DNA of 64,000 nucleotides from NCBI RefSeq assembly GCF_036226445.1, contig NZ_CP108474.1, forward strand, positions 7,688,001-7,752,000, given 5' to 3'. The notes under the pieces are model-generated. The model made no database searches. It was not told where the DNA came from and saw only the letters and a list, made by a program, of their open reading frames with translations. Numbering within the stretch: position 1 is the stretch's first letter; every line of letters begins with the position of its first letter. The position numbers and the translations under genes were made by a program. The stretch is from Streptomyces sp. NBC_01255 (GTDB lineage Bacteria > Actinomycetota > Actinomycetes > Streptomycetales > Streptomycetaceae). Shown piece after piece: positions 1 to 64,000 of the stretch.

Positions 1-1
1 C

Positions 2-958
2 CCGGACGATGCCGAGCGGGCGGTGACGGTTCTTCAGGAGCGCCTTGGGGCCGAGAGTGGGATCACGGAGCGGCTGCTGGTGGTCCGGACGATGGCCGAC
101 CTGGCGCTGCGGCTCTCGGCGGCTCGGGTACCGGCGCGGGCGTGGTTCGACACCTTGGCCGACACTGCCGCGGTGGATGCCGACATCCGTCTTGCGGCCC
201 TCGTCCAGCGGGCCCGCTGCGCTCCCGAGGCCATGGACGACAGCACGGTGCCCACCGCGATCGGACTCCTCCGCCAGGTCACTCCCGCGCCCCGGCCGAA
301 GGAGAACAAAGAGGAGGGCCGGGACTCGTCGGGTCCGTGCGCGTGCGAGGCCGAGCCCGAACCCGACCCAGGCGTTCCCCCGCACATTGCCGCCGCCATC
401 GCCGACCTGGAACGGCACGGACGAGTCCATGCCCCCACCACCCCTCTTCTCGCGGCCTTCCACGAGGCCCTGGGCGCACGCTTCGACGACCGCACGGCTC
501 TGCTCACCGAGCAAACGACGCCACCGCGCGCGATGTCGTCGCCTGCCTCGACCGCATGGGCCCGGCCGCACACCCCGCCCCAGGCCGCACTCGCACAGCC
601 CCACCGCAACGAACAACGCTGGAGCGGTGCAGTCGCCCTCGACCTTGAGATCGAGCACACCTGCCGAACCATCCGGACACGCCTGCACAACCTCTCGGAA
701 CCTGCGCCCGCCGGGGAGAAGTACCCTCACTTACGGGGTGGGGAGAATTACCCATCCAACCGCAGCACCAGCTCGTCGATCTCCGCTCCCCGCGCGTTCG
801 CGAAGCCCCGGTCCTCGCCGACGACCTTGAAGCCGCACTTCTCCAGGACCCGCACCGATCCGGTGTTGTCCGCCGCCGCCCGGGCGAACAGCGGGCGTTC
901 GGGGACCTCGGCGAGCAGCCCCCGCAGCGCCGCGGTCGCGATGCCTCGCCCCCAGTAG
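2..958 (+). CDS. Hypothetical protein, 5' end outside window
   Basis: The frame is open from the first bases, so the true N-terminus lies upstream. I do not recognise the family. The first ~90 residues look helical and Leu/Ala/Arg-rich, followed by an acidic, proline-rich linker (EAEPEPDPG) and a second helical part. From about base 713 the frame runs into the antisense of the acetyltransferase, so the real C-terminus may lie near 700 and the last ~80 codons may be spurious. A GEKYP...GENYP repeat sits where the overlap begins. It could be the tail of a helical regulatory or TPR-like protein truncated by rearrangement. The coding call is moderate; no function is assigned. Confidence 0.4.
   Translation, partial: PDDAERAVTVLQERLGAESGITERLLVVRTMADLALRLSAARVPARAWFDTLADTAAVDADIRLAALVQRARCAPEAMDDSTVPTAIGLLRQVTPAPRPKENKEEGRDSSGPCACEAEPEPDPGVPPHIAAAIADLERHGRVHAPTTPLLAAFHEALGARFDDRTALLTEQTTPPRAMSSPASTAWARPHTPPQAALAQPHRNEQRWSGAVALDLEIEHTCRTIRTRLHNLSEPAPAGEKYPHLRGGENYPSNRSTSSSISAPRAFAKPRSSPTTLKPHFSRTRTDPVLSAAARANSGRSGTSASSPRSAAVAMPRPQ
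713..753. repeat. 14-bp direct repeat, one mismatch
   Basis: GGGGAGAAGTACCC at 713-726 recurs as GGGGAGAATTACCC at 740-753, a 27-bp period. The second copy contains the TAA stop of the leftward acetyltransferase. It lies at the boundary between the truncated rightward ORF and that gene. Confidence 0.6.
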
Positions 959-1230
959 TAGCGATCGATGAAATACGTGACCTCCCGCTCGCCCGGCTCG
1001 CCGTACACGGCCGCGTGCCCGACCACATCGCCGTCCGCGAGCACGGTGCGGGTGACCACGTCGGGCGAGGCGAGGATGCGCTTCCAATGCGTGTCGAAGC
1101 GGGCCCGGTTCGTCGGGGCCTCAGCGGTGAAGGCGGCCATCCGATTCGACTCGGGGTCGCTCATGTGTCGGAAGAAAACAGGCAGATCGCTGAGGTGCAC
1201 AGGACGCAGGGAGACATCCATGGAAGCCAT
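748..1230 (-). CDS. GNAT family N-acetyltransferase
   Basis: About 160 residues, the usual length of a single-domain RimJ/RimL-like acetyltransferase that transfers an acetyl group from acetyl-CoA to an amine. It opens with the typical MDVSLRPVHLSDLPVFFRH strand-helix. The acetyl-CoA P-loop region is RYYWGRGIATAALRGLL, followed by the late motif AADNTGSVRVLEKCGFKVVGED. Two in-frame ATGs (1230 and 1221) are possible; the second gives the more conventional start. Its upstream region is occupied by a transposase remnant, so the native promoter may have been replaced. The substrate cannot be predicted. Confidence 0.85.
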   Translation of the reverse strand: MASMDVSLRPVHLSDLPVFFRHMSDPESNRMAAFTAEAPTNRARFDTHWKRILASPDVVTRTVLADGDVVGHAAVYGEPGEREVTYFIDRYYWGRGIATAALRGLLAEVPERPLFARAAADNTGSVRVLEKCGFKVVGEDRGFANARGAEIDELVLRLDG

Positions 1231-1245
1231 GGGCCCGACCCTAAC

Positions 1246-1651
1246 GACCGGGGGGAAGGACGGGAGTGGGGCGGGCCCCGCAAGCGGGCCGAGGGTGCCG
1301 GACGCAAGTCGCGCCTGGTGTTCACCGACCGGCTCGCGGCCACCCTGGTCCACCTGCGGCTCGGGCTGCCACATGCCGCCCTGGCCGAGTTGTACGGGGT
1401 GGACCGCTCTACCGTCTCCACCGTCTCCGCCGCGATCCGCGAGGTCAGACCCTTGCTCGCCGCGCGGGGCTTGGCCATCCCCGGCCGCCCCGGTCTGCGC
1501 GTCCGCACCCTGGATGGCCTGTTCGCCTACGCAGATGCCGAAGGCGTCGACATCCGGCTCGACGGCACCGAAGTCCAGGTCCGTCGCCCGCGCGCGGGCC
1601 GCCCCGGACGCAGAGCCTTCATCTCGGGCAAGGAGAAGCAGAACACAGCCA
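1246..1651 (+). pseudogene. IS5-type transposase, N-terminal half only
   Basis: The reading shows an HTH_Tnp_4-like N-terminus (FTDRLAATLVHLRLGL, then LAELYGVDRSTVSTVSAAI) and the first catalytic segment of a DDE_Tnp_4 nuclease (LDGTEVQVRRP, GRRAFISGKEKQNT). The rest of the DDE domain, including the second and third acidic residues, is missing. The frame runs on into unrelated sequence, so this is a decayed insertion-sequence remnant. No terminal inverted repeats were found. Confidence 0.75.
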
Positions 1652-1655
1652 TGGG

Positions 1656-1745
1656 AGTGGTTCTGCGCGGGGGAGTGGGCATTGGCTGCTCGCCGAACAG
1701 GGCCGACAGGCAGAGGCACTGGAGATACTCGCCCCGTACCTCGCT
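1656..1745 (+). pseudogene. TPR-like protein fragment
   Basis: A short stretch reads HWLLAEQGRQAEALEILAPYLAT, like one helix-turn-helix unit of the tetratricopeptide proteins common in Streptomyces. It follows directly on the truncated transposase and has no start or continuation. I read it as a few dozen codons left by a deletion. Confidence is low because the fragment is short. Confidence 0.35.
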
Positions 1746-1841
1746 ACCCTTTACTTTACGGACACGGAATGCAGTGCCCTCAGCCGAAGGGCACGACGAG
1801 CAGTACAAAAGCACGTTGTCCCAAAGGAAATGATGCGCACC

Positions 1842-2333
1842 ATGAAATACACCGTGTCCATCGAGATCGCCCTGCCGCGGGAGAAGGTGGTCCAGCTGCT
1901 CGCCGACCCGGCACACCTGCCGAAATGGCTGCGGGGCCTGGTGCTGCACGAGCCGCTGAGCGGGGAGCACGGGCAGCTCGGTACCAAGTCGCGGGTCGTG
2001 ATGCAGATGGGCCAGCGGAAGATCGAGTGCACCGAGACCATCACACGCCGGGAACCGGCAGACCTGCGCGACATCCCGAAATCGAGCGTCGTTCACTTCG
2101 ACCGCGAGATCGTCGGCGAGGGCATGTGGAGCGCCGTGCGCGACCGGCTGACCGAAGCCGGCCCGGAAACGACGCTCTGGGAGAGCGAGAACGAATACCG
2201 GTTCAGCGGCTTTCTGATGAAGCTGGCGGGCCTTCTGATGCCCGGCGCCTTCCGCAAGCAGTCGCAACAGCACATGCAGGACTTCAAGGCGTTCGCCGAG
2301 CAGGGAAAGGACGTCCGCGAGGCGACGGACTGA
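1842..2333 (+). CDS. SRPBCC family protein
   Basis: About 163 residues beginning MKYTVSIEIALPREKVVQLLADP, the usual opening of START/polyketide-cyclase-like (SRPBCC) small-ligand-binding proteins. Strands alternate along the chain (GTKSRVVMQMGQRKIECTE, TTLWESENEYRFSGF) and a long C-terminal helix follows, as in the helix-grip fold. AAGGA at 1824-1828 could serve ATG 1833 or, with a long 13-base spacer, ATG 1842. I prefer 1842 by family length. It is the only intact gene among surrounding relics. The ligand is unknown. Confidence 0.75.
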   Translation: MKYTVSIEIALPREKVVQLLADPAHLPKWLRGLVLHEPLSGEHGQLGTKSRVVMQMGQRKIECTETITRREPADLRDIPKSSVVHFDREIVGEGMWSAVRDRLTEAGPETTLWESENEYRFSGFLMKLAGLLMPGAFRKQSQQHMQDFKAFAEQGKDVREATD

Positions 2334-2633
2334 TCTGCCGTAACTGGTCAGGCGTCTGACGGCGTGGCGTATTGATCTTCCTTTCGTTCGCAGATGACCG
2401 CTGGGGCAAAGCTCCACCGGCGCTGTCTGAAGATGACCGTTGCCGAAGGCGGCAAGGCCGGCGCTGCGGCAGCCGCCTGAGGTGCGGGCGTGCCCCGGGC
2501 CTGGGCGGGCAGGGCAGCGGGAACCAGGGGCAGGGTAGCAACGCGGAGCGCGGGCAGGCCGCGTTGCAGTGGGCGGTGCGGGGAGACGCTGCGGGAGGTC
2601 CACCGGACGCTCGACGCCTGGGAAATGGGCGGG
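2334..2633. other. Intergenic, no supported gene
   Basis: Between two convergent genes there are only short frames without a convincing start site or recognisable motif. I see no clear hairpin terminator or repeat here. Confidence 0.5.
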
Positions 2634-3203
2634 TCAGCCCCACATGCCGAAGGCGATCTCTTCGAAGAACCTGCTCCACCCGCCGTCGTCACTGGCGAAG
2701 GGTGTCTCGTCGATCTGGACGATGCGGTCGCGGAGACGTTCGATGGCTTCTGTGCGTGCCTGGTCGTCGTGGTGCGGGAGCCTCTTCAGTTCGGCGAGAC
2801 CGGTTTCGACCACAGTGAGGGCGTGGACGAGCGAGGAGACGTCCTTGTGCATGGGGACGTAAATCTCCTCGCCTTCGGCGAACGAGTAGACCTGCCCGGT
2901 CTGGGGGTCGAGAGCGACGGTCGCGTACTGGAACTCCCCGAGGACCTCCCACAGTTCGGCCTCTTCAGGAAGGGCGGCACCGTCGGCGTCGAAGGCGGCC
3001 TTGAGGGACGGCCGGCACTCAAGCCGGCCGGGGGAGTCGAGGTCGAGCCTGGTGGAGAACAGCTTGCTCGATGGCAGTCCCACGGCGGCGAGGAACCCGG
3101 CTGTGCCGGGGTGCATGCAGCTGCTGGTGGGGCGGGGGAAGTAGGTTACGCCGGTGAGCCCGAACGTGCTTGGCACCTGGTTGGCATGGATGTCGGTCAG
3201 CAC
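2634..3203 (-). CDS. SUKH-4 family immunity protein
   Basis: About 189 residues resembling the SUKH-4 branch of the SMI1/KNR4-like superfamily. These proteins neutralise nuclease or deaminase toxins of polymorphic toxin systems. Diagnostic stretches are PSTFGLTGVTYFPRP, FLAAVGLPSSKLFSTRLDL, LGEFQYATVALDPQTGQVYSF and the acidic C-terminal helix ending RFFEEIAFGMW. The GTG start at 3203 has an AGGAAAGG ribosome site about 7 bases upstream. No toxin gene or secretion marker lies next to it: both sides hold relics. It is therefore an orphan immunity gene, either a scavenged defence against neighbours or what remains of a toxin cassette. Confidence 0.75.
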   Translation of the reverse strand: MLTDIHANQVPSTFGLTGVTYFPRPTSSCMHPGTAGFLAAVGLPSSKLFSTRLDLDSPGRLECRPSLKAAFDADGAALPEEAELWEVLGEFQYATVALDPQTGQVYSFAEGEEIYVPMHKDVSSLVHALTVVETGLAELKRLPHHDDQARTEAIERLRDRIVQIDETPFASDDGGWSRFFEEIAFGMWG

Positions 3204-3330
3204 GGTTCAGCCTTTCCTATGGGTGGCCTTAAGCTTTGTGGTGTTTCTCCAATGGGGCGGGGGGACGTCTCACTGGGCGCCCGCCAGTCGCCCGCCAGAC
3301 GCCCGGCAAAGGCCGGCAGGTCGGTGTACC

Positions 3331-3808
3331 TCAAGATCACTCGATGCCTGGCTCGCCGACGGGCCACCCCAGCACACCCTGGTGCGCGGCTTTGTCCGGT
3401 GGACCCCCGATACGGCCACACGAAGGACCTGGCAGCCCCGCTGTACACCAGTAACTTCGCCGCCCAGGTCATCGCACAGGACCAGCGCTGGGCAATGGCG
3501 CCGTATGGTCTCCGACGCCGAGCGCGAGACCACCGACAGGGCCGCCAAACGGCCGCGCACCCCTGACCGCCGGACACGCACCCCTGTGGCTCTTCCCCGG
3601 AGGCTACACCGGACGGCCACTCGAACCGCACAGCCCCGGACGCCGTCTCAAGAATCTCGGCATCCGGCCACGCGCGACCCGCAATGCCTCGCTGATGGAC
3701 ATCGCCTCCGAGCTGCCCGCCTACGTCTTTTCCCGGCTTCTCGGCTTCAGCCAGTCCACCGCCGGCGATGGGGACTTCGAGGCGAGCGGACGCACCAGCG
3801 ATCAGTGA
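3331..3808 (+). pseudogene. Degenerate site-specific recombinase/integrase
   Basis: Three pieces in different frames fit together as one decayed rightward gene. The first reads SLDAWLADGPPQHTLVRGFVRWT, the second QRWAMA continuing in another frame as RRMVSDAERETTDRAAK. The third runs from APLWLFPGGYTGRPL through GIRPRATRNASLMDIASELPAYVFSRLLGFS to a TGA at 3806-3808. The WLFPG and LMDIASELP segments are typical of a recombinase-like family frequent in Streptomyces plasmids and arms. At least two frameshifts and a central deletion make it non-functional. The family name rests on recalled similarity. Confidence 0.5.
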
Positions 3809-3963
3809 CCGACAGTCCGCGGGTTCCACTGCATCCCGCTCGGGCCGGGAGTGCGGACAGTCGCTGACCAGTACGTCTAGGCCATTGAGCGGATGCGAGT
3901 CGCCCTGGCGTGGGGCTACGTGCGGGTTCCGCCTCAGCCTTCGACCTGCTGACCGCCAGACGT

Positions 3964-4719
3964 TCAGCGGTGCCCCGTTTCCTCGCGGATGGCGGGAGCG
4001 ACTTCGGTGGCGAGGAGTTCGATGGAGTTGTCGACCATGTGGGCGGGCATGCCGCCGAAGTCGATCTGGCCCATGAAGCGGTCGATGCCGAGGAGTTCGC
4101 GTTCGGTGAGGCCGAGGACCATGGGCAGGCCGAGGCGTCCGGCACGCTCCGCGCTGGTGGGGGTGCCGCCGACGCCGAGCCACAGAGGCAGCTTGTCCTG
4201 CTGCGGGCGGGGTGGGACGGGAAGGTCGTCGAGTGCGGGGCGGTCGCGGCCGGACCAGGTGACGTGCTCGTGGTCGCGGATCGCGAGGAGCAGGTCGAGT
4301 TTCTCGGCGAAGACGTCGCCGTAGTCGGCGGGGTCGACACCGAAGAGGGCGAACGCTTAGACGAAGGCGCTGCGTCCGGCGATGATCTCGGCGCGTCCGT
4401 CGCTGATGAGGTCGAGGGAGGCGAAGTCCTGGTGGAGGCGGACCGGGTCGAGGGTGGACAGGACCGAGACGCCGCTGGTGAGGCGAATGCGGGTGGTGGC
4501 TTGGGCGATGGCGGCGAGGGGGATCGCGGGGTTGGCGACGGCGAAGTCGGGGCTGTGGTGCTCGCCGAGGGCGAAGACGTCGAGTCCGGCTCGGTCGGCG
4601 GCGACGGCGTAGGAGACGATCTCGCGGGTGCGGGCGGCGGCGTCGCGGAGCTTGCCGGTGGCGGGGTCGGTCTGTAGGTCGGCCAGGGACAGGATGCCGA
4701 GTTCCACGGCGCACTCCAT
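3964..4719 (-). pseudogene. LLM-class flavin-dependent oxidoreductase, nonsense mutation and deletion
   Basis: The N-terminus (MECAVELGILSLADL, DVFALGEHHSPDFAVANPAI) and the segment ISDGRAEIIAGRSAFV are typical of luciferase-like F420- or FMN-dependent monooxygenases. An in-frame TAA (4357-4359) follows immediately. The family sequence then resumes in the same frame ([46 protein letters not shown]). After that it jumps to a C-terminal segment ([19 protein letters not shown]) that lacks roughly 80-90 residues of the usual middle. The total is 251 codons against ~340 in the family. It sits 40 bp downstream of a frameshifted reductase on the same strand. Confidence 0.75.
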
Positions 4720-4759
4720 GCGGTCGCGGGGAGTACCGGGCCGGTGCTCCCAGGGTGGG

Positions 4760-5399
4760 TCAGTTGCTGATGGCCGGCATGGCGCGCCGGTAGCGGGTGT
4801 CGGTGAGCTGGGAGATCAGGAAGGCGGCGATGTCCGCGCGGGTCATCGCGGAGCCGATGGTGTCGTGGCCGAGGAACCCGGAGCGGGTGCGCCCTGTGGC
4901 GGGCTTGTCCGTGGGGTTGGTGATGCGGGCGATGGTGTAGTCGAGGCCGGAGTGGGTGACGGCCGCGGTCATGCGGGTCAGTTCGGCGAGCGCGTTCGGG
5001 AACATCAGCTTGGCCATGACGGGCAGCACCTTGTGCTTCCAGTGAGGCTTGTCCTGCGGGTCGGCCAGTGAGGGGGTGGCCAGCCCGATGAAGCGGCTCA
5101 CGTGCTCCGCCTGCATCGCCGCGATGATGTTGCGGGTGCCCTCGGTCAGGGGGGTGCCGGTGGCGGAGCGGCTCAGGGAGGGGCCGAGGGCACTGATCAC
5201 CGCGTCTGCGTCGGCCACGGCCGGCGCGTACGGCCGCGGGGTCGGACAGCTGTCCGGTACTGACGGTCAGTTCCGGATCGGTGAGGGTGAGCTTGGTGGG
5301 AGTGCGGACGAACGCGGTGACGTGGTGGCCCGCGTCGAGCAGTTGCTGGACGGTGAGGCGGCCGATGCCGCCGGTGGCGCCGAAGACGGTGACGCGCAT
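4760..5399 (-). pseudogene. NAD(P)H-binding (NmrA-like) oxidoreductase, frameshifted
   Basis: The 5' part starts at ATG 5399 behind AAGGAG. It encodes the Rossmann motif FGATGGIGRLTVQQLLDAGHHVTAFVR and continues to LSDPAAVRA. The frame then breaks near 5225. One base later the protein continues as VADADAVISALGPSL, RFIGLATPSLAD, THSGLDYTIARI and the tail AAFLISQLTDTRYRRAMPAIS. A single extra G in the run around 5225 explains the break. Length restored would be ~212 residues, normal for these reductases. It may be a true pseudogene or a sequencing error; the adjacent decay favours the former. Confidence 0.75.
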
Positions 5400-5508
5400 C
5401 AGGAGTGGCTCCTTGCCGGTGGAGTTAAGAGGGCGCTTGTCCGGGGCCTTGTCCGGGGCAGGCCCTCTGTACGGTGCGGTTCGGCCCCGGGACTGCTGGG
5501 CGCAGGGG

Positions 5509-5634
5509 TCAGAAGGAGTACGAGCCGAACCGGCGGCCCCAGGCGACCAGCGCGGAGAGGAGCAGCAGAACGGCGTTGAAGGCGGTGGCGGAGGGTTCCT
5601 TGCGTCGGGCGTGGGTGACCGCGGCGAGGACAGT
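5509..5634 (-). pseudogene. C-terminal fragment of a small membrane protein
   Basis: Read leftward, the segment encodes a charged turn (HARRKEPSATA) followed by one hydrophobic helix (FNAVLLLLSALVAWGRRFGSYSF) and a TGA at 5509-5511. No start codon or upstream continuation is present. It looks like the last transmembrane helix of a small integral membrane protein, left between two oxidoreductase genes. Confidence 0.4.
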
Positions 5635-5698
5635 TCAGGGCACATCGGCCCGGACAGGGAGAGCTCGGCCCGCCGGGACGGACTGCAAGTGGGCAGGG

Positions 5699-6637
5699 TC
5701 AGGAACAGGTGACGGCGAGCTTGCCGAGCGCGCCGGAGCCGAAGGCGGCGAACGCGTCGGCGGCCTGCTCCAGCGGGAAGGTGGCGGTCACCGGGACGCG
5801 CAGCGCGCCCGTGGCGGCGTCGGCGGCGAGTGCGGTGAGGGTCTGCACGTTGGCGTCGGCCATGACCGCGTGGGCGGTGACGCCCTGTCCCTCGACGGCG
5901 TCCGGGCCGAAGCCGAGGGTGGAGGCGATCCGCCCGCCCGGGCGGAGCAGGCCGGCGAGCAGGGCGCCGTCACCGGCCAGGTGCAGGACCGCGTCGAGTC
6001 CGTTCGGGGCGATCGCGCGGACCTGGGCGTCGAGGTCGCCGGTGAAGTCGACCACCTGCACCTCGGCGTCGGTCAGGGCGGTGACGAAGTCGGCCTCGGC
6101 GCCGGGGCGGGCGGTGGCGATCACGCGGGCGCCGCGGGCAGCGGCGATCTGTACGGCGAGCGCACCGACACCGCCGGTGGCACCGGAGACGAGGACCGTC
6201 TCGTCCTTGCCCAGGCCCACGGCGTTCACGCTGTCCAGCGCGGCGGTGCCGGCCAGGCCCAGCGCCCCGGCGTCCTGCACGCTCAGGCCCTCGGGGACGT
6301 GGGCGACACCGTAGGCGGCGGACACGGCGACGTACTGGGCGAGGGAGCCGGTGCCCAGGAAGGGCTTCATGACGACGCCGAAGACCGTGTCGCCGACCGC
6401 GAAGCCGTCCACACCCTCACCGAGGGCCTCGACGGTGCCGGCGAAGTCCTTGCCGATCACGAGGGGGAAGCGGTGCTCCATCATCCCCTGCAGGTAGCCG
6501 GCCGCCGTGGCGGCATCGAAGCCGTTGACCGACGAGGCGGCCACCTTGACCAGCAGCTCACCGGCCGCCAGTCGCGGGGTGTCGACGTCCGTCACGACCG
6601 GGGTGGCGGGGACGGTGTCCAGGGACAGAGCTCGCAT
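5699..6637 (-). CDS. NADP-dependent alcohol/quinone oxidoreductase (MDR family)
   Basis: 312 residues. The GroES-like N-terminus has KDFAGTVEALGEGVDGFAVGD, and the nucleotide-binding domain carries VLVSGATGGVGALAVQIAAARGARVIATA. No catalytic or structural zinc cysteines are evident, which fits the zinc-independent quinone-oxidoreductase branch that reduces quinones or enones with NADPH. It diverges from a TetR-family gene 100 bp away. Two copies of a GGAA...TTCC palindrome lie between them, so it is probably repressed by that regulator and induced by an electrophile. The start ATG at 6637 begins MRALSLDTVPATPVV. Confidence 0.9.
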   Translation of the reverse strand: MRALSLDTVPATPVVTDVDTPRLAAGELLVKVAASSVNGFDAATAAGYLQGMMEHRFPLVIGKDFAGTVEALGEGVDGFAVGDTVFGVVMKPFLGTGSLAQYVAVSAAYGVAHVPEGLSVQDAGALGLAGTAALDSVNAVGLGKDETVLVSGATGGVGALAVQIAAARGARVIATARPGAEADFVTALTDAEVQVVDFTGDLDAQVRAIAPNGLDAVLHLAGDGALLAGLLRPGGRIASTLGFGPDAVEGQGVTAHAVMADANVQTLTALAADAATGALRVPVTATFPLEQAADAFAAFGSGALGKLAVTCS

Positions 6638-6657
6638 GGTGATCACCTTCAGTGGAA

Positions 6658-6720
6658 GTGGAACGGCCTTCCCGTTTCCATGATGCCAGCGTAACAACAC
6701 AAGTGGGAAGGCTGTTCCAC
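6658..6720. promoter_or_regulatory. Probable TetR operator, paired palindromes
   Basis: GTGGAACGGCCTTCCC (6658-6673) and GGGAAGGCTGTTCCAC (6705-6720) are inverted copies of each other with one mismatch. Each arm is itself a GGAA-N5-TTCC dyad. They flank the intergenic centre between the oxidoreductase and tetR starts, the usual site for autoregulation of a divergent pair. Confidence 0.75.
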
Positions 6721-6737
6721 TTCGGTAGAGTGGGGGT

Positions 6738-7433
6738 ATGACACCGCCCGCGGTTCCCGCCGAAACCCCAGGCCAGCAGCCCGAGCCGGGACTGCGCGCC
6801 GATGCCGAACGCAACCGTGACCGCATTCTGGCCGCCGCCCGCCGCCTCTACGCCACCGACGGACTGGGCGTCTCCATGGCCGCTGTCGCCCGCGAGGCCG
6901 ACGTGGGCAAGGCCACGCTCTCCCGCCGCTTCGCCACCCGTGAGGACCTCATCAACGCGGTCTTCGCCGACCGCATGGACGCCTACGCCGCCGCCGTCAC
7001 CGACGCCCTCGCCGACCCCGACCCCTGGCACGGCTTCGCCTGCTACATCGAAGCCATCTGCGCCATGCAAGCCGCAGACCGCGGCTTCGCCGACGTCCTG
7101 ACCATGACCTTTCCCGCCGCCAAAGCCCTCGAAGAACGCCGTGCCGCCTCCTACCACGGCGTCGTCGAACTCATCACCCGTGCCCAACGCACCGGGCACC
7201 TGCGCGAGGACTTCACCCACCAGGACGTCGTGATCGTGCTCATGGCCAACGCCGGCGTGATCGCCGCCACCGGCGACGTCGCCCCCAACAGCTGGCGCCG
7301 ACTGGTCGGCCACATGCTCCGCGCCTTCGCCTCGCCCGGCACCGAAGCCCCGACCCTGCCGGACGCCCCGGCGCCCACCGCCCTGTACCGCGCGATGATC
7401 CGCCTCGCACGCCTCCAGGCAGGCACGCCCTGA
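6738..7433 (+). CDS. TetR/AcrR family transcriptional regulator
   Basis: 231 residues. The N-terminal helix-turn-helix is complete (NRDRILAAARRLYATDGLGVSMAAVAREADVGKATLSRRFATREDLINAVF, about residues 28-78). The C-terminal half is the variable helical ligand-binding domain, ending YRAMIRLARLQAG. It is divergent from the MDR oxidoreductase and most likely represses it through the two palindromes between the starts. The ligand is unknown; an electrophile or quinone handled by the neighbour is the natural guess. Confidence 0.9.
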   Translation: MTPPAVPAETPGQQPEPGLRADAERNRDRILAAARRLYATDGLGVSMAAVAREADVGKATLSRRFATREDLINAVFADRMDAYAAAVTDALADPDPWHGFACYIEAICAMQAADRGFADVLTMTFPAAKALEERRAASYHGVVELITRAQRTGHLREDFTHQDVVIVLMANAGVIAATGDVAPNSWRRLVGHMLRAFASPGTEAPTLPDAPAPTALYRAMIRLARLQAGTP

Positions 7434-7697
7434 ACCCTGTGGCATCAGGGGATTCGGCCCTCTGAGATGGGACGAGGGGCGTGCCCGGAACGGCCCGGTA
7501 GGTCACGGGCGGCGGGGTGGGGCGGGGATGTGGCGATCGGCCAGGAGCAAGGCGGGCGGGGACCAACCGGGCCGGGCCGTTCGCGGCCCCTCCCGCCCCC
7601 CCCAAACCGTGGAACCCCCCGGCGTCAAGCCCCGCCACCAGGTGATACTGAAATGCCCACTCTCGACAGCTCGTTGAGCCCCATCCCAGGAGACGAC

Positions 7698-8129
7698 ATG
7701 CTGCGTAACCCTCTCACTACGCCAACCGCCATCGGCGCTGTTCTTCTGACCGCAGGCATGCTCCTGGCCGCTCCTGCCGCCAACGCCCAAACCTCTGCCT
7801 ACCCAGACAGCGCCTTCGACGTCACCGTCGGGAACACGTACACCCGGGGCAAAGTGACCTGGTACAACCGGTCGATCGGCGTGTCGGGCGAGCACAAGTC
7901 GGTGAGCGCGACGAGCTGCCGGGGGACCACGGTTTTCGCTCTGGATTCCGACAACCGCGAAGTGGCGCGCTACGCCAGCCACGACAACGTGTGCGGCTCC
8001 AGTGCGAAGTTCGGCTTCACGATGAGTGTGTACATGCCCGGCGTCTCCATCGTGCGGGTCTGCCTCGACAACGGTGCCACTCAGCCTCCGGTCACCTACC
8101 TGGAGTGTGCGCGCTACAGTCGCCCCTGA
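7698..8129 (+). CDS. Small secreted protein of unknown function
   Basis: 143 residues with a Sec signal peptide (MLRNPLTTPTAIGAVLLTAGMLLAAPAANA, likely cut after ANA). The mature part is ~113 residues with four cysteines (SCRG, NVCGS, RVCLDN, LECAR), enough for two disulfides. This is the pattern of small exported Streptomyces proteins with a beta-sandwich look (VTVGNTYTRGKVTWYNRS). The start at 7698 is preceded by AGGAGA at 7688-7693. Longer in-frame starts upstream would bury the signal peptide. No family recognised. Confidence 0.7.
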   Translation: MLRNPLTTPTAIGAVLLTAGMLLAAPAANAQTSAYPDSAFDVTVGNTYTRGKVTWYNRSIGVSGEHKSVSATSCRGTTVFALDSDNREVARYASHDNVCGSSAKFGFTMSVYMPGVSIVRVCLDNGATQPPVTYLECARYSRP

Positions 8130-8249
8130 CGGGCCGGTGGAGTATGCGACATCCCGTGAGGTGAACTGAGTCTCGCCGAGTACCCAAGCTCGTGGCCAGG
8201 CCGTTCGCCCGCTTGCACGCGGTTGTGATGGTTGCGCGGCGAGAGCGTG

Positions 8250-9281
8250 TCAGCGTCGCAGGGCCGTGAGGAGCGTGAGTCCGTGATCGCGCCGCAGCCG
8301 GTACAACTCCCAGCACGACAGGGCCGTCACCGTGACGGGGGCGCCGAGGATGAAGATCATCCGGGCACCCGTCGGGACCTGGTCGTAGGTTCCGGTGATC
8401 ACATCCAGGAGGGCCATCTCCCACACCAGGACGCCGGCGAGGATCGGCGGTAGCACTTCGTGGATGTCGGCGGTGCGGAACACGTGCACCAATGACAGTC
8501 CGATGCCGTAGAGCGCGAAGCCGATCGACCACAGGCACAGCACGACGATGATGATCCTGCCGGGAAGCCCCACGGCGTCCCGCAGTCCCGCCGACTCCGG
8601 GGCCATGGCGAGGGCGGAGGTGCCCATGGACGCCATGATGGCCAGTACCGAGCCGAGGGGGCGCAGGGCCCGGCGCAGGTACACCCGGCGCAGGCCGTCC
8701 CGTGCGGCTGCCACGAAGGCGCCGACCACCACGGGGAAGGTGCAGACGAGAACCAGCACACTGGACCAGCTCTGGTCGAGGCGTTCGCTCGCCACGCCCT
8801 GGACGTCGTCGGCGCTCGCGATGGCGTTGTAGGTGAGCATCAAACCCACCCAGGCGACGAGCCCCAGCCAGGTGCGCCACAACTGGAGCTTGCGGACCTC
8901 CCGATCGCTGACGATCCCGGGGCGTGAGGGACGGAAGGTCCGCTGTGCGGCGTACAGGGGGTTGTAGAGGCCGCGCAGGATGTTCCGGGCCCGCGAGGGC
9001 TGTGTGCGAGGAGGCGGGACCGGTGCGTAGGCCGGCGGGTACGGGTATCCCGGCGGAGGGCCGGATTGTGCGTACGGGTTACCGGGCGGATGGCCGGACT
9101 GCGCGTACGGGTTACCGGGCGGAGGGCCGGACTGCGCGTACGGATATCCCTGTGGCGGACCGGGTTGGGCGCTCGAGTGTCCCTGCGGGGGAACCGGGGG
9201 AGCGTGGGGGTGTCCCTGCGGTAGGTATGCGCCGTTGCTGCCCGTCGGGTCACCGTACCCACCGCTGCCGTAACCGCTCAT
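8250..9281 (-). CDS. Proline-rich multi-pass membrane protein
   Basis: 343 residues. The first ~95 are cytoplasmic-type low complexity (G/P/Y/Q), with near-identical repeats of PPPGNPYAQSG encoded by 33-bp DNA repeats. About six hydrophobic segments follow, for example LGLVAWVGLMLTYNAIA, VLVLVCTFPVVVGAFVAAA, IIIVVLCLWSIGFALYGIGL and ILAGVLVWEMALLDVI. Such Pro/Gly/Tyr-rich heads are common on actinobacterial membrane proteins and may mediate protein contacts or condensation. Function unknown. Confidence 0.75.
   Translation of the reverse strand: MSGYGSGGYGDPTGSNGAYLPQGHPHAPPVPPQGHSSAQPGPPQGYPYAQSGPPPGNPYAQSGHPPGNPYAQSGPPPGYPYPPAYAPVPPPRTQPSRARNILRGLYNPLYAAQRTFRPSRPGIVSDREVRKLQLWRTWLGLVAWVGLMLTYNAIASADDVQGVASERLDQSWSSVLVLVCTFPVVVGAFVAAARDGLRRVYLRRALRPLGSVLAIMASMGTSALAMAPESAGLRDAVGLPGRIIIVVLCLWSIGFALYGIGLSLVHVFRTADIHEVLPPILAGVLVWEMALLDVITGTYDQVPTGARMIFILGAPVTVTALSCWELYRLRRDHGLTLLTALRR
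9049..9148. repeat. 33-bp tandem repeats inside the membrane-protein gene
   Basis: About three near-identical 33-bp units (core GGCCGGACTGCGCGTACGGG) encode successive P-P-G-N/Y-P-Y-A-Q-S-G peptides. Few substitutions separate the copies, suggesting recent slippage or recombination. Confidence 0.75.
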
Positions 9282-9547
9282 GCCACGTACCCCCGATGTC
9301 CTGCACGTTCGAACCCAGGCATCCTAGGTCCTGGACGTCCGGCGGCGGGTCGCCGGCCAGGGGAACGTTCCCCGGGGACCGGCAGCTTCATGGGAAGTGA
9401 AACGGCGAGGCAGATCAGGGCACTTCGTCAGGCCGTGCATGTCCGGGTGGCGCGGGGCGCGTCAGTGATGGCTTCATGAGGGATGCGGTGGCGTGTGTGC
9501 TGCCGTGCTTCTCGTACCACCCCGTCGACGCGCCGAGGTGATCTCTG

Positions 9548-10984
9548 ATGGTGACAGACCAGTACGGCAACCCGTTGCACGAGTGCACCCAGGAGGCGGC
9601 CGCACACCTGGACCGAGCCGTCGGGTCCCTGCTCCACTTCAGCCCCGAGGTGGAGCAAGCGGTCGACGACGCGCTCGAAAGCGCGCCGACCTCACCTGTC
9701 GCCCAGTCCTTCGCGGCCTATCTGGGGGCGTTGGGCACGGAGCCGGGCGACGCCCTCGCCGCGCGGCGGCGGTTCGACCGGTACGCGGCCGGCGTGGACG
9801 TCTCGTCCCTGCCCGTGCGGGAGCGCCTGCACGTTGCCGCAGCCAGTGCGTGGCTGGCCGGAGATCTGCTCCGCGCCGGCGGGCTGCTGGAGGAGTTGTC
9901 ACTGGTGTGCCCGAGGGACGCGCTCGCCCTGGCCGTGGGGCACCAGCTGGACTTCTTCACCGGTGACTCGGTCCGCCTGCGTGATCGCATCGGCGGAGCC
10001 CTCTCTGCCTGGGACGCCGCCGATCCTCACCGTGGCCTGATGCTGGGCATGTACGCGTTCGGGTTGGAGGAGTCGGGCCACTACCGCCTGGCCGAGGAGG
10101 CGGGGCTCGCCGCGGTCGAGCAGAACCCTCGCGACGTCTGGGCGATCCATGCCGTGGTGCACACCTACGAGATGCAGGGACGGGTGTCGGAAGGCATCGG
10201 CTACCTCGATGCGCGCCGAGACGACTGGGCGCGGGGCAACTACCTCAACGTCCACAACTGGTGGCACTACTCCCTCTACGCCTTGGAGGCGGGAGACACC
10301 GGCACCGCCTTGAGCATCTACGACGCCGCCCTGCACAACGACTCGTCGGCCGGTCTGGCCATGGAACTGCTGGATGCCGCAGCGCTGTTGTGGCGGATCA
10401 GACTCGGGGGAGGGGAGTCCGGCCCCCGCTGCGGGGCGCTGGCCGACGCGTGGGCCTCGCGAGCCGATCCCCCCTTCTACGCGTTCAACGACGTGCACGC
10501 CGTCATGTCCTATGTGGGTGCCGGGCGGCTCGGGGAGGCGGCGCGGCTCATCGCCGACCGGCGGCGATGGCTTGCCCAGGAGGGTCCGGACACCGTCACC
10601 AACCGGCGGATGACCGCGGACATCGGTCTGCCCGTGTGCGAAGCGCTGGTGGCGCACGGGCAAGGGAAGCACGCCACCGTCGTGGAGCTCCTGTGGCCGC
10701 TGCGCCGCAGGCTGCACGAGTTCGGGGGTAGTCATGCGCAGCGCGACGCGCTCCAGAAGACCCTGCTCGACTCCGCGCTCCGCTCTGGACGGCACGAACT
10801 GGCCCGTGTGCTCATCAGCGAGCGGATCGGGCTTCGGCCCGACAGCTCGTACAACTGGGCGGCTCGGGCCCGCCTCGCCGATGCCCTGGGCGACGCCGCC
10901 CTCGCCGCCGTCGCTCGCGACCATGAGAGGGACGCGGCTGCGGCAGCGGCCGAAGCTTGCACGGCCTCCGCCCCTGGACGGTGA
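9548..10984 (+). CDS. TTC38-like tetratricopeptide repeat protein
   Basis: 478 residues beginning MVTDQYGNPLHECTQEA. Helical hairpin repeats run the whole length. The segment ALEESGHYRLAEEAGLAAVEQNPRD-type followed by WAIHAVVHTYEMQGR and NVHNWWHYSLYALEAGD is characteristic of tetratricopeptide repeat protein 38 (TTC38) homologues found in bacteria and animals. TPR superhelices bind partner proteins; the biochemical role of the TTC38 family is not established. It stands alone, with no obvious operon partner apart from a small membrane protein 69 bp downstream. Confidence 0.8.
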   Translation: MVTDQYGNPLHECTQEAAAHLDRAVGSLLHFSPEVEQAVDDALESAPTSPVAQSFAAYLGALGTEPGDALAARRRFDRYAAGVDVSSLPVRERLHVAAASAWLAGDLLRAGGLLEELSLVCPRDALALAVGHQLDFFTGDSVRLRDRIGGALSAWDAADPHRGLMLGMYAFGLEESGHYRLAEEAGLAAVEQNPRDVWAIHAVVHTYEMQGRVSEGIGYLDARRDDWARGNYLNVHNWWHYSLYALEAGDTGTALSIYDAALHNDSSAGLAMELLDAAALLWRIRLGGGESGPRCGALADAWASRADPPFYAFNDVHAVMSYVGAGRLGEAARLIADRRRWLAQEGPDTVTNRRMTADIGLPVCEALVAHGQGKHATVVELLWPLRRRLHEFGGSHAQRDALQKTLLDSALRSGRHELARVLISERIGLRPDSSYNWAARARLADALGDAALAAVARDHERDAAAAAAEACTASAPGR

Positions 10985-11053
10985 CTTCGGCGGCGAATGA
11001 GATCATGACGGCCGGAAAACGTCGCTGTGCGGAGACGTGGGAAAGGACCGACC

Positions 11054-11722
11054 GTGCCCCAGGGGCAGATGACATACAACGTGCGGTACGGGACGTCCTC
11101 ACCGGTCGTCGTCCGCCGCGGCGCCGGCGAAGGACGCGAAGGGGACATCGCCGTCGGGCTGCTCTGCCACGTGCCCCACGGCCATGGAGGTGCCGCGCAC
11201 CCCTCCGCCCGCACCTTCGACATCGTCGGTGAGGGGCAGACCGCGATAGCCCGGGTGTGGACCGAACAGGCCGGCTCACGCGCGAGCGGAAGCCCCGTCG
11301 TATATCGCGTCGACGACCCGTACGGCGCCACGCTGGGCCGCGTCACGTACCGGCGCGGACGCGCCCTGCGCGGCGCCCGGGCACGCTGGACCGTCGAGTC
11401 GGTGACCGGGCACTCCGTGCGCGGCTTCCGCGGGCGCCTGTTCTGGTGGGTGGTGTGGTGGCCCATCGGCCTGCTCGTGAGCATGCTGTGGCTGATCCTG
11501 GCCTTGCTCGGCGAGGGCGACGACGCCTTCGGCAAGCCGCGCCGGGTGATCTGGCGCGACTCCTCACGCCGCGCGCATCTTGTCTTCCGCGGCGTCGCGG
11601 ACGAGTACCGGGTGCTCGACGGAAGCTGGGACCCGCGGCTGGTGGCCGCGCTGCTCGGGCTGCATCAGTCGTACGACCCGTCGGAAGGCGCCGGCGAGAA
11701 CGGCTGGTACGCCCGGTCCTGA
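11054..11722 (+). CDS. Hypothetical membrane-anchored protein
   Basis: 222 residues from a GTG start at 11054, placed by AAGGA six bases upstream. The chain has one strongly hydrophobic, tryptophan-rich segment (LFWWVVWWPIGLLVSMLWLILALLG, around residues 128-152) between two soluble parts. The N-terminal part has alternating strand character (YRVDDPYGATLGRVTYRRG). No family was recognised. It may be co-transcribed with the TPR gene. Confidence 0.65.
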   Translation: MPQGQMTYNVRYGTSSPVVVRRGAGEGREGDIAVGLLCHVPHGHGGAAHPSARTFDIVGEGQTAIARVWTEQAGSRASGSPVVYRVDDPYGATLGRVTYRRGRALRGARARWTVESVTGHSVRGFRGRLFWWVVWWPIGLLVSMLWLILALLGEGDDAFGKPRRVIWRDSSRRAHLVFRGVADEYRVLDGSWDPRLVAALLGLHQSYDPSEGAGENGWYARS

Positions 11723-12057
11723 GGCGTACGGGCGGCACCGGGGCTCCGTTACCCGAGGTGTGCGCGGGGACCGGGACTTGACCCGGGAGAACTGAAATCC
11801 TCGCCTGCCACCGACATCTCTACCGCGCCGCAAGGATCTGGCCGGCCGTCGTGGGGCGGATCGAGAACGTGCCCATTTCAGGCAGGAGTTGGCCAGGCGG
11901 CGTGTGCGGCGTGGAGACGATGCGGAGAGATCATTAAGAAACCTTGTTGAATAAGCCCGTACCCCGGGTTCGCTCTTGATTTGCTCCTGCCAACCCGCAC
12001 AGGGTTCTCTCGAACGTTTGACGCCCCACACGTCAACACGAGGAGAGATCCCCTTTC
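11723..12057. other. Leader and promoter region of the subtilisin gene
   Basis: No gene is supported in this ~335-bp gap. An AT-richer patch (ATCATTAAGAAACCTTGTTGAA, around 11929-11950) probably contains promoter or activator sites. A purine-rich GAGGAGAGAT lies upstream of the protease ATG. Confidence 0.45.
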
Positions 12058-13257
12058 ATGGCAACTCACAAGCGATCCCACGGTCTTCGTAACGCGGCCA
12101 TAGCCACTGGTGTGGCAGGCGCTGCCGCTGCGGCGCTGTTCGCGAGCAACATCGCCGGAGCGGCCGCCCCGGCCGAAGGGACCGTGCACGGTCTCGGCGC
12201 CCCGGGCGCCGTCTCCGGCAGCTTCGTCGTCATCCTCGACGCATCCGCGAACAAGGCGGACCTCGCGAAGAAGTACGGCGGCACACTCGTGCGCTCCTAC
12301 GGCTCCGAGGTCAACGGCTTCTCCGCGTCCGGCCTCAGCGTCGAGGAGGCCAAGCGCCTCGCCGCCGACCCCGCCGTCGGGACGGTCGTCCAGAACAAGC
12401 GGTTCAGCATCAACGAGACGCAGGAGAACCCCCCGTCCTGGGGCCTGGACCGGATCGACCAGGCCGACGCGGCGGGCGACCAGAAGTACACCTACCCCGA
12501 CAACGGCGGCGAGGGCGTGACCGCCTACGTCATCGACACCGGCGTACGGATCTCGCACCAGGACTTCGGCGGCCGGGCCAGCCACGGCTTCGACGCCGTG
12601 GACAACGACAACACCGCCGACGACGGCAACGGTCACGGCACCCACGTCGCGGGCACCATCGCCGGCACCTCCCACGGCGTCGCCAAGAAGTCCAAGGTCG
12701 TCGCCGTTCGCGTCCTGGACGACAACGGCTCCGGCACCACCGAACAGGTCGTGGCGGGCATCGACTGGGTGACCCAGAACCACTCCGGGCCCTCGGTCGC
12801 GAACATGAGCCTCGGCGGCGGCGCCGACGAGGCGCTGGACGCGGCGGTCAAGCGGGCCATCGACTCCGGCGTGACCTTCGCGGTCGCGGCCGGCAACGAG
12901 TCCTCCGACGCCGGGCAGGGCTCGCCGTCCCGGGTGCCGGAGGCGCTCACCGTGGCGTCCAGCACCAAGGACGACGAGCAGTCGGACTTCTCGAACTTCG
13001 GCGCGGTGGTCGACCTGTACGCGCCCGGCTCGGACATCACCTCCGCCTGGAACGACAGCGACACCGGCACCAAGACGATCTCCGGCACCTCCATGGCCGC
13101 CCCGCACGTGGCGGGCGCCGCCGTCCTGTACCTGGCGGCCAACCCGTCCGCGACGCCCGCCGACACCGCCGCCGCGCTGACCGGGGCGGCCACTGCGGAC
13201 GCCATCAAGAACCCCTCCGCCGGCACCGCGAACAAGCTGCTGAAGGTCGCCCCGTAG
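12058..13257 (+). CDS. Secreted subtilisin-like serine protease (S8, with I9 propeptide)
   Basis: 399 residues: signal peptide (~1-37, ending GAAA), inhibitor-I9 propeptide (SGSFVVILDASANKADLAKK to NKRFSINE, ~53-119), then a proteinase-K-like S8A domain. The triad is visible: Asp160 in VIDTG, His193 in GNGHGTHVAG, Ser345 in SGTSMAAPHVAG, with oxyanion Asn280 in AAGNES. The gene encodes an exported, self-maturing endopeptidase of the streptomycete extracellular protease class. It is monocistronic: a 15-bp perfect hairpin follows the stop at 36 bp. Confidence 0.97.
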   Translation: MATHKRSHGLRNAAIATGVAGAAAAALFASNIAGAAAPAEGTVHGLGAPGAVSGSFVVILDASANKADLAKKYGGTLVRSYGSEVNGFSASGLSVEEAKRLAADPAVGTVVQNKRFSINETQENPPSWGLDRIDQADAAGDQKYTYPDNGGEGVTAYVIDTGVRISHQDFGGRASHGFDAVDNDNTADDGNGHGTHVAGTIAGTSHGVAKKSKVVAVRVLDDNGSGTTEQVVAGIDWVTQNHSGPSVANMSLGGGADEALDAAVKRAIDSGVTFAVAAGNESSDAGQGSPSRVPEALTVASSTKDDEQSDFSNFGAVVDLYAPGSDITSAWNDSDTGTKTISGTSMAAPHVAGAAVLYLAANPSATPADTAAALTGAATADAIKNPSAGTANKLLKVAP

Positions 13258-13292
13258 CGACACCGTGACAGTCGCACGTCGGTGAACCGACC

Positions 13293-13330
13293 AGGAGGTG
13301 GCCCTCCGCGCCATGGAGGGCCACCTCCTT
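13293..13330 (+). terminator. Strong hairpin after the subtilisin gene
   Basis: AGGAGGTGGCCCTCC, a 7-base loop, then GGAGGGCCACCTCCT: a perfect 15-bp stem starting 36 bp after the stop codon. There is no long T tract, as usual for Streptomyces. Confidence 0.9.
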
Positions 13331-13374
13331 CCGTGTCGGCTACCACGCTGCTATGCCGCCGACGCCGCACGCCA

Positions 13375-13490
13375 TGCAGCCGGAACCGTATCGGCCGACC
13401 TGCCGCATGGCCGTGAAGGACGCCGTGGTGGGCGATCACAGGTTTGATGCCCTGGACCCGGACCAGGCGGTGGACGGAACTTTTCGCAAG
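13375..13490 (-). pseudogene. IS5-type transposase fragment
   Basis: Leftward translation gives VQGIKPVIAHHGVLHGHAAGR. It resembles the RGIKPVIARRGVPHGSGLG segment just before the last acidic residue of IS5-group DDE transposases. The expected WVVERT motif is lost and no start is present. This is a short relic beside the protease terminator. Confidence 0.4.
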
Positions 13491-13744
13491 CAGGGGTGTC
13501 AACCGGGTGGCCGACGGTCGATGTTCGTCCGTTGCCCGGTGAGGGCGCTCGCGCCACCTTGTGGGTACTGCGCGAGTGACGAGACAGGCGTGGGGTCGAC
13601 GCCGTACGGCCCGTTTGCCGCATCCGCGGGGGAGACGGGCGACGGGCGAAACGAGGGAACGGCAGGAAGACGAACCGAACCGGAGAAAATGGGGAAACCG
13701 GCGGCGGGGGCGGAGGATACGGTCCCCGCAGATGCCGGAGACCG
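13491..13744. other. Intergenic, nothing supported
   Basis: Sequence between the transposase relic and the end of the sugar-binding protein gene. It is rich in short G/A runs. No gene, clear hairpin or repeat recognised. Confidence 0.4.
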
Positions 13745-15022
13745 CTACCTTTGCTGCGCCACGTCCCGGGCCTGCTGGGCGATGTGCTCCAGGACGGCCT
13801 TCGGGTCGGCGGAGGGCTCGACGGCCTTGCCGATGTTCCGCTTGATGGTGTTGCTGATCTCCAGCCAGGACGGATCGTTGACCGGGTAGAGCTGGGCAGT
13901 GCCCAGTGCGGTGAGGAACTGCTCGGCGCTGGGGTCCGCCGCCGCGTACTGGGACGCCTGGGTGGCGGACACCGTCGACGGCAGCAGGTGGTAGCGCCCG
14001 GCGAACTCGCTGATGTTCTTGTCCTGGTAGACAAAGTTCAGGAACGAGCCCACCGGTTCGCGATTGCCGTCGTGCTTGAAAGCCATCATCCAGTCGGCGA
14101 CGCCCGCCGTCGGTGTGGTCTCCCTGTCGTTCAGTGTGTCCGACACCGGCATGCGCAGCGTGCCGACCTTCATGCCCTTCGCCCTCGCCTCGTGAAGGAG
14201 CGAGGGATAGCCGTTGACCATACCGACGTCGCCGCGCAGGAAGGCGTCGAAGGCGTCCTGCCGGTTGAGCTCGGCCGGCGGGACCGGGCCGGTAAGGGCC
14301 GGCACGACCAGGTTGGCCTTGATCCAGCGGAATGTCTGCGTGTTCCGCTCGGACGCGATGCTGTACCCGCCGTTGGGATCGGTGTACCCGCCGCCGTTGC
14401 TCAGTTCCCAGATCAGGGTTTCGGCGTGCGCCTCCTCGGGGCCGAGCGGTAGGGCGTACGGGTAGAGCACGCCCTCCTCCTTCAGCGCCTTGGCCGCGTC
14501 CTTCAGGTCCGACCAGGTCTTCGGCGGCTTCGCGCCTGCCTCGTCGAACAGCTCTTCGTTGTAGAAGAGCAGCCGGCTGCTCGCCACGAAGGGCAAGCCG
14601 TAGAGGTCGCCGTCGACCGAGCCGGCCTCCGCGAGGGGCCGCAGGAAGTTCGCCTCCGTTCTGACCGACATCACCTCGCTGGCGGCGTAGAGCCGGCCCT
14701 GCGCGGCGAAGTCGGAGTACGCACCCATCAGAGCCACGTCCGGGGCGTTGTTCTCCTCGACCATGCGGGTGACCTCGCGGTCGATGTCGGCCCACGGGTA
14801 GAGCGTCACCTCGACCTTGATGCCGGGGTGGGCGGCGGTGAAGGTGGTGGCCAGCTTGTCCCAGTACGCCTTGGAGGTGGTCGCGGGGCCGGCGCCGTAC
14901 TCGGGTGCCACCAGGCGCAACGTCGTGGGTTCGCTACCGGACGAGCCGCACGCGGTGACGAGGGAGCCCAGTAGTCCGAACGCGGCCACGGAGATGGTCA
15001 TGCCGGAGAGTCTTCGTCGCAT
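13745..15022 (-). CDS. Solitary extracellular sugar-binding lipoprotein (ABC type)
   Basis: 425 residues with a lipoprotein signal (LLGSLVTAC, lipobox Cys at ~25). The fold is typical of ABC transporter family-1 solute receptors: LRLVAPEYGAG, WDKLATTFTAAHPGIKVEVTLYPWADI, DLYGLPFVASSRLLFYNEELFDEAG. The protein would capture an oligosaccharide outside the membrane and deliver it to a permease. No permease or ATPase gene is nearby, so it must share a transporter encoded elsewhere or is an orphan. A mannanase relic upstream on the same strand hints at former linkage to mannan use. AGAGGAAAG precedes the ATG. Confidence 0.9.
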   Translation of the reverse strand: MRRRLSGMTISVAAFGLLGSLVTACGSSGSEPTTLRLVAPEYGAGPATTSKAYWDKLATTFTAAHPGIKVEVTLYPWADIDREVTRMVEENNAPDVALMGAYSDFAAQGRLYAASEVMSVRTEANFLRPLAEAGSVDGDLYGLPFVASSRLLFYNEELFDEAGAKPPKTWSDLKDAAKALKEEGVLYPYALPLGPEEAHAETLIWELSNGGGYTDPNGGYSIASERNTQTFRWIKANLVVPALTGPVPPAELNRQDAFDAFLRGDVGMVNGYPSLLHEARAKGMKVGTLRMPVSDTLNDRETTPTAGVADWMMAFKHDGNREPVGSFLNFVYQDKNISEFAGRYHLLPSTVSATQASQYAAADPSAEQFLTALGTAQLYPVNDPSWLEISNTIKRNIGKAVEPSADPKAVLEHIAQQARDVAQQR

Positions 15023-15299
15023 GGGTCTTTCCTCTGGATCTTTTTAGACAGTGCGTCCGAAATTCTCTCCTGGCCCGGGGGTGAATTGCGCCCCCTGCCG
15101 AACGTTGTGGGCTTAGCTCCAAGTGAGAAGATTCCGCATGGTGCTTTCCGATATGCCGGGGCCTATTTGACGCGCGTAGAAACCTCTGCGTCCGATATCC
15201 GACGTGGGCAACGCTGCCCTGTGGGCGACGTCAACGGCGGCGGTTCGTCTCTTTGTGCGCTGCCGTTGCTGATCGCCGGCGTCAGGATGACCGCGATCA

Positions 15300-15420
15300 G
15301 CGAGTTCCGCATGGTGTTTGACCAGCCATGGCCCCAGTTGGGGGCATCCACCATCAGCGCGTTCGAGATGCCGGTGTTGCGGAGCTTCCCGATGGCGCCG
15401 CGGCTGGGAAGGGCCGCTCA
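15300..15420 (-). pseudogene. GH5 mannanase-like glycosidase fragment
   Basis: Leftward translation reads AIGKLRNTGISNALMVDAPNWGHGWSNTMRNS. It closely follows the (M)VDAPNWGQDW...MRDN segment of secreted GH5 beta-mannanases, just before the region of the acid/base glutamate. There is no start, signal peptide or catalytic domain, and the frame continues into unrelated sequence. Assignment is from motif memory over ~30 residues. Confidence 0.45.
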
Positions 15421-16185
15421 GAGCTGCGCGGTGCCGCCGGCCGTGGCGGAGGGGTTCAGGGACTCGAAGTGGAAGGCGCTGATGTAGCAGTCGCGCGGCT
15501 GCTGGATCGCGAAGGTGATGCAGTCGATCAACGACTGTGCCGCGAGCGGGTCCTGGGCTCCGCGCGGGGTGGTGTCCCATTCCGGGGACAGTGGGTCACG
15601 GCTGCTGTCGAAGTCCGGCGGGAACAGGGAGATGACCCGGACGCCCTGGGGGCGCAGACGGCGCGAGAGCGCTTCGGTGAAGCCCCGCTGGCCGTGCTTG
15701 GCCGCGTAGTAGGCCTCGTGTGCCACGGGGTGCTGGGCGCCGGGAACGCCGCAGACGGAGACCATCGTGACCACGTCGGGGTGGTCGGAGGCGAGAAGCA
15801 GCGGCAGGAGGTTCTTCGTCACGAGGATGGTGCCGGTGCTGCCCGAGGCGAGCGTGTCGGCCACGTCCTCGTCGGAGACCGAGAGGAGGTCAGGGCCTTC
15901 CAGCCATCGGGCACCGTTGTTCACGAGGACGTCGACGCGGTCGGTGCGGCGTCCGACCGCCGCGGCGAACTCGCGGATCGAGGCGGGGTCGGCGAGGTCG
16001 CAGGCGAAGGCGTGCACGCGGTCGTGGCCGCGGTCGCGAATCTCGCCACAAGTGCGTTCGGCCGCTTCCAGGCTGCGTGCGGCGAGGAGGAGTTCGGCGC
16101 CGAGGCCGGCGAAGTGGTGGGCGAGCGCGCGGCCGAAGTCACGGCCCGCCCCGGTGATGACCACGCGGCGGTCGGTGAGGTTCAT
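15418..16185 (-). CDS. SDR family oxidoreductase
   Basis: 255 residues. Rossmann start MNLTDRRVVITGAGRDFGRALAHHFAGLGAELLLAARS (the glycine motif has D in place of a third small residue), the NNGA strand, catalytic Ser in VSVCGV and the YxxxK pair in AYYAAKHGQRGF. The chain reduces or oxidises a carbonyl/alcohol with NAD(P)(H); the substrate is unknown. AAGGA lies just upstream of the ATG at 16185. Confidence 0.88.
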   Translation of the reverse strand: MNLTDRRVVITGAGRDFGRALAHHFAGLGAELLLAARSLEAAERTCGEIRDRGHDRVHAFACDLADPASIREFAAAVGRRTDRVDVLVNNGARWLEGPDLLSVSDEDVADTLASGSTGTILVTKNLLPLLLASDHPDVVTMVSVCGVPGAQHPVAHEAYYAAKHGQRGFTEALSRRLRPQGVRVISLFPPDFDSSRDPLSPEWDTTPRGAQDPLAAQSLIDCITFAIQQPRDCYISAFHFESLNPSATAGGTAQL

Positions 16186-16333
16186 GCTGTTCCTTTGATC
16201 GGGTGAGCGGCCGTGTGCGGCAGCGGTGAGATGGGTTCGGCCTGTCCGGCGGTCGTACGCTGTGGGCCGGGTCGGCGGCGCGAGCATGGGATGCCGGAAC
16301 GCCGCCCGGTATCACGCGGAATCGCTTCGGCGT

Positions 16334-16471
16334 TCAGGCGAGGCCCACCCATGCCGGACGCTCGGGTGACCGGTCCCGGAAGGGGCCGCACCACCAGCGG
16401 CTCGTGGCGCGCGTGACGATCATCGCGCCCAGGTCTCCGGTGGCTCCGGTGGCTCCGGTCGCGAGGATCAT
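16334..16471 (-). pseudogene. N-terminal stub of an NAD(P)H-binding protein
   Basis: The 46-codon frame starts MILATGATGATGDLGAMIVTRA, the beginning of an NmrA-like Rossmann fold (normal form VTGATGxxG). After ~22 residues the family pattern ends and the frame soon reaches TGA. The coding DNA repeats ACCGGAGCC, so a slippage event may have duplicated the glycine motif. Confidence 0.55.
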
Positions 16472-16776
16472 GCGCGTTTCTTCCCGTCGTCAGATGATCA
16501 ATTAGCCAACACTCTAGAACCTCAATCCTGCTTCAGGTCAAGGAGAGGCCTGCCCACTACCGTGGCGGCACGGTTAGAGCCCGAGTCGCTCCAACTGGCG
16601 TACATGCGGCGGGCGCAGCCGGGTACCTCGGCGGGGCGGAATGTTGCTGCCGGTCCAACAGGTCGCGGCCGGGCGGTGGAAATCGCAGGTGGTGTCGGCC
16701 GGCCGGGGCGCGGAAGGGACGTGGTCGGGCAGGTGGGCGAAGGCGCGGACCGCCGGCAGAGCTGAAGCGGCAGCCG
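16472..16776. other. Intergenic, nothing supported
   Basis: Short frames only. A leftward frame ending HVRQLERLGL near 16575 looks like the tail of some protein, but I cannot place it and see no start. Confidence 0.35.
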
Positions 16777-17541
16777 TCAGGGTTTGACGGCGTGAAGGAC
16801 GTGCATGCCGCGGGGCCCCGTCTCGTCGTGACGGATGACGAGGCCCGCTGCGCGGCACTGGTCAGCCACCCACGTGGGGGCGAGCCGCAGTTTGGGGTAG
16901 CTTCCGGTCGTCAGGTGCCAAGCCCCGTCGCGGCGGGTGTGCAAGAGGTCGTGGACCAGGACCGTGTCCTCGTCCACGTAGTCGAGGAAGCAGGTCAGGA
17001 TCCGGTCGTCGGTGCCGCGCACCGGGATGAAGCGTTCCGTGCCGAGAAGCTCCCCTGTCAGGTCGCGAAAGCTGACCACGAAGCTCCCGCCCTCGTCCAG
17101 TGCTTCGGCGGCGTCCGCGATCAGCGTCCGTACGTCCTTGCGGGAGGGCAGGTGCGGGAGCGTGTCCCCCATGCAGACGATGGCCGAGACCGAGCCCGGC
17201 GTGGTGAGGCTGGGCAGAGAGCCGCGAATGTCCGACCGTACGGCGTGGACGGCCTCCGCGGCGCCGACGCGCGTGGCGTGATCGACGAGTTCGCCCAGGA
17301 GCGTGGCGCTGGTGTCGACCGCGGTCACCGAAGTGAAGCCCAGGCGGGTCAGCGCCAGGGTCTGCGGGCCCGGGCCGCTGCCGAGGTCGACGGCGGCGGC
17401 TTTCCCGCCCGGACGGGGGGCCACTCCCAGCTCACGGAGGAGTCCGGCCTGCGCTTCGGTCACCGTCTCCAAGTCACCGCCGAGCATCCAGGTGTAGTTC
17501 GCGGCGAGGAGCTGATCGTAGTGGTCGGCGACAGCGGTCAT
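16777..17541 (-). CDS. Class I SAM-dependent methyltransferase
   Basis: 254 residues. Motif I is AAVDLGSGPGPQTLAL (~52-67), followed by the acidic strand end TAVDTS, motif-II-like AIVCMGDTLPHL and LDEGGSFVVSFRDL. The protein transfers a methyl group from S-adenosylmethionine to an unknown small molecule. The C-terminal part (FLDYVDEDTVLVHDLLHTRRDGAWHL, GPRGMHVLHAVKP) is beta-rich as in small-molecule methyltransferases. It diverges from an ArsR-type gene ~210 bp away. Confidence 0.85.
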   Translation of the reverse strand: MTAVADHYDQLLAANYTWMLGGDLETVTEAQAGLLRELGVAPRPGGKAAAVDLGSGPGPQTLALTRLGFTSVTAVDTSATLLGELVDHATRVGAAEAVHAVRSDIRGSLPSLTTPGSVSAIVCMGDTLPHLPSRKDVRTLIADAAEALDEGGSFVVSFRDLTGELLGTERFIPVRGTDDRILTCFLDYVDEDTVLVHDLLHTRRDGAWHLTTGSYPKLRLAPTWVADQCRAAGLVIRHDETGPRGMHVLHAVKP

Positions 17542-17752
17542 GAGGGCGCCCTCTCGTTCAACTGCGGCTCGATGCCGTGCTGTTGATCGTATCGCGCGCC
17601 GCGATCGGATCACTCGGGGCCTCGCGGAGGCGAGACGGGAGCGGGCCCCGCGGCCGCGCCTTCGTCCACGATCCTGCGGGAGTCCCGGCGGCTGCCCGGA
17701 GCTGCTCCGGACGCCCTGGCGGATGAAGGCCTGCCAGGGAGGGAGGGAAACG

Positions 17753-18085
17753 ATGCGCGAGGTGTCCCAGCCGGCGACCGAGGCGATCCGGATGGTGGTG
17801 GTACTGCGTGCGCTGGCCGATCCGGTGCGACTGGAGATCGTCCAGCGGCTCGCCGTGACCGGCGAGGAGAGCTGCAACGCCATCGGCGGCGACCTGGACG
17901 TTCACCAGACGACGCTCTCCCGCCACTACCGGGTGCCGCGCGAGGCGGGCGTCACCTGGACCACCATCAAGGGCCGGTCCCGGATGGTGCGGCTGCGCCG
18001 CGACGACCTGGACGCACCGTTTCCCGGCCTGCTCGACTCCGTACTGAACGGAGCTCGCCACACGCTCGCAGTCACAGGAACCTGA
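17753..18085 (+). CDS. ArsR-like helix-turn-helix regulator
   Basis: 110 residues from ATG 17753 behind GGGAGGGAAA. Winged helix: LRALADPVRLEIVQRLAV, recognition helix region DLDVHQTTLSRHYRVPREAGV, wing TTIKGRSRMVRLRRDDL. No metal-binding cysteine pair is present, so it is probably a metabolite- or drug-responsive member. An MFS pump gene follows on the same strand, so the pump is the likely target. Confidence 0.8.
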   Translation: MREVSQPATEAIRMVVVLRALADPVRLEIVQRLAVTGEESCNAIGGDLDVHQTTLSRHYRVPREAGVTWTTIKGRSRMVRLRRDDLDAPFPGLLDSVLNGARHTLAVTGT

Positions 18086-18128
18086 CACCCGGCGCAGGCA
18101 GTCATCGACCAGGCCGAGATTCCGACAC

Positions 18129-19322
18129 CTGACCGACCGCCTGCCCCTGGCCCTGGCGACGTTCGCCGTCGGCACCGACGGCTATGTCATCGCGGGCCTG
18201 CTCCCTGCCATCGCGGCCGACCTGGGGGTCTCCACCCCGGCCGCCGGCCAGCTGGTGACGGTCTTCGCCCTGACGCTGGCGCTGTCGGCGCCGGTCATGG
18301 GGGCCCTCACCAGCAGCCTGGACCGGCGGTCGGCGTTGCTGATCGCGTTGGCCGTCTTCGTGATCGGCAACGCCGTCACCGCGCTGGGGACCACATACGA
18401 GGTGGTGATGGCCGCCCGCGTCGTCACCGCCGTGGGAGCGGGCATCATCACCGCCGCCGCCTCCAGCACCGCGGCGGCCATCGCACCGCCGGAACGCCGA
18501 GGCCGGGCACTGGCCTTCGTGCTGGGCGGCCTCACGTCGGCGACCGCGCTCGGACTACCGCTCGGCACACTGATCGGCCGTGCCGACTGGCACGTCACCC
18601 TCTGGGCCGTCGCCGGAATCGGCCTGCTGGCAGCCATCGGGATCGCCGTCGGCTTGCCCAGGGTGACGCTTCCCGCCGCCTCGCTGCCCGACCGTCTGCG
18701 CCCCCTCAGGCAAGGCCACGTACTGGCCCTGCTGGCGGTCACCTCACTGGCCTTCCTCGGCACCTACACTCTCTACACCTACATCGTCCCGGCCCTGTGG
18801 GACGCCACCGGCGGCAACGAGTCGCTGCTGACCCTTGTCCTGCTGGCCTGGGGTGTCGGCACCCTGGCCGGGAACGTCACCGCCGGACGCCTGGTCGACC
18901 GCCACGATTCCGCCCGCGTCCTCACCGGCGCCCTCGCCCTCGCGACGCTCGCCCTGGCGCTGAGCCCACTGGCGACCCGCGCCCTCGCGCCCACTCTGAT
19001 CTGGGCGGCGGTCTGGGGTGTGACCATCGGCGTCATCGTCGTCCCGCAGCAGCACCGGCTCATCGCCCTCGGCCCCGCCGCCGCACCCGTCTTGCTCGGT
19101 CTCAACTCCTCCGCGCTCTACGTCGGGGTCGCCCTCGGCGGCGGACTGGGCGGGCTGGCGCAGGAATGGTTCGGGCTCGCCCCGGCCGAACTGGGGCTGA
19201 TCGCCGCCGGCGTCACCGCCCTGACCCTCCTGCGGCACCTGCGAACCACACGTCACCCCGCGGCACCCGCACCCGTGGTTCCGGCGCCGGCCTCGGCCCG
19301 CCCGGAGGAGTCCAGGGCGTGA
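18129..19322 (+). CDS. MFS efflux transporter, chloramphenicol-exporter-like
   Basis: About 397 residues with the Cmx/CmrA-like opening LALATFAVGTDGYVIAGLLPAIAADLGVS, motif A-like MGALTSSLDRRSALLIALAVFVIGNA and motif C-like alternation; ~12 hydrophobic helices. The protein should export a hydrophobic drug by proton antiport. Oddity: in this frame there is no ATG, GTG or TTG between the upstream stop (18045) and a GTG at 18255, and starting at that GTG would delete helix 1. CTG 18129 is my placeholder. Either a non-standard start is used or the 5' end is damaged. Confidence 0.75.
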   Translation: MTDRLPLALATFAVGTDGYVIAGLLPAIAADLGVSTPAAGQLVTVFALTLALSAPVMGALTSSLDRRSALLIALAVFVIGNAVTALGTTYEVVMAARVVTAVGAGIITAAASSTAAAIAPPERRGRALAFVLGGLTSATALGLPLGTLIGRADWHVTLWAVAGIGLLAAIGIAVGLPRVTLPAASLPDRLRPLRQGHVLALLAVTSLAFLGTYTLYTYIVPALWDATGGNESLLTLVLLAWGVGTLAGNVTAGRLVDRHDSARVLTGALALATLALALSPLATRALAPTLIWAAVWGVTIGVIVVPQQHRLIALGPAAAPVLLGLNSSALYVGVALGGGLGGLAQEWFGLAPAELGLIAAGVTALTLLRHLRTTRHPAAPAPVVPAPASARPEESRA

Positions 19323-19394
19323 CACGCCCCGCGCCACCATGTGCCCCGGTTCGCTTCGTCGCGCACGCCTCCGACCCCGGTGTCCGGGCCGGGC

Positions 19395-19877
19395 TCACGA
19401 CTCGTCGGTCACGGTGTCGCCGGAGGACGGGACCGCCCTCCTCCTGCGGTACACCACCACCCCGCACACCCCGAGGACGAGGGCGGCCACCGCGGACACC
19501 CCAAGGGCCGTCTGCTCGGCGAAGAGCCTTCCCAGTACTTCGAGCATGCCGAGGCCCGCGGTCGCGTAGATCAGTGCCCAGGCCGCTCCGCCCACGAACA
19601 GGGCGGGGAGGTAGCGCGGCAACGGCATGCGCATGCTGCCCGCGAGGAAGTTGGCGGCGGTCTGGAAACCGACGGTCAGGAAGGAGACGGCCACCACCGG
19701 CGCGCCCCACCGCTGAATCGCCTGCTCGGCGCGCTGGAACTTCGCCGACGAGATCCGCTCGGCGTACCTGCTGCGCCGGGCACCGGCGCCGGCGAGCCAC
19801 CCGACGGCGAACGTCCCTCCGGCGCGAAGCAGGATGATGACGTACAGGGCTCCGGCCGTGAGCGCGATCTTATCCAC
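19395..19877 (-). CDS. VTT/DedA-like membrane protein
   Basis: 160 residues from a GTG at 19877. The chain is predicted helical with three to four membrane segments (ALTAGALYVIILLRAGGTFAVGWLAGA, WGAPVVAVSFLTVGFQTAANFLAG, YLPALFVGGAAWALIYATAGLG, GVSAVAALVLGVCGVVVY). It has the re-entrant G-FQ-A pattern of small DedA/SNARE-associated proteins, implicated in phospholipid flipping. It ends 72 bp from the convergent MFS gene. Confidence 0.7.
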   Translation of the reverse strand: MDKIALTAGALYVIILLRAGGTFAVGWLAGAGARRSRYAERISSAKFQRAEQAIQRWGAPVVAVSFLTVGFQTAANFLAGSMRMPLPRYLPALFVGGAAWALIYATAGLGMLEVLGRLFAEQTALGVSAVAALVLGVCGVVVYRRRRAVPSSGDTVTDES

Positions 19878-20095
19878 GACGCCTCGTCCCGGGCGCCGGG
19901 CCGGAACCCGTGTCCCTCGTCACTCGCATGGGCATTCCCGCCCCGCCGGGCGCACGACGCGCACAAGCTCGGTCACTGTCTCTCACCTGCGCCCTGCCTC
20001 TGCCCGTTCCGTCTTCTGGGTTCCCACCTGCGGCACCGGAACCCGAACCCGCACGCCAAGGTCCGCACGCCAGGCAAGGCCAGCCTAACCGAACG

Positions 20096-20184
20096 TGCCT
20101 ACGGCGGATACAGGGTGGTCGTCTGCGCGATCACCGCTTGGTGATCGACGCGATGGCGTGCCAATACCGCACCGGGGCGCCCAC
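20096..20184 (+). pseudogene. IS5-type transposase fragment
   Basis: The reading CLRRIQGGRLRDHRLVIDAMACQYRTGAP matches the N-terminal DHRxVIDAxxWxxRTGxPWRD region of IS5-group orfA proteins. It stops abruptly at the next relic. No inverted repeats seen. Confidence 0.55.
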
Positions 20185-20186
20185 TC

Positions 20187-20324
20187 GACGTCACCGAGAC
20201 CTGGAGGTCGGAGTTCCTCGCCGTCGCCTCGATGGTGGTCCTCACCGTCTACCTGAGGCAGCGAGGCTCACCGGAGTCGAAGCCGGTGGGAGCGGCGCAC
20301 ACGTCGACCGGAGTGGAGGGATGA
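20187..20324 (+). pseudogene. C-terminal relic of a DUF6766-type membrane protein
   Basis: DVTETWRSEFLAVASMVVLTVYLRQRGSPESKPVG, then a stop at 20322-20324. The ENWQSEYLQ...VWLVQKGSPESKP tail is characteristic of DUF6766 membrane proteins. The N-terminal helices are missing, replaced by the transposase fragment that abuts at ~20185. Confidence 0.6.
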
Positions 20325-20457
20325 CGAGGGGCGATGCCCGCTTCGTCGGCGTACGTCCGGCCGTGCTCGCAGCGGTGGGAGACGGGACCGACGCCGACGG
20401 TGCCGCCGCGCTCCCTGGTGCGGGCCCGACCTCGTCGGCGTCGGCGTCGGTGACGGG

Positions 20458-21414
20458 TCATGGCCAGGCGGTGCGCAGCCGGTCCTGGTGCTCGGCGAGC
20501 CAGGTGGTGAAGGACTGGAGGGCCGGGTTGAGTTCGCGTACGGCGTCGATGTCACGGGCCGTGACGAAGTGGTCCTCGCAGTCGGCGTAGTACTGGAACA
20601 TGTTCCCCGCCTCGTCGGCGCCGGGAAATCCCTGGGCGCGGAACTCGTCCGGTGTCAGCGGCCTGTACCGGACCCGGTCCCCGAGGCTCTCCTCGATCGC
20701 GGCTGCCATGTCGGCGACCTTGAGGTGTTCTCCGGCGATGCTCAGCGTGGCGGCGATGAAGTCGGTGCCGCGGCGGAAGACGGCCAGCGCGGTCCTGCCG
20801 ATGTCCGCGACGGCGATGCCCGACAACCGGTGGTCACCCATCGGGTAGATCAGCTGGAGTGCCCCGTCCTCGCCGCGCTGCGGAGCGAAGTCGCTGAGCA
20901 GGTTCTCCCAGTAGAAGGTGGTGCGCAGGAAGGTCGTCGGTACGCCTTCGTCGATGAAATACCGGTCGGCCTCCGCCTTGCCGTCGAAGTGCGGCACCTT
21001 GTAGTGCTCCTGCAGCGTGGGCATCCGGTCGTCGTCCAGCGGGACGCACGCGCGCGTGTCCTCCAGCGTGGACCAGATCGCGTGCTGGACGCCGGCGTGG
21101 GAAGCGGCCCGGGCGAGAGCCAGGGCCTGGACCTTCTCCCGCTCGGCGGACATGTGCTCCCAGAAGTTCGTCACGAAGAAAGCGCCGTACGCGTGCGCGA
21201 AGGCAGGAGCGAGACTGGGCGGATCGTCCATGTCGGCCCGGACGATGTCCGTGACCCCGAGGCGCTTCAGTTCCTGGGCGGGCTCCCCGTCGGGGTGGCG
21301 GGTGACGGCCCGGACCGCGAACTCTTCCTTCTGATCGGCCAGGATGGCCCGCACAAGACCGCCGCCCTGCCTGCCGGTCGCCCCGATCACCGTGATGATC
21401 TTCTTCTCGGTCAT
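20458..21414 (-). CDS. NmrA/HSCARG family NAD(P)-binding protein
   Basis: 318 residues. Nucleotide motif ITVIGATGRQGGGLVRAIL (~6-24), NADP-type arginine in VRAVTRHPDG, family signature FFVTNFWEHMSAEREKVQALALARAA with GVQHAIWSTLEDTR. The catalytic tyrosine of true SDRs is not conserved, so these proteins act as redox sensors or as isoflavone-reductase-like enzymes. It is followed by a small leftward-gene pair of unknown role. The intact copy contrasts with two broken NmrA-like genes earlier in the window. Confidence 0.9.
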   Translation of the reverse strand: MTEKKIITVIGATGRQGGGLVRAILADQKEEFAVRAVTRHPDGEPAQELKRLGVTDIVRADMDDPPSLAPAFAHAYGAFFVTNFWEHMSAEREKVQALALARAASHAGVQHAIWSTLEDTRACVPLDDDRMPTLQEHYKVPHFDGKAEADRYFIDEGVPTTFLRTTFYWENLLSDFAPQRGEDGALQLIYPMGDHRLSGIAVADIGRTALAVFRRGTDFIAATLSIAGEHLKVADMAAAIEESLGDRVRYRPLTPDEFRAQGFPGADEAGNMFQYYADCEDHFVTARDIDAVRELNPALQSFTTWLAEHQDRLRTAWP

Positions 21415-21576
21415 GAATCGACTCGCCTCGCAGCTTCGCGGCTTTGCAGCCCTGCAGCCTGCCGGTGCGGCGGACCTTAGTCCTTCTCCTGATCAGCTCC
21501 TGCCCGGGGCGTCGGCCGGTATGCGCCGCAGCGACTGCGTACGTGCCCCGGCCGAGGACTTCTCACGTTCGCCGGA

Positions 21577-21891
21577 TCACTCCCCGTCGCGTGCGATGCC
21601 GAGCGCGAGCGCCTGCAGGATCGCGTCGGTGGACATGTCGGGATCGGTCCGGTCGTACGCACCGGCGAGTGTCTCGAAGGCCAGAACGAAGCCGTTGATC
21701 AGCGCGCTCAGCGGATCGGCGAGTTGGTCGAGCATGGCCGCCCCGACCTCCGCCGGATCGTCGGTGTCCGGCACGACGAACCGCGTCGGGATGACCTCCC
21801 CGAGCAGGTCGGAGACGTAATCCGCTCCGACACCACCGCGCAAAGCCGTGAGCGCCGCGATGGCCTTGAGCTGAATGTCGTTCTCGGTCAT
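21577..21891 (-). CDS. Small conserved-looking hypothetical protein
   Basis: 104 residues, helical and acidic (DTDDPAEVGAAMLDQLADPLSALINGFVLAFETLAGAYDRTDPDMSTDAILQALALGIARDGE-like pattern). No signal peptide or metal ligands. Codon use and third-position GC agree with a real gene. No family recognised. Confidence 0.6.
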   Translation of the reverse strand: MTENDIQLKAIAALTALRGGVGADYVSDLLGEVIPTRFVVPDTDDPAEVGAAMLDQLADPLSALINGFVLAFETLAGAYDRTDPDMSTDAILQALALGIARDGE

Positions 21892-22051
21892 GTGCCGAGC
21901 GTAGGAGGAAGCGGCTCCGGACGGGCGAGCAGCGCCACCTCCCGATGCCGACGCTGTTCCGCATCAACCGCTCCTGGCCGGGCAGGCGCACTACGGAGCC
22001 GGCGGATTCGTCCTCCGGCCTCCACCACCGCGTACGAGTCGAGGAGTCACG

Positions 22052-22717
22052 ATGCCTCGCGGTAGTCCGAACTCAACCACCGACAGCACCACCACGACCG
22101 CGGGGACCGGGTCCGCGAGAACGGGCCCGGCCACGGTCCTCGACACGGCGTCCGCCGGGTGGCTGAGAGCCGTGGGACGCATCGAGCAGCTCACGCCCGC
22201 GGATCCCGCGGTCCACGCGCTCCAGCGGGCCGTCGGAGCCCTTCCGCTGCGCGGAGCACGCGACCTGCTGAGGGGCAGGCCCCTGGGGCATCCGCTGCAT
22301 CCCGTACTGGTGCAGGTCCCGGTCGGCTGTTTCCTCTCGGCAGGCGTGCTGGACATCGTTCCCGGGGGACAGCCGGCCGCCACGACACTCATGGCCGTGG
22401 GCTTGGCCGGCGCGGCCCCCGCGGCCCTTGCCGGCTGGGTCGACTGGGCGGACCTGCCCCCGCAACAGGCCCGGGTGGGCTTGGCGCACGCGGTGTCGAA
22501 CGTCGCCATGATCGCCTGCTACGTGACGTCGCTGAGAGCGAGAACGCGGGGCCATCCGGTCAAGGGCCGCGTGTGGTCCTTCGCCGGGCTGACGGCGCTC
22601 GCCGTGAGCGGCGCGCTGGGCGGACACGTGGCCTACCGGCGAACCGTCGCCGACCAGGCCGCGCCGCCTGCCGGGCCGCAGGCCGTGCCGCCGGCCACGC
22701 CCGACACCCCGCGGTAG
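22052..22717 (+). CDS. DUF2231 domain membrane protein
   Basis: 221 residues. A Thr/Ser-rich N-terminus is followed by the DUF2231 core: GHPLHPVLVQVPVGCFLSAGVLD, TTLMAVGLAGAAPAALAGWVDW, GLAHAVSNVAMIACYVTSL, FAGLTALAVSGALGGHVAY. Four helices with the conserved HPLH and W-D/W dyads suggest a redox- or heme-associated membrane protein; the family's role is not known. The C-terminus is Pro/Ala-rich. Confidence 0.85.
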   Translation: MPRGSPNSTTDSTTTTAGTGSARTGPATVLDTASAGWLRAVGRIEQLTPADPAVHALQRAVGALPLRGARDLLRGRPLGHPLHPVLVQVPVGCFLSAGVLDIVPGGQPAATTLMAVGLAGAAPAALAGWVDWADLPPQQARVGLAHAVSNVAMIACYVTSLRARTRGHPVKGRVWSFAGLTALAVSGALGGHVAYRRTVADQAAPPAGPQAVPPATPDTPR

Positions 22718-22870
22718 GCCGGGCCACGCCCCGATCGGCCCCGCCCCGGGCTACTACGACAACTTCACCTGCCACTCCTGGACCAGGCGATCCGCTCCCG
22801 TTCAGGAGATACTGCTCGTGCCGCCCTCCGCCGAGCTCCGCACGGAGCGTCCTCCGGCCGGGGACGGCTT

Positions 22871-23185
22871 GTGAGTACGGGAGGCGACATGCTGATCGGG
22901 CACAACGTGGAGGACGGCGTCCTGCACCTGGCGATCCTTCGCGACCTTGACATCTCCAGCCGGGCCGCGGCCACCCTGGAGATCGAGATGGCCCTGTTCG
23001 CCCACCGCCCGTACGGTCGGGTGAGGATTCAGCTGCCCACCGCCGACCCCTCACCGGCGTCCCTCAGCGTCCTCGCCCGCGCCCGTCGGCTGTGCGGCCT
23101 CCGGGGCATCCCGCTGGTCGTCGTCGGCCCACCGGATCAGGGCAGTCGCGGCGCGGACCGCCGCGTCACCCTGCGGGAGACGTAG
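22871..23185 (+). CDS. STAS-like protein (degenerate anti-sigma antagonist)
   Basis: 104 residues from GTG 22871 (ATG 22889 is an alternative). Strand-helix order matches a STAS domain: GVLHLAILRDLDISSRAAATLEIEMALF, RVRIQLPTADPSPASLSVLARARRLCGLRGIPLVVVG. The position normally holding the phosphorylated serine of the DSSG loop reads ADPSPASL, with one serine possibly equivalent. A SigB-type sigma factor lies 2.4 kb downstream, so a role in its partner-switching cascade is plausible but unproven. Confidence 0.5.
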   Translation: MSTGGDMLIGHNVEDGVLHLAILRDLDISSRAAATLEIEMALFAHRPYGRVRIQLPTADPSPASLSVLARARRLCGLRGIPLVVVGPPDQGSRGADRRVTLRET

Positions 23186-23258
23186 GCGGGGTCGCGCGGG
23201 CGGGGTTACGGGCGGTCGGCGTCGTCCCTCCGGTCGCACAAGATCAAGGGTGAGCACC

Positions 23259-23429
23259 ATGGGAAGAATGAAAGCGGCATACACGCGGATCCGGGGGCTC
23301 AAGAAGGAGTCCGACGGCATCGCGCTGCGGAATCCGGCTCTCCAGGCGGAAGGCCGTCGTCTGCAGGAACAGAGCGATGCCGGAGCGACGAGCGCGCGTC
23401 ACAAGAAGCGGAAGGAAAAGGACCGCTGA
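23259..23429 (+). CDS. Very small basic protein
   Basis: 56 residues, MGRMKAAYTRIRGLKKESD to the lysine/arginine-rich tail RHKKRKEKDR. The charge pattern suggests nucleic-acid or ribosome contact, but no family is recognised. It is placed between the STAS-like gene and the transketolase, in the same direction with close spacing, so it may belong to their transcript. Confidence 0.5.
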   Translation: MGRMKAAYTRIRGLKKESDGIALRNPALQAEGRRLQEQSDAGATSARHKKRKEKDR

Positions 23430-23505
23430 CCGAGGCCGGCCTCGGCCCGCCCGCCACCTGAGCGCGGCGGCGTCGCCCCGGCGCTCGGGTGGAAGGAGTT
23501 CACTC

Positions 23506-25389
23506 ATGACTGCACGGCCCCTCACCGACGTCGGCCCCACAAGCGATCTGTCGGAGGTCTTCGGGCTCGCCCAGCAGTTGCGGGCCGATTCCGTGCGCGC
23601 CAGCACCGCGGCGGGGTCCGGGCATCCCACATCCAGCCTGTCGGCCGCCGACCTCATGGCCGTCCTCATGACCCGCCACCTCCGCTACGCGTGGGACGCC
23701 CCCGACGACCCGGCCGCCGACCACCTGATCTTTTCCAAGGGGCACGCGTCGCCGCTCCTGTACGCGATGTTCAAGGCCGCGGGCGCGATCGGCGACGACG
23801 AGCTGATGACGACGTACCGCCGCTTCGGGCACCGTCTGCAAGGCCACCCCACCCCCGTCCTGCCGTGGGTGGACGTGGCGACCGGATCCCTCGGCCAGGG
23901 TGTCGGCTACGGCGTCGGCATCGCGCTGGCCGGCCGGGATCTGGAGAGGCTGCCCTACCGGGTGTGGGTGCTGTGCGGCGACAGCGAGACGGCCGAGGGG
24001 TCCGTGTGGGAGGCCCTCGGCAAGGCGGGCCACCGCCGGCTGGCCAACTTCACCGCCCTGATCGATGTGAACCGTCTCGGACAGAGCGGGCCGACCGAGC
24101 TGGAGTGGGACACCGATGCCTACGCCCGCCGTGCCGAGGCCTTCGGATGCCGGGCGATCGTGATCGACGGCCACGACCTCGAAGCGATCGACAGGGCCAT
24201 GACCACCGCCGCCGACGGGGAGGCACCCACCGTCATCGTCGCCAGGACCGTCAAGGGCCGCGGTGTGCCGGAGGTGGCCGACCGGGAGGGCTGGCACGGC
24301 AAACCGCTGCCCGCGGACGTCGCCGAGCGCGCGGTCGCCGAACTGTCCGGCGGCCACGAACTCAGAGCACGCGGACCGAGGCCGCCCACGGTCCCGTCCG
24401 ACCGCACGCTCCCGGCCGCGGCCGGGACCGTGGAACTGCCGCGCTTCGACGTGGGGGACGACGTGGCCACCAGGGTCGCCTTCGGCCGAGCGCTGGCGGC
24501 CCTCGGCGCCCGCCCCGACGTCGTCGCCCTGGACGCCGAGGTCGGCAACTCGACCCACGCCGAGGACTTCGGCAAGGCCCACCCCGAGCGGTACTTCCAG
24601 ACGTACATCGCCGAGCAGCAGATGATCGCGGACGCGGTCGGCATGGCCGTACGCGGGTTCCGCCCGTACGCCACCACGTTCGCCGCCTTCCTCACCCGCG
24701 CCCACGACTTCATCCGCATGGCCGCCGTCTCGCAGGTCACCCTCGCCCTGTGCGGGACCCACAGCGGTGTCGAGATCGGCGCGGACGGTCCGTCCCAGAT
24801 GGGCGTCGAAGACCTCGCCATGATGCGGGCGGTGCTCGGCTCCACCGTCCTGTACCCCAGCGACGCCACGTCCGCGGCAGCGCTGACGGCAGCGATGGCC
24901 GACGTGGACGGCATCTCGTACCTGCGTGCCACCCGCGGGGCCTACCCGGTGCTCTACGCCGACGGCGAGACCTTCCCTGTAGGAGGGTCCAAGACCCTCC
25001 GCCACGGGGAGGACGACCAGGTCACGCTCATCGGAGCCGGTGTCACCCTCCATGAGTGCCTCGCCGCCGCCGATCAGCTGGCCGACGAGGGCGTCCGGGC
25101 CCGGGTCGTCGACCTGTACTCCATCAAGCCGATCGATGCCGACACCCTCACGCGGGCCGCCCGGGAGACCGGCGCTCTCGTCGTCGCCGAGGACCACCAC
25201 CCCGAAGGCGGCATCGGTGAGGCCGTCCTCTCCGCCCTCGCCGCGGCAGGCGACCACCCCGCCTTCGCGCACCTCGCCGTCACCGGACTGCCGGGCTCCG
25301 GCGAAACCGACGAGCTCCTCGACGCGGCAGGCATTTCCCGCGCCCACGTCGTCCGGGCCGCGCGCACACTTGTCGCAGCCCGGGAGTGA
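23506..25389 (+). CDS. Transketolase
   Basis: 627 residues, single-chain transketolase. Visible parts: GSGHPTSSLSAADL, the thiamine-diphosphate motif CGDSETAEGSVWEALGKAGH with DVNRLGQSGPT, substrate loop H in TARTVKGRG-like VARTVKGRGVP, the catalytic Glu in YIAEQQMIADAVGMAVRG, and HSGVEIGADGPSQMGVEDLAMMR. It interconverts pentose- and hexose-phosphates. The start at 23506 has GGAAGGAG upstream. It is probably a second, conditionally expressed copy, since it is isolated from a tal-zwf operon and next to a stress sigma factor. Its last codons lie inside a 16-bp tandem repeat. Confidence 0.93.
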   Translation: MTARPLTDVGPTSDLSEVFGLAQQLRADSVRASTAAGSGHPTSSLSAADLMAVLMTRHLRYAWDAPDDPAADHLIFSKGHASPLLYAMFKAAGAIGDDELMTTYRRFGHRLQGHPTPVLPWVDVATGSLGQGVGYGVGIALAGRDLERLPYRVWVLCGDSETAEGSVWEALGKAGHRRLANFTALIDVNRLGQSGPTELEWDTDAYARRAEAFGCRAIVIDGHDLEAIDRAMTTAADGEAPTVIVARTVKGRGVPEVADREGWHGKPLPADVAERAVAELSGGHELRARGPRPPTVPSDRTLPAAAGTVELPRFDVGDDVATRVAFGRALAALGARPDVVALDAEVGNSTHAEDFGKAHPERYFQTYIAEQQMIADAVGMAVRGFRPYATTFAAFLTRAHDFIRMAAVSQVTLALCGTHSGVEIGADGPSQMGVEDLAMMRAVLGSTVLYPSDATSAAALTAAMADVDGISYLRATRGAYPVLYADGETFPVGGSKTLRHGEDDQVTLIGAGVTLHECLAAADQLADEGVRARVVDLYSIKPIDADTLTRAARETGALVVAEDHHPEGGIGEAVLSALAAAGDHPAFAHLAVTGLPGSGETDELLDAAGISRAHVVRAARTLVAARE

Positions 25390-25482
25390 ACAAGCCCGGG
25401 AGTGAACAAGCCCGGGAGTGAACAAGCCCGGGAGTGAACAAGCCCGGGAGTGAACAAGCCCGAGAGTGAACAAGCCCGAGAG
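25379..25482. repeat. 16-bp tandem repeat, six and a half copies
   Basis: Unit CCCGGGAGTGAACAAG, five identical copies, then one with CCCGAG and a final partial CCCGAGAG. The first unit supplies the last codons and TGA of the transketolase gene, and every copy contains another TGA. Uniform and spacer-free, so it is a minisatellite rather than a CRISPR. Confidence 0.95.
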
Positions 25483-25618
25483 TCCCGCCCCCGTTCTCGG
25501 AACCGTGTCAAACCCGTAGAAGTGGGAATCTTTCCTTCAGGACGCTCGACCGACGGACCGCCGCCGCTCCCCTCGCGACCGCGGCGGCAGGCCCACCGCC
25601 ACCGTCGAAGGAGCTCTC

Positions 25619-26551
25619 ATGTCGACCGTCAGAGCCCCCTCCGTCACCTCGCGCTCCGCCGCCCCGGCCCCATCCGTGGTGGCGCCAGACGATGCGGAGG
25701 CCTCGACGCGACGCGCCGCGCTCGACGGGCTTCCCGCGCCCGTACACCCCACTGCCGTATCCACGGACGACGCCCGTTCCCTGTCCGTCTCGCTCTTCGC
25801 GCGACTGCGGGAGCTGGACGAGGGAACCCCGGAGTACTCCTACGTCCGCAACACCCTGGTGGAGCTCAACCTCAGCCTCGTCAAATTCGCCGCCCGCCGG
25901 TTCAGGAACCGCGCCGAGCCGATGGAGGACATCGTCCAGGTCGGCACGATCGGCCTCATCAAGGCGATCAACCGCTTCGACCCCGGCCGGGGCGTCGACT
26001 TCTCCTCCTTCGCCCTCCCCACGATCACCGGCGAGATGAAGCGCTTCTTCCGCGACACCAGCTGGGCCCTCCACGTCCCACGACGCCTCCAGGAGCTGCG
26101 GATGGACCTGGCGAAGGCCGCCGACACCCTGGAGCAGCGCCTCGGCCACCGCCCCGGCCGGGCCGAGATCGCCACGTACCTCCACCTCACGGAGGAGGAC
26201 GTCACCGAGGGTCAGCTCGCGGCCCACGCCTACGACGCCCGCTCCCTGGACGTACCGGCGAGCGACGAGGACGTCGGCCCCGGGGCGAGCGCCCGGCAGC
26301 TCTCGACGACGGAACCCTTCTACGAGCTGATCGAGTCCCTCATGGCGCTCCGCCCGCTCATCGCCGTGCTCGACGCCCGCGACCGGCGCATCCTCGAACT
26401 CCGCTTCGGCGAGGAACTCACCCAGGCCGAGATCGGCCGCCGCCTCGGCCTCTCCCAGATGCACGTCTCACGCCTGCTCAGCCGCATCCTCGGCGAACTC
26501 AGGAAGGGTCTCCTCCAGGACGGTCCCACGGCGGGCCGGACGGGTGGCTGA
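25619..26551 (+). CDS. SigB/SigF-family RNA polymerase sigma factor
   Basis: 310 residues with a Ser/Ala/Pro-rich N-terminal extension (~60). Region 2 is NLSLVKFAARRFRNRAEPMEDIVQVGTIGLIKAINRFDPGRGVDFSSFALPTITGEMKRFFRD. Region 3 carries VPRRLQELRMDL, and region 4 ELRFGEELTQAEIGRRLGLSQMHVSRLLSRILGELRKGL. These sigma factors govern general, osmotic and developmental stress genes and are held by RsbW-type anti-sigma factors. No anti-sigma gene is adjacent. GAAGGAG precedes the ATG. Confidence 0.93.
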   Translation: MSTVRAPSVTSRSAAPAPSVVAPDDAEASTRRAALDGLPAPVHPTAVSTDDARSLSVSLFARLRELDEGTPEYSYVRNTLVELNLSLVKFAARRFRNRAEPMEDIVQVGTIGLIKAINRFDPGRGVDFSSFALPTITGEMKRFFRDTSWALHVPRRLQELRMDLAKAADTLEQRLGHRPGRAEIATYLHLTEEDVTEGQLAAHAYDARSLDVPASDEDVGPGASARQLSTTEPFYELIESLMALRPLIAVLDARDRRILELRFGEELTQAEIGRRLGLSQMHVSRLLSRILGELRKGLLQDGPTAGRTGG

Positions 26552-26602
26552 CCTCCGCCCACACCGCCCGGCACCCTCGTTCGCGGTGGATGCGGCTCCC
26601 GA

Positions 26603-27472
26603 TCACGCCTGAGTGGACGAGGCGGGGAGCGTGGCGAGTTCGCCCAGGACGCGAGCCGCCGGCGCGGGGTCGACCAGCCACTTCAGGTGGCTGCCCTCCA
26701 GCGTGCGGACGTCGTACGGGTTGTCAGGCGTCAGCTCGTCACCCTCGCGGATCAGGCGGTCCTGGACGGCGAGAGGCAGGCTCGCGTCGTCGGCCAGGCG
26801 GATGTAGGTCTTCGGGACGCGGCCCCACGTCGCGGCCTGCGCCCGGTCGGCGGAGCCGCCGGCGTCCAGGTTCTCGTCGGGCTGGAAGGTGTTCAGGAAC
26901 GTGAGGAACTGCTCGTCGGTGCCGTCGGCGAGGAAGGCAGCCTTGAACGCCGCGAGCGACTCCGGGTTCGCGGTGCGGAAGTTGACGCGGAGCAGGCCGA
27001 GGTCGGCGGGGTTGCCGGCCAGCGCCGACGCGAAGGCGGCGGGGTCGACCGTGGCCATCTCCGGCTCGGCGTAGTAGTCGTTGACGTCGAGGTGGATCGG
27101 GCACCAGGCGGATACGTACACGATGCGGTCGATCAGGTCCGGGCGCGCGTTGGCCGCGGCCGTGACCGTGATGCCGCCCCGGCTGTGGGCGACGAGGATC
27201 ACGGGACCGTTCCGCTTCGCCCGTTCGAGGATCCCGATCAGGTGCGCGACGTTGTCGGCGAGCGTGACGCCCTTGATCGAGCCGGGCGCCTCGGCGAGCC
27301 CGCCGGGGTCCTGCGGTGACTGATAGGCGCGGGTGAACGTCGCCTGGAACCCGTGCCCGGGCAGGTCGACGGCGATCGAACGGTGCCCGAGGAGCCCGAG
27401 TTCGGCCTGAAGGGGAGCGAAGGAGAAGGAGTTCGCGAAGGCTCCGTGAACCAGTACGAAAGTCGGCTGCAT
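26603..27472 (-). CDS. Alpha/beta hydrolase (esterase-like)
   Basis: 289 residues, opening FVLVHGAFANSFSFAPLQAEL, nucleophile elbow VILVAHSRGGITVT (Ser ~101), and late His in LEGSHLKWLVDPAP. This is the salicylate-esterase/hydroxynitrile-lyase-like clade with an extended cap (DVNDYYAEPEMATVDPAAF). It probably cleaves small esters or lactones. It is the last of a leftward set (AhpD-like, GNAT, VOC-cupin, glycosyltransferase), though a 180-bp gap separates it from the glycosyltransferase. Confidence 0.85.
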   Translation of the reverse strand: MQPTFVLVHGAFANSFSFAPLQAELGLLGHRSIAVDLPGHGFQATFTRAYQSPQDPGGLAEAPGSIKGVTLADNVAHLIGILERAKRNGPVILVAHSRGGITVTAAANARPDLIDRIVYVSAWCPIHLDVNDYYAEPEMATVDPAAFASALAGNPADLGLLRVNFRTANPESLAAFKAAFLADGTDEQFLTFLNTFQPDENLDAGGSADRAQAATWGRVPKTYIRLADDASLPLAVQDRLIREGDELTPDNPYDVRTLEGSHLKWLVDPAPAARVLGELATLPASSTQA

Positions 27473-27652
27473 CTGTGTACTCACTTTCCGGCCGCCGTTG
27501 TTCGGCGTGGCCATGGGGCCCCGGCGCGGCGAGCGCACGAGGCAGGGGCTTGCAGGCGGTCCTGCGTGATCAATCCGCGTCCAGCTCACCGCGGGTACTG
27601 ACGTGGCCGTGGTCGGGGGTCCAGCCGTCGGCGACGACGTGGTCCACCGGGC

Positions 27653-28867
27653 TCATCGGCGCGCAGCCTCGTCCGAGTCGAGGAGCAGCTTCGCGGCCAC
27701 CGCCGCCCCGTCGGTGCGGATCGTGCCGGCGACGGCCTTCGCCCGTGCTTCCGTCTCGGGGGCCAGAGCCGTCCTGAGCGCGGCCGACAGGGACTCGAAG
27801 GACGGGGTCGGGCCGTCGTGTGCCGCGCCGATGCCCAGCCCGGCCACGCGGGCGGCCCAGTGCGGCTGGTCCACGAACTGGGGTACCACCACCTGGGGCG
27901 CACCGGCCCGGGCGGCGGTGGTCGTCGTGCCCGCGCCGCCGTGGTGGACGACGGCCGCGACCCGGCGGAACAGTGACTGGTGGTTGACGTCGCCGACGGC
28001 GAAGCAGTCGTCCGAGTCGTCCACCAGGCCCAGGTCCGCCCAGCCACGGGAGACGAGCACGCGGCGGCCCTGCGCGCGGGCCGCCTCGACGGTCGTCCGG
28101 GCGATGTCGCTGGCCGTACCCATCGGCATGCTGCCGAAGCCGACGTACACCGGTGGCGTGCCCGCGTCCAGGAACGTTTCCAGATCGCCGGGGAGGGGGC
28201 GTTCGTCGGGCAGGATCCACGCGCCGGTCTGTACGACGTCGAGGTTCGTCAGCTGCTCCCACGGGCCCAGGACCGGGTCCACCGCCAGCCACGGCCGTTC
28301 GGTGAAGACATGGTCGCGGACGTTGTCCACCGGTGCGAGGCCCAGCGCCGCGCGGTGGGTGTTGAGGGGCTGGAGATACAGGGCGTTGACCTTCTGGGCG
28401 TCGAAGTCCCACAGGGCCTGGTTGTCGGTCGTGCCGGGCGGAACCGGCGGGCCGGGGCGCGGCGAAGGCCGGTAGTGCGCGGAGGGCATCTCGAACGGGT
28501 GGAAGCCCGCGTACACGTAGCGGATGCCCAGCTTCTCGGCCACCGAGCGGGCACCGGCCGGCATCAGACCGCTCGCCACCAGCACGTCACAGCCCTCGGC
28601 CGCCTTGCCGACCGTGTCGAAGTGCGCGGCGACCAGCTCGGCCGCGAACGCGGCCGCGTCCGACGGCGGCGCTCCTGTCCGCAGCGCGCGCACGTCCCGC
28701 CCGAACGGCACCAACTCCGCACCGACACCGGCCAGCAGTTCCGCGAACTCCTCGTCCGGCGGCGCGCACACGCGCACCTCCGCGCCGAGACTCCGCAGCT
28801 GCGCCGCAAGGCCCGCCAGCGGCGCGATGTCGCCGCGCGATCCGTACGCCATCAACAGCACACGCAT
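27653..28867 (-). CDS. GT1 family glycosyltransferase (antibiotic-type)
   Basis: 404 residues. The GT-B N-terminus starts MRVLLMAYGSRGDIAPLAGLAAQLRSLGAEVRVCAPPD. The donor site is HHGGAGTTTTAARAGAPQVVVPQFVDQPHWAARV, with YVGFGSMPM preceding it. This is the GtfA/vancosaminyl-transferase-like group that glycosylates natural products and includes macrolide-inactivating enzymes. No polyketide or peptide synthase is in the window, so resistance or tailoring of an external compound is as likely as biosynthesis. Confidence 0.93.
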   Translation of the reverse strand: MRVLLMAYGSRGDIAPLAGLAAQLRSLGAEVRVCAPPDEEFAELLAGVGAELVPFGRDVRALRTGAPPSDAAAFAAELVAAHFDTVGKAAEGCDVLVASGLMPAGARSVAEKLGIRYVYAGFHPFEMPSAHYRPSPRPGPPVPPGTTDNQALWDFDAQKVNALYLQPLNTHRAALGLAPVDNVRDHVFTERPWLAVDPVLGPWEQLTNLDVVQTGAWILPDERPLPGDLETFLDAGTPPVYVGFGSMPMGTASDIARTTVEAARAQGRRVLVSRGWADLGLVDDSDDCFAVGDVNHQSLFRRVAAVVHHGGAGTTTTAARAGAPQVVVPQFVDQPHWAARVAGLGIGAAHDGPTPSFESLSAALRTALAPETEARAKAVAGTIRTDGAAVAAKLLLDSDEAARR

Positions 28868-28966
28868 GTCGTGATTCTCATTTCTGTTCCGTGGGTGCCG
28901 GCCTCGGCAGGCAATGGTGCGGCAGGAGCCGGTCTTCCGAGTCTGCCTCAGACCCCTGGGGCGGTT

Positions 28967-29758
28967 CTACCGGGCCCAGGGCAGTTCACGGGCGCCCTCG
29001 GTGCCGGGTACGGAGGCGACCCCGTCGGCGGGCATCGAGACGTGAGCCGTGGCCTGTTCCGGTGCGTGGATCCGGCGGAGCCGGTCCGGCGGCAGGATGA
29101 GGGTCTGGCCGGCCGTGACCTTCTCCGTACGGCCGCGACAGCTCACCTCCAGCGAGCCCGCGGTGACCGTCCAGACCTGCTCACGGCTGATGGAGTGCTC
29201 GGGGCCGGTGGCGCCGGCGTCCATCGTGACCGTCCAGGTGCTGAGTTCGGTGCTGCCGCGGCTGGGGGCCGCCAGGCCGGCCATGGTGGCGTTCGGGGAG
29301 ACGGTGATGTGGTCCGCGGTGGGAGTGATCACGATCGCGGCGGCGCTCTCGTCGTCGTCGGCCGGATCGGCGGCGTCGGAGGCGGCCGCCCATTCGACGA
29401 GCTGGACGACGACGCCGTTCGGGTCGGTCAGCTGGAACAACCGCTCGCCCCACGGCTCTTCGCGCAGCGGCATCGTGATGGGGGCGCCCGCCGCGCGCAG
29501 CCGGGCTTCCTCCGCCGCGAGGTCGGTGACGGTGAGCGCCAGGATCAGCCCGGCCGCCCGCTGGTCGCGCTGCTCGGGCGGAAGGACGGCGGTGCCGCGG
29601 CGGAGCAGGACGACGTCGACGGCGCCGTCCCCGCGCGTCAGGGACACGAAGCCGTCGTCAGCCATGGCCACCGCGTAGCCGAGGTGGCCGCACAGGAACT
29701 CGCGGGACGCGTCCACGTCGGCGACGGTCAGGGAGAGGGTGGAAGAGGAGACGTTCAT
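28967..29758 (-). CDS. VOC (glyoxalase) - cupin fusion protein
   Basis: 263 residues. Residues 1-~125 form a VOC repeat pair (STLSLTVADVDASREFLCGHLGYA, LALTVTDLAAEEARLRAAGAP, ERLFQLTDPNGVVVQLVEW). Residues ~145-263 form a cupin barrel (TWTVTMDAGATGPEHSISREQVWTVTAGSLEVSCRGRTEKVTAGQTLILPP). The cupin metal site appears partial (H in PEHS, E in REQVW, H in ATAHVS). An enzyme or binding role toward one small molecule is likely. ATG 29758 follows GGAAGAGGAGA-like purines read on this strand. Confidence 0.85.
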   Translation of the reverse strand: MNVSSSTLSLTVADVDASREFLCGHLGYAVAMADDGFVSLTRGDGAVDVVLLRRGTAVLPPEQRDQRAAGLILALTVTDLAAEEARLRAAGAPITMPLREEPWGERLFQLTDPNGVVVQLVEWAAASDAADPADDDESAAAIVITPTADHITVSPNATMAGLAAPSRGSTELSTWTVTMDAGATGPEHSISREQVWTVTAGSLEVSCRGRTEKVTAGQTLILPPDRLRRIHAPEQATAHVSMPADGVASVPGTEGARELPWAR

Positions 29759-29810
29759 GACGCACCTTCGCAAAATGAGTGAGGGCGGGAGGGAGGGAGA
29801 TGGATACGGA

Positions 29811-30830
29811 TCACGTCGCGGACACGTCGAGCTGGAACTCGCGCGTGCGCCGGTAGGAGCGGAACCCCAGGCGGTGGTTGACCGCCAGCATGTGGACGTT
29901 GTCGTCGGCGTTGTCCGTCTCGATCTCGATGACGCCGGGGTACTCGGCGCGCAGCCGGCGCACCATGGCGGCCTTGACCCACAACCCCAGCCCGTGGCCG
30001 CGGTGTTCGGGAACGACCGCCGTGTCGTACTGCTGGACCCGCGGCGCCGCTCCCTGGGGGATCAGGATCTCGGTGTAGCCGGCCATGGTGCCGTCGTCGT
30101 GGACCGCGGCGACGGTCAGCAGCGTGTCCCCGCGGTCGGCGACCACCGCCGCCATGGCGCGAACGCGGTCCGCGTCCCACGCCACACTGCCGTAGTCCAG
30201 GTCTCCGACGGGCATGTCGTTCATCGCGTTCTTGGCCGCGGCGAAGGCGGCGGCGAGGGTGTCGGGAACCGTTCCGGTCCAGCCGGTCAGCCGGTAGCCG
30301 GGGTGCTCGGCATCGGCGATCCGGAGCAGGTCGGACCGGTCCGTCTCGTCGCTCCCTACGAGGCGCAGCAAGAGGTGATCCAAGGTGAGTGCCCGGCGGA
30401 AACCCCACCGTTCGCTGAAGGCTTCGCCCGGACCGTCGGCCGCGGCCGTGGCGACCAGGCTGCGCCGGTTCTCGGTGCGGCAGGCTTCCACGACCGCCGA
30501 CAGCAGGAGGGAGCCGGCTCCCAGGCGGCGGTGTGCGGGGTCGACGTGGAGGTCCAGTTCGGCCAGGTGCTCCTGGCCGGGGGAGGTGAACACCCGCAGG
30601 CCGGCGACTCCGGCCGGGGTGCCGTCCGCACCGGTGGCCAGCCAGGTCAGCCGGTGGCTGCCCAGAGCGGGCCGGGTGAGCTGGGCGTGGATCTGTCCGG
30701 GGTCGGGGGCCGGTACTCCGGGCAGGTCGTGGGTCATCGAGGCCGCGACGACCTGATGCCACGCGAGGGCGTCGGCTGCCGAAACGGTCTGGATCTGGTG
30801 AACGTCCACTGATGAGGACAAAGCGATCAC
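29811..30830 (-). CDS. Tandem GNAT acetyltransferase
   Basis: 339 residues with two GNAT folds in a row. The N-terminal copy has LDLHVDPAHRRLGAGSLLLSAVVEAC, the C-terminal copy DTAVVPEHRGHGLGLWVKAAMVRRL and NADDNVHMLAVNHRLGF. The architecture is shared with mycothiol synthase and several antibiotic-modifying acetyltransferases, where often only one half is active. It starts 6 bp after the AhpD-like gene stop, so the two are cotranscribed. Confidence 0.88.
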   Translation of the reverse strand: MIALSSSVDVHQIQTVSAADALAWHQVVAASMTHDLPGVPAPDPGQIHAQLTRPALGSHRLTWLATGADGTPAGVAGLRVFTSPGQEHLAELDLHVDPAHRRLGAGSLLLSAVVEACRTENRRSLVATAAADGPGEAFSERWGFRRALTLDHLLLRLVGSDETDRSDLLRIADAEHPGYRLTGWTGTVPDTLAAAFAAAKNAMNDMPVGDLDYGSVAWDADRVRAMAAVVADRGDTLLTVAAVHDDGTMAGYTEILIPQGAAPRVQQYDTAVVPEHRGHGLGLWVKAAMVRRLRAEYPGVIEIETDNADDNVHMLAVNHRLGFRSYRRTREFQLDVSAT

Positions 30831-30836
30831 GTTCCT

Positions 30837-31394
30837 TCAGTCGGTGTGGCGCACGAGCGGCCAGTCGATGTCGACACGGGCCGCCGTGGCGAGGTAGTCG
30901 GTGAACACGTTGAGAGCGACATGGGCGACGACCTCGACGATCTGCCCGTCGGACAGCCCGGCGCGCCGGGCCGCGGCCAGCTGCTCGTCCGTCACCGTTC
31001 CGCGGTCACGGACCAGCACGGCGGCCAGATCGAGGACAGCGGCGGCCCAGGGGTCGTCGGCCTTGCCCCGGCGGGCGTTGCTGGCCTCGGCCGCACTCAG
31101 CCCGGCAGTCCTGGTCCCGCGGAACGTATGCACGGACAGGCAGTAGTCGGACCCGTTCTCCTGCGCCACCAGCAACGCGATGCTCTCGCGCACCTGTGCC
31201 GACAGGGTTCCCTCCGCGCTCAGGGCGGTGACGACGCCCACGTACCCCTTCAGTACGGTCGGGCTGTTGGCCATCACCCTGGCCAGGTTGGGGACGACCC
31301 CCAGGGCCTGGTGCGTGGCAGTGAACAGAGCTGCGGTCTCACCGGTCGCTGTCTCCGGTTCGACGCTGTGGAGTGCTTGCATGCCGGTAACCAT
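30837..31394 (-). CDS. Carboxymuconolactone decarboxylase/AhpD-like protein
   Basis: 185 residues (ATG 31394; ATG 31382 also possible). The helical AhpD fold with QVRESIALLVAQENGSDYCLSVHTFRGTRTAGLS contains the C-x-x-x-H part of the peroxidase motif but lacks the first cysteine of the usual CxxC (Y precedes). It may be an alkylhydroperoxidase-like or lactone-handling protein. It heads the leftward operon and is divergent from the SARP regulator, with ~70 bp between starts for shared control. Confidence 0.88.
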   Translation of the reverse strand: MVTGMQALHSVEPETATGETAALFTATHQALGVVPNLARVMANSPTVLKGYVGVVTALSAEGTLSAQVRESIALLVAQENGSDYCLSVHTFRGTRTAGLSAAEASNARRGKADDPWAAAVLDLAAVLVRDRGTVTDEQLAAARRAGLSDGQIVEVVAHVALNVFTDYLATAARVDIDWPLVRHTD

Positions 31395-31462
31395 GCCGGT
31401 TGATCTTGATACATTCCCGATGCTTCTTCGATGCACGCGCCGGCGACCCCTGGAGTGACGGC

Positions 31463-34366
31463 ATGCGGTTCACGATCCTCGGCCCGGTGGAGGCCGTGGC
31501 TCCCGGTTCGGACGCGCCAGGCCTGGCACCCCGCCATCGCGCGGTGCTCGCCTACCTGTTGCTGCATGCCGGGGTCGCGATCAGTACGGATCGCCTGATC
31601 GACGCGATGTGGGGGCCGCTGCCGCCGGATTCCGCCCGCGCGCAGATCCAGACCACGATCGCCGCGATCCGACGGATGCTGCGCGCCTCGGAAGCCGACC
31701 GGATGCTGGCCACCCGGCCGGCCGGGTACGTGATCACCCCCGAGCCGGGGCAACTCGATCTGGACGAGTTCACCAGCCTGCTCGCCAAGGCACCGGCCGC
31801 CTCCGACGACCCGGCCGACACCGCGGACGGGATACGTACCGCGCTGGCGCTGTGGCGGGGAGAGCCACTGGCCGACATCACCGCCCACTACGTCCAGAGC
31901 GCCAGAGCACGTCTGAACGGGCAGCTGCTGACCGCCGTCGAGCGGCTGGCCGAGGTGGAACTGGCCCGGGGGCGGCACGACGACCTCATCGACGAACTGT
32001 CCGTCCACGCGGCGGCCAACCCCTTGCGGGAACGGCTCTGCTGCCAGCTGATGCTCGCCCTGCACCGCGCCGGACGTCAGACCGACGCGCTGCAAACGGC
32101 AAGAACCTTCCGGGCGACCCTGGCCGAAGAGCAGGGGCTGGACCCCGGCCACGCGTTCACCAAGCTCGAAGAGGACATCCTGCGGGACGCCCCCGATCTG
32201 CGGCCGCCGGTGGTCACCGCGCCGGCGAAGCCGCAGGGGATCAACTTCCTGCCGTACGACGTCCCGGACTTCACCGGACGCGAAGGCGAGCTCGACGGGC
32301 TGATCCGCCTGTGGTCGGGCAACAGCGGCGGCGTCGTGACGATTTCGGCGATCGACGGGATGGCCGGGGTCGGCAAGACGACGCTCGCCGTCCACGCGGG
32401 GCACCGGCTCGCCGAGCAGTTCCCGGACGGACAGCTCTTCGTCGACCTGCAGGCGCACACCGCCGGCCAGGCGCCGCTCGACGCCGGCGCCGCGCTCGAG
32501 GTCCTCCTGGGCCAACTCGGCGTGCCCGCCCAGCAGATACCCGCGTCGGTCGCCGATCGCGCCGCGCTGTGGCGGTCCGAACTCTCCGGCCGCCGCGTGC
32601 TGGCCGTGCTGGACAACGCCCTCGGCGCCGACCAGGTACGCCAGTTGCTGCCCGGAGCCTCCCGCACCCTCGTCCTGATCACCAGCCGCCGACGGCTGAC
32701 CGACCTGGACGGGGCGCACGCCCTGTCCTTGGACGTGCTGCCCGCCGCGGACGCGGTAGAGTTGTTCACGGCGATCGTCGGCGCACGGGCGGACGCCGAA
32801 CCCCTGGCCGTCCTCGACGTCCTGCAGTTGTGCGGATTCCTGCCGCTGGCCGTCCGCATCGCCGCCGCCCGCCTGCACCATCGCCCCCGCTGGACCGTCG
32901 CCTACCTGGCCGACCGGCTCCGCGACCAGCGCCGGAGACTCGCCGAGCTGGCCACCTCGGAGCGCGGAGTGGCAGCGGCGTTCACGCTGTCCTACGAGCA
33001 GCTGACTCCGGATCAGCAGCGCATGTTCCGGCTCCTGGGGCTCCAGCCGGGCCGTGACGTCAGCGCCGAGGCGGCAGCCGCGCTGGCGGACCTCTCGCTC
33101 GACGAGGCCGAGACACTCCTGGAAGACCTCCTGGACGCCCACGTCCTGACTCAGCATCAGCTCGGCCGTTACACCTTCCACGACCTGCTGCGCGAACACG
33201 CCCTCGCCACCGCGGCCGCCCAGGACCCCCTCGACGCCCGGCGCGAGGCCCTCGGCCGACTGTTCCACCACTATCTCCACACCGCGAGCACGGCCATCGA
33301 CCACCTCTACCCCCAGGGCAAGAACCGCAGGCCGCGCATCCCCGCACCGGACACCCCGTCCTACCCCCCGCAGGACGAGGCCGAGGCGATCACCTGGCTG
33401 GACAGCGAACGCGCGAACCTCATGGCGGTCGGCCAGTACGCGGCCGAGCTCGACTGGCTCCCCCGCACCACCAGCCAACTGGCCGCCACCTTGCACCGCT
33501 ATCTGCTGGGCCACGCGCACCAGGCCGACGCGCTGGCCCTCCACGGCCTGGCACTGCGCGCCGGCCGCCGGAGCGGCGACACAGCCGCCGAAGCACGTAC
33601 GCTCCTCGACCTCGGCGAGGTGTACTACTGGTGGCACGGCGCCTACGAGAAAGCGGACGAGCACTACCGGCACGCCCTGGACCTCGCGCGCGGGATCGGC
33701 GACCAGGGTGCCGAGGCCCGCGCACTGCAGAACCTCGGCACCTTGTCCACGCGACTGCGTGCGTACGACCAGGCCCACGACCACTGCGCGCGGTCCCTCG
33801 TGCTCTTCCGCGAGCTCGGCGACCGCGCCGGCGAAGCCAGATGCCTGACCGACCTCGGCATCCTCCACGAACGCCGAGGTCGGTACGAGGACGCCCACGA
33901 GCACCATCGGCAGGCGCTGCACGTGCACCGCGAGACGGGATCCCGCATCGGCGAGACCGTCGTACTGAACAACATCGGGCTGCTGTACCAACGGCAAGGC
34001 GCCTACGACGAGGCCCGGCGCCATCACCGCCAGGCCCTGGAGCTGAGCCGCAGGTTCGACTTCCCCGGAGACGAGGCCGAGTCGCTCAACGCCCTTGCGG
34101 AAGCCGCCCGGTCCCTGGGCGACCTCGCCCAGGCCGCGGCCGAACACGACAACGCGCTGACCCTCGCCCGCGAGTGCAGCTACCGTCCCGAGCAGGCCCG
34201 CGCCCATGACGGCCTGGCGCACGTCCACCGCGACCTCGGCCGCATCGACCTCGCCCACGACCACGCCCGACAGGCCCTCGATCTCTACACCGTCCTCGCC
34301 GTGCCCGAGGCCGACGAGATCCGCACCTTTCTCACCGGGCTGCCGCCGATCGCGAACGAGCCGTGA
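31463..34366 (+). CDS. AfsR/SARP family regulator (BTAD, NB-ARC, TPR)
   Basis: 967 residues. An OmpR-type winged helix (~1-95, MRFTILGPVEAV, YLLLHAGVAISTDRLIDAMW) and BTAD (~100-245) are followed by an NB-ARC ATPase. That has P-loop GMAGVGKTTLAVH at ~299-311, Walker B-like LAVLDNALGADQ and the sensor ITSRRRL. A TPR array (~640-950) repeats motifs such as EARALQNLGTLSTRL and EARCLTDLGILHERRGRYEDAHEHHRQAL. SARPs activate biosynthetic or metabolic operons; ATP binding and TPR contacts gate activity. The divergent AhpD-led operon is the obvious target. GGAG precedes ATG 31463. Confidence 0.95.
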   Translation: MRFTILGPVEAVAPGSDAPGLAPRHRAVLAYLLLHAGVAISTDRLIDAMWGPLPPDSARAQIQTTIAAIRRMLRASEADRMLATRPAGYVITPEPGQLDLDEFTSLLAKAPAASDDPADTADGIRTALALWRGEPLADITAHYVQSARARLNGQLLTAVERLAEVELARGRHDDLIDELSVHAAANPLRERLCCQLMLALHRAGRQTDALQTARTFRATLAEEQGLDPGHAFTKLEEDILRDAPDLRPPVVTAPAKPQGINFLPYDVPDFTGREGELDGLIRLWSGNSGGVVTISAIDGMAGVGKTTLAVHAGHRLAEQFPDGQLFVDLQAHTAGQAPLDAGAALEVLLGQLGVPAQQIPASVADRAALWRSELSGRRVLAVLDNALGADQVRQLLPGASRTLVLITSRRRLTDLDGAHALSLDVLPAADAVELFTAIVGARADAEPLAVLDVLQLCGFLPLAVRIAAARLHHRPRWTVAYLADRLRDQRRRLAELATSERGVAAAFTLSYEQLTPDQQRMFRLLGLQPGRDVSAEAAAALADLSLDEAETLLEDLLDAHVLTQHQLGRYTFHDLLREHALATAAAQDPLDARREALGRLFHHYLHTASTAIDHLYPQGKNRRPRIPAPDTPSYPPQDEAEAITWLDSERANLMAVGQYAAELDWLPRTTSQLAATLHRYLLGHAHQADALALHGLALRAGRRSGDTAAEARTLLDLGEVYYWWHGAYEKADEHYRHALDLARGIGDQGAEARALQNLGTLSTRLRAYDQAHDHCARSLVLFRELGDRAGEARCLTDLGILHERRGRYEDAHEHHRQALHVHRETGSRIGETVVLNNIGLLYQRQGAYDEARRHHRQALELSRRFDFPGDEAESLNALAEAARSLGDLAQAAAEHDNALTLARECSYRPEQARAHDGLAHVHRDLGRIDLAHDHARQALDLYTVLAVPEADEIRTFLTGLPPIANEP

Positions 34367-34370
34367 TGAG

Positions 34371-35648
34371 TCACTGCCCGCCGATGCCCTGGTGGTCGGC
34401 CTGCTCCGCGATGGCCCGCCGGGCCGGGTCGGTGAACTCCCGCTCGATCGATTCCTGCAGGAGGCGCAGCTCCGTGCGCAGGGCGGAGTGCTGCGGTGGC
34501 GGCAGGGTGTCGAGCAGACCGTCGAGCATGGCCCGGAGCCTCCGGCAGATCTGCACGGACGACCCTCCGTAGTCACGGATCTCGCAGACGGCGAGCTGGA
34601 GGTAGTCGTCCCAGTCCCGGCCCGGGAGCACGAGCCGGGCGTCCCCACCGCGATCGGCCAGGACGTAACGCCCGGGGAGCCGCGTGCCGCCGACCGTGTG
34701 CAGGAACCACTCGATGTAGTTGATGACCTGCACCGCGGTCGTGGGGTCGTTCACCGCGGGGGAGAGAGCCCTGATCGCGATGTCGACGAGGACTCTCAGC
34801 GCGAAGGCGGGATCCTGTTCGATCGTGCGCTCGGCCCCGAGGGCCACGGAACCGGTCACCCGCTCAGGGTCGGGTCTGGACGTGCCCCCATGGACCTCCA
34901 CCAGCACGGTGCCGGGCGGTACGAAGTCCCCGATCAGCCGCGTCACGACGAGGACGCAGTCGTGGCGGCCCGCCTCCGCGACCAGACCGGGCACGTCGAA
35001 GGCCTGGATGACGCCGCCGCGCACGGTACGGATGCGCATCACCGGACCGTCCGACGGCACGGTTCCGCCTTCGCGGGGCGCGGCGCCCCGGATCGCCGCG
35101 GCGCCCTCGGTGAAGACGGCTTCTCCCAGGTGAGCGACCAACTCCGCGATGGCCACCGGTCGGAGGCGGTGGGTGAACCGGTTGAGGTAGACGAGCAGCA
35201 GTACCAGACTGACGGCCACCGCCGCACCGGCCAGGGTGACCCCGAGATCGGGGACCGATGAGGATTCGACACTCCTCAACAGGGAGAAGGCGAACGCGAA
35301 CGTCCCGGTGAAGGTCGCCAGAACCGCCTTCTGCAGCCGGTCCCGGTACCACAGGCGCATGTACCGGGGGGAGAGCGTTCCCGTGGCCTGCTGTACCACC
35401 AGCACGCCGATGGTGACGACGAACCCGAGCAGCGCCACCATCGCGCCCACGATGGCGGTGAGCACGCCGCTCGCGGTCGTGGCGGAGTAGTGCCAGCCGC
35501 TCGGCGGCCAGTCCGCGCTGTCGGCGGCGAGGGCCGCCTCGGCAAGAAGCGTGCCGAGGACGAGCCCGAGCATCGGCACGATCCACAGGCTGGCCTTGAT
35601 GTACTGCCGCCACCTGAACCTGGCCGCCCAGGACGGCCTGACGCCCAT
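34371..35648 (-). CDS. DUF2254 domain membrane protein
   Basis: 425 residues. Four N-terminal membrane helices (SLWIVPMLGLVLGTLLAEA, ASGVLTAIVGAMVALLGFVVTIGVLVVQQATG, QKAVLATFTGTFAFAFSLL, LGVTLAGAAVAVSLVLLLVYL) are followed by a long soluble part with the DUF2254 hallmarks SPRYMR, RALSPAVNDPTTAVQVI and an IREF-like CEIRDYGGSSVQICRRL. The family function is unknown; mechanosensitive or transport roles have been suggested by topology. It ends 4 bp from the regulator's stop in convergent orientation. Confidence 0.9.
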   Translation of the reverse strand: MGVRPSWAARFRWRQYIKASLWIVPMLGLVLGTLLAEAALAADSADWPPSGWHYSATTASGVLTAIVGAMVALLGFVVTIGVLVVQQATGTLSPRYMRLWYRDRLQKAVLATFTGTFAFAFSLLRSVESSSVPDLGVTLAGAAVAVSLVLLLVYLNRFTHRLRPVAIAELVAHLGEAVFTEGAAAIRGAAPREGGTVPSDGPVMRIRTVRGGVIQAFDVPGLVAEAGRHDCVLVVTRLIGDFVPPGTVLVEVHGGTSRPDPERVTGSVALGAERTIEQDPAFALRVLVDIAIRALSPAVNDPTTAVQVINYIEWFLHTVGGTRLPGRYVLADRGGDARLVLPGRDWDDYLQLAVCEIRDYGGSSVQICRRLRAMLDGLLDTLPPPQHSALRTELRLLQESIEREFTDPARRAIAEQADHQGIGGQ

Positions 35649-35858
35649 GCCACGCCCCCTTCGCGAAGGATCTCCTCCACCTCACGGTAGGGCGATTCCC
35701 GGACGCGCGCACAGCGACCCCGCCGTCACCCCGCGTCACGCTCTCGCCAGGACGGAGCGACGTCGTCGGCCTAAGCTGATCGGGTGCAGTCCGGTCCACC
35801 GCACCCTCGGCGCGCTGATGCCCCGAACGCGGTCGACCGGGGCTGAAAGGGGCCCGCG

Positions 35859-37709
35859 ATGGAGGACTATCCCCTGATCGAGGACCACGGTCTGATCGGT
35901 GATCTGCAGACCGCGGCGCTCGTGACGACCGACGGGACGATCGACTGGTTCTGCTGCCCCCGGTTCGATTCGCCCAGCGTCTTCGGCGCTCTGCTCGACC
36001 GGCGCAAGGGCGGCCACTTCACCGTGCGGCCGGTCGCGGACACGTACACGACGAAACAGCTCTACCACCCGGACACGGCTGTTCTGGTCACGCGCTTCAT
36101 GACGGAGGCCGGGGCGGGCGAGGTCGTCGACTTCATGCCGGTGACCGGGACCACCGCGACGGACCGGCACCGTCTCGTCCGTTTGCTCCGCTGCGTACGC
36201 GGCAGCATCACGTTCGAGGGGGAGTTCGCTCCGCGCTTCGACTACGGCCGCAAGCCGCACGAACTGCACGTCACCGAGTACGGCGCCCTGTTCACCTCGG
36301 ACGACCTGGACTTCGCCGTCCACCCCGTTCGTGAGCCGCAGGACGAGCGCCTGCTGCGCATCCGCCGGGGAGACAACGACGACCTGCAGTTCACCTTGAC
36401 CCTGCGGGCGGGGCAGCAGCGCGGCCTGGTCATGGAATCGGCCCCCGACGGGCCTCCCCGTGAGATCGGCCTGGAGGAGTTCGAGCGCCTCTTCGACGAG
36501 ACCGTCGGCTTCTGGCGCTCCTGGCTGGGGCAGTCCACGTACTCAGGCCGGTGGCGGGAGGCGGTGGAACGTTCCGCCGTGACGCTGAAGCTCATGACGT
36601 ACGCGCCGACCGGCGCCCTGGTCGCCGCACCCACGGCGGGCCTCCCCGAGCAGCTGGGCGGGGAGCGCAACTGGGACTACCGGTTCACCTGGATCCGTGA
36701 CGCCTCCTTCTCGGTGTACGCCCTGCTGGGCCTGGGATTCAAGGAAGAGGCGTCCGCGTTCATCAACTGGCTGCACGACCGGGTGAAGCAGGAGGCAGGC
36801 CAGGAGAACGGCTCGGGACCGCTGAACATCATGTACCGGGTCGACGGCTCCGCCGACCTGGTCGAGGAGACCCTCGACCACTGGGAGGGATACCGCGGCT
36901 CCGCCCCGGTCCGCATCGGCAACGGAGCGGCGAGCCAGCTCCAGCTGGACATCTACGGTGAGGCGCTCGACAGCATCTACTTCACGCACCAGCACGGCAT
37001 GCATCTCGACCACAACGGCTGGAAGGCCCTGCACACCCTGATCGACTGGTTGGCGGACCACTGGGATCAGCCCGACGAAGGGCTCTGGGAGACGCGCGGA
37101 GGCCGGAAGGACTTCACCTACGGTCGCGTCATGTCCTGGGTGGCCTTCGACCGCGCCCTGCGGATCGGCCAGGACGACGGCCGTCCCGCGGCCGGCGGAC
37201 GCTGGGTCGACGCGCGGGACAAGATCTACGCGCAGGTGTTCGACCGTGGCTGGGACCCGCGGAAGCGGGCGTTCGTGCAGCACTACGACGACGACGTGCT
37301 CGACTCGTCGCTGCTGCGCATGTCGACGGTCGGCTTCATCACGCCGGGCGACCCCCTGTGGAAGTCCACTCTGGACGCGATGGAGCGTGAACTGGTCAGC
37401 GACAGCCTCGTCTACCGCTACAACCCCGAGGCGTCCCCCGACGGACTGCGCGGCTCCGAGGGAACCTTCTCCCTGTGCACGTTCATGTACGTCGACGCCC
37501 TGGCCCGGGCCGGACGCACCGACATGGCCAGGCTGGTGCTGGAGAAGATGCTCACGTACGCCAACCACCTGGGGTTGTACTCCGAGGAGATCGATCTGAC
37601 GGGACGACAGCTGGGCAACTTCCCCCAGGCCTTCACGCATCTGGCACTGATCGATGCCGCGATCACCCTGGACTCGATGCTTCAGGACACGCGGCGCGCC
37701 GGACGGTAG
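35859..37709 (+). CDS. GH15 family glycoside hydrolase (trehalase/glucoamylase type)
   Basis: 616 residues, without signal peptide. The N-terminal beta domain begins YPLIEDHGLIGDLQTAALVTTDGTIDWFCCPRFDSPSVF. The (alpha/alpha)6 domain contains RNWDYRFTWIRDASFSVYAL (general acid region), NGAASQLQLDIYGEALDSIYF, and the late LYSEEIDLTGRQLGNFPQAFTHLALIDAA, where the catalytic base Glu is expected in SEEID. Actinobacterial homologues include cytoplasmic trehalases. It would release glucose from an alpha-glucoside inside the cell. It converges with the antiporter gene with only 16 bp between stops. Confidence 0.95.
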   Translation: MEDYPLIEDHGLIGDLQTAALVTTDGTIDWFCCPRFDSPSVFGALLDRRKGGHFTVRPVADTYTTKQLYHPDTAVLVTRFMTEAGAGEVVDFMPVTGTTATDRHRLVRLLRCVRGSITFEGEFAPRFDYGRKPHELHVTEYGALFTSDDLDFAVHPVREPQDERLLRIRRGDNDDLQFTLTLRAGQQRGLVMESAPDGPPREIGLEEFERLFDETVGFWRSWLGQSTYSGRWREAVERSAVTLKLMTYAPTGALVAAPTAGLPEQLGGERNWDYRFTWIRDASFSVYALLGLGFKEEASAFINWLHDRVKQEAGQENGSGPLNIMYRVDGSADLVEETLDHWEGYRGSAPVRIGNGAASQLQLDIYGEALDSIYFTHQHGMHLDHNGWKALHTLIDWLADHWDQPDEGLWETRGGRKDFTYGRVMSWVAFDRALRIGQDDGRPAAGGRWVDARDKIYAQVFDRGWDPRKRAFVQHYDDDVLDSSLLRMSTVGFITPGDPLWKSTLDAMERELVSDSLVYRYNPEASPDGLRGSEGTFSLCTFMYVDALARAGRTDMARLVLEKMLTYANHLGLYSEEIDLTGRQLGNFPQAFTHLALIDAAITLDSMLQDTRRAGR

Positions 37710-37725
37710 GCGGGCCGCGAGCGCC

Positions 37726-39501
37726 TCAGCGTGGTGCGGTGGTGGGCGCGGGCCCGAGGAGGACGACGGTGTCACCCTCCTGAGGGACGGTCTTCTGTCG
37801 CTCCGTGACGGGCTCCAGCCGGTGGTCCGCCCGTACCACGAACAGCGTGTCGTACTCCGGCGGCAGCGGGGCGGCGGCCGGCCGCACCGTGAACCGGGCT
37901 CCCCGCCCGTACCGCTCCGCGAGGACGTGGCGGACCAGGGAGCGGCCGAAGAGGATGTCGCCGCCGGTGTACGGAGCGACCACGCCGTGGCTGTCGTGCG
38001 GCGGCCCCACCCGGTAGACGGGGCCCTCGACGTTGTCCTGCATCACGATCGAGGCGAGCGCGTTGAAGTCGTCGTCGTCCGTGGCGAGGAAGACGGCCGT
38101 CACGCCCTCCAGACGGGCCCCGGGGTTGATGGCCGTGGCCAGCAGATCGCCCTTCGCCAGTTCGAGGCCCGCCCGCTTGATCCGTTCCCGTTCCTCGTCG
38201 AGTCCCGCCCACATGAGTACGTCGAGGCCGGCGGACCGCAGGGCGTTGCCCAGGTCGACCACCCACGGTTCGCCGCCCACCAGGAGGACGCGGGTGCCCT
38301 CCGCCTTGACGACGCCCAGCCGTCTGGCCACGGGCGCCGCCGTCAGCGCGTAGAGCAGCACGGTTCCCACGATCACCAGGAAGGTGACGGGGAGGACCTT
38401 CGCCGCCCCGGGCACTCCCCGTTCCACCAGGCCCGCGGAGAAGGCCGACGCCGTCGCCGCCGCGACGATGCCGCGTGGGTCCATCCATCCGACGAAGGCA
38501 CGCTCGCCGCGTGAGAGGTCCGTGCGCGCCGCGGCGCCGAAGGCCACGATCGGGCGGACCACCAGGACGAGGATCGCGATCAGACCGAGCGAGGGGAGGA
38601 GCACCGGCACCAGCGACGCCGGGGTGACCGTGGAGGAGATGGAGACGAACAGCAGCCCGATGATCAGCTGGACCAGGGTCTCCAGGAACGGGCGGCGCGC
38701 GGGCATGTCGAAGCCGCGGATGTTGGAGACGGCGAGGCCCGCCACGATCGCGGCGATGAGCCCCGTGTCGTCCCGCACGATGTCACAGCCCGCGGACACG
38801 CCGATCACGACGGCGAGCTGGGCCAGGGTGCCCAGGGTCTCGCCGAGTCGCAGGGTGCGCAGGGTGAACCAGAGCAGAGCGGTTGCCACGATCCCGCCCG
38901 CCAGCCCGAAGGCGAGGCTGAGCATGAACTGACCCAGCTGGTAGCCCCGACCGATGTCGATCCGGTGCGTCGAAGCGACCGCGTGGAAGGTGAGGGCGCC
39001 GAGAATGGCACCGATCGGGTCGGTCAGCGTCCCTTCCCAGATCAGGATGCGCCGCACCTTGTCGCTCGGCCGTACGAAGTCGAGGATCGGCCCCACGACC
39101 GTGGGCCCGGAGACGACGAGGATCATGCCGAGCATCGCGGCCACGCGCAGCGGCATGTCGAACATCGCCGGTGCCACCGTCCCGGTGACGAGGAAGGTGA
39201 GCAGCACGCCGTACACGAGCAGCCTGCCCACGATCCCCCGGGTGTGGTGGGCCAGCTTGCGCAGGTCGAGCCCCAGACCGGCGTCGTAGAGGATCACCGC
39301 GACGGCCAGCGACACCATGGCGGAGAAGTCCGGGCCCAGCAGCTTCTCCGGGTGGATGACGTCCGTGATCGCGCCGGCGGCGAACCCGACGGGCAGCAGG
39401 ATGATCAGGGCCGGGACGCGCAGTTTGCTCGCCAGGATCTGCGAACCGGTGGCGAGCACCACCGTCAGGGCGAGTCCGAGAAGGATCTCGTCGTCGGTCA
39501 C
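37726..39501 (-). CDS. Cation:proton antiporter (CPA1-like) with TrkA domain
   Basis: 591 residues. About 12 helices contain the CPA motifs LAVAVILYDAGLGLDL and VVSGPTVVGPILDF with GTLTDPIGAILGAL. A C-terminal Rossmann-type TrkA-N unit (VLLVGGEPWVVDLGNALRSAGL, FLATDDDDFNALASIVMQDN) and TrkA-C (DTLFVVRADHRLEPV, PQEGDTVVLLGP) follow. It exchanges Na+ or K+ for H+, gated by nucleotide. The GTG start overlaps the cydB stop by GTGA, indicating translational coupling to the bd oxidase. Confidence 0.93.
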   Translation of the reverse strand: MTDDEILLGLALTVVLATGSQILASKLRVPALIILLPVGFAAGAITDVIHPEKLLGPDFSAMVSLAVAVILYDAGLGLDLRKLAHHTRGIVGRLLVYGVLLTFLVTGTVAPAMFDMPLRVAAMLGMILVVSGPTVVGPILDFVRPSDKVRRILIWEGTLTDPIGAILGALTFHAVASTHRIDIGRGYQLGQFMLSLAFGLAGGIVATALLWFTLRTLRLGETLGTLAQLAVVIGVSAGCDIVRDDTGLIAAIVAGLAVSNIRGFDMPARRPFLETLVQLIIGLLFVSISSTVTPASLVPVLLPSLGLIAILVLVVRPIVAFGAAARTDLSRGERAFVGWMDPRGIVAAATASAFSAGLVERGVPGAAKVLPVTFLVIVGTVLLYALTAAPVARRLGVVKAEGTRVLLVGGEPWVVDLGNALRSAGLDVLMWAGLDEERERIKRAGLELAKGDLLATAINPGARLEGVTAVFLATDDDDFNALASIVMQDNVEGPVYRVGPPHDSHGVVAPYTGGDILFGRSLVRHVLAERYGRGARFTVRPAAAPLPPEYDTLFVVRADHRLEPVTERQKTVPQEGDTVVLLGPAPTTAPR

Positions 39502-40532
39502 TGCGGTTTCCTTCCTGCTCGTAGGTCGGAGTCGGTGAGCTCCTCCAGCTCGCCGCGGGCGTCGAGCCAGTAGAGGAAGACGACGGCCGGCACGACGAGC
39601 ACCAGGGCCACGAGGGTCACGAACGCCAGCCACGTCAGGGTGGCGGGCGCGCCGGCGGCGTCGGCGACGGTGAGCGAGGTGGGGAGAAGGTAGGGGCGCT
39701 GGGCCATGCCCCAGGCGAGGACCGCGGACGCGACGACGCCGACCGCCGAGACGCGCAGCCACATGCCCGGTGTACGCAGGAGCAGCAGGCCGGTCGCGAG
39801 TGCGGCGGCTCCGGCGACGGCGACGAAGAGCAGTCCCAGGCCGTGGGTGAGGCCGTGCCACACGTAGGGGGAGTCCTCATGGGTGACGAACCCGGTGACC
39901 ACGGCCAGGACGGTCAGCACGCCGAGACTGCCCAGTGCCCGCCGCCTGAAGTAGCCGACGAGATCGGGCGCCTCGAATCTGCGGGCGTCACCGGTGAGGA
40001 ACACCGCGCCGAGGAAGGCCGTGGTCGCGATCGCCACCAGCCCGAACACGAGCGAGGTGGGGTTGATCCAGGCGTCGGCCGAGGCCGTCGTACCGGGCGT
40101 GACGCGTCCCGACGCGATGCCTCCGACGGCGGCTCCGAGGAAGAACGGCGTCACGAGCGAGGCCACGGCGAACACGGCACCGAACAGGCGCCGTCCGGCG
40201 AGCCGCCGGGTGGGCTTGCGGAAGGCGAATCCGGCGCCACGCAGGACCATGCCCACCACCGCCAGGGCCAGCGGCAGCCACATCGCGGAGAACACGGTCT
40301 GGAAGAGGGTGGGGAAGCCGGTCCACATGACGACGAGGACGAAGACGAGCCAGACGTTGTTCACCTCCCACACCGGAGCCATGGCGTGGTCGATGAGCCA
40401 CCGGGGGCGCCGGCCGCGTTCCGTCCCTCCGGCGGTCAGGTCCCAGAATCCGGCCCCGTAGTCCGTACCGCCGGCGCAGGCGTACGCGGTCACGGCGAGG
40501 AGCAGCACGATGGCGATGAGGTCGGCGGTCAT
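39498..40532 (-). CDS. cydB: Cytochrome bd ubiquinol oxidase subunit II
   Basis: 344 residues with ~9 membrane helices; the typical CydB start (IAIVLLLAVTAYACAGGTDYGAGFWDLTAGG) and WEVNNVWLVFVLVVMWTGFP. CydB pairs with CydA to form the high-affinity quinol oxidase that reduces O2 to water and resists cyanide, NO and sulfide. The start ATG overlaps the cydA stop (ATGA at 40529-40532). No cydD/cydC assembly transporter lies downstream: the next gene is an antiporter. Confidence 0.95.
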   Translation of the reverse strand: MTADLIAIVLLLAVTAYACAGGTDYGAGFWDLTAGGTERGRRPRWLIDHAMAPVWEVNNVWLVFVLVVMWTGFPTLFQTVFSAMWLPLALAVVGMVLRGAGFAFRKPTRRLAGRRLFGAVFAVASLVTPFFLGAAVGGIASGRVTPGTTASADAWINPTSLVFGLVAIATTAFLGAVFLTGDARRFEAPDLVGYFRRRALGSLGVLTVLAVVTGFVTHEDSPYVWHGLTHGLGLLFVAVAGAAALATGLLLLRTPGMWLRVSAVGVVASAVLAWGMAQRPYLLPTSLTVADAAGAPATLTWLAFVTLVALVLVVPAVVFLYWLDARGELEELTDSDLRAGRKPQ

Positions 40533-41989
40533 GGGCGACCGTTCCCCGTGCGACCGTTCGCGGCGGCCTTCTGCGCGGCCCGTGGGCCGTAGGGGGTGTC
40601 GGCCTCGGGATCCGGTGCCGCACCACCCGCCGCGCGCTGTTCGTCCGCGAGCCGCCAGCGCGTCCGCATCGACAGCAGGATCCGGAGGAACGTACCGAAC
40701 AGGAGGACGTACACCACCATGACCACGCCGAGCATGATCCACAGGGTGCCGGCACGGGTCGACGTCACCGCCTCGGCGACCCGCATGTTCTCGTACACGA
40801 TCCAGGGCTGGCGTCCCACCTCGGTGGCGATCCAGCCGCACTCGACGGCCACCACGGAGGCCACGCCCGCACAGGCCGCCGCGCGGTAGAACCACGTCGA
40901 GGCGGGCGGTCGGCGGTGCCGCAACCAGACGAACCCGTACCAGAGGGCGAGCAGGACCAGCGCGGATCCGATCAGGACCATGATGTCGAAGGCCCAGTGC
41001 GCGATGGTCGCCTGGGTCGCGGTGGGGCGCTGGTCCGCGGGGACGGAGGTCAGTCCCACCACTTCGGTGTTCGGGCTGAACCCGGCCAGGACCGAGTCGA
41101 GGAGCGGGATCTTGATGCCGCCCGAGACGGTGCCGTCCTCGTGGAGCCTCCCGAAGAGGTACTCCGGTACCCGGGTGTCGGTCTTCCAGACGATCTCCAT
41201 CGCGGCGAACTTCACCGGCTGCTTGTGGAACACCGACCGGGCGATGGCGTCGCCGAGGACGAACTGCACCGGGGTGGCGACGGCGGCGATGGTGAAGGGC
41301 ACGGTGAAACCGAGCCGGTGGTAGTGGTCCCGGCGGCCGCGCAGCCAGCCGACGGCATAGACCCCGGCCACCATGAAGCCCGCCGTGATGATCATCGCCA
41401 CGACGAAGTGCCAGTACTGCGGTCCGAACATCGGCGTGAAGATCGCCTTCCAGACGTTCACGTCGACCGGGTTGCCCGCGGAGTCGAGCGAGAAGCCCTG
41501 CGGCGTGTTCATCCAGGAATTGGCGGCCAGGATGCCGAACGCGCCGAGCAGTGCGGCGAACGGCAGGGGCAGCCCGAGGAGGAAATGCGTCCGCGGCTTC
41601 AGCCGCCGCCACCCGTACAGATAGATCGCGATGAGCACGGCCTCCAGGAAGAAGGCCCAGGCCTCGACGCCGAATCCGATGCCGAAGACATCGCCCCACC
41701 TCCCCATCAGGCCGGGCCAGAGCAGACCGAACTCGAACGACAGCACCGTGCCCGTGACGATGCCGAGCGCGAACTGCACCGCCATGACGGCCGACCAGCG
41801 CCGCGCCAGGAGCAGGGCCGTGGGGTCCGCGCGGCGCAGCCCGCGGTAGTGCATGACCAGGGTGATGAAGGGGAAGGCGACGCCCAGGGGTACCAGGATG
41901 ATGTGGGAGGCCAGCGTGAAGGCCATGAGTTCCCGGGCCGGCAGGAGTTGGGCCGGGGCATCCGCCAGCAGGTGGAGCGAGGTGGACAT
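40529..41989 (-). CDS. cydA: Cytochrome bd ubiquinol oxidase subunit I
   Basis: 486 residues, heme-bearing subunit. Features: N-terminal LMAFTLASHIILVPLGVAFPFITLVMHYRGL with a heme-ligand His, GPQYWHFVVAMIITAGFMVAGVYA with the second His, KFAAMEIVWKT, and the GRQPW motif (EVGRQPWIVYENMRVAEAV). The Q-loop is short, as in non-enterobacterial enzymes. The first gene partner upstream is an SDR 42 bp away. Together with cydB it would oxidise menaquinol at low O2 or when cytochrome c oxidase is inhibited. Confidence 0.96.
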   Translation of the reverse strand: MSTSLHLLADAPAQLLPARELMAFTLASHIILVPLGVAFPFITLVMHYRGLRRADPTALLLARRWSAVMAVQFALGIVTGTVLSFEFGLLWPGLMGRWGDVFGIGFGVEAWAFFLEAVLIAIYLYGWRRLKPRTHFLLGLPLPFAALLGAFGILAANSWMNTPQGFSLDSAGNPVDVNVWKAIFTPMFGPQYWHFVVAMIITAGFMVAGVYAVGWLRGRRDHYHRLGFTVPFTIAAVATPVQFVLGDAIARSVFHKQPVKFAAMEIVWKTDTRVPEYLFGRLHEDGTVSGGIKIPLLDSVLAGFSPNTEVVGLTSVPADQRPTATQATIAHWAFDIMVLIGSALVLLALWYGFVWLRHRRPPASTWFYRAAACAGVASVVAVECGWIATEVGRQPWIVYENMRVAEAVTSTRAGTLWIMLGVVMVVYVLLFGTFLRILLSMRTRWRLADEQRAAGGAAPDPEADTPYGPRAAQKAAANGRTGNGRP

Positions 41990-42031
41990 GCAAGCCTTCG
42001 CTGTTCGTGGACGTGACAGGCCGGGAGACGG

Positions 42032-42871
42032 TCAGCCGCCCGTGGCGAAGCCCGGGAAGAGCGTCATGCCGCCGTCGACGTACAGGGTGGTCCCCACCAC
42101 GTAGTCCATGAGGTCGGAGGCGAGCGCGACGACGGCGTGCGCGATGTCCTCGGGGTCGCCGATCCGGTCGTACGGGATGAGCCGCAGGAGGTCCTCCCGC
42201 GCCTCGGCCGTCTCCCAGGCAGCGCGGTTGATCGGCGTCTTGATCGCCCCCGGGGCGACCGCGTTCACCCGGATCTTCTCCGGCGCCAGCTCCTGGGCCA
42301 GGGTCTGCATCATCATCTGCACCCCGCCCTTGGAGGACGCGTAGTTGACGTGGCCCGACCAGGGGATGAGCTGGTGCACCGAACTCATACAGACGATCTT
42401 CCCGGCGGAGCGGGAGACCTCCGGGACCACGCCCCGGCGCCGGAACTCCTTGGCCGCCTCCCGGGCGCACAGGAACTGACCGGTGAGATTGACGTCGATG
42501 ACCTTCTGCCACTGGGCGAGGGTCATGTCCGTGAGCCGGGCGTCACGCTGCAGTCCCGCGTTGGCCACGAGGACGTCGATGGTGCCGAACTCCTCGACCA
42601 TCCGCGCCGTCATGGCGACGACCTGGTCCTCCTGGGACACGTCGGCCTCGTACGCCGCGGCGCGCACCCCGAACGAGGCGATCTCCCGGACCACCTCTTC
42701 GGCGGCCTCCCGGCCCGCCACGTAGTTCACGACCACGTCGGCGCCCGCGCGGCCCAGACCGATGGCCGTGGCCTTGCCGATGCCCGAATTGGCGCCGGTG
42801 ACCAGCGCCTTCTGGCCGTGCAGCAAGCGCTCCGGGATCACGCTCCGCGGTGCCCCCACAGTGGAATCCAT
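42032..42871 (-). CDS. SDR family oxidoreductase, glucose 1-dehydrogenase-like
   Basis: 279 residues. Cofactor motif ALVTGANSGIGKATAIGLGRAGADVVVNYV, NAG strand VLVANAGLQRDARL, catalytic Ser in KIVCMSSVHQLIPWSGHVNYASSKGG with the YxxxK, and the tail YVVGTTLYVDGGMTLFPGFATGG. This tail and the HQxIPW loop are characteristic of bacterial glucose 1-dehydrogenases and close relatives, which oxidise glucose to gluconolactone with NAD(P). It is the first gene of the cyd operon by spacing (42 bp). Confidence 0.88.
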   Translation of the reverse strand: MDSTVGAPRSVIPERLLHGQKALVTGANSGIGKATAIGLGRAGADVVVNYVAGREAAEEVVREIASFGVRAAAYEADVSQEDQVVAMTARMVEEFGTIDVLVANAGLQRDARLTDMTLAQWQKVIDVNLTGQFLCAREAAKEFRRRGVVPEVSRSAGKIVCMSSVHQLIPWSGHVNYASSKGGVQMMMQTLAQELAPEKIRVNAVAPGAIKTPINRAAWETAEAREDLLRLIPYDRIGDPEDIAHAVVALASDLMDYVVGTTLYVDGGMTLFPGFATGG

Positions 42872-43031
42872 TCCCTGCCTCCTCGCTGCGCGGCCGCGCC
42901 GAGCCCGTGGCCGGCGCGGCCGGGCGTCTCACGCAATCACCCGATGAGGCGGTCGGCCTCTCCTCCGAATCGTCGTTGCGCCGTTGAGCCCAGCATCTTC
43001 CTCCGGACGGACCAGCGGACGGGCGCCGTTC

Positions 43032-44636
43032 TCAACCCAGCCGGGCCAAGAGGTGGTCCCCGACCCGGAGGGCGTTGGCGATGGCCGTCAAGGACGGGTT
43101 GACCGCGCCGATGCTCGGGAAGAAGCTCGTGTCGACCACGTACAGGTTGTCGAGGTCGTGGGCTTTGCAGTCGACGTCAAGTGCGGAGGTGGCGGGGTCG
43201 GTGCCGAATCGGACGGTGCCCGCCTGGTGCGCCGTCGCACCGATCGGCATGCCCTTGTGCAGGTAGATGCTGCGGGACAGCAGGTGGTGCTCGTGCATGC
43301 CGAGGTGGCCGAGCATTCCCTGCAGCTTGTGCCGCAACCGCCTCAGGCCTTCGACGTTGTTCTTCTCGTCGAGTGTGAGACGGATGCGGGCGTCGCCGTC
43401 GAGAGTGACCCGGTTGTCCGGCAGGGGGAGATCCTCACCGCACAGCCAGAAGTCGACGGCGTGATGCGCCAGCACCTCGAACGGCATGTCGGGTGTCACC
43501 GCACCGGCCCATCGGGGGGCCTCCCCGTGGATCTGTTCGGCATCCGACTTGCCCAGCATCTGGATGCCGCCCAACGGGAACTCCCAGTCGTCCGCGCCGA
43601 AGTACCAGTCGTTGAGGGCGAGGGTCTTCTGGAACCGGGTGTCATTGGGTTCCTTCGACACCGCCATCAGGGCGAGGTTGTTGTGCCGCATGTAGAACCG
43701 GCCGACCACGTCCGAGCTGTTGGCGAGGCCACGGGGATGGTGGTCGTTCGCCGAGGCCAGCAGCAGCGCGGCGGAGTTGACCGCCCCGCACGAGACGACC
43801 ACCACGTCCGCCGTGTACCGGACCTCCGAACCGTCCGCCAGCCGGCCGACGACCGCGCTGACGCTGTGTCCCCGGGCGTCGGTCTCCAGACGGACCACCT
43901 GGGTGTGCGTGACCATCTCGACGTTGGGGTGCTCCAGGGCCGGACCCACACAGATCACCTCGGCGTCGGACTTCCCTCGCACGAGGCACGGAAAGCCGTC
44001 GACCCGGTCGCATCGGATGCAGACGCTGGAGTGGGCGGCCCGCCCCCCGTCCTCCTGGCTCAGATCGACGCCGATCGGGAGGTGGAAGGGGTGCAGACCG
44101 CGCCTCTCGAGGTCGTCGCTCAGCTGCTGGATGCGCGGCTCGTGCTCCACCGGTGGACGGGCGTACTGCGCGCTCACCGGGCCTTCGCCGGGATCCTCGC
44201 CGTGCCGTCCGTGGACGAGGTAGAGGTGCTCGGCCTGCGTGTAGTACGGCTCCAGATCCTCGTACCGGATCGGCCAGGCCGGGGACATGCCGCCGTGATG
44301 CCGGATCTCGCCGAAGTCCTCCGGACGCAGCCGGAAGAGGGCGGCCCCGTAGAACTTGGTGTTGCCGCCGACGTAGTAATTGACCTCGGGCGGGAACTCG
44401 TCGCCGTTCCTGTCCAGCCAGAACTCCGGCGCGCGGTACTTGCCCCGGACGAACACGGCCGTCGAGTCCCAGTTGTCCCGCTCCCGCGGAAGGTAGCCGC
44501 CGCGTTCGACAAGGAGGACGCGTTTGCCGGACGGGGCGAGCCGATGGGCGAGAGTGCCTCCGCCGGCGCCGGTGCCGATGATGACGACGTCGTAGTGAGG
44601 GGCGTCGCCCATGGCGACCACCGTCCTTGGAATCAT
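43032..44636 (-). CDS. GMC family FAD oxidoreductase
   Basis: 534 residues (ATG 44636; ATG 44612 begins MGDAPHYDVVIIG). FAD-binding DVVIIGTGAGGGTLAHRLAPSGKRVLLVERGG, VNYYVGGNTKFYGAALFRLRPEDF, and the GMC C-terminal catalytic pair: His in ATAHQAGTVRFG and Asn in IGAVNPSLTAIANALRVGDHLL. GMC enzymes oxidise sugars, cholesterol or alcohols and pass electrons to O2 or a membrane acceptor. Lack of a signal peptide argues for a cytosolic enzyme. Its place above the dehydrogenase-bd oxidase run suggests a sugar or polyol substrate. Confidence 0.93.
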   Translation of the reverse strand: MIPRTVVAMGDAPHYDVVIIGTGAGGGTLAHRLAPSGKRVLLVERGGYLPRERDNWDSTAVFVRGKYRAPEFWLDRNGDEFPPEVNYYVGGNTKFYGAALFRLRPEDFGEIRHHGGMSPAWPIRYEDLEPYYTQAEHLYLVHGRHGEDPGEGPVSAQYARPPVEHEPRIQQLSDDLERRGLHPFHLPIGVDLSQEDGGRAAHSSVCIRCDRVDGFPCLVRGKSDAEVICVGPALEHPNVEMVTHTQVVRLETDARGHSVSAVVGRLADGSEVRYTADVVVVSCGAVNSAALLLASANDHHPRGLANSSDVVGRFYMRHNNLALMAVSKEPNDTRFQKTLALNDWYFGADDWEFPLGGIQMLGKSDAEQIHGEAPRWAGAVTPDMPFEVLAHHAVDFWLCGEDLPLPDNRVTLDGDARIRLTLDEKNNVEGLRRLRHKLQGMLGHLGMHEHHLLSRSIYLHKGMPIGATAHQAGTVRFGTDPATSALDVDCKAHDLDNLYVVDTSFFPSIGAVNPSLTAIANALRVGDHLLARLG

Positions 44637-44761
44637 GGCCCCGACCTGGTGTCAGGCACCTGGCGCCCCGCTGGGCGGGGGTCCGGCGGCCCACCTCCTT
44701 CGAACGTAGCCGCCCTCCTCGTGGACGGCGACCGGAGGGCGGGCCCCGGCACGCGTACGGT

Positions 44762-45715
44762 TCACAGCACCGCTATGGGGTTCACGGGCGATCCCGTGGC
44801 TCCGGTCAGCCGCAGAGGGGCGACCACACACAGGAAACTCCAGCGCCCGGTCCGCGCGCAGACCGGGACGAGGTCCTCGAACCGCAGGTAGTCCATGAGG
44901 TGGACCCCCATGGCATGGATGGCCAGGACGTGCACGGGGAAGGCGACGTCCTCCACCACGCTGGGCGCGGTGTCGTTGTTGCCGTCGCCGCCCAGAGCCG
45001 CGACGTGGCGCTCGGCCAGGAAGTCCACGGCGGTCGGGTGAAGGCCCGCCCGTGCCTCGGCCGAGTCCCACGGCCCGAGTTCGGTGCGCCGAAGGCGATG
45101 TCCCACCCTGACGAACAGCAGGTCGCCCGGTCCGACACGGACCCCCTGCGCGGCCTCGGCGGCCGTCAGGTCGTCCGAGGTCACGGAGTCGCCCGGCTCC
45201 AGCCAGGGCACGCCACGCAGCCGCGGGACGTCCAGCAGGACCCCCCGGCCGACGATGCCGTTCTCGAGCACGTCGACGGAGAGCCGCCGGGCGCCGTCGG
45301 CGGTCACGGTACGCGCGGGCACCCCGCCGTAGAGCTCCCCGTCGAACACCACATGGCAGAGGGCGTCGAGATGACTGTCCGCGTCGCCGTGCACGTTCAT
45401 GGCGAAGCGGTCCGTGGCGAAGTGGAGCGCGTGCGAGCCGAGTTCGCTCGCGCTCGGCCCGGTCATCCGGTGTACCGCGGGCTCGGGATCGTCAGGGCCT
45501 CGCACGGTCTCGATCGGAGCCGCCAGCGACACCGTGTCCCCCGTGCGGACTTCCGCGGCCGCCGCCGCCACCCGCTCAGGTGTCAGATGGCGGAGCGCGC
45601 CGCACCGGCCGTCCACGGCCGGCGGCGCCGCCTGGTTCCGGAGCCGCTCGTAGAGCGCCCGGAAATCGCGCGCGGTCATGCCGCTCGCCGTCGGCGGCTC
45701 CAGGGACGGGGTCAT
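44762..45715 (-). CDS. Cyclase family (kynurenine-formamidase-like) hydrolase
   Basis: 317 residues. Metal site in MNVHGDADSHLDALCHVVFDGELYGG (HxGxDxHxDxxxH pattern) and the C-terminal HVLAIHAMGVHLMDYLRFEDL. The cyclase superfamily hydrolyses amides and lactones or isatin/kynurenine-type substrates; a lactonase activity toward gluconolactone-like compounds is conceivable but not shown. ATG 45715 overlaps the stop of the gluconokinase-epimerase fusion by ATGA, with GGAG five bases before the start. Confidence 0.85.
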   Translation of the reverse strand: MTPSLEPPTASGMTARDFRALYERLRNQAAPPAVDGRCGALRHLTPERVAAAAAEVRTGDTVSLAAPIETVRGPDDPEPAVHRMTGPSASELGSHALHFATDRFAMNVHGDADSHLDALCHVVFDGELYGGVPARTVTADGARRLSVDVLENGIVGRGVLLDVPRLRGVPWLEPGDSVTSDDLTAAEAAQGVRVGPGDLLFVRVGHRLRRTELGPWDSAEARAGLHPTAVDFLAERHVAALGGDGNNDTAPSVVEDVAFPVHVLAIHAMGVHLMDYLRFEDLVPVCARTGRWSFLCVVAPLRLTGATGSPVNPIAVL

Positions 45716-47190
45716 GAGTACTCCCATGGGCTCAGCCCCCAGCGGAACACGTGGGTCGCCCCCGGTGGCAGGACGGTGAGATCCGTGCCGGTACGGAAGG
45801 CGTCCGGAGGACAGGACATCGCCTCCACGGCGACTCCCCGTCGCCGCCGTTCGGGTTCGGGTTCGGCCAGGGTGTCGCCCGTGTACACCTGTACGCAGCG
45901 GGTTCCCTCGCCGAGCCAGAGGTCGATGCCCCGCAGTCCGGAGGGGTGCGCCAGCCGGACGATCGCCCGCCCGTCAGGGTCGCGGTCGAGTCCGGTGAAG
46001 GCACTGTCGAGCCGTAGGTCGCCGATGGGGCGGGCGGTGCGGAAGTCGTACGGGGTGCCGTCGACGGGCTCCTGACCGAGGGGCAGGCCCCTGTCGTCGG
46101 TACGCAGCAGGCTCCGGGCGGGAACGGTGAGCACGGCGCTGTCGACGAGATCGGTGCCGACCGTGAGATAGGGATGCTGGCCCACACCGTACGGCGCGGG
46201 TTCGGTACCGGTATTGGTGGCCCGGACCGAGACGCCGAGCCCGTCGGGCCCCAGCCGGTACTCGACACGGACATCGAGGAGGAACGGATATCCGGGCTGC
46301 GGACAGAGCGTCGTGCCGAGCATGAGCGCGTCATCGGTGCGGGCGAGCAGTTCCCACAGAGTCCAGCGAAGCAGGCCGTGGATCGCGTTGCCCTTCTCCA
46401 CCTCGGTCAGGGGGAGTTGCAGATCCCTGCCCTCGAAGCGGTAGCGTCCGCCGCCCACGCGGTTCGGCCAGGGGACGAGCAGTTGCCCCCGCCCGCCCGT
46501 GATGGTGGACTCCGCGGAGAACCCGTCGAGCAGCGGACCGCCGTTCACGGCGTAGTCGCGCAGGGCGCCGCCCAACTGGACCACGTCCGCGCTCTGCTCT
46601 CCCCGGACCAGCCGCCATGACCTGCCCGTGGGACCGGGGGGTGTCTTGCCGATCAGGCCGGACCCCTGGCGCATGAGCGACAGCACAGCGGTGACGACGG
46701 CCTCCGGAGGCTGGTCGATCTCCACCACCAACGGGTGCTCATCGGGCTCCGGCTCCTGAAGGACCGCGAGCTGGCTGTCCAGCAGGACCGCCGGGAAGAA
46801 GTGACCGCGCCGCGCCTCCAGCCGGGACTTCAGCAGCTCGCGCGAGCCGTGCAGATACACCAGAAGAGCGTCGGGACGCCCTGCCAGCAGCAGGTCCCGG
46901 TACGCCCGCTTGAGCGCCGAGCAGGAGACGACGGCCCGCCGGCCGGCCGCGGTCGCCCGGTCCATCCACTCCCCGATCGCTTCGAGCCACGGCTCCCGGT
47001 CGCTGTCCGTGAGGGCATGGCCGGCGGCCATCTTGGCGCGGTCGGCCTCGGAGTGGAACTCGTCCGCGTCCCGGTACGCCCAGCCCAGTCGCTCGGCGAG
47101 GAGGCGCCCCACTGTCGACTTGCCCGACCCGGCGATGCCGACGACGAGAACCAGCCGCGGAGGCTCACCTGTCGTTTCTTCGCGTGCCAT
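45712..47190 (-). CDS. Gluconokinase-aldose 1-epimerase fusion
   Basis: 492 residues. The first ~175 form a GntK-type gluconate kinase: P-loop VLVVGIAGSGKSTVGRLLAERLG, YRDADEFHSEADRAKMAAGHALTDSDREPWL, CSALKRAYRDLLL. Residues ~190-492 form an aldose-1-epimerase-like barrel: PWPNRVGGGRYRFEG, NAIHGLLRW, YGVGQHPYL (catalytic His region), DSAFTGLDRD and AVEAMSCPPDAFR (catalytic Glu region). One continuous frame, no internal stop or restart site. The two activities normally come from separate genes. The start MAREETTGEPPRLVLVVG at 47190 is preferred over longer upstream in-frame starts. Confidence 0.9.
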   Translation of the reverse strand: MAREETTGEPPRLVLVVGIAGSGKSTVGRLLAERLGWAYRDADEFHSEADRAKMAAGHALTDSDREPWLEAIGEWMDRATAAGRRAVVSCSALKRAYRDLLLAGRPDALLVYLHGSRELLKSRLEARRGHFFPAVLLDSQLAVLQEPEPDEHPLVVEIDQPPEAVVTAVLSLMRQGSGLIGKTPPGPTGRSWRLVRGEQSADVVQLGGALRDYAVNGGPLLDGFSAESTITGGRGQLLVPWPNRVGGGRYRFEGRDLQLPLTEVEKGNAIHGLLRWTLWELLARTDDALMLGTTLCPQPGYPFLLDVRVEYRLGPDGLGVSVRATNTGTEPAPYGVGQHPYLTVGTDLVDSAVLTVPARSLLRTDDRGLPLGQEPVDGTPYDFRTARPIGDLRLDSAFTGLDRDPDGRAIVRLAHPSGLRGIDLWLGEGTRCVQVYTGDTLAEPEPERRRRGVAVEAMSCPPDAFRTGTDLTVLPPGATHVFRWGLSPWEYS

Positions 47191-47419
47191 GGTCCGACAG
47201 GATCCTCCACTTCGTGTGCCCGCCGAGGCGTCTCCGTCCGGTGGGCCGGATACCTCCAATCTGCCCCCCGGCGTCGCCCGGCGCATGTCGGCACCCGCGT
47301 CCGTACCGCGTCTTTCCGCCCGGAATCGCGCGGTACACGGCTGACAAGCCTTTGCCATGGCGAGGACTTGCCGTCACGAGGCCTTCACGGCGGCGTTCAC
47401 CGGTCGATAGACCCATGGC

Positions 47420-50400
47420 ATGAACTCCCCCTCTCGTCCTTCCGGCTTTCGGCGTGGGCGCCGGCGGCTGATCGCGGCGGCCACCGCGGCCCTGCTGGCC
47501 TCGGGGCTCGCCGTTCTGCAGGCACCCGCACAAGCCGCTCCGGCCAAGCCCACCGCCCCCGCGAAGCCCACCGTCCCCGCCAAGCCGTCGGCGACCCATC
47601 GGGTCACTCTCGTCACCGGCGACGTCGTCACGGTCACCACGGCCGCCGACGGCAAGCAGATCGCCGACGTCGACCGCCCCGACAGCGCCGTCGGCGGCGT
47701 GAAACTCCAGGAGATCAAAGGCGACTTGTACGTCATCCCGGACGAGGCGGTGCCGCTCCTGGGAGCGGACAGGCTGGATCGGCGGCTGTTCAACGTCACC
47801 GACCTCATCGAGATGGGGTACGACGACGCGAAGGCGGCCGCCGTGCCGCTGATCGCCACCTACGTCGAGCCGACGTCCCGTGCGGCCGTCGAGCCGACGC
47901 CTCCTCGCGGCAGCAGGCTGACCCGTAAGCTCACAGGCATCCGCGGCGCCGCGCTCAGCACCGAGAAGCGGCAGACCCGCACCTTCTGGACCTCCGTCGC
48001 GCCCCGGGGCAGCGACACACTGGGCGCCGGAGTCGCGAAGCTGTGGCTCGACGGCCGTGTGAAGGCGAGCCTCAAGGAGAGCGTGCCGCTGATCGGCGCG
48101 CCCGAGGCCTGGGCGGCCGGCTACACCGGCAAGGGCGTCAAGGTCGCCGTGCTCGACACCGGCATCGACGCCGGGCACCCCGACGTCGCCGGTCTCGTCG
48201 ACGGCACGGCGAGCTTCGTGCCGGGCGAGGGCGTCACCGACGTCAACGGGCACGGTACGCATGTGGCCGGCACGATCGTCGGTTCGGGCGCCGCCTCCGG
48301 TGGCGACCACAAGGGTGTCGCGCCCGGCGCCGACCTGTACGTCGGCAAGGTGCTCGGCGGCGCGGAGGGCTACGGCCAGGACTCCTGGGTCATGGCCGGG
48401 ATGCAGTGGGCCGCCGAGTCCGGTGCCGATGTCGTCAACATGAGCCTCGGCGACTCCTACCCGACCGACGGCAGCGACCCGATGTCACAGACGGTCGACG
48501 CACTGTCCGCGCAGTACGGCACCCTCTTCGTCATAGCCGCCGGCAACGCCGGCCCGGAGAGCATCTCGGCCCCGGGCGCGGCGGCGTCGGCGCTGACCGT
48601 GGCCGCCACGGACAAGGAGGACCGGCTCGCGTCCTTCTCCAGCACCGGTCCGCTGGCCGGGTCCGGTGGCATGAAGCCGGACATCGCGGCACCCGGCGTC
48701 GACATCACCGCCGCCCGCTCCCAGGCGATGACCGACGGCGGGGAGGGCCTCTACCGCACCATCAGCGGTACGTCGATGGCCACCCCGCACGTGGCCGGCG
48801 CGGCGGCGATCCTGGCCCAGCAGCACCCGGACTGGACCGGCGCGCAGCTCAAGGAACACCTGACGAGCACCGCGAAGGGCCTGGACGGCGGCTACTCGCC
48901 GTACGAGGTCGGCACCGGCCGCCTCGACGTGGCCGCAGCCGTGCGCACCACCGTCCGGGCCACCGGGTCGCTCTTCTTCGGCAACTACACCTGGCCGCAC
49001 GAGCCGGGCGACGTCGCCGTCACGAAGGACCTGACCTTCACCAACACCGGTTCCGCCGATGTCACCCTGAACCTGGCGCTGACCGACGACGGCCCGTTCA
49101 CGCTGGGAGCCACCAAGGTGACCGTCCCGGCCGGCGGCACCGCCGCCGTCCCGGTGACCGGTGACCCGCGGACCGCCTCGGCCGGTCGCCACGGCGGCTA
49201 CGTGACGGCCGCCGACGCCGCCACGGGACAGCCGGTGACCCGCACGTCCGTGGCGCTGCTCAAGGAGGAGGAGCGCTACGACCTGAACATCACGCTGGTC
49301 GGCAAGGACGGCAAGCCCGCCGCCGGCTGGGTCGGCGTCAACCTGGCCGGCGACCCCTGGCCGTGGAACGTCTACGTCGAGGGCTCGACCACCATGCGCA
49401 TGGCACCCGGCCTGTACACCGTCGCGGGGTACGTCGACGTGCCCGGCGAGAAGACGGACCGCTCGGGTCTGGCCGTGCTGGTCGACCCGGAGACCGTGCT
49501 CAAGGACGGCTCCGCGGACGTCGTGCTTGACGCGAGCAAGGCACGCCTGCTCCGGACCGAGGCGCCGCAGCGCACCGAGGACCGCCAGCGCAAGGTCGAC
49601 TTCAACGTCCACTACAAGGGCCTCGACCCGTACATGGACTACCGCAGCGCGTACGTGGTGCCGCCGGCGTACGACGATGTGTACGTCTCGCCGACGGAGG
49701 CGATGACGCAAGGCGAGTTCATGCTGATCACGCGCTGGCGCAAGGGGGAACCGCAGCTCGGCCTGAGCGCGTTGGGCGGCCGGGTCCCGTTCGAGACGTT
49801 GGTACAGGCGGGCAGCGCACTCGGCACCGGCTCGGACACGCTGCGCGCCGTCTACGCGGGGACCGGCGCGGCGGCCGCGTACGAGAACGTGACGGCCAAG
49901 GGCAAGATCGTCGTCGTCGAGCGCAGCGACGAGGTCCCGCCGCAGGAGCGCACCGAGGCCGCGGTCGCGGCCGGTGCGAAGGCGCTGATCGTGGTCAACG
50001 ACCGTGCCGGTGGCCTGATGGAGTACGTCGGGGAGTCGGCCATCCCGGTCGCCACCGTGCACCGCGACGCGGGCAAGAGCCTTGTCGCGATGGCCAAGGC
50101 AGGCATCTTCACCCTGACCGTGAAGCAGACCGAGCACACGCCCTTCGTCTACGACCTGACCCGGGACTACCCCGGCCAGGTGCCGGACCGAGCCCTCGTC
50201 TACACGCCGAGCAAGGCGGAACTCGCCCGGATCGACGCCCGCTACTACGCGGCGGCCGGCGGCCGGGCCGCGGAGGGCTACCGGTCCGACTTCACCCTCA
50301 GCCCGTCGTTCAACTTCCCCGAGCGCGAGTGGCACCCGGGCACCCGTACGGAGTGGGTGACCCCGGGCCAGGTCTGGAGGGAGTTCCACACGCAGGGCGC

Positions 50401-51166
50401 CGACGGACCGCTGCCGTGGTCGATGGTGTCCGGCGACAACACGTACGCCAAGGGCAGCACCACCCGCCTGGACTGGTTCGCTCCGGCGACCCGGCCCGGT
50501 CAGAGCGAGTCGTTCGGGGTGTACAACTCCCGCTGGCAGAACTACATGACCTGGAACGTGCAGGCGTGGGCCTCCGCCAGCGACACCATGCGGCTCGGCG
50601 GCTACCTGCCCTGGGGTGAGACACCGTCCCACCTACAGGTCTTCCAGGGCGACACGCTGATCCACGACAACCCCGTCAGCGGAGACATGCAGTGGGTGGA
50701 GGTGCCGGCCGGCAACCTGCCCTACCGCGCCGTCCTCGACGTGGAGCGGCCCGGCGATGTCTTCCGGCTGTCGACGCGCACCCACACCGAGTGGACCTTC
50801 ATGTCCGACACCGTCGACTCGGACTTCTTCGAGCCGTTCTCGGTGCTGAACCTGGACTACGCGCTGGAGACGGACCTGCACGGCGACGTCAAGGCCGGCA
50901 CGACCCAGAACATCGCGCTCAAGCCGGTGTCCATGAACCTCGGGACCGTGCCGGGCACCGTCACCAAGGTGACGCTGGACGTCTCGTACGACGACGGCGC
51001 CCGCTGGCAGAAGGTCACCCTGGCCCAGCGAGCCGACGGCTCCTGGACGGGTGCGTTCAGGACGGCCAAGAAGCCCGGCGGCTTCGTCTCGCTCCGCGCG
51101 AGCGCCGGGACGGACAGCGGCTTCGGCGTCACGAACGAGATCATCCGGGCGTACGGCCTGCGATGA
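47420..51166 (+). CDS. Large secreted S8 serine protease
   Basis: 1248 residues. Signal peptide (~1-40), a PAKPT repeat linker, a propeptide (~58-150) and an S8 domain with Asp246 (VLDTG), His278 (VNGHGTHVAG), Asn376 (AAGNAG) and Ser452 (SGTSMATPHVAG). An Fn3/CARDB-like region (DLTFTNTGSADVTLNLAL) and a PA-like insert (GKIVVVERSDEVPPQERTEAAVAAGAKALIVVND) precede a beta-rich C-terminus. It should be a multidomain extracellular subtilase. A hairpin terminator follows the stop immediately. Confidence 0.96.
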   Translation: MNSPSRPSGFRRGRRRLIAAATAALLASGLAVLQAPAQAAPAKPTAPAKPTVPAKPSATHRVTLVTGDVVTVTTAADGKQIADVDRPDSAVGGVKLQEIKGDLYVIPDEAVPLLGADRLDRRLFNVTDLIEMGYDDAKAAAVPLIATYVEPTSRAAVEPTPPRGSRLTRKLTGIRGAALSTEKRQTRTFWTSVAPRGSDTLGAGVAKLWLDGRVKASLKESVPLIGAPEAWAAGYTGKGVKVAVLDTGIDAGHPDVAGLVDGTASFVPGEGVTDVNGHGTHVAGTIVGSGAASGGDHKGVAPGADLYVGKVLGGAEGYGQDSWVMAGMQWAAESGADVVNMSLGDSYPTDGSDPMSQTVDALSAQYGTLFVIAAGNAGPESISAPGAAASALTVAATDKEDRLASFSSTGPLAGSGGMKPDIAAPGVDITAARSQAMTDGGEGLYRTISGTSMATPHVAGAAAILAQQHPDWTGAQLKEHLTSTAKGLDGGYSPYEVGTGRLDVAAAVRTTVRATGSLFFGNYTWPHEPGDVAVTKDLTFTNTGSADVTLNLALTDDGPFTLGATKVTVPAGGTAAVPVTGDPRTASAGRHGGYVTAADAATGQPVTRTSVALLKEEERYDLNITLVGKDGKPAAGWVGVNLAGDPWPWNVYVEGSTTMRMAPGLYTVAGYVDVPGEKTDRSGLAVLVDPETVLKDGSADVVLDASKARLLRTEAPQRTEDRQRKVDFNVHYKGLDPYMDYRSAYVVPPAYDDVYVSPTEAMTQGEFMLITRWRKGEPQLGLSALGGRVPFETLVQAGSALGTGSDTLRAVYAGTGAAAAYENVTAKGKIVVVERSDEVPPQERTEAAVAAGAKALIVVNDRAGGLMEYVGESAIPVATVHRDAGKSLVAMAKAGIFTLTVKQTEHTPFVYDLTRDYPGQVPDRALVYTPSKAELARIDARYYAAAGGRAAEGYRSDFTLSPSFNFPEREWHPGTRTEWVTPGQVWREFHTQGADGPLPWSMVSGDNTYAKGSTTRLDWFAPATRPGQSESFGVYNSRWQNYMTWNVQAWASASDTMRLGGYLPWGETPSHLQVFQGDTLIHDNPVSGDMQWVEVPAGNLPYRAVLDVERPGDVFRLSTRTHTEWTFMSDTVDSDFFEPFSVLNLDYALETDLHGDVKAGTTQNIALKPVSMNLGTVPGTVTKVTLDVSYDDGARWQKVTLAQRADGSWTGAFRTAKKPGGFVSLRASAGTDSGFGVTNEIIRAYGLR

Positions 51167-51177
51167 GCCGCACCGCC

Positions 51178-51207
51178 GGGCCCCGGGGAGGCGACTCCCC
51201 GGGGCCC
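51178..51207 (+). terminator. GC-rich hairpin after the S8 protease
   Basis: GGGCCCCGGGGAG, loop GCGA, CTCCCCGGGGCCC: a perfect 13-bp stem 11 bp after the stop. It isolates the protease from the regulator gene downstream. Confidence 0.9.
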
Positions 51208-51303
51208 TTCCCCTCGCACCTGCTCCCAGCAGGGACTATTCACGCTCTGCCGCCATGGCGGATACTCTCCCCGCTGCGGCAAGCGGAGGAGAGTCGATCG
51301 CCC

Positions 51304-52305
51304 ATGCTGGATGTCCTTGGCCTCGATCCCGATGACGAGCGCGTCTACCGGGCGCTGCTCGGACGGCCGGACTCCACCGCGATCCGTCTCGCCGGCCTGG
51401 CCGACCTCGCCGCCCTGTCGCAGGCCCACGTCGACACGGCGTTGTCCCGCCTCGTCGAGTGGGGGCTGGCGACCCGGTCGGCGGACGAACGGTTCACCGC
51501 TGCACCGCCGGCCATGGCGCTCGGCGCTCTCATCAGCCAGCGCCGGGACGGGCTGCGCATGGCCGAGCACGCCCTCGTGACCTTCGCCGAGGAACACCGT
51601 GCGGCGATGACCGGGAGCAGCATCAGCGACCTGATCGAGGTCGTCACGGGCGTCGACGCCATCCGGCACCGGTTCCTCCAGGTGCAGCAGGCGGCCCGCA
51701 CGCAGGTCCGCTCCTTCATCACCGCGCCGTTCGTCGCCCTGCCTCCTGACGAGAACACGGCCGAACCCATGGCCATCGGCCGGGGCGTGCACTTCCGCGC
51801 CGTGCTGGACCGGGCCGTCCTGGCGGAGCCCGGCATCATCGACGACGCGATCGACTCCCTGGGCAAGGGCGTGCACCTGCGGGTCGCCGACGAACTGCCG
51901 ATGAAACTCGTCCTGGCCGACGCCGACCTCGGACTCGTCCCGCTCGCGGTCACAGCGGCCGGAGAACCCGGCGCCGTGCTGCTGCACCGCAGCGGCCTCT
52001 TGGACGCGTTGGACGCACTCTTCGAGACGGTGTGGCGCACCGCCCGCCCCCTGGAACTGGCCGGTGCCGGCCGAGAGGCCGATCCGACCGTCGAGGTCGG
52101 CGAGGAAGGCCCCACCGACCTCGACCGGAGGATCCTCGCCCTGCTCCTGGCCGGCCTGACGGACCTGACCGCCGCGACGCAACTCGGTCTGTCACCGCGC
52201 ACGCTGCACCGGCGCCTGCGCCACCTCATGGACCTGGCCGGAGTGAGGACCCGGATGCAGCTGGGCGCCCACGCCGTACGAAACGGCTGGGCAGAGGTTC
52301 CCTGA
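51304..52305 (+). CDS. TrmB/LuxR-type transcriptional regulator
   Basis: 333 residues from ATG 51304. The N-terminal winged helix (ERVYRALLGRPDSTAIRLAGLADLAALSQAHVDTALSRLVEWGL) is TrmB-like. The middle is a phospholipase-D-like/TrmB sensor region (VRSFITAPFVALPPDENTAEP, AVLDRAVLAEPGIIDDAI). The C-terminus is a LuxR-type HTH with LLLAGLTDLTAATQLGLSPRTLHRRLRHLMDLAGVRTRMQLGAHAV. Such proteins commonly follow secreted-protease genes in Streptomyces and may regulate the upstream S8 gene. Confidence 0.85.
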   Translation: MLDVLGLDPDDERVYRALLGRPDSTAIRLAGLADLAALSQAHVDTALSRLVEWGLATRSADERFTAAPPAMALGALISQRRDGLRMAEHALVTFAEEHRAAMTGSSISDLIEVVTGVDAIRHRFLQVQQAARTQVRSFITAPFVALPPDENTAEPMAIGRGVHFRAVLDRAVLAEPGIIDDAIDSLGKGVHLRVADELPMKLVLADADLGLVPLAVTAAGEPGAVLLHRSGLLDALDALFETVWRTARPLELAGAGREADPTVEVGEEGPTDLDRRILALLLAGLTDLTAATQLGLSPRTLHRRLRHLMDLAGVRTRMQLGAHAVRNGWAEVP

Positions 52306-52429
52306 ACCGGACGAGGGCGGCGTCCGCCAGATGGGGCACTTCGGCAGCGTCGCCGAAGGCCAAGCACGCCGAGGCTCCAGCGCCTCGGTAGCTTCGCTGT
52401 CGACGATGGCCCGAGGCGAGGAGAGCGGC

Positions 52430-53281
52430 ATGTCCCGACCCGTCACTGTGGGAGTGGACGGCTCAGAAGGAAGCGTGGCGGCGGTGGACTGGGCCGCCGA
52501 CGAGGCGGCGCTGCGCGGCGACGGCCTGCGACTGGTGTACGCCACGCGGTGGGCGGAGCATCAGTTGGGGGCGATGAAGGTGTCGCACGCTGACCGTGCA
52601 GGCGAGGCGAAAGGCGTCCTGGCCGCGACAGAGCGGCGTGTCGGTTCCCGGCAGCCGGACCTCGCCATGACCGCCGACGAGGTCGAGGACGGCCCCGTCA
52701 ACGTGCTGCTCTCCGCCGCCTCCCAGGCGGAGTTGCTCGTCGTGGGCTCGCATGGGTTGGGCAGCGTCCGCGGGTTCATCGTCGGTTCGGTGGGGCAGGA
52801 GGTCGTCGCGGGAGCCGAGCGTCCGGTGGTTCTCGTTCGCCCCGGATACGAGAAGGACGGTTCCGGCGCGTCCGAGGGGAGCAGCCGCCGGAAAGTGGTC
52901 CTCGGCCTCGATGTGAACGACGTCAAGGACGAGCTCTTGCACTTCGCGTTCGACTTCGCGGGGCGGCACCGCGTACCGCTGGAGATCGTGCACACGTGGC
53001 ACGATTCCTTCGTCCACCACCCCGACGCGGCCACGAAGGACGAGAGGGCGTCAGCGCTTGCCACCGCGGTGCGGCCCTTCCGGGACAGGTTCCCGGAGAC
53101 GGAGGTGGCGGAGGTGTCCGCCCTGGGACGGGCGGCCGAGCATCTCATCGAGGCCGCGTCGGACGCCCGCCTCGTGGTCGTCGGCCGGCGCAGGGCGGCC
53201 AGGGGCGCGCACATCGGATCGGTCACCCACGCCGTCATCCACCACGCCTCCTGCCCTGTGGCCGTCGTACCGCACACCTGA
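52430..53281 (+). CDS. Universal stress protein, two Usp domains
   Basis: 283 residues, tandem Usp folds. The first has VTVGVDGSEGSVAAVDWAADEA and the ATP loop VVGSHGLGSVRGFIVGSVGQEV...PVVLVR (G-x2-G-x9-GS). The second has VVLGLDVNDVKDELLHFAF and VVVGRRRAARGAHIGSVTHAVIHHASCPVAVV. An ATP-binding stress/dormancy protein is expected. ATG 52430 sits behind GAGGAGAG; longer upstream starts add a non-Usp tail. Confidence 0.93.
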   Translation: MSRPVTVGVDGSEGSVAAVDWAADEAALRGDGLRLVYATRWAEHQLGAMKVSHADRAGEAKGVLAATERRVGSRQPDLAMTADEVEDGPVNVLLSAASQAELLVVGSHGLGSVRGFIVGSVGQEVVAGAERPVVLVRPGYEKDGSGASEGSSRRKVVLGLDVNDVKDELLHFAFDFAGRHRVPLEIVHTWHDSFVHHPDAATKDERASALATAVRPFRDRFPETEVAEVSALGRAAEHLIEAASDARLVVVGRRRAARGAHIGSVTHAVIHHASCPVAVVPHT

Positions 53282-53360
53282 CAGGTGCGGACGGCGTCGT
53301 TGTGGCGCGGAGCACGTTTCACTGGCCGAGGGGCAGCGGTGCGGGAACTAGGCTCGTGGC

Positions 53361-54203
53361 GTGACACCGCCTGAGCATGGCGCCGAAGGCGCGGGACCTT
53401 TTACCACCCGGCTCACCTGGCACCGCCCCGAAGGGGAGACAGTGGTGTGGGAGTCGCGGCTCGCGCGCAAGCGTGGGGCGCTGTCCGTCCGCGGCCCCGG
53501 GGGCACGGTATCCGCGTCTCGGACGACCGATGCCGGAGCCCTCGGCCGTCTTCGGCGGCTCAACTCCGTCGCCTCGGGTGCGTTCATCCTCGGCGGGCTG
53601 CTCTTCGCTCTCGGTGCCGGGGTCGCCCAGTTCGGCTCGGGCGACCCGGTCGAGAGCGCCTCGATCTACTTCGTGGGCGGGCTGTTCTTCAGTGCCGGGG
53701 GCTACACCTCGCTCCTGCAGGTGCTGAACGCGCCTCGCCACTCCGAAGGGGGCGGCCCACTGGCCACGGCCGGCTGGCGGTGGTGGGGGTACGAGCCGAT
53801 GCGTGTGGACTGGCTCAGTACGTTCGTGCTGTTCGCCGGGACGCTCGTGTTCGGAGTCAACCTGCTGGACTCCTTCCTGCAAGGGCTCACCGTCCAGCAG
53901 ACCAACCGGCTGATCTGGACACCCGACGTGATCGGGTGCGTGCTGTTCCTGGTGTCGGGTCATCTCGCGTTCGTCGAGATCTGTCACCGCTCCCGCCCCT
54001 GCCTTCGCTCGCGCAGCCTCGGCTGGTGGGTGGTCGCGGTGAATCAGCTCGGGTCGGTGCTCTTCATGGTCGCCGCGCTGGCGGCCTTCACCCGGCCCAC
54101 CACCCAGAGCCTGGTCAACACTGACATCGCCAACTGGGGGACGTTGTGCGGTGCGCTGTGCTTCTCCCTGGGTGGTGTCCTCCAGGCCTTCGAACGTCCC
54201 TAG
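53361..54203 (+). CDS. Multi-pass membrane protein, YrhK-like
   Basis: 280 residues from GTG 53361. Six hydrophobic helices in pairs: SVASGAFILGGLLFALGAGVAQF, SIYFVGGLFFSAGGYTSLLQVLN, LSTFVLFAGTLVFGVNLL, DVIGCVLFLVSGHLAFVEIC, VVAVNQLGSVLFMVAALAAF and TLCGALCFSLGGVLQAF. Helix-pair repeats resemble YrhK-domain proteins of unknown role. It ends 8 bp from the convergent kinase-like gene. Confidence 0.75.
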   Translation: MTPPEHGAEGAGPFTTRLTWHRPEGETVVWESRLARKRGALSVRGPGGTVSASRTTDAGALGRLRRLNSVASGAFILGGLLFALGAGVAQFGSGDPVESASIYFVGGLFFSAGGYTSLLQVLNAPRHSEGGGPLATAGWRWWGYEPMRVDWLSTFVLFAGTLVFGVNLLDSFLQGLTVQQTNRLIWTPDVIGCVLFLVSGHLAFVEICHRSRPCLRSRSLGWWVVAVNQLGSVLFMVAALAAFTRPTTQSLVNTDIANWGTLCGALCFSLGGVLQAFERP

Positions 54204-54211
54204 GACCGGCC

Positions 54212-54733
54212 TCAGCTCGTGAGCGCTCCCGCGATCCGCAGCGCGGCCTGTGCGGGAGTGAGGTGCGTGGTGTCGACGACCTCGGCCTCTCCGTGCAGCC
54301 ATGTGCGGGCCGCTTCGGCGTACGGCTCGAGGTACTTGAGGCGGAAGGCGGAGGGGCCCATGACAGTGTCCCCCTCGATGCGCCCGCGGAGGGTGTCCTG
54401 GTCGGCATGGAGGACGAAGTGCCTGACGGGGATGGCGTGTTGGGCGAGGCCCGTGCTGATCTCGCGCCAGTACTGTTCGACCAGGACCGTCATGGGCATC
54501 ACCAGGGTGCCGCCGGTGTAGTCGAGTACGCGGCGGGCGGTCTCGACGACGAGCGGCCGCCACGGCGGCCAGTGCTGGAAGTTGTCCGTCTCGGGCAGCC
54601 CCGGCGTGATGTCCATGAGCGTCTCGCCGACCTTCTCGGCGTCGAACACCCGTGAATCCGGGATCAACTCCTGGAGGAGTGCACTGGTCGTCGTCTTGCC
54701 TGCCCCGTGGGTGCCGTTCAGCCATACGATCAT
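54212..54733 (-). CDS. TmrB-like P-loop NTPase
   Basis: 173 residues. Walker A at the very N-terminus (MIVWLNGTHGAGKTTTSALL), then VFDAEKVGETL, YTGGTLVMPMTVL and VRHFVLHADQDTLRGRIEG. These match the TmrB group of ATP-binding proteins (in Bacillus, TmrB confers tunicamycin resistance). It probably phosphorylates or binds a small molecule. Start ATG 54733; longer in-frame reading lacks support. Confidence 0.82.
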   Translation of the reverse strand: MIVWLNGTHGAGKTTTSALLQELIPDSRVFDAEKVGETLMDITPGLPETDNFQHWPPWRPLVVETARRVLDYTGGTLVMPMTVLVEQYWREISTGLAQHAIPVRHFVLHADQDTLRGRIEGDTVMGPSAFRLKYLEPYAEAARTWLHGEAEVVDTTHLTPAQAALRIAGALTS

Positions 54734-54853
54734 GGCACTCGACACTAGCGCCCGCGGGTCGTGGGCGGCCCAGGACGCCCGGATCCTCGACACGACGCTG
54801 GCCATGTACTGGAGAAGGCCGCCCTCTACTTCCCATGATGTCGGGCACCCCGT

Positions 54854-55588
54854 TCAGTGCGGCGGCGGAACCGGGTCCAGGGCGTTGCCGACAGAGCAGC
54901 CGCCCTCTCCGGGCATCCGCTGGATCCGGGTCGGCACCCATACCTCGGTGGCGCCGGGCACCACGCGGGCGAGAAGGCAGTCCTGCGGGTCGAAGCCGTT
55001 GCCCTTGACCGACAGGAGAACGCCGACCCGGCCGCCGTCCGCCTTCACCTCGGTACGGACCGCCGGAGGCAGGTCCAGGGCCGCGACCGTACGGCGTACC
55101 TCGGCCTCGTTCACCAGGCCGCCCTCCGGTACCCGGGGAAGCTTCGCGTCGAGCTCCTCGTACGGCAGCCGGGGCGGTTCGGGCGGCGGGGCGAAGGTCA
55201 GCGGAGGGCCGTCCGGGCAGTCCACGTCACTGGGATCCTCACCCCACTCCGACTTCGGCGACACCCGCACCGCGAAACAGCGCAGCACGGTGATCTCGTC
55301 GAGGTCGAACCATCTGTTGTACGCCGAGCCGGACGTGCGGACGACCACGTCGACGCCGTCCCCGTCGTGGGTCGAGGTACCCGTCAGCCGCAGTACCTCC
55401 ACCCCGTCGATGCCGGAAGCGGAGCGCCCGACCTCCTCCGCCGTGCGAGGACGCTGGCTGTGGAGGCGCTCGCTCGCCTTTCTGGCCACCTCCCGTGCGA
55501 CGTCCGCCGCATCCTCATCGGAGGGCTGCACGACGCCGCAGCCGGCGATGGACAGCAACAGCGGTGCGAGCAGCAGCAGTCGGCGCAT
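54854..55588 (-). CDS. Lipoprotein of unknown function
   Basis: 244 residues. Signal peptide MRRLLLLAPLLLSIAGC with lipobox cysteine ~17. The mature chain has scattered cysteines (LRCFAV, VDCPDG, QDCLLA, GGCSVG), suggesting two disulfides, and a proline-rich middle (PPPEPPRLPYEEL). It was not assigned to a family. Confidence 0.75.
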   Translation of the reverse strand: MRRLLLLAPLLLSIAGCGVVQPSDEDAADVAREVARKASERLHSQRPRTAEEVGRSASGIDGVEVLRLTGTSTHDGDGVDVVVRTSGSAYNRWFDLDEITVLRCFAVRVSPKSEWGEDPSDVDCPDGPPLTFAPPPEPPRLPYEELDAKLPRVPEGGLVNEAEVRRTVAALDLPPAVRTEVKADGGRVGVLLSVKGNGFDPQDCLLARVVPGATEVWVPTRIQRMPGEGGCSVGNALDPVPPPH

Positions 55589-55699
55589 GTGTCCACCTTT
55601 CCGGCGCCGCGCGCGGCGGGCGACCGTCCGCGTACTCAGACCGGCGTAGGTGATCGTACTCAGCCCCGGTGCGGGCCCATCGGCCAGACCGGATCGTGA

Positions 55700-55740
55700 C
55701 GATGTCCCGGTTCGCCGACGGGCGGCGGACCGGGACATCG
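55700..55740 (-). terminator. Hairpin downstream of katG
   Basis: CGATGTCCCGGT, 17-base loop, ACCGGGACATCG: a perfect 12-bp stem just beyond the katG stop on the leftward strand. Confidence 0.85.
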
Positions 55741-55747
55741 GTCGGAC

Positions 55748-58237
<2,490 letters not shown>

Positions 58238-58423
58238 ATGGCCGGCAAGGGCATGGAGAAGGCGAAGGGCAAGCTGAAGGAAGCCGCCGGAAAGGTGACG
58301 GGCAACAAGCGCCTGGAGGCGGAAGGCAGGACGGACCAGATGAAGGGCAAGGTCCGGGAGGCGGTCGAGGCGGTACGTGAGCGCGCCAAGGGCGTCCGCG
58401 ACTCCCTGGGCCGCGACAAGTAG
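58238..58423 (+). CDS. CsbD family general-stress protein
   Basis: 61 residues: MAGKGMEKAKGKLKEAAGKVTGNKRLEAEGRTDQMKGKVREA followed by a basic helix. It matches the CsbD pattern (GkxxxxkGxxKExxGkxTgnxxLxxEGkxdqxkG). In Bacillus CsbD belongs to the SigB stress regulon; the protein is small, hydrophilic and of unclear mechanism. Start ATG 58238; AAAGGGG upstream. Confidence 0.92.
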   Translation: MAGKGMEKAKGKLKEAAGKVTGNKRLEAEGRTDQMKGKVREAVEAVRERAKGVRDSLGRDK

Positions 58424-58453
58424 ACCCGGCGAGCGGTTGACGCGTCGGTGCCG

Positions 58454-58488
58454 GCCGCCCCTGCCTCCCTGTGTGAGGCGGGGGCGGC
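58454..58488 (+). terminator. Hairpin after csbD
   Basis: GCCGCCCCTGCCTC, 7-base loop, GAGGCGGGGGCGGC: 14-bp stem with one T-G wobble, between csbD and the convergent marR gene. Confidence 0.88.
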
Positions 58489-58509
58489 GTCCGTCCGCGA
58501 CTTCCTGTC

Positions 58510-60403
<1,894 letters not shown>

Positions 60404-60452
60404 ACAGCGGGCGGGGGCACTGGCTGCGCGGGGCCTCAGGGGGCAGCGCGCC

Positions 60453-61229
60453 TCAGGGAGTGGACCGTACGACGACGAGTGAGCCCTCGTAAGCCGGCCG
60501 GGAGCGCAGGTGGCCGAAGCGCTCGTCCCAGGCCCCGGATCGCAGGTCGTCGCGGAGTGTTCGGTCGAAGCGTTCGCGGACGCCGTCGTCGACGAAGCTC
60601 CAGGCGGAGCACGCCTGGCGGGCGCCGGGGTCGAGGAGCATCTCGGGGCGGCCGTAGTACGCCTCGTTGAAGGCGTCGGTGCAGTCGAAGGGGATGGGGA
60701 CGGCGTCGACGGTGACCACTCCGCCGAGGGCCGCGGCGATGTCGTCGACGAGCGGGTAGCGGCGGGCCTCGATGTCGAGGGCCTCGGGGGCGTAGTCGTA
60801 CAGCCAGAAGTGGCGTACGAGTGCCGGGTCGCACGTGAGGACCACGACCGGACCTCGGGTCACGCGCCGCATCTCCCGCAGGCCGGTGCTCACATCGCTC
60901 CACTGGTGCAAGCTGAACAGCGTCATCGCCGCGTCGAACTCGCCGTCGGGGAACGGCGGGTCCTCGGCGGCGGCGTCGATCGCGCGAGGGAGTCGGTCCG
61001 GCCGCCGGGCCCGCATCAAGGCGGACGGTTCGACGGCGGTCACCGCGCCGGCGATACTCTCGTACGATCCGGCGCCGGCGCCGACAGTGAGGACGGTGCG
61101 CGCCTGCCCCAGGCCCTTGGCGACGAGTCGGGCGATGCGTCCGTCCGGACGGCGGTGGGCGGGGTGGCCGGAACCGATCGTGCTGTGGTCGACGTCGCCG
61201 ACGCTGCCGTCGTACGTACGTGTCGTCAT
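60453..61229 (-). CDS. Class I SAM-dependent methyltransferase
   Basis: 258 residues. Motif I VLTVGAGAGSYESIA, acidic end of strand 2 TAVEPS, and the methyltransferase-11 pattern DPPFPDGEFDAAMTLFSLHQWSDVSTGLREMRRVTRGPVVVLTCDP. Substrate unknown; the C-terminal part varies in this family. It converges with the enolase gene 50 bp away. Confidence 0.85.
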   Translation of the reverse strand: MTTRTYDGSVGDVDHSTIGSGHPAHRRPDGRIARLVAKGLGQARTVLTVGAGAGSYESIAGAVTAVEPSALMRARRPDRLPRAIDAAAEDPPFPDGEFDAAMTLFSLHQWSDVSTGLREMRRVTRGPVVVLTCDPALVRHFWLYDYAPEALDIEARRYPLVDDIAAALGGVVTVDAVPIPFDCTDAFNEAYYGRPEMLLDPGARQACSAWSFVDDGVRERFDRTLRDDLRSGAWDERFGHLRSRPAYEGSLVVVRSTP

Positions 61230-61860
61230 CTGCCTTACCTCGCCTCGTGAGCAGGAACAGCGCAAGCGGACGCGGGGCTCGGGCATGGGAGCTCCGCGCA
61301 ACCGCCTCAGCTCGGACGGCCACGCCATCCATCCTGCATCTGCGGGCCCAGGATCACAATTGCCTCACGAATGCTTGGCTGATCAGCCATGACGGCAGGT
61401 AGATGTGGTTTGGAGGTGCGGACGGGCGTGCAGGCTGACGCCCGTTGGTCGCTCAGCCCTGCAGTTCGGCGCGCGCCAGGAAGTGGCCGACGGAGTGGAT
61501 CGACGTCGGTCGCCGGGGTCAGGACGATCGCCCCGCGCCGCTCCGAGATGGGCGGGGTGCGGAAGGGCGCCGTATATGCGGTCCGCATCGCCGAGCATCC
61601 GCTCATGTGCATTTCATGGAAATAGCCCCCGCGTGGTGGGCGGATGCTTGGTTGCCGAAGTGAGTCCCAGGTCAGCGGGCTCGTGGGGCTCAAGGCAAGG
61701 TTCGCGAAACCTTCGTGGAATGAGCGAGGCAGTGGGGTCTGAAAGGCTGGTGAATGCGATGCGCGTTGCCGGCGGGGAATTTCCTTCCGGTAGCGTCGAT
61801 TGGGACGCAGGCCACAGAAGTGATGACTGTTCGTTTCCGGCTTTGTGAGGCGTGTTCTCC
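61230..61860. other. 631-bp non-coding or decayed region
   Basis: No gene is supported. A leftward frame (61307-61693) is open but has no good start and no family. A 27-codon reading MADQPSIREAIVILGPQMQD near 61390 is the only peptide-like stretch. The last 100 bp are the leader of the molybdate-binding gene. Confidence 0.45.
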
Positions 61861-62280
61861 ATGACCCTGTCCATTCGCAACCAGCTCCCCGGTACCGTCA
61901 CGGCCGTCACCACGGGCGAGGCCATGGCGTCCGTGAAGGTGCGCCTGGCCGGCGGCCAGGACATCACCGCCGCCATCACCGCCGATGCCGTCAAGGACCT
62001 GGGCCTGACCGCAGGTTCCGCGGTGAAGGCGCTGGTGAAGTCCACCGAGGTCGCCCTCGCGACCGGTCCCGTCGAGGGCATCTCCATTCGCAACCAGCTC
62101 GCCGGATCCGTCACCGAGGTGTCGACCGGCGGCGCCATGGGGTCGGTGAAGGTCTCCGTCGAGGGCGGGGAGCTGACCGCCGCGATCACCAAGGAAGCCG
62201 TCGAGGACCTCGGTCTGAACGCCGGGACTTCCGTTGTCGCCCTGATCAAGTCGACCGAGATCTCCCTCGCCTCCGCCTGA
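61861..62280 (+). CDS. Di-TOBE (Mop) molybdate-binding protein
   Basis: 139 residues made of two ~68-residue TOBE repeats, each starting SIRNQLPGTVT or SIRNQLAGSVT and ending ALVKSTEVALA or ALIKSTEISLA. These molbindins oligomerise and store molybdate or tungstate in the cytoplasm. ATG 61861 is 10 bases after GTGAGG; GTG 61852 is an alternative. It converges with modA, and the hairpin at 62298-62330 separates them. Confidence 0.93.
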   Translation: MTLSIRNQLPGTVTAVTTGEAMASVKVRLAGGQDITAAITADAVKDLGLTAGSAVKALVKSTEVALATGPVEGISIRNQLAGSVTEVSTGGAMGSVKVSVEGGELTAAITKEAVEDLGLNAGTSVVALIKSTEISLASA

Positions 62281-62297
62281 TTCTCCTGCTGTACGAG

Positions 62298-62330
62298 AGG
62301 GCCGCGCACCCGCCCGGGGAGCGTGGCCCT
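62298..62330 (+). terminator. Hairpin between molbindin and modA genes
   Basis: AGGGCCGCG, 15-base loop, CGTGGCCCT: 9-bp stem with one G-T pair, 18 bp after the molbindin stop. It may serve both convergent genes. Confidence 0.7.
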
Positions 62331-62440
62331 TCCGCATCGGACGGGCTCACAGGCCGTCCATGCGCTCGGTGAACCGACCGGAGCAGCAGGGACCGTCCCC
62401 CGGTACGGGCAGCCCTCACCATCCGGCCGGCGCCGGTCGG

Positions 62441-63274
62441 TTACGGCTTCTGGAAGCCGGCGTCCTGGAGGATCTTCTGGCCCTCGGGCGACGACAGCCA
62501 GGCGACGAACGCGGCCGCGGCCTCGGCGTTCTTGGAGTCCTTGAGTGTGGCGGCCGGGTACTTCGCGATGGCGTTCTGCGCGTCGGGGATCTCGACGGCG
62601 TCGACCTTGTCGGCTGCGGAGGCGGCGTCGGTCTTGTAGACGAGGCCGGCGTCGGCTTCGCCCAGCTCGACCTTGCTGAGCACGGCGCGGACGTTCGGCT
62701 CCTGCGAGACCGGCTTCACCGTGACCTTCTGGGCGTCCAGGACCTGCTTGCTGTACTTGCCCGCGGGCACCTCGGGGGCTGCGAGGACGACCTTGAGCTT
62801 GGTGTCGGCAAGGTCCTTCAGCTCGTCGACCTTGAACGGGTTGCCCTCGCCGGTGGCGATGACGAGCCGGTTCTTCGCGATGATCGCCGGGGTGCCGGTG
62901 TCGGCCTTGACCTTGTCCATGCTCTTGGTGTCGGCGGTGACCAGGACGTCGGCGGGCGAGCCCTGCGACACCTGGGCGACGAGCTCCTGCGAGCCGGCGA
63001 ACGAGAAGGTGATCCTCGTGCCCGGGTTGGCCTTCTCGTAGGCGGCACCCGCCGTCTTGAACACGTTGGTGAGGGACGCCGCCGCGAGGACGGTGAGGTT
63101 CGCCCGGGGCGCGGCGCTCGCGGAGCCGGAGGGTGTGGAGCCGGAGGGTGTGGAGCCGGCGGTGTCCTTCTTGGTGTCGTCGTTGTTGCCGCACGCGGTG
63201 AGGGGGACCAGCAGGGCCGCGGTGAGGGCGGCAGCGGCGGCACGGCGTCTGGTGGGGGCGAGGGTGAAGGTCAT
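62441..63274 (-). CDS. modA: Molybdate ABC transporter substrate-binding protein
   Basis: 277 residues, lipoprotein signal ending LVPLTAC (Cys ~28), a GSTPSGSTPSGS linker, then the ModA fold: LTVLAAASLTNVFKTAGAAYEKANPG, SFAGSQELVAQVSQGSPADVLVTADTKSM, FKVDELKDLADTKLKVVLAAPEVPAGKYS and DAGLVYKTDAAS. It binds molybdate outside the membrane. AAGGAG precedes ATG 63274. The expected modB and modC do not follow: the next gene is convergent and the strand is empty, so transport needs partners elsewhere. Confidence 0.95.
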   Translation of the reverse strand: MTFTLAPTRRRAAAAALTAALLVPLTACGNNDDTKKDTAGSTPSGSTPSGSASAAPRANLTVLAAASLTNVFKTAGAAYEKANPGTRITFSFAGSQELVAQVSQGSPADVLVTADTKSMDKVKADTGTPAIIAKNRLVIATGEGNPFKVDELKDLADTKLKVVLAAPEVPAGKYSKQVLDAQKVTVKPVSQEPNVRAVLSKVELGEADAGLVYKTDAASAADKVDAVEIPDAQNAIAKYPAATLKDSKNAEAAAAFVAWLSSPEGQKILQDAGFQKP

Positions 63275-63396
63275 GAGGGTCTGAGCTCCTTGGGGACGAA
63301 CGAGGAGTACGGGGATGGCAGGCCGCGCCGACTGCCGAGGTGCTGCGGTGTCGCAGCGAGGTGGTGCTGTGGTGCTGTGGTGCTGCGTGAGGGTGG

Positions 63397-63504
63397 TCAG
63401 GTGCGATCGATGTGCACGCTGGTCGACTTCACGCGGGCGGTGGCCTGCATGCCGACTTCCAGTCCCGGCGCCTCCACGGCCTGACCCATGGAGGTGAACT
63501 GCAT
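63397..63504 (-). pseudogene. C-terminal remnant of an HTH-TOBE molybdenum regulator
   Basis: The 35-residue frame reads QAVEAPGLEVGMQATARVKSTSVHIDRT and stops. It is the last ~25 residues of the TOBE domain of the helix-turn-helix/molybdopterin-binding protein that normally precedes modA in Streptomyces (EAVEELGLEVG...ATARVKSTNVHIDR). The DNA-binding part and most of the TOBE domain are gone. It lies just upstream of modA on the same strand, where the intact gene is expected. Confidence 0.7.
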
Positions 63505-63610
63505 GTGCCACACCGTAGGGCGGACTGGATCTCATATGCAACAAAGCTGTGGGACTCTCCATCGCGAATGAGAGAGAGGCTGTAGGAATCGACGAGCGGC
63601 GCCGGATCCG

Positions 63611-64000
63611 TCACCCGACGCTCCGCGCCTCCCGGTCCAGGGCGAGCCAGACGCGGTCGCGGGTGACCGGCAGTTCGGTGAAGCGGATCCCGGTGGCGTC
63701 GCGCAGCGCGTTGGCGAAGGCGGGGGCGACGGGGTTGAAGGGGCTCTCGCTCATGGACTTGGCGCCGAGCGGGCCGATCGCGTCGCTGGTCTCCGTGAAG
63801 TGGACCTCGGTGCGGGGGACGTCCGCGTACTGGGGCAGCCGGTAGCGGCGGAACGCGGCCGTCGTGACCTCGCCGCGCTCGTCGATCCGGACCGTCTCGA
63901 AGAGCGTGGCGCCGAGGGCCTGGGCGACTCCGCCCTCGACCTGGCCGCGGCACTGCATCGGGTTCATGACCTTGCCCGCGTCGGCGGAGTGGACGCTGCG
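63611..64000 (-). CDS. Xanthine dehydrogenase-type molybdopterin subunit, C-terminal part
   Basis: The last 129 codons of a leftward gene whose start lies beyond the window. VHSADAGKVMNPMQCRGQVEGGVAQALGATLFE, FRRYRLPQYADVPRTEVHF and GAKSMSESPFNPVAPAFANALRDATGIRFTELPVT are the C-terminal signature of XdhB/CoxL-like large subunits; the conserved acidic base sits in KSMSESP (usual GE). The enzyme hydroxylates purines or aldehydes with a molybdenum cofactor. Its position beside molybdate genes fits. Confidence 0.9.
   Translation of the reverse strand, partial: RSVHSADAGKVMNPMQCRGQVEGGVAQALGATLFETVRIDERGEVTTAAFRRYRLPQYADVPRTEVHFTETSDAIGPLGAKSMSESPFNPVAPAFANALRDATGIRFTELPVTRDRVWLALDREARSVG

Follow-up and report, generated by a model that had tools for sequence, protein, structure and literature searches.

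Do genes for a glucosidase, two sugar dehydrogenases and a gluconokinase that lie beside those of a cytochrome bd oxidase make up one pathway? The question is raised by a cluster in a 64,000-nucleotide stretch of the Streptomyces sp. NBC_01255 genome (the window; 7.69-7.75 Mb on the main contig of an 8.57 Mb genome), for which a preliminary description had proposed a sugar-oxidation unit wired to the oxidase. A conserved module is strongly supported by our analysis, and the gene set is very likely a functional unit. The reading we favour, and consider reasonably probable, is a conserved cytoplasmic sugar-to-oxygen pathway in which a glucoside would be converted to glucose, gluconate and 6-phosphogluconate, with electrons passing to quinone and cytochrome bd.

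Organization of the cluster

The cluster comprises eight genes:

35859..37709, + strand: GH15 alpha-glucosidase with a TREH_N domain, trehalase-like (PF00723, 246.2 bits; PF19291, 77.7 bits)
37726..39501, - strand: CPA-type Na+(K+)/H+ antiporter (PF00999, 109.1 bits)
39498..40532, - strand: cydB, cytochrome bd subunit II (PF02322, 208.9 bits)
40529..41989, - strand: cydA, cytochrome bd subunit I (PF01654, 407.8 bits)
42032..42871, - strand: SDR of the glucose 1-dehydrogenase group (1gee, 221.4 bits)
43032..44636, - strand: GMC flavoprotein dehydrogenase (Pfam, model comparison, CxxCx7C)
44762..45727, - strand: cyclase-family hydrolase, candidate lactonase (PF04199; start alternatively 45715)
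45712..47190, - strand: gluconokinase of the GntK/IdnK type fused to an aldose 1-epimerase (TIGR01313, PF01263)

A Pfam scan of nine window proteins found GH15, Na/H exchanger, CydB, CydA, SDR, GMC and cyclase domains above cut-off, and together with NCBIfam scans it confirms every gene named earlier in the place given for it; the reading frames of the module have coding-like GC3 where listed. The right end proposed for the cluster, 47190, is a plausible start, an ATG with GGAGG 13 bases upstream, and the antiporter start, previously put at the mechanical ORF start of 39861, is corrected to about 39501. The leftward run reads GntK-epimerase fusion, cyclase, GMC, SDR, cydA, cydB and antiporter. 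Four-base overlaps occur at three junctions (cydA/cydB, ATGA; cydB/antiporter, GTGA; kinase/cyclase, ATGA, given by the possible cyclase start at 45715), and the remaining gaps are 125 bp (cyclase-GMC, 44637-44761), 160 bp (GMC-SDR, 42872-43031) and 42 bp. The translational coupling earlier claimed for cydAB and the antiporter is suggested by these overlaps. GH15, present as described, lies outside the leftward run, since it runs on the + strand toward the antiporter, with which it converges across a 16-bp gap; its TREH_N domain is an addition to the earlier account. A terminator scan returned no sites, a result of little weight since shuffles give 2.1.

Several other genes of the window may be recorded here. 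A DUF2254 membrane protein gene (34371-35648, - strand) adjoins GH15 and recurs at 5 of 33 Streptomyces loci and 3 of 86 other loci. A transketolase gene (23506-25389, + strand; NF004559, 912 bits over a cut-off of 488) lies ~9-12 kb left of the cluster and is directly followed by that of a SigB/SigF/SigG-family sigma factor (25619-26551, + strand; TIGR02980, 266.6 over 234.35), a pair that might supply the pentose-phosphate end of the route and its regulation. Right of the cluster are a universal stress protein with two Usp stretches (52475-53281, + strand), a catalase-peroxidase-like haem peroxidase of 729 aa with two PF00141 stretches (55748-57937, - strand) and an enolase gene (59096-60403, + strand; PF00113, 410 bits), lying here in an outer chromosomal region.

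Conservation within Streptomyces

A GMC orthologue (at least 72% identity) is found in 33 of 150 genomes of the genus, this one included. In the 3-20 kb surrounding it, at 33 loci from 32 genomes, lie genes for the cyclase (29 loci), GH15 (27), cydB (27), cydA (24), SDR (22), the antiporter (19), the GntK/GalM family (13) and a separate GntK (11). Order and strand vary among three arrangements (that of the window, GMC facing cydAB, and parts dispersed with inserted genes), and most of the set is still together; few partners are seen at five loci (L050, L056, L060, L065 and L067), and one genome carries cyclase, SDR and cydAB together 7.8 Mb from GMC. A gene order unique to this strain, which had been named as a possible refutation of the unit, is not what we find: most of the set recurs among these 33 loci, and the module is seen in other phyla.

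With strict E cut-offs, the 150 genomes hold GMC in 33 cases, the cyclase in 32, cydA of this type in 39 and SDR in 45. GMC and cyclase occur together in 32 genomes, GMC alone in one and the cyclase alone in none, while three GMC genomes have no cydA and four no SDR; in G130, one of the three, cydB sits at the very end of a contig and cydA may be cut off. Fisher values for co-occurrence, with relatedness ignored, are 7e-32, 3e-20 and 2e-15. Nine genomes carry cydA without GMC and cyclase, with SDR adjoining cydA in seven and GH15 nearby in six, and for this reason the module seems to consist of two sub-units, GMC plus cyclase and SDR plus cydAB, each usually with GH15. As controls we took 27 loci in these genomes where the GMC match is weaker, in seven of them too short for the 40% filter; cyd, GH15, cyclase, zwf and COX1 were all absent there, and NDH-like genes were found twice and SDR once. 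The closest Streptomyces GMC paralogues (43-51%; L068-L074) lie in other conserved neighbourhoods, and L071 and L072 have one long gene order in common.

Recurrence in other bacteria and exchange of the terminal oxidase

Twelve of 396 genomes of the phylum have a GMC match at E 1e-60 or better. In a wider scan of named genomes we took the best 80 of at least 553 GMC relatives, which are not a random sample, since the ranking was by similarity to a single distant GMC from an actinobacterium; many are metagenome assemblies, and they span Actinomycetota, Chloroflexota, Verrucomicrobiota, Planctomycetota, Chlamydiota, Cyanobacteria and Pseudomonadota. The full set of 86, which takes in six more distant loci, holds SDR (35 loci), zwf (32), GH15 (30), NDH-2 (28), cydA (25), an MFS transporter (25), cydB (24), a GH63-like enzyme (21), SMP-30 gluconolactonase (13), the cyclase (10), COX1 (9) and an epimerase (8). 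One locus from another class, L086, gathers zwf, GH15, GMC, NDH-2, cydA, cydB, DUF389, cyclase, a PfkB kinase and an epimerase within 13 kb.

Outside Streptomyces the module genes are often operon-tight, with ends overlapping or nearly touching, though our simple home-made gene caller makes gaps approximate and may miss short genes. The run cydA-cydB-GH15-NDH2-GMC is seen in Nocardioidaceae (L105), Kribbella (L112), Jiangella (L118) and Nocardioides (L127); cydA-cydB-SDR-GMC-GH15-NDH2 in Cellulomonas (L107, L117); GH63-GMC-MFS-SDR-NDH2-cydA-cydB in a Spartobacteria MAG (L114); cydA-cydB-GH63-GMC-MFS-SDR in Accumulibacter (L169); and COX1-COX3-GMC-GH63-GMC in Synechococcus (L168, L170). In Synechococcus and relatives (L167, L168, L170), the GH63-like gene stands between two GMC genes directly after COX1-COX3 on the same strand, and the first GMC is just 37-39% like the query. 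Co-occurrence in Streptomyces, recurrence in several phyla and empty controls together bear out the earlier view of the cluster as a conserved unit.

The oxidase genes of the window are those of a cytochrome bd by the measures applied: both subunits exceed their Pfam cut-offs (26.2 for PF01654, 35.6 for PF02322), and CydA, aligned with two solved bd menaquinol/quinol oxidases, contains GRQPW and QPxKxAAxE, which we take to be the conserved haem/quinol motifs of bd oxidase. The genome has two further CydA places, whose products are ~29-30% identical to window CydA where alignable, and two COX1 genes; with five oxidase places in 8.57 Mb, that of the window counted, a random 20-kb stretch of this particular genome would hold an oxidase ~1.2% of the time. 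Among the 42 named loci with full flanks (at least 8 kb on either side), 25 hold one, of the bd type in 18 and heme-copper in seven, and the proposed link between sugar genes and a terminal oxidase is found again in other phyla. An oxidase is often present but not obligatory, being absent from the other 17 and from 51 of all 86 loci, many of which end at contig ends.

The oxidase is also not always the same one. Of the 25 CydA proteins, 11 belong to a window-like lineage (50-56%), 12 to one nearer the main copy of the genome (41-47%) and two to neither. We mapped five states (window-like bd, main-type bd, other bd, heme-copper, none) on a quick GMC tree with 84 rows, of which 54 carried a label (one, L106, set by hand to window-like bd from a 58% tblastn match) and 30, with short flanks and no oxidase, carried none. 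A fewest-change count gives at least 18 changes, nearly all forced by well-supported branches; per state these number 8 for window-like bd, 5 for main-type bd, 2 for other bd, 5 for heme-copper and 11 for none. The labels are at the same time clustered on the tree (shuffled mean 29.9 changes; none of 200 shuffles as low). In Cellulomonas the oxidase lineage was swapped and the neighbourhood kept (L119 compared with L107 and L117). We take these changes, some of which are losses, to mean that one terminal oxidase has repeatedly given way to another under a lasting need for such an enzyme.

A proposed route from glucoside to oxygen

From protein families, folds and neighbours we infer the substrates, the order of the steps, the transfer of electrons to quinone and the co-expression of the genes. 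Our search for SigB-like and Rex-like sites turned up no promoter motif shared by the module genes, which counts against this reading; the benefit at low O2 or under oxidative attack suggested earlier is conjecture. GH15 would cleave an intracellular alpha-glucoside to glucose. Trehalose is the best guess for this substrate, pointed to by the TREH_N and GH15 domain pair; the protein scores below the cut-offs of the archaeal NCBIfam equivalogs TreH1 (374.5 against 820 bits) and TreH2 (316.9 against 1000), its best solved profile match is isomaltose glucohydrolase (41.9 bits), and inspection by eye showed no obvious signal peptide. GH15 enzymes are inverting, so trehalose would yield one alpha- and one beta-glucose, and with mixed anomers a mutarotase would help a beta-specific dehydrogenase. 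An epimerase domain that equilibrates the anomers would then make sense in a fusion with the kinase. The preliminary description had recognized the GntK domain, and the kinase type holds (TIGR01313, 162.7 bits against a cut-off of 113.75); what it had missed is a whole aldose 1-epimerase domain (PF01263, 153.2 bits) in the same gene. The fusion is common in Streptomyces relatives (all of 120 matches listed, from 1895), strains of the S. venezuelae type have at least this fused kinase, and at other module loci GntK and epimerase are separate genes.

Oxidation of glucose at C1 to gluconolactone would be shared by the NAD-linked SDR and the GMC flavoprotein. The best solved matches of the SDR are glucose 1-dehydrogenases; it exceeds the cut-off of PRK07231 (226.9 over 215 bits) and stays below that of PRK08936, a tighter glucose-1-dehydrogenase model (274.7 under 420). 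The cyclase-family enzyme may then open the lactone to gluconate. The window has no SMP-30 gluconolactonase and holds the cyclase instead, and across the 86 loci the two coincide only once (L088), a pattern confounded by phylogeny; this, with the exclusive pairing of the cyclase with GMC, makes the cyclase a candidate lactonase. GntK would phosphorylate gluconate to 6-phosphogluconate, which would feed the pentose-phosphate pathway. The families thus fit the series from glucose through gluconolactone and gluconate to 6-phosphogluconate, as had been suggested, and in relatives the corresponding place also holds zwf, gluconolactonase and NDH-2.

Electrons from NADH would reach quinone through NDH-2, which relatives encode inside the cluster; the window cluster contains none, and the nearest in the genome are 26-29% identical and far away. 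Those from GMC would also enter the quinone pool, from which CydAB would hand them to O2. The predicted GMC model is closest to the large subunits of FAD-glucose and fructose dehydrogenases and matches their fold, and by profile FAD-glucose dehydrogenase leads (222.5 bits, against 179.8 for fructose dehydrogenase). Three near-invariant cysteines align to the Fe-S-binding place of these enzymes, spaced CxxCx7C in contrast to the CxxCxxCx4C of most relatives; the motif is also present in five of seven close GMC paralogues that lack the module. We tentatively put forward a more specific possibility, which we consider less likely than not: that this is a compact and widespread intracellular glucoside respiration, in which an Fe-S GMC passes electrons from free glucose directly to the quinone pool and a dedicated oxidase. 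A stored disaccharide could then be oxidized to gluconate with no outlay of ATP and no call on NAD or complex I, and the oxidase would be a plug-in part, swapped among two bd lineages and heme-copper oxidases.

Alternative explanations

It is also conceivable that the genes form a stress or osmo-adaptation island, in which a robust oxidase would work in parallel with trehalose turnover and ion transport, these functions being joined by shared conditions (drying, osmotic, acid) and not by one electron path. The Streptomyces companions lend themselves to this idea: a K+/Na+ antiporter, a ClC channel (13 of 33 loci), DUF389 (11 of 33), BrkB, SHOCT, DUF6325, DUF7144, DUF2252, DUF2254 and a PP2C/SpoIIE protein, as well as the Usp protein and the sigma factor of the window. 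SigB-like promoters, however, show no enrichment ahead of the module genes (6 of 196 compared with 5 of 240; p 0.55), which also counts against control by the neighbouring sigma factor. Outside Streptomyces, moreover, ClC, DUF389 and the antiporter are rare (3-5 of 86 loci), whereas the dehydrogenase, glycosidase and oxidase genes persist with overlapping ends. We consider such an island unlikely.

Less likely still is a respiratory module with a real bd link that handles another sugar or polyol, such as fructose, a glycoside, or a 3-keto or uronic derivative; its neighbours are a glucose-1-dehydrogenase-like SDR, gluconokinase, zwf, SMP-30/gluconolactonase and glucose-releasing GH families, and the profile of GMC itself favours the glucose enzyme. 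Chance, or an old neighbourhood simply passed down and of no functional significance, appears very improbable. Clustering of oxidase labels on the GMC tree is what inheritance would give, but the content of the Streptomyces loci is constant while order and strand shuffle, the oxidase is swapped in a kept neighbourhood even within Cellulomonas, and the control loci are empty of cyd, GH15, cyclase and COX1. On balance, the glucose-to-oxygen pathway accounts best for these observations.

Relation to known systems

The nearest solved relatives of GMC, in fold and profile, are the FAD-glucose dehydrogenase of Burkholderia cepacia and the fructose dehydrogenase of Gluconobacter japonicus, flavin dehydrogenases that give electrons to the respiratory chain and not to O2. 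At the outer face these associate with two partners, a small subunit and one that is a cytochrome c. Unlike those complexes, the module genes look cytoplasmic, and no such partner subunit was found by Pfam among the nine window proteins scanned.

Streptomyces is known to have a Rex-controlled cydABCD (PMC5355995), with which the module has the CydA and CydB families in common. It differs in that its CydA is ~29% identical to the genome's main copy, no cydCD adjoins and its neighbours are sugar genes; Rex-like sites were found in none of 177 stretches upstream of module genes. A divergent cytochrome bd, of a kind whose physiological donors are seldom known, would thereby gain a likely donor pathway, and a job can be proposed for a large GMC clade and for a cyclase family never seen without GMC in 150 Streptomyces genomes.

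The closest metabolic parallel is the gluconate shunt established in obligate methanotrophs, in which free intracellular glucose passes through an NAD-linked glucose dehydrogenase and GntK to the pentose-phosphate or Entner-Doudoroff pathway, and whose mutants have raised glucose, trehalose and gluconate (PMC8062543). The proposed route from glucose to GntK is the same; a GMC enzyme, a gene cluster and a terminal oxidase are not mentioned in the main text of that report. Our literature searches found no description of the module. If our reading is true, many soil bacteria can draw on stored sugar for respiration along a short path that bypasses both glycolysis and complex I, with consequences for how they survive drying, dormancy and low oxygen. 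The parts are of known kinds; their composition, the breadth of their distribution and the exchange of oxidases seem to be new.
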